The notes under the pieces are model-generated. The model saw only the letters and a list, made by a program, of their open reading frames with translations. It had not been told where the DNA came from and did no database searches. Made by a program: the position numbers and the translations under genes. Positions 1 through 64,000 of a stretch of 64,000 nucleotides of DNA are shown here, piece by piece. The stretch is from Actinoplanes couchii (GTDB lineage Bacteria > Actinomycetota > Actinomycetes > Mycobacteriales > Micromonosporaceae), in assembly GCF_016862075.1 (NCBI RefSeq), contig NZ_BOMG01000082.1, positions 62,001 to 126,000 of the forward strand. Direction: 5' to 3'. The first letter of the stretch is position 1; each line of letters opens with the position of its first letter.

Positions 1-149
1 TGGTCGGCGAGACGATGGTGGTGAACGTTCCGGAGGGCAGCGCCAAGGCGCAGGACCGGCTCGACGGTGGCCCGCACAAGGCCGGCGACGTCTGCGTGGT
101 CCTGGCTGCCGGCACCACCGTCAACTGCGAGTCGTCCCAGCTCTCCTGA
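1..149 (+). CDS. 3' end of an unidentified protein (partial)
   Basis: Only the last 48 codons are inside the window, read in the frame that begins at base 3 and stops with TGA at 147-149. The visible tail contains two cysteines (in GDVCVVL and TVNCESS) and short beta-type stretches, as in the C-terminus of a secreted or periplasmic domain. A strong hairpin follows at once, so this is the true end of a transcription unit. I do not recognise the family and the N-terminus is missing, so no function is given. Confidence 0.5.
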   Translation, partial: VGETMVVNVPEGSAKAQDRLDGGPHKAGDVCVVLAAGTTVNCESSQLS

Positions 150-153
150 CACA

Positions 154-193
154 CGACAACGGCCGGCCACCCCGTGGTGGCCGGCCGTTGTCG
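154..193. terminator. Bidirectional terminator hairpin
   Basis: Perfect 18-bp inverted repeat (154-171 with 176-193) and a 4-nt loop, placed between two convergent genes. There is no long U tract, as is usual for GC-rich actinomycete terminators. Confidence 0.8.
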
Positions 194-203
194 TTGTGGT
201 GGA

Positions 204-1406
204 TCAGAAGCCGGCGCTCACCCGGGTGAACGCCCAGTCGGCCTGGGCGATGCCGGAGCATTCGCTGACCACGCCGCCGCCGGCGCAGCCGCGGTCGCGG
301 TTGACGCCCCAGAAGGCGAAGCGGGCCAGGCCCTTGCTGGTCGCGTAGTCCCGGATCCGGGTCCAGGTCTCGACCGTGGTCACCTCCTGCTGGTCGGAGA
401 GACCGTTCATGCCGGAGATGCCGATCCGCGAGTACGCCTGGGCATCGGTGTATCCGAACGTCGTCTTCAGCGCGTTCTTCAGACCCTCGGTGGCGCCGAT
501 GGTGGACGCGTACATGTCGGCGTGACCGTTGAAGTCGAACGGCATCTGGGTGAACACGTCGATGTTGGCGTTCTTCGCCTTCGCCTGCTGGATCAGCCGC
601 AGCCCGTGCACGTTGGGGCCGGTCGGCGTGGTGCCGAAGGTGAGGATCGTCTTGACGTTCGGGTTCTTCTGCTTGACGATCCGCAGCGCGTCCACGATCC
701 GGTCGGCGACCACGTAGTTCTCGAACTCGTCGGTGTTCTCGATGTCGACGTCGATCGCCTTCAACTGGAAGGTGTCGATCACCTTCTGGTACGCCGCGGC
801 CAGGGCCTCCGGGGTCGAGCAGTTCGGGCCGAGCTTGTTGCCGCTCCAGCCGCCGATCGACGGGACCACGTCGGCGCCGGCCGCCCGGATCGCCGTGATG
901 GTGCTGGCGTGCACCCCGCCGGTCAGCCCGGTCGAACCGTCCCAGGCCGGGTTGCAGCCGTTGCTGGCCAGCACGAACGCCAGGGTGAACGCCTTGATGC
1001 CGGTCGCGTTGACCACGGTGGCCGGGGCGGGCGGGTTACCCCAGCCGGGGAAGAGGTACGGCGCGGCCGCCATCTTCGTACCGGAGGACGGGGGTGGGGT
1101 GGTGGGGTTGGTCGTGGGGTTCGTGGTCGGCGGTGTGGTCGGCGTGGTGCCGCCACAGACGCCGTTGTCCGCCCAGACCGCCCACTGGCTGCTGTTGGTG
1201 GCCGGCGACTCGTTCTGCGTCCACCACTTCGCGGTGTAGTTGTGCCCGCTCTGCGACGCAGTGTTCCCGCCGACGTAGACCGAGGACGCGCTCCAGGCCG
1301 GGGCGCAGGCGGTGGCCGCGTGCGAGGAGGCCATCGGGAGGACCGCGGCGGCGGCGCCGACCGCCCCGACCGACGCCACCAGGGCGATTTTCCTGCTCAG
1401 CTTCAT
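204..1406 (-). CDS. Secreted GH18 chitinase with N-terminal CBM5/12
   Basis: 400-residue exported chitinase that hydrolyses beta-1,4-N-acetylglucosamine polymers outside the cell. Order of parts: signal peptide (about 1-30, ending SSHAA), CBM5/12 chitin-binding module (about 32-80, with aromatic KWWTQNE), a Thr/Pro linker, then a GH18 barrel. The catalytic strand reads LKAIDVDIEN: the DxDxE core with the acid glutamate is present, but the first Asp of the full DxxDxDxE motif is Lys, as seen in one chitinase subgroup. ATG at 1406 is chosen because AGGTG lies about 7 nt upstream. Its start is only 14 bp after the upstream chitinase, so the two are one operon. It ends at a strong bidirectional terminator. 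Family is certain; exact substrate preference is inferred. Confidence 0.9.
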   Translation of the reverse strand: MKLSRKIALVASVGAVGAAAAVLPMASSHAATACAPAWSASSVYVGGNTASQSGHNYTAKWWTQNESPATNSSQWAVWADNGVCGGTTPTTPPTTNPTTNPTTPPPSSGTKMAAAPYLFPGWGNPPAPATVVNATGIKAFTLAFVLASNGCNPAWDGSTGLTGGVHASTITAIRAAGADVVPSIGGWSGNKLGPNCSTPEALAAAYQKVIDTFQLKAIDVDIENTDEFENYVVADRIVDALRIVKQKNPNVKTILTFGTTPTGPNVHGLRLIQQAKAKNANIDVFTQMPFDFNGHADMYASTIGATEGLKNALKTTFGYTDAQAYSRIGISGMNGLSDQQEVTTVETWTRIRDYATSKGLARFAFWGVNRDRGCAGGGVVSECSGIAQADWAFTRVSAGF

Positions 1407-1420
1407 TCTGTTCACCTGGT

Positions 1421-2674
1421 TCAGGGAAGGGTGGAGAGGTGCGGAGCGACGGTGTTCGCCCAGCTGTTGCCGTTGGTGACATCCCAGTTGATCGACCACG
1501 TCATCGCACCGCGAATGCCCGGGTAGGTGGCCGGCGGTTTGAAGGTGCCGCAGTTGACGGCCTTGGCCAGGCAGTCCAGGGCGGCGTTCACGACCGTCGG
1601 GGCGACGTATCCGCCACCGGCTGCGCGGGTGCTCGACGGCAGGCCGAGGGCGACCTGGTCGGGGCGCAGGCCGTTCTGCAGCGGGATACAGGCCAGTGCG
1701 GTCATGAAGTTGATGTTGCCTTGTCCGTATGCGGCGTTGTTGTCGCACCCCAGCATCGCGCCGGAGTTGTAGTACTGGGTGAAGACGACGGTCAGGATGT
1801 CCTTGATGTCGAGGGCGAGCTTGAAGTACGAGGACTGCGGGTTCTGCATGTCGATCGTCTGCGGCGCCATCGTGATGATCAGACCGCTGCCCACCTTGGC
1901 CCGCAGGCTGCGCAGCGCGCTCGCCATGTGCACCGGGTCGAGGCCGTTCTCCAGGTCGATGTCGACGCCGTCGAAACCGTAGGTCTGGATCAGCCGGTGC
2001 ACCGAGTCGGCGAAGGCGGTGGCGGCGGCCGGGCTGTTGACGGCGACCGTGCCCTTCTCCCCGCCGACCGAGATGATCACCTTCTTGCCCCGCTGGTGCA
2101 GGGTGGCGATGTCCGCCTTGAACTGGGCGTCGGTGTACCCGCCGACCGCGGCGGCCAGCCCCGGGTCGAGGTTGAAGGTGACCGCCCCGGCGGTGCCGGT
2201 GGCGTCCGCGAAGGCGACCGCGATCAGGTCGTACGTGCCGGGTACGGCGGCGAGCTTGAGCGGCGCCGCGCCGTTGTCGAAGTTCTGCCAGTACCCGGTG
2301 AGGAAGTGCTTCGGCAGTGACCCGTCACCGGGCGGCTGGGTGGGCGGAGTGGTCGGCGGCGTCGTGGGCGGAGTGGTGGGTGGTGTCGTCGGCGGGGTGG
2401 TGGGCGGCGTGGTTCCGCCCTCGCAGACCCCGTTGTCGGCCCAGACCGCCCACTGGCTGCTGTTGGTGGCCGGCGACTCGTTCTGGGTCCACCACTTGGC
2501 GGAGTAGTTGTGCCCGTTCTGTGACGCGGTGTTCCCGCCGACGTAGACGGTGGTGGCGCTCCAGGCCGGCGCACAGGCGACCGCGGCCGAAGCACTTCCT
2601 GCGAAGGTGGTGGCCACCCCTCCGGCGACGAGCGCGGAGACGGTGGCGAGGACGACCGATCTGGAGAGCCTCAT
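1421..2674 (-). CDS. Secreted GH18 chitinase with N-terminal CBM5/12
   Basis: About 417-residue exported chitinase, first gene of a two-chitinase operon. A signal peptide (cleaved near GSASA) leads to a CBM5/12 module almost identical to that of the downstream gene, then a linker of repeated TTPP units, then the GH18 barrel. It carries a complete catalytic motif, DGVDIDLEN, and the SVGG substrate-binding strand. ATG at 2674 is preferred; a TTG three codons earlier is possible, and neither has a good Shine-Dalgarno. The AT-rich 2684-2760 stretch upstream is the likely promoter region. I saw no DasR-like palindrome. The catalytic domain differs clearly from that of its neighbour, so the pair probably has complementary cleavage modes. 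Confidence 0.92.
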   Translation of the reverse strand: MRLSRSVVLATVSALVAGGVATTFAGSASAAVACAPAWSATTVYVGGNTASQNGHNYSAKWWTQNESPATNSSQWAVWADNGVCEGGTTPPTTPPTTPPTTPPTTPPTTPPTQPPGDGSLPKHFLTGYWQNFDNGAAPLKLAAVPGTYDLIAVAFADATGTAGAVTFNLDPGLAAAVGGYTDAQFKADIATLHQRGKKVIISVGGEKGTVAVNSPAAATAFADSVHRLIQTYGFDGVDIDLENGLDPVHMASALRSLRAKVGSGLIITMAPQTIDMQNPQSSYFKLALDIKDILTVVFTQYYNSGAMLGCDNNAAYGQGNINFMTALACIPLQNGLRPDQVALGLPSSTRAAGGGYVAPTVVNAALDCLAKAVNCGTFKPPATYPGIRGAMTWSINWDVTNGNSWANTVAPHLSTLP

Positions 2675-2855
2675 GGCTGTCAATTTTTAAGACTGTTAAC
2701 GGTTCAGGTAAAGAGGGGCGGACTTTAAATATCCTTAAATGCCAACGGCCCAGACTGCCGTCAAGATCCTTACATCCGCGCATCAACCGATTGATGACCG
2801 GAGGACTCACCCGTCGATGGATGGAATGGCCCGGCTGTCCTTGAAGGATGGACGC

Positions 2856-3149
2856 ATGACGAAGAGCATCCTCTCCTACAAGTCCAGCGGCTCGATCCTG
2901 AGCGTCTGCTCCACCGACTCCATCCTCAGCGTCGGGTCGTACGGCTCGATCCTGTCGGTCCTCTCGGTCGCCTCGTTCGGTTCGGTCCTGTCGGTCGGCT
3001 CCTTCGGATCGGTGCTGGCCCTCGGCGCCTTCGGGGTCTTCCTGGGGATCGGCTCCCTGGTCGCCGCCGCGGTGGTCCTCGCCGCGGTCCTGGTGGTCAC
3101 CACCCTGCTGCGGTACGCCCTGCGGAACCGAAACCGGAACCGAAACTGA
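2856..3149 (+). CDS. Small S-I/V-L-S-V repeat protein with C-terminal membrane helix
   Basis: 97-residue protein that I cannot assign to a named family. Residues 4-60 consist of about six imperfect 9-residue repeats of the type SILSVGSYG or SVLSVGSFG, which become more hydrophobic and run into a transmembrane segment (about 61-88). The tail is a basic RNRNRNRN run. The regular Ser/Gly/aliphatic period suggests a beta-solenoid-like or fibre-like stack leading into the membrane. ATG at 2856 has GAAGGA 7 nt upstream. It lies between the chitinase operon (divergent) and sigK, but does not carry the promoter motif shared by sigK and the fasciclin gene. Function unknown. Confidence 0.75.
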   Translation: MTKSILSYKSSGSILSVCSTDSILSVGSYGSILSVLSVASFGSVLSVGSFGSVLALGAFGVFLGIGSLVAAAVVLAAVLVVTTLLRYALRNRNRNRN

Positions 3150-3156
3150 AATGGGA

Positions 3157-3184
3157 CCGATCCGCGGCTCTGTCGGCTCCGAAC
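3157..3184 (+). promoter_or_regulatory. Putative SigK-type promoter of sigK
   Basis: CCGATCC (3157-3163), 15 nt, then CCGAAC (3179-3184), about 40 nt before the sigK start. The same arrangement with identical spacing precedes the fasciclin gene at 4581-4608. It resembles the CCATCC / CCGAAT elements I recall for mycobacterial SigK, which would imply autoregulation. Confidence 0.5.
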
Positions 3185-3224
3185 GACCTGAGGACGATAT
3201 TCTGGTCGTCAGGGACGGAGAGTC

Positions 3225-3839
3225 ATGGCGGAGCGCGGCACGAGTGGTCGGCCGGAGTACCTGACCCCGGTTCCGGAACCCCGGCGGGAACCGGATGCGG
3301 GAGCACTGCTGCGGGCCGTGGCCCAAGGCGACGAGCAGGCCTTCGGCAAGCTGTACGACCTGGTCGCACCCCGGGTCTACGGTCTGATCCGGCGGGTGCT
3401 GCGGGATCCGGCGCTGGCCGAGGAGGTCGCGCAGGAGGTGATGGTCGAGGTCTGGCGGTCGGCGGCGCGGTTCGATCCGGACCGGGGCTCGCCGACGGCC
3501 TGGGTGTTCACCATCGCGCACCGTCGTGCGGTCGACCGGGTGCGGGCCGAGCAGGCGGCGGCCGACCGGACCATCCGGGCCGGGGCGGCCGCGGTGGACA
3601 CCCCCTACGACGCGGTGGCCGACGAGGTCACCGGCCGGCTGGAGCGTCAGCAGGTGCGGCACTGCCTGGACGACCTGACCGATCTGCAGCGGCAGGCGGT
3701 CACCCTCGCCTACTACCAGGGGCACACGTATCCGCAGGTGTCGGAGTTGCTGAAGGTGCCGCTGGCAACGGTCAAGACCCGGATGCGCGACGGCCTGATC
3801 CGCCTGCGTGACTGCCTGGCGAACGGGGTGGCGGCATGA
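3225..3839 (+). CDS. sigK: ECF RNA polymerase sigma factor, SigK type
   Basis: 204-residue ECF sigma factor. Region 2 (about 30-100) includes the acidic-aromatic core PALAEEVAQEVMVEVWR, and region 4 (about 140-198) carries a helix-turn-helix around YPQVSELLKVPLATVKTR. It directs RNA polymerase to a small regulon and is held inactive by the membrane anti-sigma factor encoded next, with which it overlaps by 4 nt (ATGA). A GGAG Shine-Dalgarno supports ATG at 3225. The order sigK-rskA-fasciclin lipoprotein matches the mycobacterial sigK/MPT70/MPT83 arrangement, which supports the assignment. The upstream motif suggests autoregulation. Confidence 0.88.
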   Translation: MAERGTSGRPEYLTPVPEPRREPDAGALLRAVAQGDEQAFGKLYDLVAPRVYGLIRRVLRDPALAEEVAQEVMVEVWRSAARFDPDRGSPTAWVFTIAHRRAVDRVRAEQAAADRTIRAGAAAVDTPYDAVADEVTGRLERQQVRHCLDDLTDLQRQAVTLAYYQGHTYPQVSELLKVPLATVKTRMRDGLIRLRDCLANGVAA

Positions 3840-4573
3840 GCGAGGATGTGCACGCCCTGGTCGGGCCCTATGCGCTGGACGCTTTGGACGACATCGAGCG
3901 GGCGGCTTTCAGCAGGCATCTGCGGGATTGTGAACCGTGCCGGGCCGAGGCCGCCGAACTCCAGGAGACGGTCACCCGGCTCGCCGACGGCGCCTGGTCG
4001 GTGCCGCCGCCGGGCTTGCGGGACAACGTGCTGGCGGCGATCGCCACGACCCGGCAGATCGCGCCGGCCGGCCGCGAGGAGCCACGCCGGGCGCCGGGTC
4101 CGCGCCGGTTGCGGTTGGTGGCCGCGGCCGCCGCGGTGGTCGCGGTGGTCGGGGCGGGTGCGGTGGTCTGGACCGTGCAGGATCAGCGGGTACGCCGGGC
4201 CGAGACGCTGGCCGAGCAGGCCCGCACGAGCGAGTCCCGTCTCCGGTCGATCCTGGCCGCCCCCGACCTGGTGGTCCGCGAGCAGCAGTTGGCGAGCGGC
4301 GGCCGGGTCACGATGGCGATGTCGCGCCTGCGGGACGCCGGGGTGGTCACGCTCGTCGCCGACGGCGCGCCCGGCCCGGACCGGGTCTACCAGCTGTGGA
4401 CGATCCACGGGGAGACGCCCGCGTCGGCGGGTGCGATGGCGGTGGGCCAGACGACGATGGTGCAGGTCATCGAGGGGCTGGAGGGCACCTCCGCGCTGGG
4501 GGTCACGGTCGAGCCGGCACCCGGTTCCACGACGCCGACAAGCACGCCCGACGCCCTCGTCAAAATAACCTGA
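3836..4573 (+). CDS. rskA: Anti-sigma-K factor RskA
   Basis: 245-residue single-pass membrane anti-sigma factor. The cytosolic N-terminus has the zinc anti-sigma signature as HLRDCEPC (HxxxCxxC, about residues 24-31), which clamps SigK. A basic stretch and one transmembrane helix (about 98-117, alternating Ala/Val) follow, and the extracytoplasmic RskA domain ends the protein, including the YQLWTIHGE segment typical of this family. In known members regulated proteolysis releases the sigma factor. The gene overlaps sigK by 4 nt, giving translational coupling. Its stop lies shortly before the fasciclin promoter motif. Confidence 0.88.
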   Translation: MSEDVHALVGPYALDALDDIERAAFSRHLRDCEPCRAEAAELQETVTRLADGAWSVPPPGLRDNVLAAIATTRQIAPAGREEPRRAPGPRRLRLVAAAAAVVAVVGAGAVVWTVQDQRVRRAETLAEQARTSESRLRSILAAPDLVVREQQLASGGRVTMAMSRLRDAGVVTLVADGAPGPDRVYQLWTIHGETPASAGAMAVGQTTMVQVIEGLEGTSALGVTVEPAPGSTTPTSTPDALVKIT

Positions 4574-4580
4574 GCATCCA

Positions 4581-4608
4581 CCAATCCGGCGCATGGTTCG
4601 TTCCGAAT
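4581..4608 (+). promoter_or_regulatory. Putative SigK-type promoter of the fasciclin gene
   Basis: CCAATCC (4581-4587), 15 nt, CCGAAT (4603-4608), about 35 nt before the start codon. Same elements and same spacing as before sigK. Two matched sites in the right places make chance less likely. Confidence 0.5.
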
Positions 4609-4643
4609 CAAGGGTGTACAAACCCCGACGTAAGGAACGAGCC

Positions 4644-5291
4644 ATGCGTGCAACAAAGCTCACCGCCCTCGCCGCCGCGACCCTCTTCTCGATCTCCTTG
4701 GCGGCCTGTGGCAGCGACGAAAGCAGCACCAGCACCGGCAGTGGCAGCGGAACGACGGCGGCCCCCACCATGACCACCGCGGCGCCGAGTATGGCCGCCC
4801 CCACCGACACGATGACCAATTTCGGTCCCGGGTGTGCCGCGGTGCCGACCGACCCGGCGAACGCCGGCAGCTTCGAGGCGATGGCCGCGGTGCCGGTCGC
4901 GACCGCGGCGTCCGGCAACCCGCTGCTGTCCACCCTGGTCAGTGCGGTGAAGAAGGCCGACCTGGTCGACTCGCTCAACTCGGCCGACCAGATCACCGTC
5001 TTCGCGCCGACCAACGACGCCTTCAAGAAGATCCCGGCGGCCGACCTGAAGAAGGTGCTCGCCGACAAGAAGACCCTGACCGACATCCTCACCTACCACG
5101 TGGTGACCGGGAAGCTGACGCCCGCCGATCTGGCCGGCACGCACAAGACCCTGCAGGGCGGCGAGCTGAGCGTCAGCGGCAGCGGCGAGGACTTCAAGGT
5201 CGACGGCGCGGCGGCGGTGATCTGCGGCAACGTGCAGACCGCGAACGCCAACGTGTACATCATCGACACCGTTCTGATGCCGAAGAGCTGA
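4644..5291 (+). CDS. Fasciclin-domain lipoprotein (MPT83/MPT70-like)
   Basis: 215-residue lipoprotein. The signal peptide ends in a lipobox (SLAAC, Cys about residue 21); a Ser/Thr/Met-rich spacer follows, then one fasciclin (FAS1) domain (about 75-215) with the hallmark ITVFAPTNDAF, LTYHVV and VYIIDTVL segments. FAS1 domains mediate adhesion or partner binding at the cell surface. Start ATG at 4644 has AAGGA upstream. Sited directly after sigK-rskA behind the same promoter motif, it is the expected SigK target. Its stop overlaps the start of the next gene (TGATG), coupling it to a molybdoenzyme. Confidence 0.88.
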   Translation: MRATKLTALAAATLFSISLAACGSDESSTSTGSGSGTTAAPTMTTAAPSMAAPTDTMTNFGPGCAAVPTDPANAGSFEAMAAVPVATAASGNPLLSTLVSAVKKADLVDSLNSADQITVFAPTNDAFKKIPAADLKKVLADKKTLTDILTYHVVTGKLTPADLAGTHKTLQGGELSVSGSGEDFKVDGAAAVICGNVQTANANVYIIDTVLMPKS

Positions 5292-6766
5292 TGCGAGGTC
5301 ACCTGCGCGGCGCGGCCGCCGGAGTGGCCGCCGCGGGACTCGGGATCGCGGTCGCGGAACTGTTCGCGGCCGCGGCCCGGCCCGGGGCGGGGCCCCTGGT
5401 CACGGTCGGCGCCGCGGTCATCGACGCCACCCCGACACCGGTCAAGGAATTCGCGGTACGGGAGTTGGGCACGTACGACAAATTGGTCCTCCTGACCACC
5501 ATCGGCCTGGTGGTGGCTCTGCTCGCCGCGATGATCGGCATTCTCGGGCGGCGTCGCCGTCCGGTGGTGGTGGCCGGTGCCACGCTGTTCGGCGCTCTCG
5601 GCGCGACCGCCGCACTGTCCCGCCCGGCCGGCACCCTGCTGGACACGGTGCCGTCGCTGCTGGCCGCGATCGTGGCCGGGACGACCCTGTGGTGGCTGCT
5701 CGGGCGGTCCGGACCGGTCGTGGCGGGCGGCCGGCGGACGTTCCTGCGGGCGCTGGCCCTGGTCGCCGGGGCGGCGGTGCTCACCGAGGGTGGTGCACAG
5801 GTCGTCCGGCGCACTGTCGGCCGGATCCGGACCGATCTGAAGCTGCCGCCGCCGGCCGACGCGGCCGAGGCGCTGCCGTCCGGTGTCGGGCCCGGGTTCA
5901 CCACGCCGAGCGCCGAGTTCTACCGGGTCGACACGGCGCTGACGGTGCCCCGGGTGGATCCGGACACCTGGTCGCTGCGGATCCACGGGATGGTCGGGCG
6001 TGAACTGACGCTGAGCCTGGCCGACCTGCTCGCCCGGCCGCTGATCGAACGCGACATCACGCTGAACTGTGTGTCCAACGAGGTGGGTGGGCCGTACATC
6101 GGCACGGCGCGCTGGCTGGGCGTACCGCTGGCGCCGCTGTTGAAGGAGGTGGGGCTGAAAGCCGGGGCCGACCAGATCGTGGCGCGGTCGGTGGAGGGCA
6201 TGACGATCGGAACGCCGCTGGCCACCGCGCTCGACGGCCGGGACACGATGCTCGCGGTGGCGATGAACGGTGCGCCGCTGCGGCCCGAGCACGGGTTCCC
6301 GGTGCGGATGCTGACGCCGGGGCTGTACGGCTACGCCGGCGCCTGCAAGTGGGTCACCGAGCTGGAGATCACCACGTTCGCGGCCTTCGACGCCTACTGG
6401 GTGGAGCGGGACTGGGCCCGGGAGGGCACCGTCAAGACCGCGTCCCGGATCGACCGCCCGCTCCCGTTCGCCCGTCCCGCGGCCGGGCCGGTGACTGTCG
6501 CCGGCGTGGCGTGGGCGCAGGGCCGGGGGATCACGAAGGTCGAGGTCCGGGTGGACGGCGGCGAGTGGCGGTCCGCCGAACTGCTGCCGGTACCGTCGGC
6601 CGACACCTGGGTGCAGTGGCGTTTCCGCTGGCCGGCCACGCCCGGACCGCACTCGTTGTCGGTGCGTGCCACCGACGGGACGGGCGCCGTGCAGGTCGAG
6701 GAACGGGCGACGCCGTTCCCGAGCGGGGCGACCGGCTGGCACACCATCACCGTGACGGTTGCCTGA
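5291..6766 (+). CDS. Membrane-anchored sulfite-oxidase-family molybdopterin oxidoreductase
   Basis: 491-residue protein. The first 170 residues hold about four to five transmembrane helices. The rest is a sulfite-oxidase-type molybdopterin domain (about 195-375) followed by the Mo-co dimerisation domain (about 385-490). The molybdenum-ligating cysteine is visible in TLNCVSNEVGG. Related enzymes oxidise sulfite or reduce S/N-oxides such as methionine sulfoxide; the actual substrate is not evident. No Tat twin-arginine signal stands out at the extreme N-terminus, but RRTFLRAL near residue 150, just before the soluble domain, may serve. Start ATG overlaps the fasciclin stop, so the gene is probably SigK-controlled. 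Its last 20 bp overlap the convergent ferredoxin gene. Confidence 0.85.
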   Translation: MRGHLRGAAAGVAAAGLGIAVAELFAAAARPGAGPLVTVGAAVIDATPTPVKEFAVRELGTYDKLVLLTTIGLVVALLAAMIGILGRRRRPVVVAGATLFGALGATAALSRPAGTLLDTVPSLLAAIVAGTTLWWLLGRSGPVVAGGRRTFLRALALVAGAAVLTEGGAQVVRRTVGRIRTDLKLPPPADAAEALPSGVGPGFTTPSAEFYRVDTALTVPRVDPDTWSLRIHGMVGRELTLSLADLLARPLIERDITLNCVSNEVGGPYIGTARWLGVPLAPLLKEVGLKAGADQIVARSVEGMTIGTPLATALDGRDTMLAVAMNGAPLRPEHGFPVRMLTPGLYGYAGACKWVTELEITTFAAFDAYWVERDWAREGTVKTASRIDRPLPFARPAAGPVTVAGVAWAQGRGITKVEVRVDGGEWRSAELLPVPSADTWVQWRFRWPATPGPHSLSVRATDGTGAVQVEERATPFPSGATGWHTITVTVA

Positions 6767-6986
6767 CCTGGCTGACCTGCTGGACCTGCTTGACCAGGCG
6801 CAGGGCCAGGGCCGGGCAGCGGTCGACCGCCTCCCGGGCGGCCGGTTCCAGCGCTGCCGGGACGGTCATGTCGCCACGGGCGACCGGATAACCCCAGTCG
6901 TCCTCGGCCAGCAGCTCCGGCAGCAGTTCGGCGCAGAGTCCGCGCCCGTCGCAGGCGGTCCAGTCGATGTGCAGGGAGTCGGTCAC
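6747..6986 (-). CDS. Small ferredoxin (3Fe-4S/4Fe-4S type)
   Basis: 79-residue electron carrier. Cysteines in ACDGRGLC and in DRCPALAL give the Cx5C...CP spacing of single-cluster actinomycete ferredoxins. GTG start at 6986 overlaps the stop of the NuoF-like gene (GTGA), so it is the last gene of a five-gene operon and the natural electron acceptor or donor of that flavoprotein. A Gln/Val-rich tail (KQVQQVSQVRQ) ends the protein. The 3' end overlaps the convergent molybdoenzyme gene by 20 bp. Confidence 0.82.
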   Translation of the reverse strand: MTDSLHIDWTACDGRGLCAELLPELLAEDDWGYPVARGDMTVPAALEPAAREAVDRCPALALRLVKQVQQVSQVRQPSR

Positions 6987-8197
6987 CAGGATCCCTCCAG
7001 GGCCAGGCAACGTCCCGCGAGGTGCGCGGAGACGTCGGCGTCGAAGGCACGCATCGCGCTGACGACCAGACGGGCGGTGCCGTCCGGGTGGCGGCAGGCG
7101 ACGCGGCCGCTGACCAGCCGGGCCAGTCGTTCCACCTCGGCCGGCAGCCCCGGGCGGTTGCGGCGGCGGGCCAGGTCGGCCAGGGTCTCCGCCATCCGGG
7201 GCGGGCCGTTGACACACGGGCCGCACTGCCCGGCCACCTCACCGGCCAGGTAGTTCGCGATCCGGGCGGTCTCGGTCAGCCCACAGGAGCCGGCCGGCAG
7301 CGCGATGACCACCCCGGCGCCGGGTGCGGCCCGATACGGGGCGAGCATTTCCCGGCTCACCGGCAGCGTGGGATCGGCCGGCACCCAGCCACCGTGGTAA
7401 CCACCGATCAGCACCGCCTGGATCCCGGCCGCGGAGACCCTGTCAGAGGCAGCGGCAAGCACGCGACGGCCGGCCGCTGTGATCAGGTCACCGAGCGGAA
7501 CGCCGTAACCGGCCTCCACCACGATTCCGGGCCGGTTCACCGAACCGCTGACGGTGGCCAGGAACGTGCCCGGCTCGTCGACGGTGCCCGCGCTCCGGAA
7601 CCAGGCCGGGCCGTACCGGGCGATCAACGCCAGGTGGGCGAGCGTCTCCACGTTCTGGACCAGAGTGGGCGCGCCGCCGACGCCGGACTCGGTGATCCGG
7701 ACCCGCTTGTCGGCGGGCACCGCGCCCCGCCCGGAGACCGCCCCGACCACCGCCGACTCCTCGCCGGAGACGAACGCGTCCGGCGCCGCGTGCAACTCCA
7801 CCGCCTCGCCGCGTCGCCGCACCAGCGCCCCGATCGGGCCGAGGGCCGCGGCCGGGCCGTAGAAGTGCACCGACTTCGCCCCGGTCGCCCGGGCCACCAA
7901 CTGCAGACCGTCCAGGATCAGACCCGGTGCGGTGGTGAGCAGCGCCTTGTCCTTACCGGCGGCGGGCTCACCCTCGGCGGCGTTCGCGATCACCACGGCC
8001 GGGCGGCCGGTGCCGGCCACCGCGCTCAGCTTGCGCCACACCGGGAAACCGGCGCCGCCCCGGCCGGTGATCCCGGCATCCCGGGCCATCGCGATGATCT
8101 CGGCGCCGGTCAGCGCGGGCAGCGGGCCGTGCGCGGCGTCCCCGGTCAGCAGCCGTTGTTCCACCCGCGCGACCGGCGCGGTCATCATGCTGGTCAT
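6983..8197 (-). CDS. NuoF-like NADH-binding flavoprotein
   Basis: 404-residue protein with the Complex-I 51-kDa subunit architecture: NAD/FMN-binding GRGGAGFPVWRK (about 44-55), FMN-loop NAAEGEP, then a soluble-ligand (SLBB-like) stretch, and an iron-sulfur site QCGPC with a further Cys in VACRHPDG. It probably takes electrons from NAD(P)H and passes them to the ferredoxin encoded next, or the reverse. The ATG at 8197 has AGGGGG upstream and overlaps the stop of the frameshifted membrane gene. It is a stand-alone subunit: no other nuo gene is near. Partner proteins ApbE and the ferric-reductase-like membrane protein suggest a small transmembrane electron-transfer module. Confidence 0.83.
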   Translation of the reverse strand: MTSMMTAPVARVEQRLLTGDAAHGPLPALTGAEIIAMARDAGITGRGGAGFPVWRKLSAVAGTGRPAVVIANAAEGEPAAGKDKALLTTAPGLILDGLQLVARATGAKSVHFYGPAAALGPIGALVRRRGEAVELHAAPDAFVSGEESAVVGAVSGRGAVPADKRVRITESGVGGAPTLVQNVETLAHLALIARYGPAWFRSAGTVDEPGTFLATVSGSVNRPGIVVEAGYGVPLGDLITAAGRRVLAAASDRVSAAGIQAVLIGGYHGGWVPADPTLPVSREMLAPYRAAPGAGVVIALPAGSCGLTETARIANYLAGEVAGQCGPCVNGPPRMAETLADLARRRNRPGLPAEVERLARLVSGRVACRHPDGTARLVVSAMRAFDADVSAHLAGRCLALEGSW

Positions 8198-8825
8198 CAG
8201 TTCCCCCTGCTCGCGGTGCTGAGCGGCTTCACCGGCTGGGCCGGCGTTGTCGAAACGGCCAGTCGTGGTGCGATCCGGCGTTTGTTGCGGGCCGGGAAGC
8301 GGCCGAACGACGCGGACGTACGCCACACCACCGCCGCCCCCACCACGGCGACACAGCCGATCGAGATCGCCCACAGCCACCAGGTGCCGTTGTCGCTGCC
8401 CGCGCCCAGCCCGTGGGCAGCGCGATCGGCCAGCTCAGGTAGGCCAGCCAGTGCACGATCCGCCAGGTCCGGGCGCCGAGCCGGTGCCGCAGCAGGCTGG
8501 TGATCACGATCGCGGCGAGCAGGTCCAGGGCGACCGTGCCGAGCCCCAACCAGAACGGGCGGTAGCTCCCGACGAACGGCACCACCAGATCGATCGGATC
8601 CAGATTCGCGTACGAGTCGAACAGCAGCGCGATCACGTGCCCGGCCAGGAACAGCACACTGAGCAGAGCGGCGTTGCGGTGCAGCAGGTTGACGGCGAAC
8701 CGGGGCAGCCCGAAGGCGGTACGCCCGGACCGGGCCCCGACCCCGAGCGCCACCACCACGGTGAGCAGGACCAGCGAGACCACGCCGGTGCCGCGGGCGA
8801 AGTACCAGAGGATGTCGTCGCTCAC
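8197..8825 (-). pseudogene. Ferric-reductase-like transmembrane protein, interrupted by a frameshift
   Basis: About 210-residue membrane protein of the ferric reductase-like (YedZ/MsrQ-type) superfamily. Heme-ligand-type histidines lie in VNLLHRNAALL, LAGHVIALL and RIVHWLAYLSW. Reading is intact from GTG 8825 (overlapping the apbE stop; an alternative GTG is at 8834) to SWPIAL, then the frame is lost at about 8416-8422. Shifting by one base restores HGLGAGSDNGTWWLW and a last transmembrane helix, ending at TGA 8199-8197 on top of the next ATG. One G appears to be missing. Because the downstream half still looks under selection and both gene junctions are preserved, a sequencing error or a very recent mutation are equally likely. 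Confidence 0.7.
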
Positions 8826-9739
8826 TCCGGCCACCCACCCGTACGCAGGATCCGCATCGACGGGGTGACCAGCCGGCTCGGCACACCGGCGAGCAGACGC
8901 CGGGCGCCGTGGCCCCGGACGATCGCCGCCGTGCTCAGGGTGTTGGCCCGCAGGCAGCTGACGGAGGCGACCGAGACGGTACGCCAGACGGCCGGCGCGG
9001 GCCGCCCGGTCGCCGGGTCGACGATGTGGTGCAGCAGCTCACCGGCCCGGCCGCCCCAGACCCGTCCGGCGGTGCTGGAGGTGGCCAGCGCGGACCCGGC
9101 GGGCAGCCGGATCGTGCAGGACGGGTCGCCGGGCCGGTCCTGGACCAGCACCTGCCAGCCGCCGTCCGGGCCGGGACCGGCGGTGGCGATGTCGCCGCCG
9201 AGCGCGACCAGCACACCGGTGCCGAGCCGCTCGGCGATCCGGGCCGCGGCCCGGTCGGCGGTGAACGCCTTCGCGGTGGCGCCCAGATCCAGCAGCACAC
9301 CCCGCGGGACGGTCAGCTCCCGGCCGGTCAGGCGCACGGCCCGCCAGTCCGGTGACGGGAAGACCCGGACGCCGGGGCCGATCACCCGGCCGGCGAGCTC
9401 GGCGAAGTCCCGGTCGTAACCGAGGGCGCAGAGCGCGCCGCCGACGGTCGGGTCGACCGCCCCGCCGGTCTCCCGGGCCGCGGTCAGTGCCGCGCCGACC
9501 AGGTCGGCGAGCAGCGAGCTGACGACGACGGGGCGGCCGCCGGCCCGGCACACGTCCCGGATCTCGGAGGCCGGGCGGAAGCGGCTGCAAGCCTGCTCGA
9601 CCGCGGCCAACTCGTCGCGCAGCAGGTCGGCGGCCTGATCCAGAACGGTCGGGTCGGTCACCACGAGGCGGGCCACGGTGCCCCAGACCGGCCACTGCGC
9701 GGTGTCCGGGCGCACCGGAAGGGTCTCGATCATCGGCAT
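8822..9739 (-). CDS. apbE: FAD:protein FMN transferase ApbE
   Basis: 305-residue ApbE family enzyme, which covalently attaches FMN to Ser/Thr of extracytoplasmic flavoproteins. Family segments are all visible: CSRFRPASEI, GGAVDPTVGG, DLGATAKAFTAD, ALGGDIATAG and HHIVDPATGRP. ATG at 9739 has GGGAGG upstream and lies immediately after the stop of the Ser-rich peptide gene. No typical FMN-binding domain protein is encoded nearby, so the acceptor could be the Ser/Thr-rich exported peptide upstream or the membrane protein downstream; that is a guess from context. Confidence 0.88.
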   Translation of the reverse strand: MPMIETLPVRPDTAQWPVWGTVARLVVTDPTVLDQAADLLRDELAAVEQACSRFRPASEIRDVCRAGGRPVVVSSLLADLVGAALTAARETGGAVDPTVGGALCALGYDRDFAELAGRVIGPGVRVFPSPDWRAVRLTGRELTVPRGVLLDLGATAKAFTADRAAARIAERLGTGVLVALGGDIATAGPGPDGGWQVLVQDRPGDPSCTIRLPAGSALATSSTAGRVWGGRAGELLHHIVDPATGRPAPAVWRTVSVASVSCLRANTLSTAAIVRGHGARRLLAGVPSRLVTPSMRILRTGGWPE

Positions 9740-9740
9740 C

Positions 9741-9977
9741 TCAGGAACCTCCCGAAGTCGCCTGCGAGCTGCTGCTGTCGCTGCTGCCACTGGAGATCGT
9801 GGGGGAGGAACTGTCCGAGGTCGAGGTCGTCGACGAGGCCTCGGTCGAAGAAGAGGTCGAGGAGGTAATCGAGGAGGCATAGGCCGCCGCGCCGATCGTC
9901 GCGGTGGCCGCCACACTCGCCACCACCAGGGCACCCGTGATCAGGGCGGCCTTCCGTTTTCCGGTGTCCCGCTGCAT
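9741..9977 (-). CDS. Small exported Ser/Thr-rich peptide
   Basis: 78-residue protein: basic start, hydrophobic signal or anchor (about 10-32), then about 45 residues almost entirely Ser, Thr, Gly with a few Asp/Glu. Start ATG at 9977 has AGGGGAG upstream. It opens the ApbE electron-transfer operon. I do not recognise a family; the low-complexity tail could be a cell-wall spacer, and its Thr/Ser content makes it a conceivable ApbE flavinylation target, although no DxxTGAT/S-type motif is seen. Confidence 0.7.
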   Translation of the reverse strand: MQRDTGKRKAALITGALVVASVAATATIGAAAYASSITSSTSSSTEASSTTSTSDSSSPTISSGSSDSSSSQATSGGS

Positions 9978-10073
9978 GGACGCTCCCCTTCACTGGATGC
10001 TGTGAAGGCAAGAGTGCGGCGGGAAACTGCCCCTACCCTTTGCGAAGCCTGTGCGGTTCCGATGAACTCCCAT

Positions 10074-10106
10074 GAACGAAAAAAAGGGGGCCCGTGGGCC
10101 CCCTTT
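10074..10106 (-). terminator. Intrinsic terminator of the LCP gene
   Basis: 11-bp perfect stem (10083-10093 with 10096-10106) followed, on the minus strand, by a run of Ts (read as the A run ending at 10085). One of the few classic U-tract terminators in this window. Confidence 0.85.
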
Positions 10107-10124
10107 CTCAGATCCGTTCCGGGA

Positions 10125-11261
10125 TCACTCGTTGTTGACCATCGCCGGGTTGTCCAGCAGGAACGGGCCGACCCGGTCCTCGGCGACGGCCTCGAAGAAG
10201 TCGTCGGTCCCGGCGCCGAACTCCTCACCGAGGTAGCTGCTGCCGTCGAACTTGCCGCCACCGGGCAGCTTGATCGTCGTCATGTCGTCGACGTTCAGGT
10301 TCTTCAGGGCGACCGCCCACTCGATGGGGCTGTTGCCGCCACCGGCGAACGTCAGCGACTTGCCGGCCGCGTCCAGGATCTTCGAGAGCTTGCTGACGTC
10401 GGTGATGACGTCCTTGCTCATCGCCTCCTTGGCCATGGCCTTGATGAACTGCTGCTGGTGCCGCTGCCGGTCGTAGTCGGTCATCGGCACACCGGCGTTG
10501 GCGTACCGCTGGCGGACGTAGTCGAGCGCCTGCCACGGCTCCAGCCGGATGGACTTGGCGCTCTTCTTGTACGACGCCTGCGGCCCGGTGTACGGGTGGT
10601 CGCAGCCCTTGGGGGTGTTCTTCACCGGGCAGCGGTCCAGGCGCGGGCGCTGCTTGCCCTCGGGCGTGAGGTGCTCGGACTTGACGTCCATGTCGATCAC
10701 CATGGAGACGCCGCCGAGGGCCTCGACGATGTTCTTGAAGCCACCGAAGTTGATGATCGCCGCGGCGTCGAAGTCCTTGATGCCGGTGACCCCGCGGACC
10801 GCCTTGGACAGCACCTTGAAGCCGTTCGACACGTCGATCTTGCCGTCGACCTGGCTGCCCAGCGCCATCGCGGAGTTGATTTTGCCCTTGTGCGCGCGGA
10901 GACCGGACTTCGAGTCGGCCGGGATGTCCACGTACAGGTCACGCGGGATGGAGAAGAGGTACGCCGTGCTCATGTCGGCCGGGATGTGCGCGACCACGAT
11001 CGAGTCCGACAGCGGCGGCGTCTTCGCGTTCCGCGGGTCGATGCCGACCAGCAGCATCGTCAGCGGGCCCTTGATGTCCTTCGACGCCGCGTTGGCGGAG
11101 GTGGACTCGAGCAGGCTGTTGTCGGTGAAGTCGCTGGTGTAGGACGCGATCAGGGTCTGCCCGCCGACCAGGGCGACACCGCTGAGCACGGCGAGTGACG
11201 CTCCGACAGCGGTGGTGACCTTCGCCCACAGCGGTGCGCGACGTTTCACGGTTCTCGCCAA
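10125..11261 (-). CDS. LytR-CpsA-Psr (LCP) family cell-wall glycopolymer transferase
   Basis: 378-residue membrane-anchored LCP protein, which transfers glycopolymers from lipid carriers to peptidoglycan. One N-terminal transmembrane helix (about 12-35) precedes the LCP catalytic domain: LLVGIDPRN, SDSIVVAHI, SIPRDLYVDIP, INFGGF, ALDYVRQRY and DYDRQRHQQQF. The arginines and aspartates that bind the pyrophosphate lipid in this family are present. A TTG at 11261 is the likely start because GGGGAGAG lies just upstream; GTG at 11249 is an alternative. Monocistronic, ending at an intrinsic terminator. Confidence 0.87.
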   Translation of the reverse strand: MARTVKRRAPLWAKVTTAVGASLAVLSGVALVGGQTLIASYTSDFTDNSLLESTSANAASKDIKGPLTMLLVGIDPRNAKTPPLSDSIVVAHIPADMSTAYLFSIPRDLYVDIPADSKSGLRAHKGKINSAMALGSQVDGKIDVSNGFKVLSKAVRGVTGIKDFDAAAIINFGGFKNIVEALGGVSMVIDMDVKSEHLTPEGKQRPRLDRCPVKNTPKGCDHPYTGPQASYKKSAKSIRLEPWQALDYVRQRYANAGVPMTDYDRQRHQQQFIKAMAKEAMSKDVITDVSKLSKILDAAGKSLTFAGGGNSPIEWAVALKNLNVDDMTTIKLPGGGKFDGSSYLGEEFGAGTDDFFEAVAEDRVGPFLLDNPAMVNNE

Positions 11262-11330
11262 GCCACTCTCCCCACCAACCGGTCCGACAACGCCACGCAC
11301 TATCGCACGGCAAGGCAAACGCCTCGATGG

Positions 11331-11354
11331 TTCGGGTGGTCATAACCACCCGAA
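11331..11354. terminator. Hairpin downstream of sodN
   Basis: Perfect 10-bp inverted repeat (11331-11340 with 11345-11354) with a 4-nt loop, 40 bp after the sodN stop. No U tract. It could terminate sodN or act in the LCP leader. Confidence 0.5.
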
Positions 11355-11395
11355 TCCATTGAGAGTCACGTCACGCGAGGGAGTTTCGTTCAAAC

Positions 11396-11800
11396 TCAGG
11401 CCTGTTTGGTCTCCCAGAAGATCTTGGAGATCTCCTCGATCTTGCCGAGCAGCTCGTCCGCGACGGCCACGTCGACCTTGCCCTTGGCGCCGGCGGCGCC
11501 AGCGAGTTTGGTGGCCTCGTTGAAGAGCTGGTGCAGGTGCGGGTACTTCTCGAAGTGCGGGGCCTTGAAGTAGTCGGTCCAGAGCACCCAGAGGTGGTGC
11601 TTGACCAGTTCGGCGCGCTGCTCCTTGATCAGGATGGCGCGGGTGCGGAACTCGGGGTCGGTGTTCCCCTGGTACTTCTCGGCGATCGCCTTGACCGACT
11701 CGGCCTCGATCCGGGCCTGGGCCGGGTCGTAGACGCCGCACGGCAGGTCGCAGTGGGCACTGACCACGGTGCGCGGGGTGAACAAACGCGGGAAACGCAT
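11396..11800 (-). CDS. sodN: Nickel superoxide dismutase precursor
   Basis: 134-residue NiSOD. The nickel hook HCDLPCGVYD starts at residue 16, so removal of a 15-residue leader would expose His1, Cys2 and Cys6 as ligands. The helical-bundle body (KYQGNTDPEFRTRA, LWVLWTDYFK, ISKIFWETKQA) matches the family. It dismutates superoxide in the cytosol as a hexamer. The ATG overlaps the stop of the flavin reductase gene by one base, so the two are translationally coupled. The processing peptidase gene sodX, usually adjacent, is not in this neighbourhood. Confidence 0.95.
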   Translation of the reverse strand: MRFPRLFTPRTVVSAHCDLPCGVYDPAQARIEAESVKAIAEKYQGNTDPEFRTRAILIKEQRAELVKHHLWVLWTDYFKAPHFEKYPHLHQLFNEATKLAGAAGAKGKVDVAVADELLGKIEEISKIFWETKQA

Positions 11801-12282
11801 CAGATGTCTTCTCCGAAGAAGGTGCGGTCATGGTGGACGAGCCGCCCGCCGGGCGGCCCGAGCAGCACCTCGATCACTCCGGCCACCACCACCGTCGAGT
11901 CGCCGACCGGCACCAGGTGCAGAGGTGCGGCCCGCAGGCTCGCCAGGGCGCCGGGCAGGACCGGCTCGCCGGTGGGCAGCGTGTCCCAGCCCTGATCGGG
12001 GGTGAACCGCGGGCCGCCCGAGCGGGCGAAGTCGCGGGCCAGATCGAGGTGCGCGGCGCTCAGCAGATTGACGGTGAAACTCGGTGCGCCGAGGATCGCC
12101 CGGGCCGAGCGGCCGTCCATCACCGAGAAGGACAGGGCCGGCGGGTCGGCGGCCACCGACGCGACACTGGACGCGGTGAGTCCCACCGGCCCGGCCGCGG
12201 CGATGATCGCCACGCCCGTCGGGTACCGACGGAACGCGGTCTTGAACTGATCGCCGATGGCCGTATCGATGCTGCTGAACAC
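11800..12282 (-). CDS. Flavin reductase-like FMN-binding protein
   Basis: 160-residue HpaC/flavin reductase domain protein: FRRYPTGVAII, GLTASSVASVAADPPALSFSV, and FTVNLLS are the FMN-contacting segments. Such enzymes use NAD(P)H to supply reduced flavin to monooxygenases, a reaction that produces superoxide when uncoupled. GTG at 12282 lies about 7 nt after a -10-like element, so the message may be leaderless. It forms an operon with sodN and starts at a promoter with a SoxR/MerR-like operator, which suggests a redox-stress response. Confidence 0.85.
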   Translation of the reverse strand: MFSSIDTAIGDQFKTAFRRYPTGVAIIAAAGPVGLTASSVASVAADPPALSFSVMDGRSARAILGAPSFTVNLLSAAHLDLARDFARSGGPRFTPDQGWDTLPTGEPVLPGALASLRAAPLHLVPVGDSTVVVAGVIEVLLGPPGGRLVHHDRTFFGEDI

Positions 12283-12289
12283 CCCTCAC

Positions 12290-12320
12290 ACGCTAGGACT
12301 TCAACCTCGATTGAGGTCAA
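12290..12320 (-). promoter_or_regulatory. SoxR/MerR-type promoter of the flavin reductase-sodN operon
   Basis: On the minus strand: -35 TTGACC (12320-12315), a long 19-nt spacer, -10 TAGCGT (12295-12290). The spacer is filled by the dyad ACCTCAA-6 nt-TTGAAGT (12317-12298), very close to the SoxR box CCTCAA-6-TTGAGG. A 19-bp spacer spanned by the operator is the hallmark of MerR-family activation. Confidence 0.65.
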
Positions 12321-12412
12321 GGTGTCGCGACACAGGTCACTGTTGTGCCGGTTCGGACGACCTGCGTCGGTACGGACGCGTTCTATCATCCTCCGCGACG
12401 GGGAGGATGACC

Positions 12413-13763
12413 ATGCATGGCAATCGGTGGTTGCACACAGTCGCTGCCGCGACGACAGCGATCGCGGCGAGCGGACTGTTCGCGAGCCCGGCGTCCGCCT
12501 CGGCGACCGGTGTCGCCCGGGTTTCCGGGACCACGGTCCTGTTCACCGCCGCGGCAGGTTCCACGAACGCCGTCACGGTGACCTCGAGCGGAAAGACCGT
12601 GACGATCGACGACCGGATCCGGATCACACCCGGCAAAGGCTGCAAGGCGGTCAAGGGCGACAAGACCCGGGTCCGCTGTACGCCCGCGAAGAAGAAGCAG
12701 CCCAGGACGATCAGGGTCTGGCTCGGCGACAAGAACGACACGTTCGTCAACAAGTCGACGGGCTACTACGCGCTCGTCGCCACGGTGTCCGGCGGCGCGG
12801 GCAACGACACCCTCACCGCGAACGGCGCCGGGAACACCCTGAACGGCGACGCCGGCAACGACCGCCTCGTCGGCGGTTACCTCCACGACGTCCTCACCGG
12901 TGGAGCCGGCAACGACACCATCCTCGGCGGATACGGCAAGGACAAGATCTACGGCGGTGACGGCGACGACTCGCTGTACGGCCAGCAGAACCAGGACGTC
13001 CTGAACGGCGGCGCGGGCAACGACAGGCTGTCCGGCGGCGGGGAACCGGACAAACTCCACGGCGGTGCCGGTAACGACACGCTCCTCGGCGACGACGCGG
13101 AGGACGACCTCTACGGCGACGCCGGCAACGACACCCTGTCCGGGTTCCGGCCGGGACATCCTCTACGGCGGGGACGGCACCGACGTGGTCTCGTACACCT
13201 ACGTCGACACCTACTACGCCGAGGCCGTGTCGCCGGCCGACGTGTCGATCGACCTGTCGACCGGACGTGGCCGGGTGCACGCGACCGGCCCCTTTCCCCT
13301 CGACTCCGACCAGCTGAGCCAGTTCGAGAACGTGATCGGTTCCGCCGGGAACGACTACATCACCGGCGACGCGGGGCCCAACGTCATCTGGGCGGGTGGC
13401 GGGCTGAACCAGGTCTTCGCCGGAGCCGGGAACGACGTCATCCACGGCGGCCCCGGCCGGGGCCTGCACCTGGAGGGCGGCGAAGGCGATGACGTCATTC
13501 ACGGCGGCCCCGGCCGAGACCTGCTCTGGGGATCGGAGGGCGACGACATCCTGTTCGGTGGAACCGGCCGGGACGAACTCTGGGGCGATGCGGGTGACGA
13601 CTTCCTCTGGTCGGAGCCGGCCGGGTCGTACTCGGGCAAGGAGACGCTGCTCGGCGGCCCCAACACGACGGCCTTGCCCGGGGACACCTGCTACGTCCCG
13701 CCGCCCGTCGACGACCACGTCCTGTACAACGACTGCGAGACCTGGGCGACCGAGCCCGCCTGA
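12413..13763 (+). pseudogene. Secreted RTX-like (GGxGxD) calcium-binding protein, interrupted by a frameshift
   Basis: About 450-residue exported protein: signal peptide (about 1-31), a beta domain, then many GGAGNDxL nonapeptide repeats of the hemolysin-type Ca-binding roll. The frame is intact from ATG 12413 (GGGAGG 6 nt upstream) to DTLSGF; at 13145-13146 one extra T shifts it. Removing it gives [20 protein letters not shown] and a continuous repeat domain to TGA at 13763. The second half is as well conserved as the first. Either a sequencing error or a recent lesion. No type I secretion genes are nearby; the Sec signal suggests another route. Role unknown, probably surface or extracellular. 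Confidence 0.75.
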
Positions 13764-14312
13764 TCAGGACGGCTGTGGCCGGCGGATGCCGCGGGCCACG
13801 CCGGCCGCGGTCAGTCGTTTCGCGATGATCAGGCCGGCCTGGACGAAACCGACGGTACTGAGGGCGAGCAGGATGACAAAACCGGCCTTTCCGGCGAGCG
13901 CCACGTCGTCGATGTGGAAGTAGGCGTACGCGCTGATGGCGTAGAAGGTCTGGAAGACCAGCGCCGTCACGTGGAACAGCCAGGGGCGCCAGATCCGGTA
14001 GAGGGTGACCAGGAAGCCCAGCTCCATCGCCACCCCGACCATCAGGTTCGTCACGATCGCGCTCGGGCCGGCCGGTGAGGCGATGTTGATGATCCCGGCG
14101 AGCAGCATGGTCAGCACCGCGGCGCCCGGGCGGCGCAGCACGGCCAGCGCGATCACCGGGCCGAGCAGCCACACCCCGGCCATCGCCGCGTACGCCAGCG
14201 GGACCGTCGCCGAGATCGCGAACGACACGAAGAACGCCGGTATCAGCAGCACACCGGTGGCCGCGCCGATCGCCGCGCACGCCATCAGGAAACGGGTGGT
14301 CAGGTTCTTCAT
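13764..14312 (-). CDS. ECF transporter S component, YkoE family
   Basis: 182-residue membrane protein with five to six transmembrane helices (for example about 10-35, 40-60, 65-90, 110-140, 145-165). It is the last gene of a three-gene set (double ATPase, T component, S component) joined by 4-nt overlaps, which is the YkoD-YkoC-YkoE arrangement linked in other bacteria to thiamine or hydroxymethylpyrimidine uptake. No THI-box-like leader is evident here, and an iron box lies at the start of the operon instead, so the substrate should be left open. Confidence 0.75.
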   Translation of the reverse strand: MKNLTTRFLMACAAIGAATGVLLIPAFFVSFAISATVPLAYAAMAGVWLLGPVIALAVLRRPGAAVLTMLLAGIINIASPAGPSAIVTNLMVGVAMELGFLVTLYRIWRPWLFHVTALVFQTFYAISAYAYFHIDDVALAGKAGFVILLALSTVGFVQAGLIIAKRLTAAGVARGIRRPQPS

Positions 14313-15043
14313 CCGAGAACTCCAGGGAGGGTGGGGACAAGGCAGAGGAGCAGAAGCCACAGCGCCAGTACGGCGTCCCGGGCCCGCAACGGGACACGGC
14401 GCCGTTCGGTGCGGGCCGGGTACGCGCCGAAGCCCCGCGCCTCCATCGCCAGCGACACCCGGTCGCCGTGCCGCATCGCCCCGGCCAGCAGCGGCACCAC
14501 GTACCCGCTGTAGCGCTTGGTGGTCGCCACCGGGCCCCGGCCGGTGGACACCCCGCGGACCCGGTGCGCCAACCGGATGATCTCCAGGTCGTGGCGGAAC
14601 CGGGGCACGAACCGCATCGCGGCGAACCCGGCGTACCCGATCCGGTACGGCATCCGCAGGTGCGTGATCATCGACCGGACCAGGTCGGTGCCCTCCGAGG
14701 TGAGCCCGGCGATCAGCGCCAGCGTCAGCACCGCCGACACCCGCAGCCCGGTCGCCAGCCCGGCCTCCAGCGCCCCGGACCAGCCGCCCACCTTCTCCCG
14801 GTCGATCCACACCCCGAACGACAGCGTCAGCACCGCGACCATCAGCGGCGGGCCGGCCAGTGTCCAGAGCAGGGCCCGGCCCCGGAGCCGGCCGAAGGCG
14901 AGCAGCATGACCAGGGCGATCACGGTCAGGGCGGCCGGGGTCCACAGGTCCCGGGAGAGGCCGGCGACGACCATCGCCGGGATCGGGGCCAGCACTTTGA
15001 CGACCGGGTTGTAGGAGCGCAGCGACAGGATCGAGTCGATCAC
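14309..15043 (-). CDS. ECF transporter T component (CbiQ/YkoC family)
   Basis: 244-residue energy-coupling transmembrane protein with about five membrane segments and the coupling motif region including MEARGFGAYPARTERR, which contacts the ATPases. GTG at 15043 overlaps the ATPase stop; its own stop overlaps the S component start. It transmits ATP hydrolysis by the double ATPase to the substrate-binding YkoE-like subunit. Confidence 0.85.
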   Translation of the reverse strand: MIDSILSLRSYNPVVKVLAPIPAMVVAGLSRDLWTPAALTVIALVMLLAFGRLRGRALLWTLAGPPLMVAVLTLSFGVWIDREKVGGWSGALEAGLATGLRVSAVLTLALIAGLTSEGTDLVRSMITHLRMPYRIGYAGFAAMRFVPRFRHDLEIIRLAHRVRGVSTGRGPVATTKRYSGYVVPLLAGAMRHGDRVSLAMEARGFGAYPARTERRRVPLRARDAVLALWLLLLCLVPTLPGVLG

Positions 15044-16701
15044 CGCGACGGCTCCAGCACGGGCAGGTCGGCGAGGCGGGTCACGGTGTGCCAGGCCGGG
15101 TGCCGGACGAGGGTACGAGCGGCCCGCGCGAGTGGCGGTGGCCGCAGCCCGGTGTCCGCCAGCAGGGCCGGGTCGGCGTAGATCTCGGCGGGTGTCCGGT
15201 CGGCGAGCACCCGGCCGCCGTCGAGCACCAGCAGCCGGGTGGCGTACTCGGCGATCAGGTGCATGTCGTGGCTGACCACGACGATCGTGGTGCCGTCGCG
15301 GTGCAGGCCGTCGAGGAGGTCGAGCAACTCGGCGGCACGGGCCCGGTCCTGGCCGAACGTGGGCTCGTCGAGCACCAGCACCCGGGGCCGGGTCACCAGG
15401 GCGGCGCCGACCGACAGCCGCCGTTTCTGGCCGCCGGAGAGCAGGAACGGGTGCACGTCGCGCAGTTCCCGCAGGTCCAGCCGGGTGAGCAGGTCCTCGA
15501 CCCGGGCGGTGTCGGTGGTCCCGTACGCCAGCTCGTCGGCGACCCGGTTGGTGAGGAACTGGTGCTCGGGGTTCTGGAAGACGAAACCGGCCGGGCCGGT
15601 GATCGTGACCTTCCGGCTGGGTGTCACGCCCGCCAGGGCCTGGGCCAGGGTGGTCTTGCCGGCCCCGTTGGCACCGGCCACGGCGACGAACTCCCCGGCG
15701 CCGATGTCCAGGGTGATGTCGTCCAGCACGGTCACGGGTCCACGTCTGATGGTCAGTCCCCGTACCGCGATGGCGGCCTTGGACCTTGCCGTTGATCGCG
15801 GGGTGTCCCGGGGCGGAGGCAGCGCCGGGACCGTGTCGAGCGCGGCGGCCAGCTCACCCGGCGTCAGCGGCAGCGGGTCCAGGGCGACCCCGACGGACCG
15901 CAGGCGCAGCGCGGCCAGGGTGGCGACCGGCAGCCAGACACCGAGGGTGAGCAGCTCGTCGACGTGGTCGGTGAGGATCGTGCGGGCCGGGCCGTCGAGC
16001 ACCACCCGGCCGTCACCGTCCAGCACGATCACCCGGTCCACAAATTCGATGGCCGCGTCGAGGTTGTGCTCGACCAGCAGCACCGCCCGGTCCCGCCCGG
16101 CGGCGACCGCCCGCAGCGTCCGGTAGACCTCCTCCACCCCGGCCGGGTCGAGGTTCGCGGTCGGTTCGTCGAGGACCAGCACGGGGGTACGCAACGCCAG
16201 GGCGCAGGCGATCGCGAGCCGCTGCCGGCCACCGCCGGAGAGGATGCCCGGGTCGTCGTCGCGCCGGTCCCAGAGGCCGACCAGCCGCAGCGCCTGTTCC
16301 GCCCGCTCCAGCACCTCGGCGAACGGGACCAGCAGGTTCTCCGGGCCGAAGCAGACCTCGTCGAGCACGCTGGCGGTGACGATCTGCGCGTCCGGGTCCT
16401 GGAAGACCATCGCGACGTCGCGGGCCAGCTCGGGAACCGTGGTCCCGGCGGTGTAGGCGCCGGCGACCGTCACGGTGCCGTCCATCTTGGCGCCGATCAC
16501 GTGCGGGATCAGGCCGTTCGCGGTCAGGGTAAGTGTCGACTTGCCGCATCCGGAGGGCCCGAGCAGCAGCACCACCTCGCCGGCCCGCAACTCGGCGGTG
16601 ATCTCGTGCGGCCGGGGTATCCCGTATCCGACATCTCCGGCATCGTCGTACACCTCGTGCCGCACGGAGACCCCGGTGAACCGCAGCAGCGCATCGGACA
16701 T
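15040..16701 (-). CDS. ECF transporter double ABC ATPase (YkoD family)
   Basis: About 553-residue fusion of two ABC ATPase domains. Half 1: Walker A GPSGCGKST, Q-loop FQDPDAQ, signature LSGGGRQRLA, Walker B VLVLDEPTAN. Half 2: Walker A GANGAGKTT, FQNPEHQ, signature LSGGQKRRLS, Walker B VLVLDEPTFGQ, switch His in VVSHDMH. This replaces the usual separate A and A' subunits. ATG at 16701 (SDALLRF) is chosen; another ATG at 16719 lies inside the putative iron box. No Shine-Dalgarno is clear for either, so the message may be leaderless. Drives the YkoC/YkoE-like membrane subunits. Confidence 0.88.
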   Translation of the reverse strand: MSDALLRFTGVSVRHEVYDDAGDVGYGIPRPHEITAELRAGEVVLLLGPSGCGKSTLTLTANGLIPHVIGAKMDGTVTVAGAYTAGTTVPELARDVAMVFQDPDAQIVTASVLDEVCFGPENLLVPFAEVLERAEQALRLVGLWDRRDDDPGILSGGGRQRLAIACALALRTPVLVLDEPTANLDPAGVEEVYRTLRAVAAGRDRAVLLVEHNLDAAIEFVDRVIVLDGDGRVVLDGPARTILTDHVDELLTLGVWLPVATLAALRLRSVGVALDPLPLTPGELAAALDTVPALPPPRDTPRSTARSKAAIAVRGLTIRRGPVTVLDDITLDIGAGEFVAVAGANGAGKTTLAQALAGVTPSRKVTITGPAGFVFQNPEHQFLTNRVADELAYGTTDTARVEDLLTRLDLRELRDVHPFLLSGGQKRRLSVGAALVTRPRVLVLDEPTFGQDRARAAELLDLLDGLHRDGTTIVVVSHDMHLIAEYATRLLVLDGGRVLADRTPAEIYADPALLADTGLRPPPLARAARTLVRHPAWHTVTRLADLPVLEPSR

Positions 16702-16706
16702 GGCGC

Positions 16707-16725
16707 TAAGGATAGGCATACCTCA
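16707..16725. promoter_or_regulatory. Putative iron box (DtxR/IdeR/DmdR) at the ECF transporter start
   Basis: 19-bp sequence matching the TTAGGTTAGGCTAACCTAA consensus at 14 of 19 positions, with both AGG and CCT half-site cores. It sits directly before (or across) the ATPase start codon. A second, better box lies in the heme locus at 23287, showing that such a regulator is used here. Confidence 0.5.
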
Positions 16726-16733
16726 GTTGATCG

Positions 16734-17225
16734 TCAGCCTCCCGAGGTGCCGCCTCCGGAGATCGAGCCGCCGCCGGTGCTGCCTCGGCCGACCACATTG
16801 GTCTTGACGGTGCCGTTGGTGACCCGGCCGGTGGCCGGCAGCTTGAACGCCTTCCGGCTGGCCTTGTCGCCAGGAGGGAAGTAGTCGCCGTCGTACAGGC
16901 GCTCCCCGGGGCCGAGTCCGCGCTGGTAGCTCGACGAGTGCCAGAGGAAGAAGAGCCCGCCGGCGCTGGTGTCGTCGTCGCAGTTCTCCGCCTCGACGAT
17001 CTCCCCGTCCTCGTCGGCGCAGTAGAAGACCTCGTCCGTGTCCTCCTCCACCGGTTCCTCGTCCACGTACTCCTCGTCGTCGGGAACCTCGTAGACCTCG
17101 CCGGGCCCGGTGTAGAACGTCTCCTCGTCCTGCGGGGCGTCACAGGCGGCGGTTCCTCCGGCGGCGAGCGCGATGAAGGTGGCCGTCAATACGACGCGTC
17201 GCGAATTCATCCGTCGGATGGTCAT
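16734..17225 (-). CDS. Acidic putative lipoprotein with Gly-rich C-terminus
   Basis: About 163-residue exported protein. Signal peptide ends in a weak lipobox (GGTAAC). Residues about 30-75 are extremely acidic (EVPDDEEYVDEEPVEED), with two cysteines (FYCADE, AENCDDD) that could form a disulfide. A middle part has FFLWHSSSYQRG and the C-terminus is Ser/Gly/Thr repeats. Family not recognised. ATG at 17225 or 17210 (MNSRR) is possible. It precedes the ECF transporter by about 30 bp on the same strand; a transcriptional link is possible, but the iron box between them argues for separate control. Confidence 0.7.
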   Translation of the reverse strand: MTIRRMNSRRVVLTATFIALAAGGTAACDAPQDEETFYTGPGEVYEVPDDEEYVDEEPVEEDTDEVFYCADEDGEIVEAENCDDDTSAGGLFFLWHSSSYQRGLGPGERLYDGDYFPPGDKASRKAFKLPATGRVTNGTVKTNVVGRGSTGGGSISGGGTSGG

Positions 17226-17331
17226 GAAGTGAAGGCTAGGACACGTCTGCCAGGGAGTTTCCTGACAACTGTGACAGAACCCAGCCCATCGGGACGGTGC
17301 GGCAGCGAAGCGATCAGTGGGACTACTGGGT

Positions 17332-19416
17332 ATGTTCCTGCGCGTGTTCATCGGACGCGACGCCGAACTCCGGGCCCTGCACACCGCGCTCACCGAGAGC
17401 CGGGTGTGTGTGCCCGCCGGTCCACCCGGTGCCGGGAAGACGGCGTTCGCGACCGCGTACGTGACCCGGTCCGGCGCCGGATACCGCGGCATCTGGCGGG
17501 TCAGCCTGGCCGGCAGCAGCGCCGACCCGGACGAGATGGTCGCCACCTTCGCCGCCGGGCTGCGGGCCCAGATGGCGCTCGGGCCGGCCGGTGACCCGAT
17601 CGCCGAGTTCGCCGAGCGGGTGGTCGCGGAGACCGGGCCGAGCCTGCTGATCGTCGACGACATCCCGGGTGGGCTCGACGACGACCTGATCGGGCGGCTC
17701 ACCGTCCCGGCGGCCGGCCGGCGCCTGCGGACCGTCCTGCTCACCAACCGGGACGTGTCCGGCCTGGCGGTGCCGACCGTCGACATCGGACCACTGGGTC
17801 TCGAGGAGTCCGCCGAGATTCTCCGCGGGCACCGGGACGGCACCGTGGACGAGGCCGTCGAGCTGGCCGAACGGCTCGGCGGGCACGCCTTCGCGGTCCG
17901 CCTGGCCGGGCTCGCGCTGCGGGACCGGGCCGGGTACGCCAAGCTGATCGAGCGGATCGACGGCAACCCGGTCGCGATGCTGCTCCGGGACCGCCTGGAC
18001 GCGCTCAGCGAGCCGGCCTGCCGCCTGCTGCGGGTCGCCTCGCTCACCTCGCCGGCCGCTCTCCCGCCCGGCCTGATCCGGCTGTTCATGGGCGCCGCCG
18101 CCGAGGAGGCCGCCGACGAACTGGCCCGGAACCTGTTCGCCACCCGGATCGACGGCACCTGGCACGTGCACTCGCTGGCCCGCGACGTGGCCCGGCGGTA
18201 CCTGCCGGCGATCGACTGGACCCGGCTGGCCCGCCAGTTCGCCGACGCGGTGCTCGACCACCCGTGGTCCGACCCGATCGAATCGTTCCTGGTCGCCCGG
18301 CACGCGGCCCGGCTGGCCGGCCGCCCGGACCTGCCCGGGGCGATCGTCGACCGGCTGCACCGGCGGGTCGTCGCGCACGGGTCGATGACCCTGCCGCACC
18401 ACCGTGAGCTGGCCGAACAGAACTTCGACGACCCGGTCGTGCTCATTGAGGCGGCCCGGCACCTGCGCGACGCCGGGGAGCTGGGCGAGGCCCGGGACTG
18501 CGCCGACCGCGCGGTGCCGCTCGCCACCGACCCGGCCCTGCGGCACCGGGCCCGGCTGCTGCTCGCCGAGACGATCGAGGAACTGGGCGGCGACACCACC
18601 CGGGCGGACGCCCTGTGGACCATCCTGACCTCGGAGGGCGACACCGGCACCGCCATCGCCCGGCTGCGGGCCCGGCGGCTGCGCGGTGAGCACGAACAGG
18701 CCCGGACCGGGCTGACCGAGCTGATCGAACGGCTGGGGCCCGGCTCGGCGGCGTTCCTGCCGGTGCAGGAGGCGCAACGGGAACTGGCCCGGGCCGAGAT
18801 CGACGCCGGACTCGAAGCGGCCGCCCGGCGCCGGCTGGTCCGGGTGATCGCCGACCACCTGAGCTGGCACCAGGACGATCACCCCGGCGTCGTCGAGGCG
18901 ATCCGGATGCTGGCCGCCGCCGACCTGGCCCTGCCGCTCACCGAGCCGAAGAACGACCGGGCCGTCTGGGAGGAGACCGCTCGCGAGCTGCGGCGTCTCC
19001 GCGGTCGATTCGCCACCGGGCACGGGCCGCGACACCTGGCGACCCTGACCCTGGCGGTGGTCCATGCCGAGGCGCTGGTCGCCTGGGGGCGGCCCGACGA
19101 GGCGGTTCAAGAGCTTGCCGCGGTACGCGAGGACGTGCGCGACCGGTTCACCCGCGACCAGCCGATCCGGTTCCGGGCCGAGCTGCTGTTCGGGTGGGCC
19201 ACCGGCGGGGACGAGCACTTCGAGGACGCGTACCGGGGCGCCCGTGCGGTTCTCGGTGAGACACATCCGCAGACGCTGCGTGCCGAGCTGAGCCTCGGTG
19301 TGGCCCTGAAGCCGGTCAACCGGTCCCGGGCCGCCCGCCACATCCTGCGGGTCCTCCGGCACTCCCCGGGCGCCTTCCTGCCCGGCCAGCACTGGCCGAA
19401 GACCCGCCGCCGCTGA
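17332..19416 (+). CDS. STAND-type (NB-ARC) ATPase with helical-repeat C-terminus
   Basis: 694-residue predicted signalling ATPase. N-terminal P-loop AGPPGAGKTAF (about 30-40), Walker B SLLIVDDI (about 103-110), sensor TVLLTNRD and a winged-helix-like segment form an NB-ARC/AAA core to about residue 280. The remainder is Arg/Ala/Leu-rich helical repeats resembling TPRs. There is no obvious N-terminal effector domain (the P-loop starts within 30 residues) and no C-terminal DNA-binding domain. STAND proteins oligomerise on ligand binding; in actinomycetes they serve in regulation or in defence. Start ATG 17332; GTG 17317 or 17344 are alternatives. Monocistronic. Confidence 0.75.
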   Translation: MFLRVFIGRDAELRALHTALTESRVCVPAGPPGAGKTAFATAYVTRSGAGYRGIWRVSLAGSSADPDEMVATFAAGLRAQMALGPAGDPIAEFAERVVAETGPSLLIVDDIPGGLDDDLIGRLTVPAAGRRLRTVLLTNRDVSGLAVPTVDIGPLGLEESAEILRGHRDGTVDEAVELAERLGGHAFAVRLAGLALRDRAGYAKLIERIDGNPVAMLLRDRLDALSEPACRLLRVASLTSPAALPPGLIRLFMGAAAEEAADELARNLFATRIDGTWHVHSLARDVARRYLPAIDWTRLARQFADAVLDHPWSDPIESFLVARHAARLAGRPDLPGAIVDRLHRRVVAHGSMTLPHHRELAEQNFDDPVVLIEAARHLRDAGELGEARDCADRAVPLATDPALRHRARLLLAETIEELGGDTTRADALWTILTSEGDTGTAIARLRARRLRGEHEQARTGLTELIERLGPGSAAFLPVQEAQRELARAEIDAGLEAAARRRLVRVIADHLSWHQDDHPGVVEAIRMLAAADLALPLTEPKNDRAVWEETARELRRLRGRFATGHGPRHLATLTLAVVHAEALVAWGRPDEAVQELAAVREDVRDRFTRDQPIRFRAELLFGWATGGDEHFEDAYRGARAVLGETHPQTLRAELSLGVALKPVNRSRAARHILRVLRHSPGAFLPGQHWPKTRRR

Positions 19417-19573
19417 CGATTTCCGTCCGTCAGCACATCACGAAGGTTCGATGTGTTCCGCCCTGTCGGTATCGAGATCACCGCCACCGGGGCACCGATG
19501 CACCGTAACCATTCGTGATAATCGCTGGACCGTCCGGTGTGGCGGGTGTGTCGGGGCAGTGGAAGGGGACTGT

Positions 19574-20131
19574 GTGGTGGCGGCATTGGCGGATGTCCGG
19601 CGGCGAGCTGGACTGACGGCGCTCTATCTGGGGATCTTCGCGACCGTCTGGCTGAGTGTGCCGGCGGCCGAACCCCCGCTGGGGGTGCTCCTGGTGGTCG
19701 CCAGCATCGCCGCCCTGATCACCGCGGTGGCCGGGGGCGTGTTGGTGTTCCGGGCCCGCGCCGACGGCCCGGTGCTGCGGGACGCCGCCGCGGACCGCCG
19801 ATACCTGGTGATCTTCGCGGCCGAGCTGGCGACGGCCGGGTTCGGCGCGATGCTGCTGGCCGTGACGCACCGGTCCGAGTACATCCCGGTCCTGGTCGGC
19901 GCGATCGTCGGGGTGCACTTCTGGCCGCTCGCGCCGGTGCTGAAGGACCCGGCGCTGCGGGTGCTGGCGGTGCTCGTCGTGCTGGCCGCGCTGACCGGCC
20001 TGATCACCGGCCTGGTCTCCACGATCCCGGCCGGCCAGGTGGTCGGCGCCGGCATCGGTGTCCTGCTGCTCGGTTACGGCCTGGGCGCCCTGATCCGCGG
20101 CGCCCTGACCTGGCGTGTGTCACCCGCCTGA
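19574..20131 (+). CDS. Six-helix membrane protein of unknown function
   Basis: 185-residue integral membrane protein with six evenly spaced hydrophobic segments (GLTALYLGIFATVW, LGVLLVVASIAALITA, YLVIFAAELATAGFG, IPVLVGAIVGVHFWP, LRVLAVLVVLAALTG, VVGAGIGVLLLGYGLG). GTG at 19574 (or 19577) follows GGAAGGGG. No catalytic motif recognised. It is separated from the STAND gene by about 150 bp and ends before a tandem terminator. Confidence 0.72.
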   Translation: MVAALADVRRRAGLTALYLGIFATVWLSVPAAEPPLGVLLVVASIAALITAVAGGVLVFRARADGPVLRDAAADRRYLVIFAAELATAGFGAMLLAVTHRSEYIPVLVGAIVGVHFWPLAPVLKDPALRVLAVLVVLAALTGLITGLVSTIPAGQVVGAGIGVLLLGYGLGALIRGALTWRVSPA

Positions 20132-20157
20132 CGCCTGTCCTCGAGCCCCGGAAGTGA

Positions 20158-20232
20158 TGATGTCCGGCCGGAGGGCAGCTCCGGCCGGACATCACGTAGG
20201 GCGCCCGGCCGGCGGGCAGGGCCGGCCGGGCG
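20158..20232. terminator. Tandem bidirectional terminator hairpins
   Basis: Two consecutive inverted repeats between convergent genes: 16-bp stem 20158-20173 / 20179-20194, and 11-bp stem 20202-20212 / 20222-20232. Confidence 0.8.
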
Positions 20233-20241
20233 GGTTGTGGG

Positions 20242-20907
20242 TCAGGCCGCGGGGGCCAGATCCTCGGGGGTTTCCGGGAAGAGAGCGCCCAGCTCGACGA
20301 AGACGTCGCCGTTGAAGCGGAAGGCCAGCTGCGCCTCCGCGACCAGTGCGGCCGCCTGCTCCTCGGGCAGGTCGAGGGCGTCCAGCTTCGCCCGGTAATC
20401 GATCTTGTAAGCGCGCGCGTCCGGGATCTGCTCGAACCGGTAGAACGACGTGCCGGCGTCACCGAGGCCGTACACCGTGGACAGCTTGCGGCCGATCATC
20501 TGGCCACCGCTGAGGTCGCCGAGGTAGCGCACGTAGTGGTGGGCGATGAAGTGCACCGGCGAGGTGGCGGCCAGGTCGCGCAGCCGGGTGGCGTACGCCC
20601 GGGTGGAGTCCAGGACCGGGGCGGCCGACTCCCAGTCCGCACCGTAGAGGTGGGCGAGGTCCGCCTCCAGCGCCGGAACGCGGGTGAGGGCCGGGTCGGC
20701 GAAGACCGCGGCGAGCCCGTCGTCGGCGCGCATCCGTTCGGCGGCGCCCTCGAGTTCGCGATAGACCGCGAGGTATTGAGCGGTGAGCGCGGCGAAACCG
20801 GGCAGCGGCACCGATCCGCTCATCAGCCGGGAGATGAAGCCACGCGTCTCGGCCTCACGGTGCTCGACCATGGTGGCCCGGCGGACCCGGGTGGAGAAGT
20901 CGGTCAT
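20242..20907 (-). CDS. hmuO: Heme oxygenase
   Basis: 221-residue heme oxygenase, which opens heme to biliverdin, CO and Fe2+ so iron can be used. The proximal heme-ligand histidine is in MVEHREAE (about residue 16), and the distal-helix glycine motif appears as YLGDLSGGQMIG. FIAHHYVRY precedes it as usual. Last gene of the minus-strand heme operon after htaA-WxL and the DUF916 gene; electron donor not encoded here. Presumably iron-repressed from the shared box at 23287-23305. Confidence 0.93.
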   Translation of the reverse strand: MTDFSTRVRRATMVEHREAETRGFISRLMSGSVPLPGFAALTAQYLAVYRELEGAAERMRADDGLAAVFADPALTRVPALEADLAHLYGADWESAAPVLDSTRAYATRLRDLAATSPVHFIAHHYVRYLGDLSGGQMIGRKLSTVYGLGDAGTSFYRFEQIPDARAYKIDYRAKLDALDLPEEQAAALVAEAQLAFRFNGDVFVELGALFPETPEDLAPAA

Positions 20908-20974
20908 GTCGGCTCATCCTTCCTGATCATCGAGGTGGTGGGGCGGCACGACGACGATGTCGTTCTGATCATCC

Positions 20975-21967
20975 TCATGAAGCGGGTGCCGGGTCCAGAC
21001 CCAGCGCCTCGGTCTTCTTCCGCCGCCGGGAGATCCGACTGCGGACAAAACGGAAGGCGAGGTACAACACGGCTGCGGCCAGCAGTCCGACCAGGGCCCA
21101 GGGCCAGGCCCAGACCGCGGTGCCACGGGTGACCGCCGGGAGTTTCTGTTCGAAGTTGGCCGGCTCGACGGTGACCTCGGCGTTGAGGCGTACGGTCGGC
21201 TGCACTCCGGTGATCTTCTCGGTCACCGTCACCGAGCCGCCGGGCAGCAGCTCGGGGATCTCCATCAGCTCGGTCCGGGCCAGTTCCCAGCCGAGCGGGC
21301 CGGTGACCCGGACCGCGCCGGTGCCGTTGAGCCGCAGGTTCCCGGTGTTGCGGACGAGGTAGCGGACGGTCATCTCGCCGCCGTCCGCCGGGTTCGCCGA
21401 CTGGACGTACTCCAGCCGTACCGTATCGATCTTGAGGGTGGGCGCGACCGCACCGGCGACGGTGAGATAGACGCGAGCCGCGACCCGGCGATCCACCAGC
21501 ACCTTCTGCCCGGAGGGGTCGACCATCTCCTCGGCGATCGAGGCGATCACTCCGCCCGCGTGGTCGCCGGGGGTGGCGTCGACCGGGACGGAGACGGCGA
21601 ACGGGACGTCGAGCCGGGTGTTGGGCTCGACGGTGAACTGGTTGGCGCCCAGTTCGATCCACGAGCCCACGTCGGTGGGTTTGTCCGCGGCCGGGAGCAG
21701 CGCGAACGACCCGTCCTCGGTGTTGTACGCGTCGGTGCCGTAGACCTTGAAGGTCAGCGGCCGGGTGGTCAGGTTGGTGATGCCGACGTAGTCGGTGAGC
21801 CGCTCTCCGGGAGCCGCCCGCCGGATGATGAAGTCACGCCCGTCCGGCCCCTTCGCACTCGACGGCTGGACGGACCAGCGCACGTCGGAGTTGCTCGGGG
21901 CGGCCTGTGCCGGGACCGGTATCAGGATCAGCAGAAGAACCGCGGCCAGAAGGCCTCGGACGGTCAT
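20975..21967 (-). CDS. DUF916-like cell-surface protein (WxL-interacting type)
   Basis: 330-residue exported protein: signal peptide (about 1-25), an N-terminal Ig-like DUF916 domain (WSVQPSS...RRAAPGERLTDYVGITN, VDATPGDHAGGVIASI), a second beta domain (LRYLVRNTGNLRLNGTG type), then a C-terminal membrane helix (about 285-308) with basic tail. In Gram-positives such two-domain proteins bind WxL proteins and the wall. ATG at 21967 has AAGGAG upstream. It lies between the HtaA-WxL gene and hmuO, so it probably anchors the heme-capture protein at the membrane side of the wall. Confidence 0.75.
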   Translation of the reverse strand: MTVRGLLAAVLLLILIPVPAQAAPSNSDVRWSVQPSSAKGPDGRDFIIRRAAPGERLTDYVGITNLTTRPLTFKVYGTDAYNTEDGSFALLPAADKPTDVGSWIELGANQFTVEPNTRLDVPFAVSVPVDATPGDHAGGVIASIAEEMVDPSGQKVLVDRRVAARVYLTVAGAVAPTLKIDTVRLEYVQSANPADGGEMTVRYLVRNTGNLRLNGTGAVRVTGPLGWELARTELMEIPELLPGGSVTVTEKITGVQPTVRLNAEVTVEPANFEQKLPAVTRGTAVWAWPWALVGLLAAAVLYLAFRFVRSRISRRRKKTEALGLDPAPAS

Positions 21968-22042
21968 GTCGCTCCTTACGATGGTGCGGGCCGGCCCGGG
22001 GAATGTTGCGGATTCCCCGGGCCGGTTCCCCACCCGAGTGGA

Positions 22043-23224
22043 TCAGGCGAGCGTCAGAGTGAGCACGGCGCTGTACTCACCAGCCGCGCTGGACTCGGGG
22101 ATACCGAGGTTCAGGGCCGCGCCACAGGTCGCGCTGCCGAGGCTGCTACCGGTCTCGGCGCTGCACAGGGTGCGGCTGGTGCCGAGGCCGGAACCGGGAG
22201 CGATCGGGCCGCCCGGGGTGACCGCGTTCTTCACACCGTTCGCCGCGACCAGGGTGGTGCCGGCGACCTGCGCGGTCGGGGCCCAGCCGAGGTTGGCGGC
22301 CGGGATGCTGCCGCCACCGGTCGAGGTGAAGTCGGTGACCTGACCGACCAGGTCCCAACCGGAGTTGGTGCCCCGCAGGTCGCTGACCGTCACCGCGTTG
22401 AGCGAGCCGGACGCGGTCTGGCCGGGGGTGGCCGCCGCGAGCGACACCGCGGTGCCGGCCGACGTCAGGGTCAGGGCGCCGCCGGAGACGGCCGCCTTGA
22501 TGGTCTGCGCGGCCGAACCGTTGCCGGTTCCGGTGCCCGGGTCCGTCGGATCGGTGGGATCCGTCGGGTCCGTGGGGTCGGTCGGGTCGGTGGGCTCGTT
22601 CGGCTCGGTCGCCGAGGCCGAGGCCGAGGCGGTGACCGGGTCCAGGGCGGTACCGGCCGAGTAGAAGCCGGCGAACGCCGAGGCGCCGGACGCGGTGAGC
22701 GTCGCCGCCAGGTTGTTGAACGAGATGTCCCCACCGGTCACCGTCGGCGCGGTGGTCACCAGGGTGGCGATCTCGGCCTGGTCCAGGTGCTGGTTCGTGG
22801 TGCCGCCGTTGGCGACCAGGTCCACGTCGGCCTTGAGCGAACCGGTGCCGTCGCCGTCCACGACCACTGTCGGGTTGGCCACGGTGATCTCGAACATGTG
22901 CGCCGGGTACGAGAAGACGACCGTGCCGCCGTAGCTGACAGTTGCGGTGCCAGCTGAGGCGTCGTAGGTGCCTCCCATCGCCGGGAAGTCGAACGTGCCG
23001 TCCGTGTTGCGGGTGGCGCCGTTCAGAGTGGCGATCGGCGGGGTGCCGTTACCGGTGCCCACGTAGGCCCGGAACGAGGCCTTGAAGCCCCAGTCCAGGC
23101 TGCCGCCGGCGACGGTGACCGAGGCGGCCTGTGCCGGTGAGATGCCGAACAGCGCGGTGGAGGCGCCGAGGGCGATGGCGCTCGCGAACAGAGCAGTCCG
23201 ATGCGAGCCCTTCAGTTTGCCCAC
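22043..23224 (-). CDS. htaA: Secreted heme-binding HtaA-domain protein with C-terminal WxL-like domain
   Basis: 393-residue exported protein. Signal peptide (about 1-33), one HtaA domain (about 35-190: GGSLDWGFKASFRAYV, FDFPAMGGTYD, VVFSYPAHMFEI) that captures heme, a linker of repeated TDP units (about 208-228), and a C-terminal beta domain with the WxL hallmark NSGWDLVGQVTDF and a terminal YSAVLTLTLA strand. GTG at 23224 is preferred because GGAAGGA sits 6 nt upstream; ATG 23239 overlaps that site. First gene of the leftward heme operon, opposite hmuTUV, with an iron box between. Confidence 0.85.
   Translation of the reverse strand: MGKLKGSHRTALFASAIALGASTALFGISPAQAASVTVAGGSLDWGFKASFRAYVGTGNGTPPIATLNGATRNTDGTFDFPAMGGTYDASAGTATVSYGGTVVFSYPAHMFEITVANPTVVVDGDGTGSLKADVDLVANGGTTNQHLDQAEIATLVTTAPTVTGGDISFNNLAATLTASGASAFAGFYSAGTALDPVTASASASATEPNEPTDPTDPTDPTDPTDPTDPGTGTGNGSAAQTIKAAVSGGALTLTSAGTAVSLAAATPGQTASGSLNAVTVSDLRGTNSGWDLVGQVTDFTSTGGGSIPAANLGWAPTAQVAGTTLVAANGVKNAVTPGGPIAPGSGLGTSRTLCSAETGSSLGSATCGAALNLGIPESSAAGEYSAVLTLTLA
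22540..22594 (-). repeat. 9-nt tandem repeat encoding a TDP linker
   Basis: About six near-identical 9-nt units giving (Thr-Asp-Pro)n between the HtaA and WxL-like domains. Likely length-variable between strains. Confidence 0.8.
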
Positions 23225-23286
23225 GCTTTTTCCTTCCATGAGCTTCGAAGTCCGAAGAGGGCAGTGACCCGCGAGTGCGGGTTCGG

Positions 23287-23305
23287 TTAGGGTAGCCTCA
23301 CCTAA
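23287..23305. promoter_or_regulatory. Iron box between divergent heme operons
   Basis: TTAGGGTAGCCTCACCTAA matches the DtxR/IdeR/DmdR consensus at 16 of 19 positions. It lies 63 bp before the htaA start and 52 bp before the rightward operon, so one repressor could shut both. Confidence 0.8.
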
Positions 23306-23356
23306 TCCCCATGATCAATCAAGGTCATAGGGGAAGCGTGTGAGATGGAGGACTCG

Positions 23357-24154
23357 ATGCGCGTCGGGTCGCGAGTGGCGGCTGCCGCTCTGGCGCTGCT
23401 CATCGTCGCTGTGACCGGGTCGCCGGCATCAGCCGCTGGACGCCTTACGGCTTCCAAGACCAAAAAACTCGACCGGAGCGGCGAGACGGTCACGGTAACC
23501 GGTAGCGGATACGACGAGACGAAGGGCATCTACGTCGCGTTCTGCCTGGACAACGGGGCCGGCGTGCTGCCCTCGCCGTGCGGTGGCGGTGCGGACATGT
23601 CGGGCAGCTCGGGCGCCTCGGTGTGGATCTCGTCGAACCCACCGTCCTATGCGGAAGGCCTGACCAAGCCGTACGGCCGCAACGGGTCATTCCGGGTGTC
23701 GATCCGGGTCAGCCAGATGATCGGCGACGTCGACTGCGCCGTCCGGGCCTGCGCCATCGTCACCCGCAACGACCACACCCGGACCGCCGACCGGTCCCAG
23801 GACAAGCGCATCCCGGTCCGCTTCGCCGCACCGTCCACTGTGACCAATCCCACGCCGAATCCGGCGGTGGGTGTCACCCGGAATCCCGCGCAGAGCGGCA
23901 CCACGAAGGCCACCACGAGCGGCAAGGCGTCCCCGGTCGGCCCGCCCACCGGCAAGCTGGCCACCGCCGCGCCCTCGACCGCCGCCACCGCCGCCGCGCT
24001 CGCCGCCGCCGAGCCCGCGCTGAACCGCACCAGCAGCGCCACCCCGCTCGGCCACTGGTGGTCCATCGGCGGCGCGTTCCTGGTCGGCATCCTGGTGGCC
24101 GGCCTCGTCGGACGGATCCGCCGGTCCAAGACCAAGCAGGAGACCAAGGCATGA
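23357..24154 (+). CDS. Exported, membrane-anchored Ig/neocarzinostatin-like protein of the heme locus
   Basis: 265-residue protein: signal peptide (about 1-27), an Ig-like domain (about 30-160) with VTGSGYD, two cysteine pairs (AFCLDN, SPCGGG; DVDCAVRACAIV) as in neocarzinostatin-like folds, an Ala/Thr/Pro linker, and a C-terminal transmembrane helix with a basic tail (about 232-265). ATG at 23357 has GGAGG upstream. It overlaps hmuT by 4 nt. Proteins of this build precede hmuTUV in other actinobacteria and may relay heme from HtaA to HmuT; direct heme binding is not evident from residues seen. Confidence 0.72.
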   Translation: MRVGSRVAAAALALLIVAVTGSPASAAGRLTASKTKKLDRSGETVTVTGSGYDETKGIYVAFCLDNGAGVLPSPCGGGADMSGSSGASVWISSNPPSYAEGLTKPYGRNGSFRVSIRVSQMIGDVDCAVRACAIVTRNDHTRTADRSQDKRIPVRFAAPSTVTNPTPNPAVGVTRNPAQSGTTKATTSGKASPVGPPTGKLATAAPSTAATAAALAAAEPALNRTSSATPLGHWWSIGGAFLVGILVAGLVGRIRRSKTKQETKA

Positions 24155-25176
24155 TCCGCCGTACGACAGTCCTGGCTCTCGCCGCGTCCCTGCTGCTCAC
24201 CGGCGGCTGCACCACGGTCAGTGAGGTCGGCCCGGAGGACGGGGCCGCGGCCGCCGCCTCGAACTGCGGCGCCACCACGGCGAAACTGGCTGAGGAGGAC
24301 GTCGACCCGCTCGACCCGAAACCCACCCCGAAGCTGCCGGTGACGGTGAAGTCCGCCGACAAACGGGACGTGACGGTGCGGTCGGCGGATCGGATCCTGG
24401 CCGTCAACCTCTACGGCTCGCTCGCCGAGATCGTCTTCAGCCTCGGGCTCGGCGACCGGGTGATCGGCCGGGACACCTCGACGGCGTTCCCGGCCGCGGC
24501 GAAACTCCCGCTGGTCACGCCGCAGGGACACGACCTGTCCGCGGAGGCGATCCTGAAGCTGAACCCGACGGTGCTGATCGCCGACGACAGCATCGGCCCG
24601 GCCACCGTGCTCCAGCAGATCCGCGACGCCGGGATCCCGGTCGTGATCGTCGACGACACCCAGACGCTGGAGGCCATCCCCGGGCACATCCGCGCGGTGG
24701 CCGGTGCGCTCGGGGTCACCGAGGCCGGGGAACGCCTGGTCACCCGGGTGCAGTCGGAGATAGACACGGCCCGGAAGTCGGCGCCGAAGGAGGGCACGCC
24801 GCCGCGGATCGCGTTCCTCTACGTGCGCGGCACCGCGGGTGTCTACCTGATCGGCGGTGCGGGCGCCGGATCCGACGCGATGATCGAGGCGATCGGGGCC
24901 GTCGACGCGGGCACCGAGGCGGGGCTCACGAAGTTCCGGCCGCTGACCAGCGAAGGCCTGATCAACGCGGCACCGGACGTGATCCTGGTGATGACCGAGG
25001 GGCTCAACTCGGTCGGCGGGGTGGACGGGCTGCTGAAACTGCCCGGCGTCGCGCAGACCCCGGCCGGGGTGAACAAGCGCGTCGTCGACATGGAGGACGG
25101 TGTGCTGCTGAACTTCGGGGCACGCACCGGCAAGGCCGTGGAAGCGCTGGCCGGGGCGGTCTACGCGTCGTGCTGA
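24151..25176 (+). CDS. hmuT: Heme ABC transporter substrate-binding lipoprotein
   Basis: 341-residue class III (FecB/BtuF-type) binding protein with lipobox LLTGGC (Cys about residue 20). The two-lobe domain begins at RILAVNLYGSLAEIVFSLGLGDRVIG and includes LNPTVLIADD, IPVVIVDD and AAPDVILVM. It hands heme to the HmuUV importer. ATG overlaps the preceding stop (ATGA); its own 3' end overlaps hmuU. Confidence 0.9.
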   Translation: MIRRTTVLALAASLLLTGGCTTVSEVGPEDGAAAAASNCGATTAKLAEEDVDPLDPKPTPKLPVTVKSADKRDVTVRSADRILAVNLYGSLAEIVFSLGLGDRVIGRDTSTAFPAAAKLPLVTPQGHDLSAEAILKLNPTVLIADDSIGPATVLQQIRDAGIPVVIVDDTQTLEAIPGHIRAVAGALGVTEAGERLVTRVQSEIDTARKSAPKEGTPPRIAFLYVRGTAGVYLIGGAGAGSDAMIEAIGAVDAGTEAGLTKFRPLTSEGLINAAPDVILVMTEGLNSVGGVDGLLKLPGVAQTPAGVNKRVVDMEDGVLLNFGARTGKAVEALAGAVYASC

Positions 25177-26210
25177 AGGCGTACGCCAAGCCGGGGTTGA
25201 TCGTCGGGTTGGCTCTGGCTCTGACCGCTGTCTGCCTGGTCGCGGCCGGGAAGGGGCAGGTGCCGATCTCGCCGGCCGAGGTCGCCGGGTCGGTGCTGCA
25301 CCGGCTCGGGCTGGACATCGGGCCACTGCCGTCCGCGGTGCAGGGCGAGAACGCGCTGTGGCTGGTCCGGTTCCCCCGGGTGGTCCTCGCGGTGATCGTC
25401 GGCGCGGCGCTGGGCTGTGCCGGAGCCCTGATGCAGGGGGTGTTCGGCAACCCGCTGGCCGAACCGGGCGTGGTCGGCGTCTCGTCCGGCGCCGCGGTCG
25501 GCGCCGCCGCGGCCATCGTCACCGGCGCGACGGTCGCCGGGATCTGGACCACCGCGGCGGCCGCCTTCGCCGGGGGCATCGTGACCACCCTGATCGTCTA
25601 CGCGATGTCCCGGGCCCAGGGCCGCACCGAGGTGGTCACCCTGGTGCTGACCGGGGTCGCGGTGAACGCGACAGCCGGCGCCCTGCTCGGCCTGCTGATG
25701 TTCATGACCGACGACGACGGGGTGCGGGCCATCGCGTTCTGGCAGCTCGGCAGCCTGGCCCAGGCCACCTGGGGCGCGGTCGCGGTGGCCGGGCCGTGCG
25801 CGGCCGCCGGGCTGATCGTGGCCGGGATCATCGCCCGCCGCCTCGACCTGCTGGCCCTCGGCGAACGCCCGGCCCGGCACCTGGGCGTCGACACCGAACG
25901 ACTGCGGATCACCGCGATCGTGGTGACCGCGCTGCTCACCGCGTCGGCGGTGGCGTTCACCGGGATCATCAGCTTCGTCGGCCTGGTGGTGCCGCACCTG
26001 ATCCGGATGGCCGTCGGCCCCGGGCACCGGGTGCTGATCCCGGCGAGCGCGCTGGGCGGGGCGGTGGTCGTGGTGACAGGTGATCTGATCGCCCGGACCG
26101 CGATCGAGTACCAGGAACTGCCGCTCGGCGTGCTGACCGCGGTGGTCGGCGGGCCGGCGTTCTTCTGGCTGCTGCGGCGCACCCGGGCACGGGCGGGAGG
26201 CTGGGGATGA
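25170..26210 (+). CDS. hmuU: Heme ABC transporter permease
   Basis: 346-residue FecCD-family permease with about ten transmembrane helices. Characteristic stretches: RFPRVVLAVIVGAALGCAGALMQ near the N-terminus, GNPLAEPGVVGVSSGA, and FVGLVVPHLIRM near the C-terminus. GTG at 25170 lies within the last codons of hmuT, and its stop overlaps hmuV (ATGA), so subunits are translationally coupled. Confidence 0.93.
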   Translation: MLKAYAKPGLIVGLALALTAVCLVAAGKGQVPISPAEVAGSVLHRLGLDIGPLPSAVQGENALWLVRFPRVVLAVIVGAALGCAGALMQGVFGNPLAEPGVVGVSSGAAVGAAAAIVTGATVAGIWTTAAAAFAGGIVTTLIVYAMSRAQGRTEVVTLVLTGVAVNATAGALLGLLMFMTDDDGVRAIAFWQLGSLAQATWGAVAVAGPCAAAGLIVAGIIARRLDLLALGERPARHLGVDTERLRITAIVVTALLTASAVAFTGIISFVGLVVPHLIRMAVGPGHRVLIPASALGGAVVVVTGDLIARTAIEYQELPLGVLTAVVGGPAFFWLLRRTRARAGGWG

Positions 26211-26962
26211 GGGCTGTCGATGTGTCGGTGAGCCTCGGCGGGCGCCGGGTGGTCGACGGCGTCGATCTGCGCGTCGACCCGGGCGAGGTGGTCGCCCTGG
26301 TCGGCCCGAACGGCGCCGGCAAGTCCAGCCTGCTCGCCGCGCTCGCCGGGGATCTCGCGTTCGCCGGGCGGATCGAGATCGGCGAACGCCCGCTGGGCGA
26401 CTGGAGACCGGTGGAACTCGCCCGGCGGCGTGCCGTGCTGCCGCAGAAGGCCGCCCTGTCCTTTCCGTTCACCGTCGGTGAGGTCGTCCGGATGGGGCGG
26501 GCGCCGTGGCACGGGCGGCCGGAGAGCGCCGACGACGAGGACGCCGTGGTCGAGGCGATGCGGCAGACCGAGACGACCGGGTTCGCGGCCCGGCCGTTCC
26601 CGGCGCTGTCCGGTGGCGAACAGGCGCGGGTGGCGCTGGCCCGGGTGCTGGCGCAGCGCACGCCGGTGCTGCTGCTCGACGAGCCGACCGCCGCGCTGGA
26701 CCTGCGGCACCAGGAGCTGGTGCTGCGGACCGTCCGGGAACGATCGGTCGCGGGCGCCGCGGTCGTGGTGGTGCTGCACGATCTGGGACTGGCCGCGGCC
26801 TACGCCGATCGGGTCTATGTGCTGGCGGCGGGCCGGGTCCGGGCTGAGGGGCCGCCTCGGGAGATCTTCACGGCCGAGCTGCTCGGGGATGTCTATCAGC
26901 ATGAGGTGGACGTTTTCGATCACCCGCGGACCGGTGCGCCGATGGTAGTACCGAGACGCTGA
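26207..26962 (+). CDS. hmuV: Heme ABC transporter ATPase
   Basis: 251-residue ABC ATPase: Walker A GPNGAGKSS, Q-loop LPQKAALSFPFTV (family-typical), signature LSGGEQARVAL, Walker B VLLLDEPTAALDL, switch His in VVLHDLGLA. Powers HmuU. Its last 95 bp overlap, tail to tail, the convergent Type III restriction gene. Confidence 0.93.
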   Translation: MRAVDVSVSLGGRRVVDGVDLRVDPGEVVALVGPNGAGKSSLLAALAGDLAFAGRIEIGERPLGDWRPVELARRRAVLPQKAALSFPFTVGEVVRMGRAPWHGRPESADDEDAVVEAMRQTETTGFAARPFPALSGGEQARVALARVLAQRTPVLLLDEPTAALDLRHQELVLRTVRERSVAGAAVVVVLHDLGLAAAYADRVYVLAAGRVRAEGPPREIFTAELLGDVYQHEVDVFDHPRTGAPMVVPRR

Positions 26963-29123
26963 ACTCGACGCCGTCGAGAGCCTCGGCCCAGCGGCGGGCG
27001 CACGCGATCCGGGCCGGGTCGTCGGCACCGGCGGTCACCACGACACGGTCGGTGCAGACGATCAGCCAGCCGGGGTGGTGGTCGCCGAGCGGGGTCGGGA
27101 TGGTGAAGTCGCCGGGGAGCCGCGCGTAGACCAGGACGTCGGCGCGGGATTCCAGCTCCTGGGCGAACGCTGTGCCGGCGTAGTCGTAGACGTGTTTGTG
27201 CAGGCGCGGGCCGGGGCTGCTGACGGTCAGGCGGCCGAAGGCGAGTTTCTGCTCGTCCAGCGCCTGGTAGGTCACGGTGTCGGTGATCAGGCTCGACTTC
27301 CGCTGGGTGATCAGGTCGGCGGCCATTGTCAGGAAGTGGTCGGGGTTTTTCCGGTACTGGGCGAAGGTTTTCGCTCGGATGCTGGTCAGGATTCGGCTGA
27401 TGGTGTGGCGGGTCAGATGGGTGCGGTCGGTCAGTTCGCCGATCAGGTCGAGCGCTTTGACCGACTTGTCCGGAAATATCGTGACCTGGCTGCCGCGCTG
27501 CACCGCGAGTCGCGCTGACTCCACCACCAACTCGGCGTCCAGCGTGGCGACGCAATCCTGCACGAGCCGAGCGGAATCGAACGCGACCCGGTAGACGACC
27601 CGGCGGCCGATCCGGGACAGGGCTTCTTGAAAGTCGTACCGGCGGAAATTGGCATTCAAGGGAATTTTGGTCCGTTGTCGACCGTCGATCACCTCGCCGG
27701 TCCACGACTCCCGCTGCAAACCTTCGACAAAACTTGCGTACGACTCGTCGGTCACCACCGTCAACTCGTTGATCTCGTGCACGGTGGCCGGATCGTCGAG
27801 CCGCTCGCCGTGCTGATCCACCGCGAGCCGCAGCCCCCGCCCGATCTCCTGCCGCCGCGAGATCCCCACGTCACCGCGTTTGAGCAGGCCCATCACGAAG
27901 ACGTTCGGATTGTCCCAGCCCTCCCGCAACGCCGAGTGCGAGAAGACGAAACGAACCGGCTCGTCCAGCGAAAGAAGCCGCTCCCGATCGCGCAGGATCA
28001 GGTCGTAGGCGTCCACATCGGAGGCGTGCCCGTCGACCTGCCGCCCGGTGCGCCGATCGATCGCGAAGTAGCCCTGGTGGGTCCGTTCGACCGGGATGGT
28101 GTCGAGATACCGGCGGTACGCCCCGTCCGGCTCGGCCGAGGTCAGCGCGCTGTACTCGGCGGTGAAGATCCGGGCGTACTCCCCGAGCTGGTCCGGCCGG
28201 GAGTAGTCGCGGTACCGCCGCACCTGGTCGATGAAGAGCAGCGACAGCACCTTGACACCCCGGCCGTGCAGTTCGCGTTCCTTCTCCAGGTGGGCGCGGA
28301 TCACCTCACGGATCTGCAGTCGTCGTTTCGCCGGGCCGTCCGCGCCGTCGATCCCGATCACCGCGATCCGTTTGACCAGCTTCTCCCGGTACGCCTCGGC
28401 GGCGTCCAGCCGGTGCACCAGGTCGTGCCGGACCCGGTGGGTGGCCGAGTAGCGCAGCACCATCAGCGGCCCGAACCGGCTCAGCGACTCCAGCGAGCGT
28501 GCCGATCCGATCCGTTGCGGCTCGTCCACCACCACGACCGGCCGGGCCGCGCTGATCACGTCGATCGGGCGGCGGGACTGGAAGCCGTCGAGTTCCTCGT
28601 AGATGCGGCGGTTCCGGCGGGCGGCCGAGTTGAACGCCTGCAAGTTGATGATCATGACCTGGACGCCGGATCCGGTCCGGAACCGTTCCAACTCGTGCAA
28701 GGCCGAGGAGTCGTAGGTGAAACAACGCGGGCGGGTGCCGTACAGCTGATGGAAGTGGTCGGCAGTGACCTGGAACGTCTTGCGCACCCCTTCCCGGATC
28801 GCCACCCCGGGGACCACCACGATGAACCGGGACCAGCCGTACCGCCGGTGCAGTTCCATGATCGTCCGGATGTAGACGTAGGTCTTGCCGGTACCGGTCT
28901 CCATCTCGACGTCCAGATTCGGGACGTCGTCGCAGGTCAGAGTCGAAGACCGGGAGAGCCCGGCCCGCTCCTGCACGGCCCGGACGTTGGCCAGCAGCCG
29001 TGCCCCGGTCAGCTCGATCGGCGCGTTGCCCGGCCCGGTGTGCCGGGGCTGCCCGGCGAAGCAGTCCGCCACCGCGGTCACCGCCTCGGTCTGGAACTCC
29101 TGCACCTTGAACCGCAGCCGCAC
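26868..29123 (-). CDS. Type III restriction enzyme Res-like subunit with degenerate nuclease motif
   Basis: 751-residue SF2 translocase: motif I METGTGKTYVY, motif II VVVDEPQ, motif III LRYSATH, motif V/VI FVFSHSALREGWDNPNVF and QEIGRGLR. The C-terminal domain aligns with the usual Type III nuclease but the key residues are altered: where PDW and ETKG are expected, PGW and VTAG are found. It is also shorter than the roughly 900-1000 residues usual for Res. So translocation/helicase activity looks intact while cleavage may be lost. Start is 3 nt after the mod stop. The last 30 residues run into hmuV antisense and look non-homologous, so the original end may have been lost. Confidence 0.85.
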   Translation of the reverse strand: MRLRFKVQEFQTEAVTAVADCFAGQPRHTGPGNAPIELTGARLLANVRAVQERAGLSRSSTLTCDDVPNLDVEMETGTGKTYVYIRTIMELHRRYGWSRFIVVVPGVAIREGVRKTFQVTADHFHQLYGTRPRCFTYDSSALHELERFRTGSGVQVMIINLQAFNSAARRNRRIYEELDGFQSRRPIDVISAARPVVVVDEPQRIGSARSLESLSRFGPLMVLRYSATHRVRHDLVHRLDAAEAYREKLVKRIAVIGIDGADGPAKRRLQIREVIRAHLEKERELHGRGVKVLSLLFIDQVRRYRDYSRPDQLGEYARIFTAEYSALTSAEPDGAYRRYLDTIPVERTHQGYFAIDRRTGRQVDGHASDVDAYDLILRDRERLLSLDEPVRFVFSHSALREGWDNPNVFVMGLLKRGDVGISRRQEIGRGLRLAVDQHGERLDDPATVHEINELTVVTDESYASFVEGLQRESWTGEVIDGRQRTKIPLNANFRRYDFQEALSRIGRRVVYRVAFDSARLVQDCVATLDAELVVESARLAVQRGSQVTIFPDKSVKALDLIGELTDRTHLTRHTISRILTSIRAKTFAQYRKNPDHFLTMAADLITQRKSSLITDTVTYQALDEQKLAFGRLTVSSPGPRLHKHVYDYAGTAFAQELESRADVLVYARLPGDFTIPTPLGDHHPGWLIVCTDRVVVTAGADDPARIACARRWAEALDGVEFSVSVLPSAHRSAGDRKRPPHADRHPRAARP

Positions 29124-29126
29124 CGG

Positions 29127-30944
29127 TCAGACGGCTCTCACGTCGGTGGCCGGCGACAGCGCGGCGAAGATCTGCTCGGCGTTGACCCGGGCCGCGTCGT
29201 CGGCGAACGCCGAATCCCGGAAGACCGCCCGGACCGGGCGGCGCTCGGCGATCGCCCGCACCACGGCCGGGTCGACCCGGTCGTCGAAACAGGCGATCAG
29301 TTCCCCGGCACCGACCACGAAAGAACTCGACAGCCGGGTGATCGGCAGACCGGGATCGAGGCCGACGGTGAGCAGGGTTTCGAACAGCAGATCCTCGGCG
29401 TCGCGGTCGGCCCGCACCCGATCCACCTGATCAACCAGGGCGTCCTGCCGGAGCTCGTCCGGATCCACCCGAAGATCCATGAAGTTCGAGGAGTCGAGCC
29501 GGAGCACCCGGAAGCCGCCCGGCACGCCGGCGGAGATCACATTCCGCACCCGGGTCAGCCCGATCTCGAAGATCGACGACAGTCCGCTCTCGGCGACCGG
29601 CAACGGCTCCGGGATCTGCACGCTGATGAACCGCCGATTGCCACCGTCCGCCTGGTTCTGGGCGAGCACCGCGTGCGCCGTGGTCGCGCTGCCGGCGAAG
29701 AAGTCCAGCACGATGTCGCCGTCCCCGGGCCGCCCGGCCAGCTGCAGGATCCGCTGCACCAGCTCGACCGGTTTGACCGAGTTGAGGACGTTCGCGGTGT
29801 TCTCGAACGGCACGTACCGCAGCAGGGTGCGCTTGGCGTCCTGGGTGTGCCCGACCTCGTCGTACGTCCAGAGGGTCTGCGGGGTGCGCCCGGCCGACAC
29901 CTCGGACAGGAAGCGTTTCACCGCCGGCGCGTTGTCCCCGCCGGCGCCCCACCAGATCCGGTCGTCGTCGTTCAGCTCGTCGAACCGCTGCCGGGAGATC
30001 CGCCAGTAGCTGCCGCGCGGCGGCCCGTCGATGACCCGCCCGGACGGGGTGGTGATCGGGTAGACCCCGGCGTCGTACCGGTTACGGGCCGACATGTTCT
30101 CGGCCTTCCACGGGCCGCGCGGGTCGCCGTCCGGGTTCCGGTACCGCGCCTCCATCGCCTCGGTGCGGGCCAGCGGGCGCGGTTGCCAGCGCTCCCGGTT
30201 CCGGGCGAAGACCACGATGTAGTCGTGATCCTCGGAGAACCAGCGGGCCGAGTTCTTCGGGGCGTACACCTTCTGCCAGATGATCTGGGCGACGAAGTTC
30301 TGTTCGCCGAAGATCTCCGCGCAGATCTTGCGCAGGTTGTCGACCTCGTGATCGTCGATCGAGACGAAGACGACCCCGTCGTCGGTGAGCAGGTCGCGGG
30401 CCAGGGCGAGCCGCGGGTACATCATGCTCAGCCAGCGGGAATGGAACCGGCCGCCGGATTCCGGATTCGCCACCCCGTCGGCCTGCCCGGAACCGGCCAG
30501 ATAACCGGCCCGGGTCTGCGTGAAATCGTCGTCGTAGATGAAATCGTTTCCGGTGTTGTACGGCGGATCGATGTAGATCACCTTGATCCGCCCAAGAAAC
30601 GATTCCTGGAGCAGTTTCAGCACGTCGAGGTTGTCACCCTCGATGAGCAGATTGCCGGCCGTGTCGAAATCCACCGACTCGGCGCGTGACGGCCGCAGGG
30701 TTCCGGTCGCCGGCTCCCGGGCCGCCCGCTGCGCCACCCGCCGGCCCGGCCAGTCGAGCCGGTACCGCTCCGGCGCGCCGTCCGTCACGTAGCCGTCGAG
30801 ACGCTCTCTGAGCAGGTCGAAGTCGATGGCCCGGGTCAGATTGCCGGCCGCGTCGGTGACCTCGGTGACGGCCGCCGGGAACAGGTCGGCGAGCCGGTCG
30901 ACATCACGTGCCGCCGGGTCGGTGGCGCTGGTCAGCTTCTCCAC
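29127..30944 (-). CDS. Type III restriction-modification Mod subunit, N6-adenine methyltransferase
   Basis: About 605-residue beta-class DNA methyltransferase: catalytic motif IV IDPPYNTGNDF (about 125-135), a long target-recognition region, then the SAM-binding motif I LDFFAGSATTAH (about 420). The preceding segment NLLIEGDNLDVLKLLQESF is typical of Type III Mod. It methylates adenine on one strand and gives sequence specificity to the Res partner. GTG at 30944 has GAGGACG upstream; an upstream start at 30986 is possible. Target sequence cannot be read from the protein. Confidence 0.9.
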   Translation of the reverse strand: MEKLTSATDPAARDVDRLADLFPAAVTEVTDAAGNLTRAIDFDLLRERLDGYVTDGAPERYRLDWPGRRVAQRAAREPATGTLRPSRAESVDFDTAGNLLIEGDNLDVLKLLQESFLGRIKVIYIDPPYNTGNDFIYDDDFTQTRAGYLAGSGQADGVANPESGGRFHSRWLSMMYPRLALARDLLTDDGVVFVSIDDHEVDNLRKICAEIFGEQNFVAQIIWQKVYAPKNSARWFSEDHDYIVVFARNRERWQPRPLARTEAMEARYRNPDGDPRGPWKAENMSARNRYDAGVYPITTPSGRVIDGPPRGSYWRISRQRFDELNDDDRIWWGAGGDNAPAVKRFLSEVSAGRTPQTLWTYDEVGHTQDAKRTLLRYVPFENTANVLNSVKPVELVQRILQLAGRPGDGDIVLDFFAGSATTAHAVLAQNQADGGNRRFISVQIPEPLPVAESGLSSIFEIGLTRVRNVISAGVPGGFRVLRLDSSNFMDLRVDPDELRQDALVDQVDRVRADRDAEDLLFETLLTVGLDPGLPITRLSSSFVVGAGELIACFDDRVDPAVVRAIAERRPVRAVFRDSAFADDAARVNAEQIFAALSPATDVRAV

Positions 30945-31204
30945 GGCCGTCCTCGGTTTCCATGGAACCCGTACCCTACCCGGCAAAACCGTCTTTCCTG
31001 CGTCTGAAAACCCCTAAAAACAATTTTTCGGTACGCCAATCGACGGTTCCGCTCCGACCGCGCGAGGTCCGCGCGGCCCCGGACCGCAGCGCGTCCGCCG
31101 GGCCGGATGCGGTGGTTACGGAAAGACCCTCATCCATGGCATGATTCGTACGTGAGGACGTGACCGACCCGTCCCACACCACTCCACACCACGGGGACAG
31201 GTGG

Positions 31205-32794
31205 ATGCTCTCTTTGCCTCGGGCCACGCTCGCCGCGTCGGCCCTGATCCCGGCGATCCTGCTCGGCACCACCGGGCCGGCGGTCGCCGCCACCAACACG
31301 CTCTCGATCACCGCGGTCAACCGCTCCGGCGCCAAGGTCGCGGTCACCGCCACTGTGGTCAGCCTCGCCACCAGCCAGGAGTACCGGGTCCGCACCGGCA
31401 CGAAACGGAAGCTGCCGAAGGGCAACTACGCGGTCCTCGCCTCGATCGGCAGCCTGAACACCTCGACCACCCTCGGCGGCAAGACGGTCAAGGTGTCCGG
31501 CGCCTCGAAACTGACCATCGACGCCCGCCACGGCAAGCTGGTCCGGCTGGGCCTGAGCCCGGCCGTGTCCGGTCTGGAGTCGACAGTCGACGCCGAGATC
31601 TGCAGCAACACCGGCGGCGGCGCGGACTCCGAGGTCCAGTCGTGGGGTGACGCCACCCGGCCGCTCTACGTCATCCCGACCGCGTCGAAGAAGATCGCCT
31701 TCGCGGCCATGGGCACGTGGACCGACCGCTCGGGCAGCACCGACGCCTACGCGACGCTGTACCGGACCACCGGGGTGCCGAGCACGCCGAGCCGGACCTT
31801 CGCCCGTTCCAAGCTCGCCACCATGACCGTCGACTCACGGCGCGGGCCGGCCGGGACCAACTACAGCGACGTCGCGGTCCAGCCCACCCACCAGGGCTGC
31901 GGCAGCTATCTGTACGGCAGCCTGGCGAACACCGACCGCCCCACCACCACGAAGATCCACCTCTCGCCCGGCCGATGGGACATCCGCGGTGACCTGTCCG
32001 CGGGTGCGAAGAACGGCCAGACCTGGGCCATCGGCGGCTACACCACGACGCGCACCGTCGCGGCCGGCAAGTCCTACTTCGTCCGCTACTTCGGCGCGGC
32101 CTGGGGCCCCGGCTTCCACGTGCCGATGACGTACCAGGGCCGGATCAGCTACCCCCTCGACGACATGTTCACCGACCCCGCCTTCAGCGGGCTGAACGGC
32201 AACTACGGCGGCGCCGCCGGGGACAAGTCGAAGGCGACCCTGAAGTTCGGCGGCAAGGTCGTCAAGACCGCCTACGACAAGGGCTTCGGGCAGGACGGGC
32301 CGTCGCTGGAGTACAAGGTGAAGAAGGCCGGCTGGTACACGCTGACCAACTCCGCGCAGCGGTACTACCCGGAGATCACCTTCCCGAAGGGCATGCTCTC
32401 CACCGCGTCGACGGTCACCTACCGCTTCCACGCCAAGCCGAACACCAGCGTGCTGTCCCCGGTGAGCGCGGTCCAGCAGGTGCCGGCCGGCCTGAACGGT
32501 TACAACCACGCCAAGGCCGGCAGCAGCACGAACGTCGCGCTCCGGATCAACCGCCACCTGCTCTGGGGCGACGTCAAGAAGGGCGCCGCGCCCAAGTTGA
32601 AGTCGCTGACCACGAAGGCGTCCTTCGACGGCGGCAAGACCTGGAAGACGGCGCCGGTCAAGAAGATCGGCGGAGTCTGGACCGCGGTCGTCAAGAACCC
32701 CGGGTCCGGTGCGGTCTCGTTGCGCACCCGGGCGACCTACACCAACACCGGCTACACCGAGGTGACCGTCTACCGCGCCTACGGCATCGGCTGA
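31205..32794 (+). CDS. Large secreted protein of unknown function
   Basis: 529-residue exported protein. Signal peptide (about 1-29, ending AVAA) then all-beta sequence: a first domain with TVNGT-like strands (about 30-120), a middle part with conserved-looking GYTTTRTVAAGKSYFVRYFGAAWGP, and a C-terminal Ig-like domain (SFDGGKTWKTAPVKK, TRATYTNTGYTEVTVYRAY) of the type found at the end of actinomycete secreted hydrolases. No catalytic motif recognised. ATG 31205 is selected because a purine-rich GGGGACAGG site lies upstream. Monocistronic, ended by a strong terminator. Confidence 0.72.
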   Translation: MLSLPRATLAASALIPAILLGTTGPAVAATNTLSITAVNRSGAKVAVTATVVSLATSQEYRVRTGTKRKLPKGNYAVLASIGSLNTSTTLGGKTVKVSGASKLTIDARHGKLVRLGLSPAVSGLESTVDAEICSNTGGGADSEVQSWGDATRPLYVIPTASKKIAFAAMGTWTDRSGSTDAYATLYRTTGVPSTPSRTFARSKLATMTVDSRRGPAGTNYSDVAVQPTHQGCGSYLYGSLANTDRPTTTKIHLSPGRWDIRGDLSAGAKNGQTWAIGGYTTTRTVAAGKSYFVRYFGAAWGPGFHVPMTYQGRISYPLDDMFTDPAFSGLNGNYGGAAGDKSKATLKFGGKVVKTAYDKGFGQDGPSLEYKVKKAGWYTLTNSAQRYYPEITFPKGMLSTASTVTYRFHAKPNTSVLSPVSAVQQVPAGLNGYNHAKAGSSTNVALRINRHLLWGDVKKGAAPKLKSLTTKASFDGGKTWKTAPVKKIGGVWTAVVKNPGSGAVSLRTRATYTNTGYTEVTVYRAYGIG

Positions 32795-32806
32795 CGTCCC
32801 GTCACC

Positions 32807-32844
32807 GTCGTGCGTGGTGACCACCGGAGGTCACCACGCACGAC
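32807..32844. terminator. Bidirectional terminator hairpin
   Basis: 16-bp perfect stem (32807-32822 with 32829-32844) and a 6-nt loop between convergent genes. Confidence 0.85.
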
Positions 32845-32850
32845 CGGCCG

Positions 32851-35800
32851 TCAGCCCTCGGTGACCGCGGTCAGATCGCGCAGGATCTCCGAGGCGACCA
32901 CCGGGTCCAGCGTGCCGAACAGCCGGTGGCCCACCTTCTCCTGGTTCCACCAGCGCGAACCGGTGCCGTCGTGCAGGAAGACGTCGGTCACCTCCTGCTC
33001 GGGGAACATCTCCAGGTAACCGACCGCGATCCCCGGCTCGATCGCCACCACCACCGTGCGACCCGGCTCGACGGTGAACTCGATCTGGCTCTGCACCCCG
33101 GCGTCCTGCGGGGTCTCCCGGCGCCAGCCCCTGCGCTCCAGCCCGATCAGCCGCCCGGTCGGCACCTTGACCCCGCGGAACCGGTCCAGCGTGCTCGCCG
33201 CCCGCTCCGCCTCGGTGAGAGTGAGGACCGGCCGCCCGAGCTGCGCGAACGGCTGCAGGATCTGGTAGTCCGCGAACACCTCGGCCCACGCCGGGCCGGT
33301 GTCACCCAGGTGCAGCGGATGCGCCACTCCGACGACCGCGTCGTCGGCGAGCGTGGTGGTCTCGTCGTCCATCGTGGACAGCGTGCGGTCCTCGGCGATC
33401 CGGAACGCCGCCCCCGGCTGCCCGGCCGCGTCGAACCGGACCCAGACCAGCCGCCGGACGATGTGCCAGAGCAGCGGGTGCCCGACGAACAGCCGCTGGA
33501 AGTCGGCGCCGGACCACCGGCGGCCGGTGACCATCGCCTGCTCCAGCCGGCGCACCTGATCGGCGGCGACCGTCCGCACGTCCTTCTTCAGCGCGCCGAA
33601 CCGTTTCGCGGCGGCCGGGGCCAGCTCCGGGTCGTCCTTCACCCCCGGCTTGGGCAGGGACTTGAGCCGCTTGCCGGCGGCATCGCTGACGTACGGCTTG
33701 AGCTGCTCGTCGAACCCGACGGTGAACTGCCGGGGACCGTAGTCGAGGACCAGAGTGCCGTCGGCGGCCAGCCCGAAGTCCGGCACCAGCCGGTCGGCCA
33801 GCTGGTCGGCGGTCAGCCCGATCGCGGCCGCCACCTCGTCCATCTTCTGCCGTGCGGCGTTCTTCAACCCGGTGAACCTGGACCGCTGGGCGATGCCGTG
33901 CAGGTGCATCAGGGCCACGTCGGTGCCGATCGCGGACAGGATCCGCAGCCCGGTGACGGCCTTGTTGTGCCCGTTCTCCCCGGGCCAGGCCAGGATCAGC
34001 GGCGACAGCATCCGCACCGTCTCGTCGTCACCGAACACCCCGAGCGCCTCCAGCGCCCAGTTCTCCTTCGACTCGGCGCCACTTGCCTGCCACAGGTCGA
34101 ACACGCCCCGGCAGAACCCGGCGAGAGCGACCGGCTCGCACGCCTCCCGGACCGTGGCCAGCCCCGGGTAGGGATCGCCCGTCTTGGACAGCGCCAGCAT
34201 CGTGATCAGGTGGGGGACCGCGGAGTCCGGCAGCCGCCCGGACCCGTCCCGCAGCAGCACCGGCGGCAGCAGACCCGGCTGCGCCCAGGCGGGAACCGGC
34301 GGGATCTTGACCGGCACGACGGTGAGCGGATCGACGGCGAGCAGGATCTCGATCGCGGCGGCGGCCTCGTCGCCGTACCCCCGGGCGGCCGCCCGGACCG
34401 TCTCCGTGTGCCCGTTGGCGTGCAGGGTGAGCAGCGCGGTCTCGGCCTGCCGGCGGGACTTGCCGGCCTTGCCGAGGGCCGGTGGCACCAGGGCCCGGGA
34501 CGCCGCCGCCGGGTGCCGCAGCAGCCAGGTGGTCGCCTCGTCGCGGACACTCTTGAGCCGGGCCAGCCAGTCCGCCATCAGCACGGCGACCTCCGGCGAG
34601 GCGAACGGCTGCAGCGGCCCGGCCAGCTCGGCCGCCGCCGTCCGGGCCAGCACCAGCATCCCGGGCAGCAGGTCCAGCTCGAACCGGGCGGCTATCGGGC
34701 GCAGGAAGGTGCCGGCGTGCCACCCGTCGGTGGGCTGCCAGCGGGCCAGCGCCGGCCGGATCAGCTCCTCGGGCCCGTCCAGGAAGAACCCCGCGGACGC
34801 CTGGAGCGACGACTTGTTGGCCAGGATGCGGTTCATCCGAGCCTGGGGCTCCCCCGAGCCGTCCCGGTCGAACCGCCGGATCTCGGTTTCCGCCCACCGC
34901 TCCCGCTCCTCCGGCAGCCACCTCACCGTGGCCGGGTCGGTGCAGCTCAAACCGGTGATCACCACCGGCTTGGCCGGCGGCGCGGTACGCAACCACGGCG
35001 GGTCGGCGAGCACCGCCGGCACCGAGGACAGTGGCGCCGGCGCGACGGCGGTGGAGTCGGCCAGGATCGCCGAGACCCGGGCCGCGGCCTCCGGGCCGAG
35101 CAGTGGGAGCACCTGCCCGGCGAGGTCACCGTGCTTCAGCAGATGGGCCCGGAGCAGGTCGGCGACGGCGCCACTGCCACCTGCCCCGGCCAGCAGCCGC
35201 AGTGTGCGGGCCGGAAAGAGCTCGGCGTGCTCGACCAGCGCGGGCCGGACGTACTTCGTGTCGATCCGGTCGATCAGCCCCTGCGTCACCTCGTCGCCGG
35301 GCAGCAGTGTCAGGGCGGAGAGCAGGCGTTTCCTGATGTCGGCATTGCTCTGGACCTCGTCGAGCCAGGCGAATAGTGCCGGGGTGGCGGCTGCGCCGAC
35401 CCCGTCGAGCATGGTGACGAACATCGGCAGGGACCGGACCATCGCGCTGATGGTGGCGACCGGGAACAGGGTCCGGACGTCGTCCTCGGTGGCAGCCGCG
35501 GTCAGCAGGAGGTTCGCCAGGTACTGGTCGTGGCCGGTCACCGCCGCGGACCGGACGTCCGGCTCGAACCAGGACCGCTGCTCCGGAACCAGGACACCGG
35601 CCGCGGTCCGGGCGTAGGGGTGCGCCTCCCGGTACGGCGTCAGAGTGTCGACGACCTTCGCGTACTCCTCCTCGGTGGCGGCGGCGAGCGCCTGCCGGAC
35701 CCGGAGCAGCGCCTGAATCCTGCTGTCCGTTCCCCAGCCGGAGTCGGTCTCGTCGAGCCTCCGGTGCCGGATGCCGGGTTTGTCGTCCACGGTCGAGCGG

Positions 35801-36225
35801 GGGTACGGCGGCGCGTAGTCGTCCTCGATCCGCAGCGCCACCATGATCACCGCAGCCTCGGCGGCGAACGGCAGCCCGTGCTCGGTGATCCACACGTCGG
35901 CGACCGGATTGCTCAACGAGGAGTCGTGCCACCAGGCGGAGTCGTAGGAGTTGAGGACGAACCCGACGACCGCGGCGCCGAACGGCCGTGCCCCCGGATC
36001 GCCGGAGAGCCACTCGCGGGCGGCCAGCCGGGTCGATTCCTCGGTGGTGCGTGCCGCCAGGAGTTTGTCGAGAAGACCGGTCATCGCGGTGAGGCGCTGG
36101 TCGACGGTGGCCCGCGCGGTCGCCGCCGGAGTGAACCTGACGGGACCGGCGCTGCCCCGGCGGGCCACCCGGTAACGCTGCCAGGACGGCGGGAGGACGA
36201 AGTCCGGGGATTCGGTGCTCGACAT
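32851..36225 (-). CDS. DUF4132 domain-containing protein
   Basis: About 1124-residue cytoplasmic protein. Most of it is helical repeats of HEAT-like character; the C-terminal 350 residues hold the DUF4132 module (LKKDVRTVAADQVRRLEQAMVTGRRW, HPLLWHIVRRLVWVRF, VGVAHPLHLGD, WAEVFADYQILQPFAQLGR). Related to the E. coli MolR/YehI group, whose biochemical role is not established. ATG at 36225 (MSSTESPDF) is chosen. Divergent from an aldolase-family gene across a 73-bp gap. Monocistronic. Confidence 0.82.
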   Translation of the reverse strand: MSSTESPDFVLPPSWQRYRVARRGSAGPVRFTPAATARATVDQRLTAMTGLLDKLLAARTTEESTRLAAREWLSGDPGARPFGAAVVGFVLNSYDSAWWHDSSLSNPVADVWITEHGLPFAAEAAVIMVALRIEDDYAPPYPRSTVDDKPGIRHRRLDETDSGWGTDSRIQALLRVRQALAAATEEEYAKVVDTLTPYREAHPYARTAAGVLVPEQRSWFEPDVRSAAVTGHDQYLANLLLTAAATEDDVRTLFPVATISAMVRSLPMFVTMLDGVGAAATPALFAWLDEVQSNADIRKRLLSALTLLPGDEVTQGLIDRIDTKYVRPALVEHAELFPARTLRLLAGAGGSGAVADLLRAHLLKHGDLAGQVLPLLGPEAAARVSAILADSTAVAPAPLSSVPAVLADPPWLRTAPPAKPVVITGLSCTDPATVRWLPEERERWAETEIRRFDRDGSGEPQARMNRILANKSSLQASAGFFLDGPEELIRPALARWQPTDGWHAGTFLRPIAARFELDLLPGMLVLARTAAAELAGPLQPFASPEVAVLMADWLARLKSVRDEATTWLLRHPAAASRALVPPALGKAGKSRRQAETALLTLHANGHTETVRAAARGYGDEAAAAIEILLAVDPLTVVPVKIPPVPAWAQPGLLPPVLLRDGSGRLPDSAVPHLITMLALSKTGDPYPGLATVREACEPVALAGFCRGVFDLWQASGAESKENWALEALGVFGDDETVRMLSPLILAWPGENGHNKAVTGLRILSAIGTDVALMHLHGIAQRSRFTGLKNAARQKMDEVAAAIGLTADQLADRLVPDFGLAADGTLVLDYGPRQFTVGFDEQLKPYVSDAAGKRLKSLPKPGVKDDPELAPAAAKRFGALKKDVRTVAADQVRRLEQAMVTGRRWSGADFQRLFVGHPLLWHIVRRLVWVRFDAAGQPGAAFRIAEDRTLSTMDDETTTLADDAVVGVAHPLHLGDTGPAWAEVFADYQILQPFAQLGRPVLTLTEAERAASTLDRFRGVKVPTGRLIGLERRGWRRETPQDAGVQSQIEFTVEPGRTVVVAIEPGIAVGYLEMFPEQEVTDVFLHDGTGSRWWNQEKVGHRLFGTLDPVVASEILRDLTAVTEG

Positions 36226-36298
36226 GGCATGGACGGTATCGACCGGGTCCGACAAAAACCGGTCCGACAAGAACAGCCGTTCGTGCGATCATCCGCGG

Positions 36299-37396
36299 GT
36301 GTCCGATGACCTCAGACTGCGGCGGCTGACCGCGATGCGCGGTTGCGACCGGCTCCTGTCCGGAAACCGCCCGAAGACGATGCGGGAGCGGCTCGCCGAC
36401 ATCGCGGCCGGTGGTGACCTGGACGCGATGCCGGACTTCTACGACGGCGGCCCGGTCACCGAGCTGGAGCAGCGGGTGGCCGGCCTGCTCGGCACCGAGG
36501 CGGCGGTCTTCTTCCCGAGCGGGACGATGGCCCAGCAGGTGGCGCTGCGGTTCGGCGCCGAGCGGACCGGGCTCTCCACCGTCGCGCTGCACCCGCTGAG
36601 CCACCTGGAGATGTACGAGCGGCACGCGTACTCGCAGCTCAGTGGCCTGCGGGCGGTCACTCCCACGCGGGAGCCGCGGAACCCGACGGCCGCCGAGATC
36701 GACGCGCTGCCGGAGCCGGTCGGTTCGGTCCTGCTGGAGCTGCCGATGCGCGAGGCCGGGTTCGTCCTGCCCACCTGGGACGAGCTGGTCGACGCCACGG
36801 CGGCGGCGCGCAAGCTCGGCGCCCGGGTGCACTTCGACGGCGCCCGGCTGTGGGAGTCGACCACCCACCTGGGCCGCACCCTGCCGGAGATCACGGCTCT
36901 CGCGGACAGCGTCTACGTCTCGTTCTACAAGTCGCTGGACGGGATCAGCGGGGCGGCTCTGGCCGGTACCGAGGAGATGGCCGCGTTCGCCCGGGCGTGG
37001 CGGCACCGGCACGGCGGGCAGATCTTCCAGACCTTCCCGGCAGCCCTGTCCGCTCTCTCCGGGCTCGACCGTGAGCTGCCACGACTGCCGGAGTACGTCA
37101 GGCACGCCCGTACGATCGCGGACGCCCTGGCCGCGCTGCCCGGCGCCCGGGTCTTCCCGCACCCGCCGCACACCCACCAGTTCAAGCTCTGGCTGCCGTA
37201 CTCCGCGGATGCCCTGTCCGACGCGGTGCTGGCACTGGCCGAGCGGGAGAAGATCGGGTTCGCCGCCTACTGGCAGGACGCGGACGTGCCCGGCTACGCG
37301 GTGACCGAGATCACGGTAGCCGGGCCCGCTCTGGAGTGGACCGCCGACGACGTCGCGGCGGCCGGCTGGCTGCTCGCGCAGGAGCTGGAGAGTTAG
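36299..37396 (+). CDS. Threonine aldolase-family PLP enzyme
   Basis: 365-residue fold-type I PLP enzyme (beta-eliminating lyase/threonine aldolase family). Visible: FFPSGTMAQQVALRF (cofactor phosphate region), HFDGARLWES (Asp-Gly-Ala-Arg contacting PLP nitrogen), and the Schiff-base lysine in VSFYKSLDGISGA. Members cleave L-threonine or L-allo-threonine to glycine and acetaldehyde, or act on related beta-hydroxy amino acids. GTG at 36299 fits the divergent arrangement; no strong Shine-Dalgarno. Ends overlapping the convergent pectate lyase stop by 4 bp. Confidence 0.87.
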   Translation: MSDDLRLRRLTAMRGCDRLLSGNRPKTMRERLADIAAGGDLDAMPDFYDGGPVTELEQRVAGLLGTEAAVFFPSGTMAQQVALRFGAERTGLSTVALHPLSHLEMYERHAYSQLSGLRAVTPTREPRNPTAAEIDALPEPVGSVLLELPMREAGFVLPTWDELVDATAAARKLGARVHFDGARLWESTTHLGRTLPEITALADSVYVSFYKSLDGISGAALAGTEEMAAFARAWRHRHGGQIFQTFPAALSALSGLDRELPRLPEYVRHARTIADALAALPGARVFPHPPHTHQFKLWLPYSADALSDAVLALAEREKIGFAAYWQDADVPGYAVTEITVAGPALEWTADDVAAAGWLLAQELES

Positions 37397-38949
37397 AGCT
37401 TTCCGGCGCCCGCACCGGCCCGGACCGTCGCGGAGACGGTGCCGGTGGCGTCCGGGGTCACCGCGTACGGCGCCTTGGTGAAGGTCCCGGTCCTGGTGAT
37501 CTCCGGCTCTTCACCGCCGAAGTCGTTGCCGGAGATCACCGCGAAGCCGTCGAGGTCGGAGTCCTGGGTGGTCCAGACCGGCAGCTTGACGTTCACGAAG
37601 ACGTTGTTCTGCACCAGGCACTGCGACTCCATCAGGCAGTGGATGCCGCTGGTCTTGGCGTCGGTGAACAGGTTGTTGTAGAGGTGCACGGTGCCGAACC
37701 GCAGGCGGGGCAGCCGGGACGCGACGTTGTCGAACCAGTTGTGGCTGTAGGTGACCCGCAGCTTGCCGGTGTCCTCGGCGGCGTTGTTGTCGCTGTGCCC
37801 GAGCAGCGAGCCCTTCGAGTGGTCGTGCAGGTGGTTCCAGCTGACGGTGACCAGGTCGGTGGCGTGCGTCAGGTCGAGCATGCCGTCGTAGAAGTCCTTG
37901 CCGTGACTGGTGTCGTTGAACAGCTCGTTGTGGTCGATCCACAGGTGGTCGGACTTCTGCGCGGCGATCAGGTCGGTCGGCGCCTGCACGAACGAGATCT
38001 TCAGATTTCGTACGATCACATTGCTCGCGTTCTTGATGAAGATGCCCGCGCCGGTGAGCCCGGCGTTCGCACCGACCCCGACGATCGTCTTGTCCGAGGT
38101 CACGTCGACCCGGTCGGTGCCGCTGCCCTGGAGAACGGTGGACAGCTGGAGGATCTTCTTCCCGTCCGAGGCGGCCTCGGTCTTCAGCTGGGCCAGCGAG
38201 GTGATGTTCACCGTGGTGCCGCCGGCGCCTCCGGTGGTCCCGGCGCCGAACCCGATCGGGCTGGACTCGAAGGTCCCGGTGGCCGCGGCCGGTGTGGTGG
38301 CCGCCGGGACGGACGGAGGCGCGGCGGTGGTGGTCGTGACCTTCACGTCGTCGAACTGCGCGGTGGCGTCGTAGGTCTGCAGCCCGATCCGCCCGTTGCC
38401 GAACGTCGACGCGGTAGCGCTCAGGATCGAGGCCCCGTTGACCGACCCGGTGAGCGTGCCGCCCGCAACGGTCAACCCGAGCGTGTAGTCCGCACCGGGA
38501 GTGACGGTCAGAGCCGCCTCACCAAGAGTAGTGATATTTCCGGACTTGACTGATTCGAGCCGGACCTTGTTCGTCCCGACCAGTGCCAACCGGTAGTAAC
38601 TGGTCGAGCTCGTGGACCGCGCCACGATCGCGGCGAACCCGCCGGTCCCGACCGACAGCGGCGACACCTTCGCGCTGACCGTGTAGTCGGTCCAGTCGGT
38701 GAGCCCGGCGAACTGCCGGGACAGGGTGGCGCCGGTCTTGGCCTGCTTCAGCACCTTGCCGCCGTCGCTGACCACCGACCAGGTGCCGCCGGACCTGGTC
38801 CAGCCCGCGGTGTCACCGTCCTCGAAGCTGTCGCTGAACCCGACAGTGGTGGCGCCGTCGGCGTCGGCGAACGAGATCGAGGCGACAGCCCCCATGCCGG
38901 CGACGACCGCCGCCATTCCGGCCGCGATGGCGACCTTCCGCTTGTTCAT
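37393..38949 (-). CDS. Secreted pectate lyase (PL1) with N-terminal laminin-G/CBM-like domain
   Basis: 518-residue exported enzyme. Signal peptide (about 1-27), a jelly-roll carbohydrate-binding-like domain (about 30-195: DSFEDGDTAGWTRSGGTWSV, FDDVKVT), an Ala/Pro linker, then a PL1 right-handed beta-helix (about 215-518) with KTIVGVG, LWIDHNELFND, DGMLDLTHATDLVTVSWN, SHNWFDNVASRLPRLRFG and HLYNNLF. These include the Ca-binding Asp residues and the catalytic Arg. It cleaves polygalacturonate by beta-elimination outside the cell. ATG 38949 has AAGGAA upstream. Confidence 0.92.
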   Translation of the reverse strand: MNKRKVAIAAGMAAVVAGMGAVASISFADADGATTVGFSDSFEDGDTAGWTRSGGTWSVVSDGGKVLKQAKTGATLSRQFAGLTDWTDYTVSAKVSPLSVGTGGFAAIVARSTSSTSYYRLALVGTNKVRLESVKSGNITTLGEAALTVTPGADYTLGLTVAGGTLTGSVNGASILSATASTFGNGRIGLQTYDATAQFDDVKVTTTTAAPPSVPAATTPAAATGTFESSPIGFGAGTTGGAGGTTVNITSLAQLKTEAASDGKKILQLSTVLQGSGTDRVDVTSDKTIVGVGANAGLTGAGIFIKNASNVIVRNLKISFVQAPTDLIAAQKSDHLWIDHNELFNDTSHGKDFYDGMLDLTHATDLVTVSWNHLHDHSKGSLLGHSDNNAAEDTGKLRVTYSHNWFDNVASRLPRLRFGTVHLYNNLFTDAKTSGIHCLMESQCLVQNNVFVNVKLPVWTTQDSDLDGFAVISGNDFGGEEPEITRTGTFTKAPYAVTPDATGTVSATVRAGAGAGKL

Positions 38950-39053
38950 CGGTGTTCCTTTTCGGTGGGGAAGACGTGCCCGGTTGTGGTCGTTCCCGGC
39001 CGGAAGGGTTGCCGTGACCACCGTCACAACGGTGGTTGCGTGGCCGATGTTGA

Positions 39054-39653
39054 ATGGCGCCGGTGGGCACCTGGCTGGCAACGATCCGTCTCCCCGGCGC
39101 TGTTCGGTACGCCGACTACAGCACCGTGGTCGAGGCCGTCTGCACCCCGCTGTACCCGTCGATGGAGTTCGCCTACGACCGCAACCGGGCGTGTGGCGAG
39201 CGCCTGCCGGATTTCCCGGAGCGGCCGCTCGCCCCGATCGACGAGCTGATCCTGGTCACGATCGAGCGGGAGCCGTACGGCGAGCCCTGGCACGCCCTCT
39301 ACTGCCCGAACCGGCAGCGGATCGTCGGACCCCTCTCCGATCACTACCGCTACCGGCTCCAGGAGGAATACGACCTGATCAACGGCCACCTCTGCCGGTA
39401 CGCCGGACCGGCCACCGTCTGCGGCCGGGTGACCGACGGCGAACCGCTCGGGCTCTTGTTCCCGACCTGGCCGGGTGGGCCGGACACCTCGGACGCACCG
39501 CCGGCTCCGGACCTGTTCGCCCGCTGGAACGATCCTGACCTGTGCCGACGCTGTTTTCTCACCTGGTCGACGCAGCCGGAGGAGAATCCGGAGGGTGCCG
39601 CTGACGTGCCCGGACCAGTTCAAAGGCGTCGATGGTGGCGCTTCGGTCACTAA
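39054..39653 (+). CDS. Hypothetical cytoplasmic protein
   Basis: 199-residue protein with no signal or membrane segment. It has a CRRC motif (DLCRRCFLTW) and three other cysteines, and is rich in Trp/Tyr/Pro. Composition suggests a real, expressed protein, but no family is recognised. The start could be ATG 39054 or GTG 39063. It stands alone between pectate lyase (divergent) and the sugar operon; its stop is about 85 bp before the Gfo/Idh gene and 45 bp before the operator. Confidence 0.6.
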   Translation: MAPVGTWLATIRLPGAVRYADYSTVVEAVCTPLYPSMEFAYDRNRACGERLPDFPERPLAPIDELILVTIEREPYGEPWHALYCPNRQRIVGPLSDHYRYRLQEEYDLINGHLCRYAGPATVCGRVTDGEPLGLLFPTWPGGPDTSDAPPAPDLFARWNDPDLCRRCFLTWSTQPEENPEGAADVPGPVQRRRWWRFGH

Positions 39654-39698
39654 CCTGCTCTTGTCGGAAGGGATTTAGACGCCTACGCTGCCAGCAGC

Positions 39699-39714
39699 AG
39701 GAAAGCGCTTTCCT
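39699..39714. promoter_or_regulatory. LacI-family operator before the sugar operon
   Basis: AGGAAAGCGCTTTCCT, a perfect 16-bp palindrome with the central CG typical of LacI/GalR operators, 25 bp before the first start codon. The regulator gene is not in the window. Confidence 0.75.
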
Positions 39715-39738
39715 AAATAACCTCCGGAGGGATCCCGT

Positions 39739-40893
39739 ATGGCAGCGCGTAGATCGATCGGCATCGTCGTCAACGGCGTCACCGGCCGGATGGGTTACCG
39801 GCAGCACCTGGTCCGTTCCCTTCTCGCCATTCGTGAGCAGGGTGGCGTCCAGCTCGCCGACGGCACCCGGATCTGGCCCGAGCCGATCCTGGTCGGCCGT
39901 GACCCCGACAAACTGGCCGCCATCGCGGAGCAGCACGGCCTGACCGAGTGGACCACCGACCTGGCCGAGGCTCTGGCCCGCCCGGACGTGGAGATCTACT
40001 TCGACTCTCAGGTCACCTCGCAGCGCGAGAAGGCGATCCGGCAGGCGATCGCCGCCGGCAAGCACATCTACACCGAGAAGCCGCTCGCCGAGGGCTCTGC
40101 CGCGGCTCTGGAGCTGGCCGAGCTGGCCACCGCCGCGGGGGTGAAGAACGGTGTCGTCCAGGACAAGCTGTTCCTCCCCGGCCTGCGCAAGCTCAAGCGC
40201 CTGATCGACGGTGGCTTCTTCGGGCAGATCCTGTCGGTGCGCGGCGAGTTCGGCTACTGGGTGTTCGAGGGTGACTGGCAGGACGCGCAGCGCCCGAGCT
40301 GGAACTACCGGCTCGCCGACGGCGGCGGCATCGTGATGGACATGTTCCCGCACTGGAACTACGTGCTCGAGGAGCTGTTCGGCAACGTCCGCACGGTCCA
40401 GGCAACCACCGCCACGCACATCACCGAGCGGGTCGACGAGCGCGGCGAGACCTACACCGCCGACGCCGACGACGCGGCCTACGCGATCTTCGAGCTGGAG
40501 GGCGGCATCATCGCCCAGCTCAACTCCTCCTGGGTGGTCCGGGTCAACCGGGACGAACTGGTCGAGTTCCAGGTGGACGGTACCCACGGCAGCGCCGTCG
40601 CCGGTCTGCGCGGCTGCAAGTTCCAGCACCGGGCGGGCACCCCGAAGCCGGTCTGGAACCCGGACCTGCCGCTGACCGGCAAGTCGTTCCGCGACGAGTG
40701 GACCGAGGTGCCGGACAACGACGAGTTCGACAACGGCTTCAAGGTCCAGTGGGAGGCGTTCCTCAAGCACGTCGTCGCAGGCGAGGCGTTCCACTGGGAC
40801 TTCACCTCCGGCGCTCGCGGCGTGCGGCTGGCCGAGGCCGGTCTCGAGTCGGCCAAGACCGGTCAGCGGATCTCGCTGATCGAAGGGGCCTGA
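39739..40893 (+). CDS. Gfo/Idh/MocA family oxidoreductase
   Basis: 384-residue NAD(P)-dependent sugar or cyclitol dehydrogenase. An N-terminal Rossmann segment (VVNGVTGRMGYRQHL), EIYFDSQVTSQREKAIRQAI, and the family EKPLAEG motif with its catalytic-site lysine (about residue 114) are present. The C-terminal beta-sheet domain includes WNYRLADGGGIVMDMFPHW. CGGAGGG before ATG 39739 is a strong ribosome-binding site. First gene of a three-gene operon that looks like oxidation then aldol cleavage and isomerisation of an unusual sugar or inositol-like substrate. Confidence 0.88.
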   Translation: MAARRSIGIVVNGVTGRMGYRQHLVRSLLAIREQGGVQLADGTRIWPEPILVGRDPDKLAAIAEQHGLTEWTTDLAEALARPDVEIYFDSQVTSQREKAIRQAIAAGKHIYTEKPLAEGSAAALELAELATAAGVKNGVVQDKLFLPGLRKLKRLIDGGFFGQILSVRGEFGYWVFEGDWQDAQRPSWNYRLADGGGIVMDMFPHWNYVLEELFGNVRTVQATTATHITERVDERGETYTADADDAAYAIFELEGGIIAQLNSSWVVRVNRDELVEFQVDGTHGSAVAGLRGCKFQHRAGTPKPVWNPDLPLTGKSFRDEWTEVPDNDEFDNGFKVQWEAFLKHVVAGEAFHWDFTSGARGVRLAEAGLESAKTGQRISLIEGA

Positions 40894-40894
40894 C

Positions 40895-42034
40895 ATGAGC
40901 ACCGTCAACCTGCCCGACGGGCGGAAGCTGACGCTCACCGCGAAGAGCTGGGACAAGCCGGCCGGGCCGCCGAGCAGCCGGATCGCGTACGCGGCCGCGC
41001 ACGTGGTCGCCGATCCGCGGGCCGAGAACGCCCCGGGCGCGCCCGCGGTCCTCGACTGGGAGTCGACCCTGGCGTTCCGGCACCATCTGTGGTCGCACGG
41101 TCTCGGGGTCGCCGAGGCGATGGACACCGCGCAGCGGGGCATGGGCCTCGACTACGCGGCGACCAAGGAGCTGGTCAAGCGCAGCGCCGCCGAGGCGGCG
41201 GCGGTCGGCGGCAAGATCGTCGCCGGGGTCGCGACCGACCAGTTGGCTCCGGGTGACACGACTCTCGGTCAGCTCCTCGCGGCGTACGAGGAACAGCTCG
41301 GTGACGTCCTCACCGCCGGGGCCGCCCCGGTCCTGATGTGCAGCAGGCATCTCGCCGCCACCGCTCAGAGCGCTGACGACTACCTCAGCATTTATCGCTC
41401 ATTGCTGGAAAAGTCGGACAAGCCGGTAGTGCTGCACTGGCTGGGTACCGCTTTCGACCCGGCGCTCGAGGGCTACTGGGGTTCGTCCGACGTGGACAAA
41501 GCTACCGAGACCGTACTGGAGCTGATCAACAGCAACCCGGCCAAGGTCGACGGCATCAAGGTCTCGCTGCTGGACGCCGATCACGAGATCAACCTGCGTC
41601 GTCGGCTGCCGGCCGGGGTGCGCCTCTACACCGGTGACGACTTCAACTACCCGCAGCTGATCAAGGGTGACGAGCAGGGCTACTCCGACGCGCTGCTGGG
41701 CATCTTCGCGGCGATCGCCCCGGCCGCCGCCGCCGCGTTCGCCGCTCTGGACCGCGGTGACCTGGACGAGTACGACCGGATCCTGGCTCCCACGGTCACG
41801 CTCTCCCGGCACATCTTCGCGAAGCCGACCTTCTACTACAAGACCGGCATCGTCTTCCTCGCCTGGCTGGCCGGTCACCAGAGCCACTTCACCATGGTCG
41901 GTGGCATCCAGTCCGGTCGTTCGGTGCCGCACTTCGCGAAGCTGATCGAGCTCGCCGACGCCGCCGGGCTGCTGCCCGACCCGGCGCTGGCCGCCCACCG
42001 GGCGAACCGGTTCTTCGAGGTGACCGCCGGATGA
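40895..42034 (+). CDS. DUF993 / dihydrodipicolinate synthase-like aldolase
   Basis: 379-residue TIM-barrel protein of the DUF993 group, related to the DHDPS/NAL class I aldolases. Segments LAATAQSADDYLSIYRSLLEKSDKPVVLHWLG and DGIKVSLLDADHEINLRRRLP carry the Lys expected for Schiff-base chemistry (K in GIKVSL). Starts 1 nt after the oxidoreductase stop and overlaps the isomerase by 4 nt, so the three act together. Substrate unknown. Confidence 0.82.
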   Translation: MSTVNLPDGRKLTLTAKSWDKPAGPPSSRIAYAAAHVVADPRAENAPGAPAVLDWESTLAFRHHLWSHGLGVAEAMDTAQRGMGLDYAATKELVKRSAAEAAAVGGKIVAGVATDQLAPGDTTLGQLLAAYEEQLGDVLTAGAAPVLMCSRHLAATAQSADDYLSIYRSLLEKSDKPVVLHWLGTAFDPALEGYWGSSDVDKATETVLELINSNPAKVDGIKVSLLDADHEINLRRRLPAGVRLYTGDDFNYPQLIKGDEQGYSDALLGIFAAIAPAAAAAFAALDRGDLDEYDRILAPTVTLSRHIFAKPTFYYKTGIVFLAWLAGHQSHFTMVGGIQSGRSVPHFAKLIELADAAGLLPDPALAAHRANRFFEVTAG

Positions 42035-42822
42035 GCCGCTTCTCGTTCAACCAGATCACCGCGAAGCACTGGGAGCTGGAAGACCTGGTCGCGGGCCTGA
42101 CCGAGGCCGGTGTCGACAAGGTCGCGCTGTGGCGGGAACCGGTGCAGGAGTACGGCCTGGAGCGCTCCGCCGCCCTGGTCCGGGACGCCGGCCTGTCGGT
42201 GACCACACTCTGCCGCAGCGGGTTCTTCCAGCTCGACGGCTGGTTCGACGACAACCGCCGGGCCATCGACGAGACCGCTGCTCTGGGAGCGCCGGTGCTG
42301 GTCCTGGTCTCCGGTGGTCTGCCCGAGGGGTCGAAGGACATCGCCGGCGCCCGGGCCCACGTCGCCGACGCGATCGCCCAGCTGGTCCCGCACGCGGCCG
42401 CCGCCGGGGTCACCCTGGCGATCGAGCCGCTGCACCCGATGTACGCCGCCGACCGCTGCGTCATCAACACCTGGGACCAGGCGATGGCGATCGCCGAACA
42501 GCACCCGGCCGCGCACGTCGGCGTCACCGTCGACACCTACCACCTGTGGTGGGACGACACCGTGCTGCCGAAGATCGAGGCGGCCGGCGACCGGATCGCG
42601 ATCTACCAGCTGGCCGACTGGAACACCCCGCTGCCGGCCGGTGTCCTGACCGGGCGCGGGCTGCCCGGCGCGGGCTGCGTCGACATGGCCGCCTTCCACG
42701 CCGCCGTCGAGAAGGCCGGGTACACCGGCCCGATCGAGGTCGAGGTCATGAACGAGGAGCTCTGGCAGCGCCCCGGCCGGGAGATCCTGGCCGACACGAT
42801 CGCCGGTTACCGGAGCATCTGA
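42031..42822 (+). CDS. Sugar phosphate isomerase/epimerase (TIM barrel)
   Basis: 263-residue AP-endonuclease-2-like TIM barrel. Metal-ligand acidic and His residues are visible in VTLAIEPLHPMY (Glu, His), VTVDTYHLWWD (Asp, His), DWNTPL, and GPIEVEVMNEE (last Glu), as in IolE/hydroxypyruvate isomerase-type enzymes. Terminal gene of the operon, overlapping the aldolase by ATGA, followed by a terminator. Confidence 0.87.
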   Translation: MSRFSFNQITAKHWELEDLVAGLTEAGVDKVALWREPVQEYGLERSAALVRDAGLSVTTLCRSGFFQLDGWFDDNRRAIDETAALGAPVLVLVSGGLPEGSKDIAGARAHVADAIAQLVPHAAAAGVTLAIEPLHPMYAADRCVINTWDQAMAIAEQHPAAHVGVTVDTYHLWWDDTVLPKIEAAGDRIAIYQLADWNTPLPAGVLTGRGLPGAGCVDMAAFHAAVEKAGYTGPIEVEVMNEELWQRPGREILADTIAGYRSI

Positions 42823-42838
42823 GCACCGGACGGGTCCA

Positions 42839-42870
42839 CCGGCCCGCGGCCAACGACGCCCGCGGGCCGG
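42839..42870. terminator. Bidirectional terminator hairpin
   Basis: 11-bp perfect stem (42839-42849 with 42860-42870) with a 10-nt loop between convergent genes. Confidence 0.75.
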
Positions 42871-42880
42871 CTCGTCCGTT

Positions 42881-43348
42881 TCAGGGCAGCCGGCCGACCG
42901 CCTGCGCGTAGTAGAGCGACTCCTCCAGGTGGAACGCGACCTGCCGGATCGACCACGCGTCGCCGTCGCGGGCGTCGAGCGTTGCCGGGGACAGGCCGCG
43001 CAGCCGCACCCGGAAGATCAGCGCGAGACGGCTCAGCCGGCTGCGGGCCTCCGCCAGATCCTCGGTGGTGAACGCCGCCAGGTCGGCGGGTGTGGTGATC
43101 GCCGAGGCGTGCCAGTGGTCCGGCACGGTGGGCACCCCGGCCAGCCGCGCCTCCACCTCGGCCAGGTGGTCGATCAGGTGGTCGGTGACCCGGCGGACGG
43201 CCTTGTGCGGCGTGTAGACCCGGTCGTCGGCGGGGATCGGCACCCCGTCCCACGCGACCCAGGTGGCGGCGAGATCGAGCACCTCGGTGACCATGGCGGT
43301 GACCACGTCGGCGGGCGCCCGGTCGTCGGTGACCGGTGTGTCGGACAT
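42881..43348 (-). CDS. DinB/mycothiol-dependent-isomerase-like four-helix protein
   Basis: 155-residue protein of the DinB-like helical bundle type. Three metal-ligand histidine candidates occur in VTDHLIDHLAEVEARL and QVAFHLEESLYYAQ, near the positions used by DinB/MDMPI proteins. In actinobacteria this fold contains mycothiol- or bacillithiol-dependent transferases. ATG at 43348 has GGAG upstream. Exact reaction unknown. Confidence 0.65.
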   Translation of the reverse strand: MSDTPVTDDRAPADVVTAMVTEVLDLAATWVAWDGVPIPADDRVYTPHKAVRRVTDHLIDHLAEVEARLAGVPTVPDHWHASAITTPADLAAFTTEDLAEARSRLSRLALIFRVRLRGLSPATLDARDGDAWSIRQVAFHLEESLYYAQAVGRLP

Positions 43349-43496
43349 GGCGGCTCCATCCACTCGCGGCTCGGGACGCGATGGTATCCACCCCCACCGA
43401 CAGTTCTGTGCTCCACACGTACCGCAGCAATCGGGTCTTTTGTCTTTTTGGTGTGGTTTGGCTTCCACTGTGGAGGCAAGATTGTTAACCCACAGG

Positions 43497-43607
43497 ATGC
43501 ACATCCCGGAGGCCCGGCAGGATAAGAATGAGGCCGCGTTCCGCAACGCGCCTTCGGTTGATCTTGCTGACCAGGAGGCTGTTGCCGTTGCCGGGCCGGT
43601 CGGGTGA
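43497..43607 (+). CDS. Possible 36-residue peptide
   Basis: Short reading frame from ATG 43497 to TGA 43605-43607 in the 294-bp gap before the pseudokinase gene. The upstream 60 bp (43430-43490) are unusually AT-rich for this genome and would suit a promoter. The product is charged at its N-terminal half (IPEARQDKNEAAF) and hydrophobic at its C-terminus (AVAVAGPVG), with no Cys. The ribosome-binding site is poor. It could be a small leader peptide or chance. Confidence 0.25.
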   Translation: MHIPEARQDKNEAAFRNAPSVDLADQEAVAVAGPVG

Positions 43608-43642
43608 GATGCGTACTTTGAGGTCTGCGGGGGAGGCGACAC

Positions 43643-45280
43643 GTGGCGGGGATCGACACCCCGGCCGGCTATACCCGCCTGGAGCGGACGGGAACCGGAG
43701 CTGACGCCGGTGTCTACCGGGCCTGGGACGAGCGGGCCGGGCGGTGGGTGGTGCTCAGGCTCTTCCACCGGTTCCTCAGCGGCCGCTCCGAGGAGGCCGC
43801 CTTCGCCGCGCACGTCACCTCCTGCATCGGTCTCGGCCGCAACACGTCGATCGTCCCGGTCCGGGCCGGTGGCATCACCGCGACCGGCCGGCCCTGGATG
43901 GCGCTGGACCCGATCGAGGCCCGCCCGTTCAGCGAGATCCTGCGCGACGACCCGCCCCCGGCCACCGCGGCGATGGACCTGACGATCGTGCTGGCCGACA
44001 CGCTGGCCTGGTCGCACACCACCCGCCCGGCGATGGTGCACGGCCGGATCCGGGCCGAGTCGGTGCTGGTCCGGGCGGACGGCGTGCCGATGCTCACCGA
44101 CTTCGCCGCGCCCCGCCCGCCGGGCACCCCCGCGCCGACCCCGAGCGGCGATGTGACCGACCTGGCCGCGCTGCTGTTCCGGGCGGTCACCGGCGGTCCC
44201 TGGCCGGGCCGCGGCGACGAGGACGAGCTGCTGATCTCGGGCTGGCCCGGGCTGACCGCGCTCTTCGACGAGGTGCTGACCCCGGTTCCGGCGATCGAGT
44301 CGATGGCGGTCTTCGCCGACCGGCTGCGCCAGGTGCGACACGGTGCCGGCGGGCTGCTCGGGTCACCCGGCGCGGTGTCGCTCGCCCCGAAGGTCGCCGC
44401 CGCCCCGGCACTGCCGGTGGTCGCCGTGACCGCGCCGGTGGTCGAGACGGAGCAGGCGCCGGTCCGTGGCCGCCATCTGCCCGCGCTGGCCGCCGTGCTG
44501 GTGCTGGTCCCGATCGGGTTCGGGGTGGTGCAGCTCTTCCCGGGCCGCACCGGGGAGGCCGCCGAGCCGTCCGTGCCGGTGTCCCCGGCCGCCTGCGCCC
44601 CGCCCACCCCCACCCCCGAGCCGGCCGCCAGCGATCCGGCCCTGTGGTGGCCCGCCGACGAGGGCGACGGCCCGACCGTCTGCGACCATTCCGGCGGCGG
44701 CAACCAGGCGACGCTGAGCCCCGAGGCGGGCTGGTCGACGACCGGCGCCGCGATGCGGTTCGGCGCCGGTTCCGGCTTCGCCAGCGGTTCGGCGCCCGCC
44801 GTCCGCACCGACCGGAGCTTCACCGTGATGGCCTGGGTGAAGCTGGGGAACACCGACCGCACCCACGGGGTGCTCTCCCAGCCGGGCACCACGAGCAGCG
44901 GGTTCATCCTCAAGTACGAGAAGGGTTCGGACACCTGGCGGCTGACCCTGCCACGAACCGACAGCGGCGCCCCGGTGGTCGACGGCCCGTCCTCGTCGAG
45001 CCGCCCGCAACCCGGCGCCTGGACCCATCTGGCCGCCACCTTCGACGCCGACCGGCGGGAGGCCACCCTCTACGTGGACGGCGTCGCCGAGGGCACCGCG
45101 GAACACGCCGTGGCGTGGGACGCGACAGGTCCGGTGCAGGTGGCCCGCTCCTGGTGGGACGGCGCCTGGACGGACCGTTTCGACGGCCTGATCGACGACG
45201 TCCGGGCGTACCGCGTCCAGCTGTCCGCACAGGGCATCACCGAGATCGCCGACGCGGGCCGCGCCGACCACCCGCACTAG
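43643..45280 (+). CDS. Pseudokinase with transmembrane helix and extracellular LamG-like domain
   Basis: 545-residue protein. N-terminal 240 residues have the Hanks-type Ser/Thr kinase outline, but catalytic residues are replaced: the VAxK lysine position reads VVLRLF, the HRD loop reads VHGRIRAESVLV and DFG reads DFAAP. A single transmembrane helix (about 278-295) and a Pro/Thr linker lead to a concanavalin/LamG-like jelly roll (about 330-535: AMRFGAGSGFASG, FTVMAWVKLG, WTHLAATFDADRREATLYVDG, DGLIDDVRAY). GTG 43643 follows GGGGGAGG. A surface carbohydrate or protein sensor signalling without phosphorylation is the natural reading, by inference. Confidence 0.8.
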   Translation: MAGIDTPAGYTRLERTGTGADAGVYRAWDERAGRWVVLRLFHRFLSGRSEEAAFAAHVTSCIGLGRNTSIVPVRAGGITATGRPWMALDPIEARPFSEILRDDPPPATAAMDLTIVLADTLAWSHTTRPAMVHGRIRAESVLVRADGVPMLTDFAAPRPPGTPAPTPSGDVTDLAALLFRAVTGGPWPGRGDEDELLISGWPGLTALFDEVLTPVPAIESMAVFADRLRQVRHGAGGLLGSPGAVSLAPKVAAAPALPVVAVTAPVVETEQAPVRGRHLPALAAVLVLVPIGFGVVQLFPGRTGEAAEPSVPVSPAACAPPTPTPEPAASDPALWWPADEGDGPTVCDHSGGGNQATLSPEAGWSTTGAAMRFGAGSGFASGSAPAVRTDRSFTVMAWVKLGNTDRTHGVLSQPGTTSSGFILKYEKGSDTWRLTLPRTDSGAPVVDGPSSSSRPQPGAWTHLAATFDADRREATLYVDGVAEGTAEHAVAWDATGPVQVARSWWDGAWTDRFDGLIDDVRAYRVQLSAQGITEIADAGRADHPH

Positions 45281-45287
45281 CTGGGTC

Positions 45288-45638
45288 CTAGCTCTTCGCC
45301 TGGGACCGCAACTCCACCAGCAGGCCGTCCCGGTCGGTGAGGACCGCGCCCAGGATGCGCCGGCCCGCGGCGAGCAGGTCAGCGACGTCCGGGGTGCTGA
45401 GGGCGTACATCACCAGGGCGCCGTCCCGGAACGAGGTGACTATCCCGGCCCGGCGCAGGACGGCGAGCTGCTGGGACAGGTTGGACGCCTCGACGTCGAT
45501 CTCGGCCAGCAGGTCACGGACCGGCCGCGGGCCGCCCTGGAGCAGCTCCAGCACCCGGATCCGGACCGGGTGACCGAGAGTCCGGAACATCTCCGCTTTC
45601 GCCTGGTACAGCGGCACCGACACGTCCCGTCCCCTCAT
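45288..45638 (-). CDS. ArsR-family winged-helix transcriptional regulator
   Basis: 116-residue ArsR/SmtB-fold repressor: AEMFRTLGHPVRIRVLELLQGGPRPVRDLLAEI, recognition helix in EASNLSQQLAVLRRAGIV, wing SFRDGALVMYALS. The ELCVCDL-type metal site is absent (RDLLAEI), so it senses something else. ATG 45638; a GTG at 45623 is an alternative. Divergent from the roadblock gene across about 215 bp, which probably holds its operator. That gap contains imperfect TTCAGCAGTTGC / GAGTTGCAGAA repeats near 45700 but no clean palindrome. Confidence 0.85.
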   Translation of the reverse strand: MRGRDVSVPLYQAKAEMFRTLGHPVRIRVLELLQGGPRPVRDLLAEIDVEASNLSQQLAVLRRAGIVTSFRDGALVMYALSTPDVADLLAAGRRILGAVLTDRDGLLVELRSQAKS

Positions 45639-45853
45639 GCCCGGACTCCGACACTCCTCACAACTGTGCGACCCGGATGTGGTTACGGCTGTTGACGTAT
45701 TCAGCAGTTGCGGAGTTGCAGAAATCTTCAAGTGCCTTGTCGCACGATCCATGAACCCACGCCGGGGCCGCACCGAGGCGGACATCGTGTGCGACTCGTT
45801 CGGTGAGATCTCGTACACGCTCTGCGACAGACCGGACCGATGTGGAGGATCAG

Positions 45854-46225
45854 ATGCCGGACATGGACGTAGCCCTCAAGGACGCGATGCAGATCGACGG
45901 CGCGATCGGTGCCGCGCTCGTCGACCGTTCCAGCGGAATGGCGCTGGGTGTCGCGGGCGGGAGCAGGGACTTCGACCTGCAGGTGGCGGCAGCCGCCAAC
46001 ACCGAGGTGGTACGGGCGAAGCTGCGCACGATGGAGATGCTGAGCCTGCACGAGAAGATCGAGGACATCCTGATCACCCTCGACTCGCAGTACCACCTGA
46101 TCCGCCCGCTGACCGGGCGTTCCGGGCAGGGCCTGTTCCTGTACATCGCCCTGAACAAGGACCGCGCGAATCTCGCTCTGGCCCGGCACCAGCTGAAGCG
46201 GATCGAGGGTGGTCTGGACCTCTAG
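45854..46225 (+). CDS. Roadblock/LC7-like domain protein
   Basis: 123-residue small alpha/beta protein: MDVALKDAMQIDGAIGAALVDRSSGMALG is the typical roadblock opening, with FLYIALNKDRANLALARHQLKRIEGG at the end. In actinomycetes such proteins act with small GTPases or histidine-kinase-like proteins in conservons; none is beside it here. ATG 45854 follows GGAGGAT. Biochemical role here unknown. Confidence 0.72.
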   Translation: MPDMDVALKDAMQIDGAIGAALVDRSSGMALGVAGGSRDFDLQVAAAANTEVVRAKLRTMEMLSLHEKIEDILITLDSQYHLIRPLTGRSGQGLFLYIALNKDRANLALARHQLKRIEGGLDL

Positions 46226-46234
46226 AATCGGGGT

Positions 46235-46960
46235 GTGCCGGCACCCCCGATGGTGGAGATCCGCACCGCCATGATGATCCAGTGGTGGCGGCGGATGACG
46301 TTTCTGCACTGGCGTTATCCGGCCGACACGGTCAGCCCGCTGCTTCCGGCCGGGCTCACCCCCGACACCGACGACGGCCAGGTCTGGGTGGGCATGCTCC
46401 CGTTCCTGATGGACGAGGTGCGCCCACCCTGGCTTCCCGGCCTGCCGTGGCTGTCGACATTCCCGGAGACCAACCTGCGGACGTACGTCCGTGGCCCGGA
46501 CGGCAGGGCGGGCATCTTCTTCTTCTCGCTCGACGCCGCACGCCTGCCCGTGGTGGCCACCGCCCGGGCCGGCCTGAACCTGCCGTACCGCTGGTCCCGC
46601 ATGTCGTTACGCGTCAACGGTGACGTGACCGAGTACCGGGGCAGTCGCTTCGCCGAGCCGCGCGGCGCCGGGTACCGCCTGCTGGTGCGGTCCGGCGAGG
46701 AGTTCCCGGAGGCCGAACTCGGCCCCGTCGACCACTTCCTGACAACCCAGAGCCGCCTTTACACCCTGCGGTACGGCCGTCTGGTCGCGGTCGACGTGTG
46801 GCATCCGCCCTGGCCGCTGCACCGGGCCGAGGTCCTGGACCTGCGCCAGGACCTGACCGCCGCGGCCGGGCTACCCGCCCCGAAGGGAGCGCCGCTGGTG
46901 CACTCGTCACCGGGGGTGCGCACCCGGATCGGGCTGCCGGAGTTCGTACGCATGTTCTAG
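46235..46960 (+). CDS. YqjF/DUF2071 family protein
   Basis: 241-residue DUF2071 protein, with the family segments MTFLHWRYPADTVSPLLPAGLT, VWVGMLPFLMDEVRP, ETNLRTYVRGPDGRAGIFFFSLDA and LPYRWSRMSL. Structurally these resemble acetoacetate decarboxylase-like barrels; no reaction is established. Starts 9 nt after the roadblock stop, so probably co-transcribed. GTG 46235 or ATG 46250 may be used. Confidence 0.82.
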   Translation: MPAPPMVEIRTAMMIQWWRRMTFLHWRYPADTVSPLLPAGLTPDTDDGQVWVGMLPFLMDEVRPPWLPGLPWLSTFPETNLRTYVRGPDGRAGIFFFSLDAARLPVVATARAGLNLPYRWSRMSLRVNGDVTEYRGSRFAEPRGAGYRLLVRSGEEFPEAELGPVDHFLTTQSRLYTLRYGRLVAVDVWHPPWPLHRAEVLDLRQDLTAAAGLPAPKGAPLVHSSPGVRTRIGLPEFVRMF

Positions 46961-46962
46961 TT

Positions 46963-46992
46963 ATCCACAGGCTGTGTGCACAGCCTGTGGAT
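46963..46992. terminator. Bidirectional terminator hairpin containing a DnaA-box sequence
   Basis: 14-bp stem (46963-46976 with 46979-46992) between convergent genes. The left arm with two flanking Ts spells TTATCCACA (46961-46969), a perfect DnaA-box consensus, most likely coincidental. Confidence 0.75.
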
Positions 46993-47574
46993 TCAGCGGC
47001 GGCGGTGGATCAGCATCCAGGCGCCGGGCAGCAGAGCCGCCGCGAGCAGCACTTTCAGCACGTCGCCGATCAGGTAGGGGACCAGTCCGGTGGTGAGTGC
47101 GGTGGTCAGATCGGTGCCGGTGGCGAAGGCCAGCCACGGCACCCCGACGAGGTAGATCAATCCGTGTCCGCCGGCCATCAGGGCGACGGTGCGGAGCGGG
47201 CGGCGATCCCCGCCGAGGGCGGCCAACTGTCCGATGAGGGCGGTCGCGATGACGAAGCCGACCAGGTAACCGGCGGTCGCGGACGGCCAGCCGGAACTGC
47301 CGTCGGCGAACCACGGCACCCCGAGCACGCCGGCTGCCAGGTAGATCAGCATGGCGGCCGAGCCGCGGGCCGCGCCGAGGGTGGCGCCGGCGAGCAGGAC
47401 CACGAACGTCTGCCCGGTGATCGGAACCGGCGACCCGGGGACCGGGACGGCGATCTGTGCGGCGAGACCGACCGCGCCGGCCGCACCGACGGTCAGCAGC
47501 ACGTCCCGTACGGCGGAACGGCCCCACGCGTCGGCGAGGACCCCGGTCGGTCGGGCGTAAGCGCTATAGGTCAC
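46993..47574 (-). CDS. bioY: Biotin transporter BioY
   Basis: 193-residue ECF-type biotin S component with six hydrophobic segments. Family segments: VPITGQTFVVLLAGATLGAARGSAAMLIYLAAGVLGVPWFADG, YLVGFVIATALIG, and GLVPYLIGDVLKVLLAA. GTG 47574 has AGGAGG upstream. No bioM/bioN-like ATPase or T subunit adjoins, so it works alone or shares a general energising module. Monocistronic. Confidence 0.92.
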   Translation of the reverse strand: MTYSAYARPTGVLADAWGRSAVRDVLLTVGAAGAVGLAAQIAVPVPGSPVPITGQTFVVLLAGATLGAARGSAAMLIYLAAGVLGVPWFADGSSGWPSATAGYLVGFVIATALIGQLAALGGDRRPLRTVALMAGGHGLIYLVGVPWLAFATGTDLTTALTTGLVPYLIGDVLKVLLAAALLPGAWMLIHRRR

Positions 47575-47609
47575 CGAGGGCCTCCTGTCCGTACATGTGC
47601 GGGGAACCA

Positions 47610-47649
47610 TATGTCCCCGGTCACCGCGAGGGCAGTGACCGGGGACATA
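47610..47649. terminator. Terminator hairpin of the M4 protease gene
   Basis: 15-bp perfect stem (47610-47624 with 47635-47649) with a 10-nt loop, 17 bp after the protease stop and upstream of bioY. Confidence 0.8.
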
Positions 47650-47665
47650 CCGTGATCGTTTCGAG

Positions 47666-49234
47666 TTACGCGGCGGTGCAGGTCGGGTCGGCGGTCTGCG
47701 CCGGCACGTTCACCGCGTCCCATGCGGACTTGGTGGTGTTGAACAGCGCGCAGGTGCTGTCCAGGGCCTTGGCCGAGGTCAGCGTCCAGGTGCGGTACTT
47801 CAGGTAGGACGAGCTGGACGTCTTCATCAGCATCGCGTTGTAGAGGACCTTGGTGGCCTTCTGGATGCCGACACCCTTGATCGCGGCAGTGCCGCTGCAC
47901 CGGGTGCTGGCCGGCTGGCCGTTGGCCGGGCTGGTGCCCTCGGCGAGCAGGTAGAAGAAGTGGTTGCCGGGGCCGGCCGCGGCGTGCACCTCGGAGGTCG
48001 GCGTGCTGCTGGTGTAGCAGTTGGAGTCACCGGCCAGCGACGGGTTGTACATGTACCGGATCGGGCCGTTGCCGACCAGGTTGATCTCCTCGCCGACCTG
48101 GTAGTCGGCCGGGTCCTTCGGGTTGGCCGCGAAGGCCTCGGTGGCCGCGCCGAAGACGTCGCCGATGAACTCCTGGGTGCCGCTGCGCGAGATGCCGCCC
48201 GGGGTGTTGTCGTCGATGCCGTGCCCGATCTCGTGGCCCACCACGTCCAGCGCGGAGATCCACTGACCGGCGTTGTTCTTACCGATCTGCACCTGGGTGC
48301 CGTCGTAGTAGGCGTTCACCTGGTTCAGGCCCACCCGGATCGGCCAGGCGCCGCCGCTGCTGGTGAAACCGGTCCGGCCGAGCCAGCTGGACAGCATCGC
48401 CTTCTGCTTCTGCGCCGCGTAGAGCGCGTCCACGCAGGCGGTCTCCTTGCTGGTGCCGACGCCGTTGCCCCACACGTTGTCGGAGCCGCTGAAGATCGTG
48501 TTGGTCGACGAGTCCTGGCAGCTCAGCGTGGTCATCGACGGGTCGCGCAGGGTGAAGGTGGTGCCGGACTGGGTGGTGTCCAGGCTGACCGAGCCGACGA
48601 TCCAGCCGGTGCCGGTTCCGGTCGCGTGGGTGACGTGCTCCTGGGTGCGCAGCACCGCACCGGTGGTGGCGTCGACGTCGACGGTGAGACGGCTGACGTT
48701 CTCCTCGCCGTGCTCGTCGATCCGGGTGCCGTTGATGGTCGACTCCCACGCCAGCGTCGGCGCGCTCTCGGAGTTGACCACGACCAGGCGGGTGCCCTCG
48801 ACGTTCGCCACCGTCTTCAGTTCGGCCCGCGCGAACGGGACCGAGTCGGCCGCGGAGAGCTTCGGGGTCACCGACAGCTCACCGATCGACCGGTTCTGTG
48901 CGACCGACGTGAACTGGTGCTGACCGGACTGGTCGGTGACGACGACGAAGTCACCACCGATGACCGGCAGTCCCTTGTACGTGCGCTCGTACGGGACGTA
49001 CTGCAGCTTGTCCGAGGTGATCACCGGGCGCTGGACGAACGCCTCGCCGGTGCTGGCCTTCAGCACCGCGGGACGCTGGGCCACGAGAGCCGAAGCGCTG
49101 TCCGCTGCTCGGGCCGCGACCGCGGACGGATCGGTGGACGGGGCAGCGGTCGCCGGTCCGGCGACCGCGACCATCGCGCCGGCCGCCGCGGTCACGGCGG
49201 ACAGTGCGATGACGACTGGGGTACGGGATTTCAC
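47666..49234 (-). CDS. Secreted M4 (thermolysin-family) neutral metalloprotease
   Basis: 522-residue pre-pro-enzyme: signal peptide (about 1-30), FTP/PepSY propeptide (about 60-190: YVPYERTYKGLPVIGGDFVVV, PTLAWESTI), mature domain (about 210-522). Zinc site VVGHEIGHGID supplies two His and the catalytic Glu; GTQEFIGDVFGAATE supplies the third ligand; EVHAAAGPGNHFFYLLAEG contains the catalytic His. It has unusually many cysteines for the family (for example LSCQDS, SNCYTS, TRCSG, STCALF). GTG 49234 has GGAGAGGAG upstream. Confidence 0.93.
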   Translation of the reverse strand: MKSRTPVVIALSAVTAAAGAMVAVAGPATAAPSTDPSAVAARAADSASALVAQRPAVLKASTGEAFVQRPVITSDKLQYVPYERTYKGLPVIGGDFVVVTDQSGQHQFTSVAQNRSIGELSVTPKLSAADSVPFARAELKTVANVEGTRLVVVNSESAPTLAWESTINGTRIDEHGEENVSRLTVDVDATTGAVLRTQEHVTHATGTGTGWIVGSVSLDTTQSGTTFTLRDPSMTTLSCQDSSTNTIFSGSDNVWGNGVGTSKETACVDALYAAQKQKAMLSSWLGRTGFTSSGGAWPIRVGLNQVNAYYDGTQVQIGKNNAGQWISALDVVGHEIGHGIDDNTPGGISRSGTQEFIGDVFGAATEAFAANPKDPADYQVGEEINLVGNGPIRYMYNPSLAGDSNCYTSSTPTSEVHAAAGPGNHFFYLLAEGTSPANGQPASTRCSGTAAIKGVGIQKATKVLYNAMLMKTSSSSYLKYRTWTLTSAKALDSTCALFNTTKSAWDAVNVPAQTADPTCTAA

Positions 49235-49370
49235 GCCTACTCCTCTCCCGTCCGCAGGGGGTGGCGGACGGGCCTCAACCGTCCGTGGACGGCAGGTCAC
49301 GCCGAGGTGACTTGAGGTGAGACGTTAGATATCGACAAGCTTCCACGAATCAGGGAAAACCCTTGTGGGG

Positions 49371-49937
49371 TCAGCCGCCGACTTCGCTGATCTCCACAAA
49401 TGGGGCGTCGTTGTGCCACTGTGCGTGAACGATGAAGCTGTGGTTCGGAGCGTTGAAGTAGACCGCCAGGTTCACGTCGGAGCCCTGTTTGACCACCTGG
49501 AAACCGTCCGCCGGAGTGGCTGTGACCAGCGACACGGTGCCCTTGCTGGTCATCCGGATCACCGCCGTGCCGCCACCGGTCACGAACGACCGCACATAGG
49601 TCTTGACGCCGTCACTGGTGGTGACCGTCCAGCCGTCCTCGACCGTTGTCGGCGGGCGAGTGGTAGGTGTCACTCTGCTCGGTTCCGCCTTGGGTGAGGG
49701 GGACGTCGGCCGGGGCCGGGCCGTTCTGCTCCGGGACGGCGCGGCTGTCTCCGGTGCCGGTGCGGAAGCGGTCTCGGCCACCGCCGTCGGCGCCGGAAGC
49801 TGATCGATATCGGGCAGATCGCCGGACTCGGCCCGGGCCGTGCTCAGCACCGGCGACAACGCCACCGAGGACAGCACGATGCTGGTCGCGGTGGCCAGAC
49901 ACCAGCCCGCGACCGGCATCCACCGGGAAGAGCGCAC
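49371..49937 (-). CDS. Secreted hypothetical protein with Pro/Ser linker
   Basis: 188-residue exported protein: signal peptide (about 1-36), a low-complexity Ala/Pro/Ser/Arg linker (about 50-95), then a compact all-beta domain of about 85 residues (WTVTTSDGVKTYVRSFVTGGG, ADGFQVVKQGSDVNLAVYF, SFIVHAQWHNDAPFVEISE). No family recognised. GTG 49937 has AAGGA upstream. Divergent from the response regulator 36 bp away, so possibly its target. Confidence 0.65.
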   Translation of the reverse strand: MRSSRWMPVAGWCLATATSIVLSSVALSPVLSTARAESGDLPDIDQLPAPTAVAETASAPAPETAAPSRSRTARPRPTSPSPKAEPSRVTPTTRPPTTVEDGWTVTTSDGVKTYVRSFVTGGGTAVIRMTSKGTVSLVTATPADGFQVVKQGSDVNLAVYFNAPNHSFIVHAQWHNDAPFVEISEVGG

Positions 49938-49973
49938 GACACCATCCTTACACCTGCGCCTAAGGTGGGCGCC

Positions 49974-50660
49974 ATGGCGATGATCCTGTTGGTCGAGGAC
50001 GACCGCATCATCACGGCCGCGCTGACCCGGGCCCTGACCGACGCCGGGCACGTCGTGCGCCCGGTCGGCCAGGCTGCCCTGGCCTTGAAGATCGTCACCC
50101 AGGAGCGACCCGACCTGGTCATCCTCGACCTCGGGCTGCCCGATATCGACGGCACCGACGCGCTGCGGATGATGCGTACCGTCTCCGACGTCCCGGTCAT
50201 CGTGGCCACCGCCCGGCGCTCCGAGGCGGACATCATCGCCCTGCTCTCGGCCGGCGCCGACGACTACGTGACCAAGCCCTTCTCCGGTGGTCACATCCTG
50301 GCCCGGATCTCCGCCGTGCTGCGCCGGGCCCGCAGCCAGGTCGAGCAGCAGCCCAACGCCATCACCGTCGGCGAGCTGATGATCAGCCCGCGACAGCGCC
50401 GGGTGGAGTTGCGCGGTGAGGCGCTGCAGCTGACCCGGCGCGAGTTCGACGTCCTCGCCTACCTCGCCGAGCGGGTCGGCCAGGTGATCAGCCGCCGCGA
50501 GCTGATGAACCAGGTGTGGCAGCAGGCCCGGATCGGCGAGGAACAGACCATCGACGTCCACATCTCCTGGCTGCGCCGCAAACTCGGCGAGACCGCCGCG
50601 AAACCGCGTTACCTGCACACCGTACGGGGAGTGGGCGTCATGATGGTCGATCCGCAGTGA
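49974..50660 (+). CDS. OmpR-family response regulator
   Basis: 228-residue two-component regulator. Receiver domain (about 1-115): acidic pair VEDDR, phosphorylated Asp in LVILDLGLPDIDG (about residue 51), Thr in VATARR, and KPF lysine. C-terminal winged helix (about 130-225): LTRREFDVLAYLAE, TIDVHISWLRRKLGE, VRGVGVMM. Overlaps the kinase start (GTGA), so they form one pair. ATG 49974 or 49980. Confidence 0.92.
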   Translation: MAMILLVEDDRIITAALTRALTDAGHVVRPVGQAALALKIVTQERPDLVILDLGLPDIDGTDALRMMRTVSDVPVIVATARRSEADIIALLSAGADDYVTKPFSGGHILARISAVLRRARSQVEQQPNAITVGELMISPRQRRVELRGEALQLTRREFDVLAYLAERVGQVISRRELMNQVWQQARIGEEQTIDVHISWLRRKLGETAAKPRYLHTVRGVGVMMVDPQ

Positions 50661-51925
50661 GATGGGCGCTCAACCGGCTCGCTCTGGCGATCACCTCGAT
50701 GGTCGCGCTGGCCTTCCTGGTCCCGCTCGCGGTGGCGACCCGGCAGATCGCCTACGACCGGGCCATCGCCGAGGCACGACAGCAGGCCACCTCGATGGTC
50801 ACCGTGCTCGGGGTCAACAGTGACCCGTTCACCCTGACCAACGCGGTGGCCAGCACCGCCTCCGGCAGTGTCGGGCGGCTCGCCGTGCACCTGCCTGGCG
50901 ACGATCCGATCGGCGCCACCCACCTGGCCGGTGACGTGGTCCGGCGGGCCGCACAGGACCGCCGGGCGGCCGTCGCGCACACCGACGACGGTGTCGCGTA
51001 CCTGCAGCCCACGGTGCTCACCGACGGTCGTACCGTCGTGGTCGAGGTCTTCGTCCCGGACGAGGACACCAGGCGCGGCGTGGTGGTGGCCTGGCTCGCC
51101 CTCGGTGGCCTCGCGATCGTCCTGGTCGGCGGCTCGACCCTGTTCGCCGACCGGCTCGGCGGCCAGCTGGTCCGGGCCACCCGCCAGCTCGCGGCCGCCA
51201 GCCGCCGCCTCGGCGGTGGTGAGCTGAACGAGCGGATCACCCCGGTCGGCCCGCGTGAACTGCGCGACGCCGCGAGCGCCTTCAACGGCATGGCCGACGA
51301 CCTGCGCCGGTTGCTGGACCGCGAGCGGGAACTGGCCGCCGACCTCTCGCACCGCTTGCGTACGCCGCTCACCGGTCTCCGCCTGGACGTCGAGGCGATG
51401 CCACCCGGCCCGATCGCGGAACGGATGCGCCAAGCCTGCGACCTGCTCGACGAGGAGCTGGAGGCGATCATCACCGGCGCCCGGCTGGGCAGCATCGAGA
51501 CCCGCGGTTCCCAGCAGTGCGACCTGGTCGAGGTGCTGGCCGACCGGCTCGCGTTCTGGTCGGTGCTCGCCGAGGACCAGGAACGGCCCTGGGAGGTGGT
51601 CGGCGGCTACGAGCCGGTGATGCTCCCGATGCCGGCCGGCGAGGTGATCCTGGTGGTGGACGCCCTGCTCGGCAACGTCTTCTCGCACACTCCGGACGGC
51701 ACCGCGTTCCGGGTGCTGGTCTCGTCCACCGGCCTGCTCGTCGACGACGCCGGCCCCGGCATCCCCGACCCGGAGACCGCCGTCCAGCGCGGCTTCAGCG
51801 GGGCCGGCTCGACCGGGCTGGGCCTGGACATCGTGCGCCGGGCGGCGGAGACCCTGCACGGCAAGCTGATCATCGAGCGGTCCCCGCTGGGCGGCGCGCG
51901 GATCGGGTTCGTACTGGCTTTATGA
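50657..51925 (+). CDS. Two-component sensor histidine kinase
   Basis: 422-residue membrane kinase: transmembrane helix 1 (about 7-27), an extracytoplasmic sensor of about 120 residues, transmembrane helix 2 (about 150-172), HAMP (about 173-225), HisKA with phospho-accepting His in DLSHRLRTPLTGLR (about residue 232) and an ATPase domain with VDALLGNVFSHT (N box, H variant) and VDDAGPGIPDP, GSTGLGLDIVRRAAE. Signal unknown. Downstream LPMO-DUF305 genes and the divergent secreted protein are possible targets by position. Confidence 0.92.
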   Translation: MRWALNRLALAITSMVALAFLVPLAVATRQIAYDRAIAEARQQATSMVTVLGVNSDPFTLTNAVASTASGSVGRLAVHLPGDDPIGATHLAGDVVRRAAQDRRAAVAHTDDGVAYLQPTVLTDGRTVVVEVFVPDEDTRRGVVVAWLALGGLAIVLVGGSTLFADRLGGQLVRATRQLAAASRRLGGGELNERITPVGPRELRDAASAFNGMADDLRRLLDRERELAADLSHRLRTPLTGLRLDVEAMPPGPIAERMRQACDLLDEELEAIITGARLGSIETRGSQQCDLVEVLADRLAFWSVLAEDQERPWEVVGGYEPVMLPMPAGEVILVVDALLGNVFSHTPDGTAFRVLVSSTGLLVDDAGPGIPDPETAVQRGFSGAGSTGLGLDIVRRAAETLHGKLIIERSPLGGARIGFVLAL

Positions 51926-52012
51926 GCCTTTTCCGGTGCCGTTAAGGCTCCGTTATGGCAGTCGCTCCTAATGTTCCGGCTCGTAACCAGCCAGAACGGA
52001 AGGAACGCCGAC

Positions 52013-52804
52013 ATGCGCAGAACGATCGCCTACCCGCTGGCAACCCTGGGGATGGTCGCGTCGAGCCTCGCGGTCGCGGCGTCGCCGGCCATGGCGCACG
52101 GCTACGTGTCCTCGCCGCCGAGCCGACAGGCCCTCTGCGCCGCCGGCACCGTCGGGGACTGCGGCGGGATCCAGTTCGAGCCGCAGAGCGTCGAGGCCCC
52201 GAAGGGATCCAAGGAATGCAATGGTGGCGGCGCGGCCTTCGGAGTCTTGAACGACGAGTCCAGGAACTGGCCGGCCACCACGGTCGGCAAGTCGGTGACG
52301 TTCAACTGGGTGCTGACCGCCCGGCACCGCACCGCCACGTGGGAGTACTTCGTGGACGGTACGTCGGTCGCCACGTTCGACGACAAGAACGCCATCCCCG
52401 AGGCCTCGGTGTCGCACACCGTCGACCTGAGCCGGTTCTCCGGCAAGAAGACGGTGCTGGCGGTCTGGAACATCGGTGACACCCCGATGGCCTTCTACAA
52501 CTGCGTGGACGTGAACGTCGGCGGTGGCGGTGGCGGTGCTTCCACCCCCACGACGCCGCCCACCAAGGCCCCCACCACTCCGCCGACCACAGCGCCCACC
52601 ACGGCGCCCGCGACCACCGCGCCCACCACCCAGGCGCCGGCCCCGGTTCAGGGCGCCGAGGGTGCCTGGGCTCCGGGTGTCGCCTACAAGGTCGGTGACA
52701 AGGTGACCTACGAGGGCGTGACCTACCAGGTCCGGCAGGCGCACACCTCGATCCGCAGCTGGGAGCCCGGAATCTGGACGCTCGCCCTCTGGCTGCCGCT
52801 GTGA
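52013..52804 (+). CDS. Secreted AA10 lytic polysaccharide monooxygenase with CBM5/12
   Basis: 263-residue copper enzyme that oxidatively cleaves crystalline chitin or cellulose. Signal peptide cleaved after AMA exposes His1 of HGYVSSPPSR (residue about 29); the second histidine-brace His is in TARHRTATWEYF. AA10 core to about 172, then a Thr/Pro/Ala linker and a C-terminal CBM5/12 (AWAPGVAYKVGDKVTYEGVTYQVRQAH). ATG 52013 has GGAAGGA upstream. Complements the two chitinases at the left edge. Its stop overlaps the next gene, a DUF305 lipoprotein. Confidence 0.93.
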   Translation: MRRTIAYPLATLGMVASSLAVAASPAMAHGYVSSPPSRQALCAAGTVGDCGGIQFEPQSVEAPKGSKECNGGGAAFGVLNDESRNWPATTVGKSVTFNWVLTARHRTATWEYFVDGTSVATFDDKNAIPEASVSHTVDLSRFSGKKTVLAVWNIGDTPMAFYNCVDVNVGGGGGGASTPTTPPTKAPTTPPTTAPTTAPATTAPTTQAPAPVQGAEGAWAPGVAYKVGDKVTYEGVTYQVRQAHTSIRSWEPGIWTLALWLPL

Positions 52805-53394
52805 AGCGCCGGGTAGCTTTCGCACTTTTCATCCCGCTCCTTCTCGGGGCGTGCGGCACCGATGTCAAACCGTCTGCCTCCTCCTCGGCCCCGGCCGTGA
52901 AGAGCGTCTCCGAGATCACCGTCGGCGCCACGTACAACGACACCGACGTGATGTTCCTGCAGATGCTGATCGACAACCTGGAACAGGGCCAGCAGATGGC
53001 CAAGATCGCCGCGGACCGGAGCGCCCGGCCGGAGGTCGTCGACCTGGCCGAGGCCGTGCAGGTCACCCAGGCCGACGAGATCAAGCTGATGAAGGGCTGG
53101 CTCGACGAGTGGAACAAGCCGACAGTCCTCGACGAGCGGGTCAGCCTGCACGCTGACCACGGCGGCATGCCCAGCACCGGCGACGAGGAGATCGACTCGC
53201 TGAAGACCATCAAGAAGGCCCAGTTCGAGACCGCCTTCCTGAACCTCTTCCTGGCCCATCAGCACAACGCGGTCGAGTTCGCCCAACTCGAACTCGACAA
53301 GGGCGCCAACGACCTGACCAAGTCCTTCGCGGAGCGGGTTAAGCAGTCCCGCACCGACCAGGTCCAGCAGATGCTGAAACTGCTGGCCGGCTAG
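52801..53394 (+). CDS. DUF305 family lipoprotein
   Basis: 197-residue lipoprotein (lipobox LLLGAC, Cys about residue 18) with two DUF305 helical halves. The family's usual His-His pairs are altered: the first half reads FLQMLIDNLEQGQQMA, while the second retains FLAHQHNAVEFAQ and LHADHGGMP. DUF305 proteins are often met with copper genes. GTG 52801 overlaps the LPMO stop by 4 nt, so the two proteins are made together; a role in copper handling for the LPMO is a reasonable but untested inference. Confidence 0.82.
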   Translation: MKRRVAFALFIPLLLGACGTDVKPSASSSAPAVKSVSEITVGATYNDTDVMFLQMLIDNLEQGQQMAKIAADRSARPEVVDLAEAVQVTQADEIKLMKGWLDEWNKPTVLDERVSLHADHGGMPSTGDEEIDSLKTIKKAQFETAFLNLFLAHQHNAVEFAQLELDKGANDLTKSFAERVKQSRTDQVQQMLKLLAG

Positions 53395-53417
53395 CCTTTT
53401 GCCGGATAATCGGCGGT

Positions 53418-54506
53418 ATGCCCGCATCTAGCCTGATCCTGACCGCCGTGCTCGCCTTGGGCCTCTGGGACCATCCCGGCTACGACGCGGAGGACAGCCA
53501 CTACAACCCGCACGAGACCCGGGTCACCATCGCCACCATCGCGAAGGTGACCCGGACGTGGCAGGTCGACCTGCGGACCAGCGCCGAAAGCTGCTCCCGG
53601 TTCGCCACCCCCGTGGTCGCCGGCGGCCGCATCCACGTCAGCGACCAGCTCGGCCTCTCGACCTACGACGTCAAAACCGGACAGCCCCTCTGGCGGTACG
53701 ACTGGAAAGACGCCGACGACACCGGCACGCCTCGACTGGCAGTGAGCGACGGTTTGGTGATCGCCGCCGGAAACGACTGCAATTCCCAGAGCGACCCGGA
53801 CGGCTACCTGTTCGCAGTGGACGCCCGCACCGGCCTGCCCCGTTGGCAGCAGAGCACCGGAAGCCCGATCACCTCGATGGTCGTGGACAAGGGCGTGGTG
53901 GCGGTCTCCGGCGGTTCAGCCTCCGACGACAACGAGGTGACCGCTTTCGCCACCCGGGACGGCCGGGAACTGTGGTCCCGACCGAACGCTCTGACGTCGG
54001 AGGTCTCCGCGAACGGAACCCTCCTGCTCCGAACCGAAGACACCAAGAGCTCGGCGGCTTCGATCCTGACCGGCAAGGACAGCTGGACCAGAGATTCCAC
54101 CTGGACAGCACGGGCAGCCGACCCCCACAGCGAGTGGTTCTACGCCACAGACGCCGCAGGCAACCTGAGCGCGATCCGGGTGTCCGACGGCGCGGTCCGC
54201 TGGAAGATCCCATCTTCCAAGACCGACACGAACGAGATGGCAGTGGACGAGAACCGCATCTACCGGGCCTCCGGCAGAAACATTCTGGCCCTGAACACGG
54301 CGGACGGCACAAAGGCGTGGAGCAGGACCCAATCCGCGGAAGCCACCCAGCCGACCCGAGCAGGCGATCTCCTCTACGCCGGCGGCCACCCCTTGAACCC
54401 CGACAACGGCACCCCCACCACCCCCGACTTCCCCGGCAAGCTCCTGGTAACCAACGGCCGAATCCACCAGCTGAACAACGGGGTCCTGACCACCTGGTCA
54501 CGGTGA
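53418..54506 (+). CDS. PQQ-type beta-propeller repeat protein
   Basis: 362-residue protein built of propeller blades with the WxxD/TG signature: TYDVKTGQPLWRYDW, AVDARTGLPRWQQSTG, AFATRDGRELWSR, IRVSDGAVRWKIP, ALNTADGTKAWSR. The N-terminus has a short hydrophobic stretch that may act as a signal (ILTAVLALGLW). No PQQ-ligating dehydrogenase motif is seen, so it may be a scaffold or an assembly factor (BamB-like). ATG 53418. Ends before a terminator. Confidence 0.8.
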   Translation: MPASSLILTAVLALGLWDHPGYDAEDSHYNPHETRVTIATIAKVTRTWQVDLRTSAESCSRFATPVVAGGRIHVSDQLGLSTYDVKTGQPLWRYDWKDADDTGTPRLAVSDGLVIAAGNDCNSQSDPDGYLFAVDARTGLPRWQQSTGSPITSMVVDKGVVAVSGGSASDDNEVTAFATRDGRELWSRPNALTSEVSANGTLLLRTEDTKSSAASILTGKDSWTRDSTWTARAADPHSEWFYATDAAGNLSAIRVSDGAVRWKIPSSKTDTNEMAVDENRIYRASGRNILALNTADGTKAWSRTQSAEATQPTRAGDLLYAGGHPLNPDNGTPTTPDFPGKLLVTNGRIHQLNNGVLTTWSR

Positions 54507-54519
54507 GCCGGACAAACGA

Positions 54520-54549
54520 AAGGCGGGAACCCGTGGGGGTTCCCGCCTT
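54520..54549. terminator. Bidirectional terminator hairpin
   Basis: 13-bp perfect stem (54520-54532 with 54537-54549), 4-nt loop, between convergent genes. Confidence 0.85.
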
Positions 54550-54555
54550 CTCGTG

Positions 54556-55791
54556 TCAGGCAGCCTGTTCGGCCGGACGCCCCAGCAGGAACGGCCAGCT
54601 CAGGGCGCGTCCCTTCAGCCGCAGCAGAGCAACCCCACCGGCCACTGCGGCGACCGTGGTCACCGCCCCCGCCGTGAAGAGGGCTTCCCGAGCGCCGAGG
54701 GTGTCACAGAGCCAGCCGATGGCCGGCGCGCCGACGATGCCGGACAGCGACGACACGATGCCGACGGTGGCCAGCACCCGTCCGCGCATCTCCTCACGAG
54801 TGTCCAGCTGAATCCGCGTCGACACGACGGTGTCGAAGATGACCGCGCCGGCCGCGATCGGCAGGATCAGGGCGGCGAATCCCAGGACGTTCGGGGCGAG
54901 AGACGAGAGAAGCTGCAGCACGCTGATCACGAACCCGGTACCCAGCAGAACCCGCAGCGTCGAACGCCCGGTACCCGCCAGCAGCAGCCCACCCGCCACC
55001 GCACCCACCGCGAAAACCGTCGACAGCAACCCGTAGGACCCCGACGACCCACCTAGCGGCCCGGCCACCATCGCCGCCATCGACACCTGATAGTTGCGCC
55101 CCAACGACCCCAGCACGAACGACAGCGCCAGAACGACAAGGATCACCGGCTGCCCGAGCAGGTACCGGAACCCGGCCACCACACCCCCGTCCGCCCGGGA
55201 AGGTGCGGAAAGCTCGCGCATGTCCCCCGGCCGCATGGCCAGCAGTGCGACGATGACCGCCACATACGAGACCGCGTTGATCAGAAACAGCGCGGATGGC
55301 CCGGTGACCCCGATCAGCACGCCGCCCAGCGCCATCCCGCCGATCCGCCCAGCCGAGCTGAGAACCGACCCCAGAGCAAGCGCCGACCCCAGGGCCGAAG
55401 GCGGCACCAGAGCCGACCCGAACCGCCCGAGAACAGGCCCTTCGAACGAGCTGATCACCCCGGAGAACAACGCGACCGCATAGATCAGCCAGTTACCCGG
55501 CAAAACCCCACCCGGCAGCAGAAGAGCCAGGGCAAGCAGAGCACGAAGCGCCTGAAACCCGATCAGAAACGGACGCGCAGGAAGCCGATCAGCAAGGGCC
55601 CCACCCCAGCTCCCGAGCAGCAGCACAGGCAGCGCCTGCAACATGACCACCGCGCCCATGGCGGTGGCCGACCCGGTGGCGGACAGGATCAGCCAGTTCA
55701 ACGCCAGTACCTGCATCCAGGTGCCACCAACCGAAACCAGATCAGCGGCAGCCCAAATCCGGTAGTTACGCTCCCGAAGCGGCGCGAACAT
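54556..55791 (-). CDS. MFS transporter (EntS-like)
   Basis: 411-residue, twelve-helix major facilitator: N-terminal FAPLRERNYRIWAAADLVSVGGTWMQVLALNWLI and loop motif GGALADRLPARP between helices 2 and 3 are typical of the enterobactin-exporter/multidrug subgroup. EMRGRVLATVGIVSSLSG occurs in the second half. ATG 55791 is preferred; no strong Shine-Dalgarno. Substrate unknown. It marks the left border of the restriction island. Confidence 0.87.
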   Translation of the reverse strand: MFAPLRERNYRIWAAADLVSVGGTWMQVLALNWLILSATGSATAMGAVVMLQALPVLLLGSWGGALADRLPARPFLIGFQALRALLALALLLPGGVLPGNWLIYAVALFSGVISSFEGPVLGRFGSALVPPSALGSALALGSVLSSAGRIGGMALGGVLIGVTGPSALFLINAVSYVAVIVALLAMRPGDMRELSAPSRADGGVVAGFRYLLGQPVILVVLALSFVLGSLGRNYQVSMAAMVAGPLGGSSGSYGLLSTVFAVGAVAGGLLLAGTGRSTLRVLLGTGFVISVLQLLSSLAPNVLGFAALILPIAAGAVIFDTVVSTRIQLDTREEMRGRVLATVGIVSSLSGIVGAPAIGWLCDTLGAREALFTAGAVTTVAAVAGGVALLRLKGRALSWPFLLGRPAEQAA

Positions 55792-56092
55792 AGACCCCAA
55801 AACGGCGAAACCCCCAAGGAGAAATCGGCACCGCCCACCGGCGCCGCCCTCCCTTTCGACCCCGCCTCCCACCCGCTTCGCCAGAACTTCAAGGAACAAC
55901 CCAACAGCAACCCTTGAACCGATACGCCAACACCTCTCACAACCGCACCACCCACAACCGTGGCCCCAATGCGCGGCAGGAGGTGGCCGGGCCACCCCGC
56001 GCCCATCGGGCCCGAGGCGACGGCGAGGGACGATGGGGTTGGTGCGATCGAGCGCGTGGCCTCCAGACGATCCGCCGTGGCAGGCTGATCGG
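55792..56092. other. Intergenic region without recognisable gene
   Basis: 301 bp between the MFS start and the decayed restriction gene. Richer in CA/AA dinucleotides than its surroundings. No coding signal, repeat or tRNA seen; the MFS promoter must lie in the left part. Confidence 0.5.
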
Positions 56093-57012
56093 ATGCCCGC
56101 ACCGTTCATGCCCTGCTGTGTGGATTTCGGCCCAACGGCAATCTGAACACTTCCGACAACAGCGACGAACTCTCCAAGGAACTGGGCACGCGTTGTTTCG
56201 GATCGCGGGGATCCCGGAAGGGCAGGTGGGGCGACAAGATCCCGGTGTGGCACTCGAGCAACAGGTGCAGCAGCACCGGGCCGGACTTCGTCGAGACCTT
56301 CAGTTCACCCGGAGCGCGTCGGCGACGTCGTTCGAACAGTACGAACATCTGGACGCCTTTCCTCGATTCAAACGAGGTCATCAAGGAGCAGCGAGAACGC
56401 TTGCACCACCTTTCGAAGCCGGTCGCTCAATGGGCTCTCCGGCCGAGAGGGCGACCCTCCTGGGCCTGATGGAGGAAGCTGCGAAGGCCTTTCAGGCGCA
56501 GGACGACCTCGCCTTCGAGCTGATGGAGCACATGCCTTAGGAGGCTCTGCTCAAAGTCGACGTGACGATCGCCGAGCCTCAGGCTGGACGTCTTCCTCGA
56601 CTGCACGTCGCTCTCTCGTCGAAGTGGTCTCTACGTACCGACCGAGCGCAGGATTGCGTTTCGCAAGGCGCGAAGCTGGTGGCGCAACGCGGGGGCCGGA
56701 TGCCTCACTTCGGGTTGATCACCATGGAGACACGCCCGTCGATGCTGAAGATCCTCGGTGATGGGTCGGGCGCCGTCGATTGCGTCTATCACTTGAATCT
56801 TCCGGCGCTCGAAGGCGATGTCGGCGCTCTCGGTGCGTGGCAGTCGGCGGCCGGAGACGTGGTCGCCGATGCAGACGTTTCGACGGCTGGTGCGGCAGAG
56901 ACGGCTACGAGACTACGACGACCTGGTTTCCGAGGTGAAAGGCCTGCCCGCGCCGGGTCTCATGAGGCTGGCGGGTCATCCGATCGAGGGCTCGCGTGAC
57001 GCAGAGTGGTGA
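56093..57012 (+). pseudogene. Decayed NgoMIV-type Type II restriction endonuclease
   Basis: Remnant of an about 300-residue endonuclease that can be rebuilt by joining three frames. MPAPF starts at 56093; frame lost near 56105 (one C missing), then HALLCGFRPNGNLNTSDNSD; lost again near 56190 (one base missing), then IPEGQVGRQDPGVALEQQ, SFEQYEHLDAF; an in-frame TAG at 56538 (probably from GAG); then LLKVDVTI with the catalytic Asp and LSSKWSLRTDRAQD with the catalytic Lys, METRPSMLKILGDGSGAVDCVYHLNLPALE; a last shift near 56860 and TFRRLVRQRRLRDYDDLV to the stop. The SxKW..RxDRAQ and GxGxxDCVYH stretches match NgoMIV (GCCGGC cutter) as I remember it. Certainly inactive as written. Confidence 0.75.
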
Positions 57013-57415
57013 CGGTCTCCGCGACCTTGTCGGCCGCTTCTTCGATGGCTTCGTGCTCCCAGATCCGAAGAACGGTCCATCCGGCATCAGCGAGTCGAAG
57101 GTTGGTATTGGTGTCCCGCTGGCGGTTCGTGGCCACCTTCTCCGCCCAGAACGCCGCATTCGTCTTCGAGATGGTGTGATGTCGAGGGCAGCCGTGCCAG
57201 AAACAGCCGTCGAGGAAGACGGCCAGTCGGAGGCGGGGAAACAGCAGGTCTGCGGTGCGGCGGACCGCTTTGATCGGTCGCCGGTTCACGAAGTAGCGGA
57301 GGCCTCGGGCGTGAACGGCCCGCCGCAGCGCCAGTTCCGGTTTGGTGTCGCGTCCGGTGTTCGCCTGCATCGATTTCCGGACACCCGCGGACGACGCCCA
57401 AGATTTGTCGGACAT
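56960..57415 (-). CDS. vsr: Very short patch repair endonuclease (Vsr)
   Basis: 151-residue Vsr family endonuclease, which nicks at T:G mismatches left by deamination of 5-methylcytosine, so it accompanies C5 methyltransferases. Motifs: NTGRDTKPELALRRAVHARGLRY (DNA wedge and N-terminal helix), ADLLFPRLRLAVFLDGCFWHGCPRH (catalytic Asp, zinc Cys/His), LRLADAGWTVLRIWEHE. ATG at 57415 (preceded by GATGAGG) is chosen over 57424. Its 3' end overlaps the end of the decayed endonuclease gene by about 50 bp, tail to tail. Confidence 0.9.
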   Translation of the reverse strand: MSDKSWASSAGVRKSMQANTGRDTKPELALRRAVHARGLRYFVNRRPIKAVRRTADLLFPRLRLAVFLDGCFWHGCPRHHTISKTNAAFWAEKVATNRQRDTNTNLRLADAGWTVLRIWEHEAIEEAADKVAETVTTLRHASPRSDDPPAS

Positions 57416-57468
57416 GCACCTCATCTCACCCGGCCGGCGGTCTTGCTGTGGGACCAGGGGAGCCCTGT

Positions 57469-57651
57469 TCAATCGTCGCCGGCCTCCGCGGAATCCGTCG
57501 CCGGCGGGTTACGCCTGACATACCGTTCCAGGCATTGACGGATCACCTCGGACAGATTGTCGCCTCGCCGCTCCGCCGTAGCTTTCGCCGCGTCCCAGAC
57601 CCGGTCGGAGACACGAACGGTACGCCGGGGAGTCCTGGGCGCGTTCGGCAC
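57469..57651 (-). CDS. Ribbon-helix-helix DNA-binding protein
   Basis: 60-residue basic protein of the Arc/MetJ-type fold: RTVRVSDRVWDAAKATAERRGDNLSEVIRQCLERYV, a DNA-contacting beta strand then two helices. GTG 57651. An acidic tail (TDSAEAGDD) follows. It sits between vsr and a phage-type methyltransferase on the same strand. The palindrome TGTCATGACA occurs just before its start and twice before the methyltransferase, so it likely regulates itself and that gene. Confidence 0.82.
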   Translation of the reverse strand: MPNAPRTPRRTVRVSDRVWDAAKATAERRGDNLSEVIRQCLERYVRRNPPATDSAEAGDD

Positions 57652-57668
57652 GAGGCCAGTATCGCAGG

Positions 57669-57678
57669 TGTCATGACA
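57669..57678. promoter_or_regulatory. TGTCATGACA palindrome before the RHH gene
   Basis: Perfect 10-bp palindrome 18 bp upstream of the ribbon-helix-helix start, overlapping the methyltransferase stop codon. Same core as the two sites at 58415 and 58440. Confidence 0.55.
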
Positions 57679-58393
57679 TGCTGAGGCTTTCGGCGAGGCT
57701 TCTCGACAGGTGCTCGCCGATCCATTCGGTGTAAGCCGGTGGAATGGCCTCGGTCAGCTCCTCACGCTCCGAGGTCCAGTCGATGCCGAGCGCGTGCTGC
57801 ATTTCGATGATGCTGGCCTTGCCTCCGCCGTTCCCGTATGCGGCCACGTAGGGACCGTCCCGGTAGACGCCGTGTCGCATCCCCCGGACGTAACCGCGGT
57901 GCTTCGAATGCTTCGGTTGTTCGACCGTGAAGCCATGGATCTCGAAGTCACGGTGGCGCTGGACCCAGGGCGGTTCCCCGATCGGGAACATGTCCATGCA
58001 CAGCCGGAGGTCGGTGCGGATCAGGCCGCCGTGTCCGGTGGGCTGCTCGATGACGTAGGGGAGGCCGGTGGCGTCGAGGAGCTCGCGGGTCGCGGGAACC
58101 AGCTGCTCGTGCTGACGACCCCAACCCTTCGCCTTGTTCGTGCCGTTGGTGATGGTGCAGCCCGCCTGGCAGGGCGGCGAAGCGTGGACCAGGTCGAACC
58201 GGCCGTAGTGCTCCAGCTCGCCGTCGTTCTTCACCAGCTCTTCGAGCACGGCCAGCGCGTCCCGCTGTGCGAACTCGTCACCGCAGTAGTTCGGCCGGTT
58301 CTCGATGTCGATCCCGACCACCTCGAACCCGGCTCTCTGGTAGCCGCGTGCGGCTCCACCGGCACAGCAGTACAGGTCAAGAACTTTGGGCAT
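57671..58393 (-). CDS. Phage-type cytosine-C5 DNA methyltransferase
   Basis: 240-residue SAM-dependent methyltransferase as found in actinophages: motif I VLDLYCCAGGAARGYQRAGF, motif II-like VVGIDIENRPNY, catalytic motif IV HASPPCQAG with the nucleophilic Cys, motif VI YVIEQPTG (EQP replaces ENV), and a closing AIPPAYTEWIGEHL. Much shorter than Dcm-type enzymes, with only a minimal target-recognition segment. ATG 58393 has GAGGTG upstream. The promoter contains two palindromes that look like operators of the small ribbon-helix-helix protein. Probably of mobile-element origin. Confidence 0.85.
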   Translation of the reverse strand: MPKVLDLYCCAGGAARGYQRAGFEVVGIDIENRPNYCGDEFAQRDALAVLEELVKNDGELEHYGRFDLVHASPPCQAGCTITNGTNKAKGWGRQHEQLVPATRELLDATGLPYVIEQPTGHGGLIRTDLRLCMDMFPIGEPPWVQRHRDFEIHGFTVEQPKHSKHRGYVRGMRHGVYRDGPYVAAYGNGGGKASIIEMQHALGIDWTSEREELTEAIPPAYTEWIGEHLSRSLAESLSMS

Positions 58394-58414
58394 CGTTGCA
58401 CCTCAAAGTGGGCT

Positions 58415-58451
58415 GGTGTCATGACACCAAGGTCAGCGTGTGTCATGACAC
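58415..58451. promoter_or_regulatory. Double operator of the phage-type methyltransferase
   Basis: GGTGTCATGACACC (58415-58428, perfect 14-bp palindrome) and GTGTCATGACAC (58440-58451, perfect 12-bp palindrome), centres 24 bp apart, 22 to 58 bp before the methyltransferase start. Spacing suits two dimers on nearly the same DNA face. Confidence 0.65.
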
Positions 58452-58647
58452 GATAGAACATTTGTCCAGTGATCTAAAGTCCGCTCTCACGTTCGAGGTA
58501 AGGACCCCGGTTCGTTCGACGCGCTGCCGGCACTACCTTCGTGACGAAGTCGTCGTGAGGGTCGGTCGAGACGAGTTGAGGTGCAGATCTCCGTCCCCGA
58601 TCTGCTGAGGAGCGCTCGGCGTCACCCGTCTTGTGATGATCGGCGGC

Positions 58648-58653
58648 TAGCAT
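58648..58653 (+). promoter_or_regulatory. Putative -10 element of the C5 methyltransferase (leaderless)
   Basis: TAGCAT ends 7 nt before GTG 58661; there is no Shine-Dalgarno, so transcription would begin at or very near the start codon. The 190 bp to the left (58461-58650) show no gene. Confidence 0.4.
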
Positions 58654-58660
58654 TCCGTGG

Positions 58661-59755
58661 GTGAGTGACCGCCTGAGCATGATCGACTTGTTCGCGGGAT
58701 GCGGCGGTATGACCGTCGGGTTCAAGCGCGAAGGCTTCGATCCCGTCATGTCCGTCGAATGGGACCGCGCGGCCGCTGCCACTTACGCTGCGAACTTCGG
58801 TGAGGGTCATACCCACTGGGGTGACATCGAGAAGGTTCCCGACAGTGAGATCCCCCCTGCCCAGGTGATCATCGGAGGGCCGCCCTGCCAGGGCTTCTCC
58901 AACCTCGGCAGCAAGGATGTGGACGACCCGCGTAACACGTTGTGGAAGCAGTACTTACGCTTCGTCGTCAAGGCGCGCCCCGAGGTCTTCGTCATCGAGA
59001 ACGTCGAGCGGTTCTCCCGAGCCAGCGAGTTCCAGCTCCTGCTGGCCGAGGCCGATCACGGCATGATCAAGGACTACAAGCTCACACCCGGTGTACTCCT
59101 GGCTGCAGACTATGGCGTGGCGCAACGCCGGCCTCGTACGATCGTCATCGGATCCCGCATCGGTGAGATCCCGCTGCCGAAGCCGACCCACGCCAAGGTC
59201 CCGACCGGCGAGCTGAAGCCGTGGGAGACGGTGCGCAGCCGAATCGCGGGAATCGACCCGCACCCGACGACGACCGAGCTCCCCGACTCGACGACCGAAT
59301 ACTTCGGCGAGCGGATCCGGGGCGAGTTCAAGGGCACCGACATCCACTTCGGCCGCCAGCCGACCGCGATGTCCCTGGAACGCTACGACCACATCCCGCC
59401 GGGCGGCGGCCGCTTCAACCTCCCGGACCACCTGCTGTCCCGGTGCTGGCGCGAGAAGAAGACCGGTACGACCGACGTCATGGGCCGGATGCGTTGGGAC
59501 GCCCCGTCCCTGACGATCCGAACGGAGTTCTTCAAACCGGAGAAAGGCCAGTACCTGCACCCCCAGTGGGAAGAGGATCCGGAGCGCAGAGTCAACCGGG
59601 TCATCACCCATTACGAGGCGTCACTCCTGCAGGACTTCCCCAAGGAGTACCTGTGGTGCGGTTCCAAAACGGAGATCGCCAAACAGATCGGCAACGCGGT
59701 CCCGTCCGGTCTCGCCGCCGCCATCGCCAGGCACCTCAAGGGCTACCTGAACTGA
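58661..59755 (+). CDS. DNA (cytosine-5) methyltransferase
   Basis: 364-residue Dcm-type enzyme: motif I MIDLFAGCGGMTVGFKREGF, motif IV GGPPCQGFSNLG with catalytic Cys76, motif VI VFVIENVERF, motif VIII QRRPRTIVIG, a target-recognition domain (about 190-290), motifs IX-X YLWCGSKTEIAKQIGNAVPSGLAAAIA. All catalytic motifs intact. It may be the old partner of the decayed NgoMIV-type nuclease upstream, or belong with the ATPase-helicase 80 bp downstream on the same strand, or both. GTG 58661 appears to be read from a leaderless message. Confidence 0.92.
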   Translation: MSDRLSMIDLFAGCGGMTVGFKREGFDPVMSVEWDRAAAATYAANFGEGHTHWGDIEKVPDSEIPPAQVIIGGPPCQGFSNLGSKDVDDPRNTLWKQYLRFVVKARPEVFVIENVERFSRASEFQLLLAEADHGMIKDYKLTPGVLLAADYGVAQRRPRTIVIGSRIGEIPLPKPTHAKVPTGELKPWETVRSRIAGIDPHPTTTELPDSTTEYFGERIRGEFKGTDIHFGRQPTAMSLERYDHIPPGGGRFNLPDHLLSRCWREKKTGTTDVMGRMRWDAPSLTIRTEFFKPEKGQYLHPQWEEDPERRVNRVITHYEASLLQDFPKEYLWCGSKTEIAKQIGNAVPSGLAAAIARHLKGYLN

Positions 59756-59825
59756 GTTCCGGTCGGAGCCTGCGCTGCAGCCAGGCTCGACACAGTCCGG
59801 GAACATCGATCGGGGCAGGCGTGGC

Positions 59826-59831
59826 GATAAT
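59826..59831 (+). promoter_or_regulatory. Putative -10 element of the ATPase-helicase gene (leaderless)
   Basis: GATAAT ends 6 nt before GTG 59838 and no Shine-Dalgarno is present. Same arrangement as at the methyltransferase upstream. Confidence 0.45.
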
Positions 59832-59837
59832 GGTTCC

Positions 59838-62800
59838 GTGACAGGCTTCACCTCATGGGATGAACCGGATGCGGGTCTCAGGGCCTGGATCGAGGCGCAA
59901 CGGGCCAGGATGCTGGCGGCATATGTAGCCGACCCGGCGCTGGTACGAGAGCATGCCGCGCAGGAGGACAGTTTCCGGACCGGCGGCTATTCGCAGCGGC
60001 AGGTACTCGAACTCGTGCAGAACGCAGCCGACGCCCTACGGCGTTCGCATCATCGTGGCCGCGTGGAGGTCGCCATCGTCGGCGACATGCTGTACTGCGC
60101 GAACGAGGGGGCTCCATTCACCCGGGAAGGGCTCGAGGCGGTCACCCACGCCTATCTCAGCGACAAACGCGGGGATGACATCGGCCGGTTCGGCCTCGGG
60201 TTCAAATCGATTCTGGGCGTCACCGACGCACCTTTGGTGCTAAGTCGTTCGGTGTCCTTCTCGTTCAGTGCCCAGAGCAGTCGACAGGTTCTTGCAGAGA
60301 TCGCTCCTACGGCGCGGAGATATCCCGTGCTGCGGTTACCCGCGCTCGTCGACGCGACTGCCGAGATGGATGCCGATCCGGTTCTGGCCGAATTCGGCTC
60401 GTGGGCTCAGACCATCGTGCGGTTGCCGTTGGTCGGTGATGTCGACCGCCTGATCGAGGGCATGCGCTCCTTCCCGCGCGAGTTCATGCTGTTCGCACCC
60501 TTCGTGTCGAAGCTGGCGATCAGGCTCGCGGATGACGGAGCCTTCGAGTTCGGCTGCGAGCAACTCGACGATCATCGTTATCGGTTGACGGGAGTCGATG
60601 GAATTCCCTCGGATTGGATGGTGTGGCATCGCGGGTATCGTCCGTCAGAGGAGGCCTTGGCTGAGGTCAGCGAAACGACCCGTCGTCCCGAGGTGACGTT
60701 GTCGTACGCTGCTCCGCTTGACGACACGCAACAGTTGGGTCGCTTCTGGGCCTATTTCCCACTGCTCGACACCACATCGGCTCGGGGCGTCTTCAACGCT
60801 CCTTGGCAGGTGACCGACGACCGCACCAACCTGCTGCCCGGACGCTTCAACGACGAGTTGCTCGAGGTGGCGGCCGATCTGCTGGTGAGTTCGCTGCCAT
60901 ACCTGAATTCGGCCGAGGACCCGGCTCGGCACTTCGACTACATGCCTGCCCGTGGTCGTGAGACGGACAACTTCGGTGACCACCGCCTGACCGAGTTGGT
61001 CCCCGTGGCTGCCGCCGCGACGGCATGTGTGCCCGATGCCGCGGGAGTGCTGCGGTCACCTGCCTACCTGACCTATCCGAACACCGACCTCCATCTGGAG
61101 TACGCGGGAGTGAAGGCCTGGTCCGATGCGCCGGGTCGGCCGCACCGAAGCCCACACCCCACCTGCTATCGGACGCCGACCCGTCGAGCCCGAATGCGGC
61201 GTCTGGTCCGAGGTGACCTGTCGCAGCCGGCATCCAACGAAATAGATGCATCGCAGTGGCTCGAACACCTGGTCAGCGACGCGAGCGACGAACAGTGTCG
61301 GGCTGCGCTACGGGTCCTGTTCACAGTCGGCGATGACGCACTGCGGCGCGAGCTACGCCGAGCCGCAGTCATTCCCGACAGCGCTGGCACACTGGCGCGC
61401 CTGGACGCGGTCCGCGACATCTTCCTTCACGGCGACCGATTGAGTGCCTCTGTAGGGATTCGGCTGGTCCGGCACTCGTTCGTAGCACTGCCGGAGGTGG
61501 AGGACCAGCTACGGACGCTCGGCTTCACCGACGTCGATCCGAGACTGGAGCTCCGCCGACTATCCGAGATGGCCACGGGCCGTTGGAGCGCACCGGACTG
61601 GCACGGGTTCTGGGACCTGGTGGGAAGGATCAACAACCACGACGCACGGGAGATTCTCACCGAGCACGTCGCCCGGGGAGCCGCATTGAAGGTCCTATGC
61701 CGCGATGGGAGCTGGCAGCACGTCAGCTATACGGTCGTGCCGGGCCTTGTCGACCCGATCGACGAGTCGGTGGCGATCGACTCGGAATTCCATCGTGACC
61801 ACCTGAACCTGCTACGTGCGATCGGCGTGACGATGCTGCCGGTCGTCTCGGCCGTAGTAGCCCAGGATCCCACCCAACTGGAGTATCGACGACTACAGCG
61901 GGTGCGGTTCGTCGAGGATCTAGGCGTTCCACACCGAGACAGGGGCGAGATCGACTTCGTGGAACGTGAAGGTCTCGGACCGCTTCACGTCCTGCGCAGG
62001 TTTGCCGACTCGGGCGACGAGCAGGCTCGGATGACATGGACCAGAGAGCTTCTAGGGTCTGAGGTTCCAGAGGTATGGACCCTGAATCACCCGAATCCCA
62101 AGAGGTTCCCCGCCTATCGAGTGACAGCCCCTCACCTATGGGCGTCGCAGACCTATGGACTGCTCGACACCGCTTGGGGTCCGCGCCAGCCTCACCGTTC
62201 TCTGAATCCCGGCATGAGCCGTATGGCACCGCTCATGCCGGTGGCGGTGTGGGCTGTCGCTGCGAAGCTGGAGACCATCGCGGATCTGAAGGCCGTCCCC
62301 GCCGACATGTGGCGGGAGTTCCTGGATCGCATCCCGACCGGTGGCGATCCCCATCTGCTCGGCGATCTGATCTCCGTGGCTTCCCGTGGCCTTCCGCCCG
62401 ACGAGAAGCCGACAGCCGTGCCGGCGGTTCGTGGCATCGGCTACGACAGCGTGGCGCCCACCGAGTTGCTGATCGCCGTCACTGAGCAGGAGATCCGGAC
62501 CCTGGTCGAGCTGAACCTGCCCTTCGTCGCGGTCGAGGACGAGGGGAGCGTCGAGAGCCTTCATACCGTCTGGGGCTGCCGGGCGGCATCAGGGTTCCTC
62601 CGTGTCGAGATCGTGCCGGAGGAACCCGGTGAGGCCGTCGCCCTACTCGACCGGTTCCGGCGACTGCGGGACTACGCCCGTGGTGCCCTCGACGACTTCG
62701 TACTGATCGCTTGCTCCTCGGTCAGCCGTGTCGTGACCCTGTCCGAGGGGATGGAGTCGCATCCTGAGAGATTCGCCGTCGACAGACGTGCCGTCTACTT

Positions 62801-64000
62801 CGAGCGCATCCTCGACGCGGATCAGCTGCTCGCTGAGATCTCTGGTCATTTCTCCCTGCACCTCAGCGACGCAGACATCCTGCTGGTGCTGCAGGAAGCG
62901 GAGAGTGAACGTGTTCAGACCGCGATCGCACAGGCCCGAGCACTGACCGACCCGGCCGACAAGCTGCTGGCCCTGCTTCCTGTGTCGGTATTGGAGGCGG
63001 CTCTCCCCTCGGGTCTGTTGAGCACCATACGAGCTTCGTCCGCGGACACCGGAGACCGAGGCCTCGCCGAACTGGTCCTGCATGTCCACGGCCATAACGC
63101 GCTGCATCGCCTACGCCGCGACCTCGCGGACAACGGCTTCGACGTACCGGACACGTGGGCGGGCTCAGGCCCCGCTATCGCCTTCGTCCGCCGGTTGGGA
63201 TTTCCCGCCGAGTTCGCCGGCGAACGTGGCCGACAACTGGACTCTGACGTCACGGTGCTCGGTCCTCCCGATCTCAAGCCGTTGCATCCGTATCAACGCG
63301 AGTTGGCCGTCCAGATTCGGCGCCTGGTGTGTACCGCCGCCGAACCCGAGCGTGCACTGCTCTTCCTGCCGACCGGCGCGGGCAAGACGCGAGTGACGGT
63401 GGAGGCACTCGTGGAGACGATCCGGGCACGGGAACTCGGAGGACCCGTGCTCTGGATCGCTCAGAGCGAGGAGCTGTGCGAACAGGCCGTTCAGTCCTGG
63501 ATCACGGTGTGGAGACTGCTCGGCAATCGTCCGCTGCGTCTGTGCCGGCTCTGGGGTGACAACGAGATCACATCCGGTGAATCGGACGCCGAAGTCATCG
63601 TGGCGACCGACGCCAAACTCGATCGCATCCGTGCCCGTTCCGACTACGACTGGTTGCTCACCGCGGCTGCCGTCGTCGTCGACGAGGCTCACGGTGCCAC
63701 AGCGCCCGGTATCACCGCGACACTGCAGTGGCTCGGGATCAACTCCGGGGAGACCGCCCGCCCGTTACTCGGCCTCACCGCGACGCCGTTCCACGGAAAC
63801 GGCAAGACCTCCAACGAGGTGCTGGCTGCGTTGTTCGACAATAGACGCCTCAACGTGCTGGGTGAGGATCCCTACGGCGAATTGCAACGGCTCGGTGTCC
63901 TGGCCGAGGTCCGGCACCGGGTCCTGCCGGGCTCGTCGTACTCCTTCGATGTATCCGAACGGGAGCACATCACGAGGTACGACGACGTTCCGAACACGGT
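59838..64000 (+). CDS. Sacsin/Hsp90-like ATPase fused to DEAH helicase (3' end outside window)
   Basis: At least 1387 residues, frame open without a stop to the window end. N-terminus: GHKL/Hsp90-type nucleotide site with N box LELVQNAADAL (Asn about residue 62) and glycine-rich GDDIGRFGLGFKSILG (about 110-125), as in sacsin-type ATPases. A long middle part (about 300-1160) is of unknown fold. C-terminal SF2 helicase: Walker A LPTGAGKTRVT (Lys about 1183), VVVDEAHG (about 1281-1287), LTATPFHG. Motifs IV-VI and any nuclease lie beyond the window. Codon use is more AT-ending than in neighbouring housekeeping genes. Adjacent to a C5 methyltransferase, so a restriction-like, methylation-guided defence role is likely by inference. 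Confidence 0.85.
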   Translation, partial: MTGFTSWDEPDAGLRAWIEAQRARMLAAYVADPALVREHAAQEDSFRTGGYSQRQVLELVQNAADALRRSHHRGRVEVAIVGDMLYCANEGAPFTREGLEAVTHAYLSDKRGDDIGRFGLGFKSILGVTDAPLVLSRSVSFSFSAQSSRQVLAEIAPTARRYPVLRLPALVDATAEMDADPVLAEFGSWAQTIVRLPLVGDVDRLIEGMRSFPREFMLFAPFVSKLAIRLADDGAFEFGCEQLDDHRYRLTGVDGIPSDWMVWHRGYRPSEEALAEVSETTRRPEVTLSYAAPLDDTQQLGRFWAYFPLLDTTSARGVFNAPWQVTDDRTNLLPGRFNDELLEVAADLLVSSLPYLNSAEDPARHFDYMPARGRETDNFGDHRLTELVPVAAAATACVPDAAGVLRSPAYLTYPNTDLHLEYAGVKAWSDAPGRPHRSPHPTCYRTPTRRARMRRLVRGDLSQPASNEIDASQWLEHLVSDASDEQCRAALRVLFTVGDDALRRELRRAAVIPDSAGTLARLDAVRDIFLHGDRLSASVGIRLVRHSFVALPEVEDQLRTLGFTDVDPRLELRRLSEMATGRWSAPDWHGFWDLVGRINNHDAREILTEHVARGAALKVLCRDGSWQHVSYTVVPGLVDPIDESVAIDSEFHRDHLNLLRAIGVTMLPVVSAVVAQDPTQLEYRRLQRVRFVEDLGVPHRDRGEIDFVEREGLGPLHVLRRFADSGDEQARMTWTRELLGSEVPEVWTLNHPNPKRFPAYRVTAPHLWASQTYGLLDTAWGPRQPHRSLNPGMSRMAPLMPVAVWAVAAKLETIADLKAVPADMWREFLDRIPTGGDPHLLGDLISVASRGLPPDEKPTAVPAVRGIGYDSVAPTELLIAVTEQEIRTLVELNLPFVAVEDEGSVESLHTVWGCRAASGFLRVEIVPEEPGEAVALLDRFRRLRDYARGALDDFVLIACSSVSRVVTLSEGMESHPERFAVDRRAVYFERILDADQLLAEISGHFSLHLSDADILLVLQEAESERVQTAIAQARALTDPADKLLALLPVSVLEAALPSGLLSTIRASSADTGDRGLAELVLHVHGHNALHRLRRDLADNGFDVPDTWAGSGPAIAFVRRLGFPAEFAGERGRQLDSDVTVLGPPDLKPLHPYQRELAVQIRRLVCTAAEPERALLFLPTGAGKTRVTVEALVETIRARELGGPVLWIAQSEELCEQAVQSWITVWRLLGNRPLRLCRLWGDNEITSGESDAEVIVATDAKLDRIRARSDYDWLLTAAAVVVDEAHGATAPGITATLQWLGINSGETARPLLGLTATPFHGNGKTSNEVLAALFDNRRLNVLGEDPYGELQRLGVLAEVRHRVLPGSSYSFDVSEREHITRYDDVPNT

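Follow-up and report, generated by a model that had tools for sequence, protein, structure and literature searches.

A probable DISARM-related defence system with a giant GHKL-helicase and a methyltransferase cassette in Actinoplanes couchii

Introduction

Several described systems share parts with the locus analysed here. Parts of the report on Serratia DISARM (PMC9142583) state that 5-methylcytosine lowers the ATPase activity of DrmAB, and pose the path from DrmAB loading to destruction, together with the roles of the auxiliary subunits, as an open question. In the accessible portion of PMC2292703, MORC and paraMORC GHKL ATPases and SF2 helicases of restriction-modification operons are separate genes, in contrast to the fusion reported below. 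ARMADA and Druantia, according to an excerpt of PMC12458937, resemble the present locus in their central YprA-family helicase, which in ARMADA II has an SF1 helicase partner; they differ in that ARMADA has a PglX-like methylase and a BrxHII-like helicase in common with DISARM class 1 and retains its zinc-binding module as a fusion to the helicase, and a term search of that text returned none of Hsp90, GHKL, sacsin or cytosine. DISARM, GHKL and phage are named together in part of PMC13373217, whose subject is regulators, and no description of a GHKL-helicase/DISARM-like system was found in the open-access literature searched.

This study analysed a 64,000-nucleotide stretch of Actinoplanes couchii DNA (the window; W numbers are window positions, continued past 64000 for flanking genes on the same contig). 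The original prediction held that a C5 methyltransferase and a giant ATPase-helicase at the end of the window form a two-gene anti-phage system, in which the giant would sense or destroy unmethylated DNA. Relatives of the giant adjoin the DISARM core helicase pair, and a place in a DISARM-like system therefore suits the giant better than one in a new two-gene system: it is probably the GHKL-helicase of a DISARM-related system of defence that has a four-protein core and an exchangeable methyltransferase cassette and that was encountered here mainly in Actinomycetota.

Results and Discussion

The features at the end of the window are as follows.

W56562-56999, plus strand: NgoMIV-type restriction endonuclease, C-terminal fragment of 145 aa, a remnant at the island edge (PF09015 6e-18, profile positions 164-245 of 275)
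W56960-57472, minus strand: Vsr-type endonuclease, 170 aa, of the putative exchangeable restriction-modification cassette (PF03852 1.3e-16; PADLOC Vsr 1.6e-13)
W58661-59755, plus strand: C5 DNA methyltransferase, 364 aa, GTG start (PF00145, DNA_methylase, 7e-57, residues 6-360; PADLOC DruM/MTase_II)
W59838-64466 (end at C82:126466), plus strand: GHKL-helicase A, 1542 aa, of which 1387 aa lie inside the window and the remainder on the same contig
W59925-60926, plus strand: GHKL ATPase and S5 transducer module of helicase A, residues ~30-363 (structure model)
W60978-63251, plus strand: middle region of helicase A, residues 381-1138 (confident model)
W63279 to ~W64403, beyond the window, plus strand: RadD-like SF2 helicase domain of helicase A, residues ~1148-1522 (profile matches, motifs)

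The methyltransferase ORF is intact and Dcm-type, and the giant follows on the same strand after a gap of 82 bases, as had been proposed. Given at first as at least 1387 residues and open at the window end, the giant reaches a stop at W64466 on extension past base 64000. Both of its proposed termini were borne out. The sacsin/Hsp90-like ATP site at the N-terminus is matched by NCBIfam P_loop_sacsin at 1e-19, above cut-off (Pfam SACS reaches 1.5e-6, under that model's cut-off), and the structure model, which spans residues 1-1145, together with a motif check gives a GHKL and S5 fold with intact ATP motifs (an E58-QN-D65 box and DIGRFGLG from residue 114). The C-terminal SF2 helicase is matched by ResIII (3e-14) and Helicase_C (4e-14) and has its motifs intact (PTGAGKT at 1178, DEAH at 1282, TATPF at 1314, QGFDAPG at 1474 and QMVGRALRG at 1498). 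The best NCBIfam helicase model is RadD (4e-25, far under the RadD cut-off), and the solved structure closest to this end is RadD 6jde (6e-35, family profile).

Between these ends, a middle of roughly 860 residues had been described as lacking a recognisable fold. Because the model places residues ~30-363 in the GHKL-S5 module, the unassigned stretch is shorter, about 760 residues (381-1138); it is modelled with a pLDDT of 90.2 and is conserved and alignable across the GHKL-helicase family, and it found no good match among PDB solved structures or viral models. The expectation that GHKL ATPases and helicases are usually separate proteins holds for other defence loci, where the relatives of each half stand on their own, whereas a single chain is the rule in the GHKL-helicase family. 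The N-terminus also resembles Tiamat, matching TmtA models (PADLOC, best 2.4e-45, residues 15-451); the helicase end differs, matching PbeA and other helicase models instead. A full-length TmtA was rejected: the best model covers profile positions 10-428 of 1538, and among the matches listed none extends past residue 566.

Extension past base 64000, where a nuclease had been suggested, revealed both a NERD-nuclease/SF1 helicase and NaeI. A second GHKL-helicase (B), the NERD-helicase, DrmA and DrmB form one minus-strand run in the next ~15 kb, with NaeI beyond. All of the following lie outside the window.

W64492-65349, minus strand: 285-aa protein
W65386-66675, minus strand: kinase
W66852-68690, minus strand: DrmB, a DUF1998/MZB protein (NF038324 418 bits, above the cut-off of 240)
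W68641-71805, minus strand: DrmA helicase (NF038325 3e-240, 800 bits against a curated 950; PADLOC DrmA 5e-196; PDB 7s9v 2.5e-136)
W71802-73322, minus strand: NERD-nuclease/SF1 helicase
W73319-78031, minus strand: GHKL-helicase B, 37% identical to helicase A
W78488-79711, minus strand: NaeI endonuclease, full length (PF09126 5.8e-114)

The gene neighbourhood recurs in other genomes. Matches were found in 17 of the order's 298 genomes and in 5 of 396 from the phylum (the window's own genome in both), and this patchy distribution and the defence-gene neighbours fit a defence locus. The GHKL part is present in 16 of the 17 matching genomes of the order; all 16 carry DrmA, which occurs in 44 of the 298 overall (hypergeometric 3.4e-15), and 15 have a C5 methyltransferase match within ~18 kb (partial in G262). 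Among 96 GHKL-helicases longer than 1400 aa, a sample including the best 80 of 404 loci (37 of these 80 from Streptomyces), DrmA lies at most four genes downstream in 92, DrmA and DrmB at most five genes away in 85, and a C5 methyltransferase at most nine genes away in 76, with helicase A (copy A) counted each time although its DrmA and DrmB sit on the opposite strand. The proposed co-occurrence with a methyltransferase was thus recovered elsewhere, and no housekeeping context was seen in the regions looked at.

The core consists of a GHKL-helicase, an SF1 helicase, DrmA and DrmB, usually in that order. By heuristic gene calls, 68 of the 96 have this order on one strand, 16 have DrmA-DrmB without a called SF1 helicase, and 12, copy A included, are otherwise arranged or cut. 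The SF1 helicase either carries a NERD nuclease at its N-terminus, as in this island, or is UvrD/GajB-like, and no nuclease domain was matched in one representative of the UvrD type. The giant is absent from 12 of 28 fetched DrmA loci. Conversely, six of 98 regions lack a DrmA cluster member (G067, with DrmA 29 kb away; L095, with DrmA further along; G289, G221b, L113 and L141), in a set where some members are closely related, two contigs appear twice (L067 = G013, L142 = G293) and whose single-linkage clusters may merge families (c4).

Divergence across loci separates the core from the cassette. Against permutation tests that leave in the shared ancestry of linked genes, and to be read so, Spearman correlations with the GHKL-helicase were 0.88 for DrmA (highest of 200 permutations 0.09; 90 loci), 0.87 for DrmB (0.06; 85 loci), 0.90 for NERD (0.34; 34 loci) and 0.93 for SF1 cluster c5 (0.30; 41 loci); DrmA with DrmB gave 0.89 (0.07; 86 loci), and the divergence of DrmA is matched equally well by the GHKL-helicase and by DrmB. 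The corresponding values were 0.28 for the C5 methyltransferase (0.12; 79 loci), 0.135 for Vsr (0.133; 40 loci) and 0.07 for NaeI (0.52; 13 loci). These three track the GHKL-helicase weakly or not at all, and they are therefore taken as an exchangeable cassette; the methyltransferase value, though weak, exceeds its permutations, and the cassette is therefore not fully independent of the core.

The constant partners of the giant are therefore the SF1 helicase, DrmA and DrmB, and the pairing of methyltransferase and ATPase-helicase as a unit was not upheld; the defence character of the locus, its link to C5 methylation and the comparison with MZA and DISARM systems remain apt. That the two genes are nonetheless a self-contained, methylation-discriminating system is improbable. 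They share a strand and a short gap, copy A is intact, and an Arthrobacter MZA-like plasmid locus pairs a C5 methyltransferase directly with a 1096-aa relative of residues 26-673 that has no helicase; set against this are the weak correlation, a methyltransferase that follows NaeI, and the eight other members of the copy A clade (two on the same contig), all in regions with DrmA and DrmB.

In the favoured DISARM-related reading, the C5 methyltransferase, frequently joined by Vsr and in some cases by NaeI, is likely an exchangeable self-marking cassette beside the core. The methyltransferase would mark host DNA, and DrmAB would load onto incoming DNA that is unmarked or has a 5' overhang. The GHKL-S5 module could then close as an ATP-gated clamp while the fused RadD-like motor travels along the DNA, and in the NERD branch the NERD-helicase may make the cut where DISARM uses DrmC.

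The locus resembles DISARM in its adjacent DrmA and DrmB in one operon, in a nearby DNA methyltransferase (here C5, W58661, sharing no operon with DrmAB in this genome) and in a DrmD-like gene in 7 of 98 relative regions (one representative tested); for the DrmMI-like gene of these DrmD loci, a type IIG enzyme model scores better than DrmMI. It differs in that the GHKL-helicase and usually the SF1 helicase are operon members, and in that its own DrmA, at 800 bits, falls under the NCBIfam DISARM cut-off of 950. No DrmC, the PLD nuclease of DISARM, was found on the island's contig with PLDc_2 (PF13091), the sole PLD model applied, and across 16 genomes the matches nearest to a GHKL-helicase lay at distances of 33 kb (G122) and 49 kb (G293). 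Among the PADLOC matches listed for eight island proteins there was neither DrmD nor DrmE. Canonical DISARM was rejected because DrmC was not found, and the system is therefore regarded as a DISARM-related variant.

Within the island, a full set around helicase B faces a solitary copy A that sits with an NaeI-type methyltransferase. Copy A has no NERD-helicase, DrmA or DrmB of its own and shows no decay, with a full-length ORF and all checked motifs kept, and it probably works with the neighbouring DrmAB. Alternatively, and with rather lower probability, it is a non-working leftover of a second DISARM-like operon that lost these three genes. Behind its orthologues in L065, L066, L132, G225 and G013 come the NERD-helicase, DrmA and DrmB genes and then the 285-aa gene (one gene further in G225), whereas here only 25 bases separate the helicase A stop from that gene; its branch is longer than that of its sister L065 (0.36 vs 0.19), and the endonuclease fragment at W56562 is decay within the island. 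Against a relic, in addition to the intact ORF, copy A departs at 26 of 491 clade-invariant columns (6 to 59 in the other seven members tested) and at 1 of 115 family-wide columns. Additionally, two GHKL-helicases with one DrmAB recur in Actinoplanes xinjiangensis, where the solitary copy belongs to a different clade.

More tentatively, these loci may represent a class of their own within DISARM-like immunity. Its obligate core would include a subunit that joins an ATP-gated GHKL clamp to a RadD-like motor through a ~760-residue domain without a known fold, and in some genomes a further, solitary GHKL-helicase, kept with the methyltransferase cassette, would be a partner that re-targets one shared DrmAB, making a heteromeric GHKL pair. 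Divergence ties DrmAB in this family to further components as tightly as its two subunits are tied to each other: the Hsp90-like clamp with its own SF2 motor, and the SF1 helicase, which in one branch has a nuclease. With the methyltransferase swapped freely while the core stays constant, gene deletion should be able to tell apart what clamp, motor, cutter and self-mark each contribute. The sacsin-like GHKL module also connects MZA-like, Tiamat-like and DISARM-like systems.

By sequence, the window methyltransferase belongs to a type encoded alongside NaeI endonucleases: of the 16 cluster members that share 55% identity or more with it (itself counted), 10 have NaeI at most four genes away, vs 1 of the 87 remaining methyltransferases that gave a BLAST match. 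From this association its target is predicted to be GCCGGC, presumably the site assigned to the cognate methyltransferase of NaeI. Since the methyltransferase tracks NaeI, the core may not read its mark, and a possible though less favoured explanation is that it is M.NaeI of a type II restriction-modification system, with Vsr and NaeI, present by chance in a defence island and with a mark that the DISARM-like core does not use. The full-length NaeI at W78488 and the neighbour counts above agree with this, as does the island's combination of NaeI, Vsr and an M.NaeI-like methyltransferase. However, a C5 methyltransferase accompanies GHKL-helicases far more widely (the 76 of 96 and 15 of 16 above), NaeI occurs in just 13 of 98 regions, and, in a departure from NaeI systems, the endonuclease here lies 18.7 kb and nine genes from the methyltransferase with DISARM-like genes in between. 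As a minor observation, the start originally given for this segment, 58648, is 13 bases upstream of the methyltransferase ORF start at 58661.

A second GHKL-helicase in a DISARM-related operon

The original prediction of an intact C5 DNA methyltransferase beside a giant ATPase-helicase is borne out for both genes: the methyltransferase is complete and the giant is a real open reading frame, its end read from the same contig and its interior free of stops. This protein (GHKL-helicase A, or copy A) carries GHKL ATP motifs at residues 58-65 and 114-121 and SF2 helicase motifs spanning residues 1178 to 1506, with RadD as the nearest match to its helicase part. Beyond the window lies GHKL-helicase B, 37% identical to A across nearly the whole length, in a run with DrmA and DrmB, the core helicase pair of DISARM anti-phage systems. 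Within the window, the upstream side of the island carries genes for a Vsr endonuclease and a small phage-type C5 methylase, along with the C-terminal piece of an NgoMIV-type gene. The island is bordered on one side by a transporter gene (W54556-56253) and on the other by a gene for SAICAR synthetase (W79888-80727).

Features of the island (W, window numbering, continued past 64000)
56562-56999 (+), NgoMIV-type endonuclease, truncated
57671-58393 (-), phage-type C5 DNA methylase, 240 aa, between Vsr and the main methyltransferase (PHROG 363, 1.7e-33)
58661-59755, C5 methyltransferase, 364 aa, intact
59838-W64466, GHKL-helicase A, 1542 aa
W64492-65349 (-), 285-aa protein of unknown function
W65386-66675 (-), Ser/Thr kinase (PF00069 2e-38; PADLOC PD-T4-6 6e-86)
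W66852-68690 (-), DrmB (NF038324 418 bits, above the cut-off of 240)
W68641-71805 (-), DrmA (NF038325 3e-240, at 800 bits below the cut-off of 950; PDB DrmA 7s9v 2.5e-136)
W71802-73322 (-), NERD-nuclease/SF1 helicase (PF08378 8e-12)
W73319-78031 (-), GHKL-helicase B, 1570 aa
W78028-78495 (-), 155-aa ORF
W78488-79711 (-), NaeI endonuclease (PF09126 5.8e-114; PDB 1ev7 9e-75)

Gene order among relatives

The giant was matched at 1e-60 in 17 of 298 genomes of the order and copy B in 5 of 396 genomes of the phylum (own included in each), with one genome in each set (G289 and G421, respectively) matching by the helicase end only. Gene calling and clustering were used to compare 98 regions: 80 named loci of relatives (the best 80 of 404 confirmed candidates), 17 order-search regions and the own region, two pairs sharing a contig. 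In this set, including the best 80 of 404 loci, DrmA was present in 92 regions, DrmB in 87, a C5 methyltransferase in 80, Vsr in 42, NaeI in 13, the 285-aa gene in 13, the NERD-helicase in 36 and a UvrD/GajB-like SF1 helicase in 42; the kinase gene belonged to no conserved cluster. DrmA lies at most four genes downstream for 92 of 96 GHKL-helicases (own copy A counted; best 80 of 404 loci included). Of the 96, 68 head a one-strand run of GHKL-helicase, SF1 helicase, DrmA and DrmB; 16 have DrmA-DrmB with no SF1 helicase called and 12 are differing or cut. E19, D55, E68-x-K70 and the Walker motifs are kept in at least 92% of the 36 NERD-helicase sequences.

Many Streptomyces copies are adjoined by a divergent three-gene module of an HTH protein, an unknown protein and DUF6339 (L128:6908-9058; family examples L111:5909-6904 and L129:5368-6249), the HTH and DUF6339 proteins being PADLOC PDC-M33-like. 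In Phytohabitans flavus (L069:13315-14637) the helicase end is called as its own 440-aa ORF, a split or frameshift.

Linkage of the giant to DrmA and DrmB

A reverse search with DrmA at 1e-50 returned 44 of the 298 order genomes, and the 16 that carry the giant's GHKL part are all among them (hypergeometric 3.4e-15). The other 28 are without the giant; therefore, DrmA does not need it. The giant co-diverges with DrmA, DrmB and the SF1 helicase (Spearman 0.87-0.93) as closely as DrmA does with DrmB (0.89), under permutation tests that kept linkage and left shared ancestry in. Weak values at the same loci served as an internal control: 0.28 against the methyltransferase, above its permutations, and 0.135 against Vsr and 0.07 against NaeI, hardly or not above theirs.

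Of 12 giant-less loci fetched from the 28, seven keep the NERD-helicase, and four of these (L184, L185, L187, L189) carry two unknown genes of ~350 and ~510 aa ahead of it, in the giant's place, with DrmA and DrmB kept; Pfam and PADLOC searches of two such pairs gave no match. The L185 locus continues with NaeI, C5 methyltransferase and Vsr, and at L182:14878-16191 a separate 437-aa HATPase_c_3 ATPase, with Vsr and C5 methyltransferase, adjoins a giant-less NERD-DrmA-DrmB operon.

Relationship to DISARM

The island system is a DISARM-related variant, sharing DrmA and DrmB with DISARM, and probably works like it. It was not filed as canonical DISARM because DrmC, the DISARM PLD nuclease, was not found with one PLD model, though DrmA and DrmB are present. 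The DISARM link is strengthened by a DrmD-like gene in 7 of the 98 regions and, in 8, a gene for which the representative has a type IIG enzyme as its top match and DrmMI as the next (best 80 of 404 loci included in both counts). In five loci titled Agromyces, Cryobacterium, Microbacterium (twice) and Planococcus sp. (L073, L077, L078, L080, L137) these genes face the GHKL-helicase, DrmA and DrmB, with no SF1 helicase called. No account of a GHKL-helicase DISARM variant was found in the open-access papers searched, and it may be known elsewhere.

The solitary copy A

Each of the eight other members of the copy A clade has DrmA and DrmB in its region, and copy A itself is without its own. That it is a simple relic appears rather unlikely, since Actinoplanes xinjiangensis has the same solitary arrangement and a recurrent layout speaks against this reading: there a full operon faces a solitary GHKL-helicase adjoining the 285-aa gene, with the cassette of NaeI, C5 methyltransferase and Vsr between them, and the solitary copy belongs to a different clade from copy A. 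The column changes of copy A are within the range of its relatives at clade-invariant columns (26 departures at 491, vs. 6 to 59 in seven other tested members), with 1 departure at 115 family-wide columns. In Paractinoplanes aksuensis both types are present, each in a full operon of its own (L083, L132).

The methyltransferase and its predicted mark

A C5 methyltransferase match lies within ~18 kb of a GHKL-helicase in 15 of 16 genomes (partial in G262), G020 being the sole exception. Within the methyltransferase cluster, NaeI stands within four genes in 10 of 16 members at least 55% identical to the own enzyme (own included) and in 1 of the 87 remaining members with a BLAST match; the own NaeI is 9 gene calls, or 18.7 kb, from the methyltransferase. 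NaeI and NgoMIV both recognize GCCGGC, which is therefore the mark predicted for the methyltransferase, and through this common site the island holds one broken and one intact endonuclease for one site.
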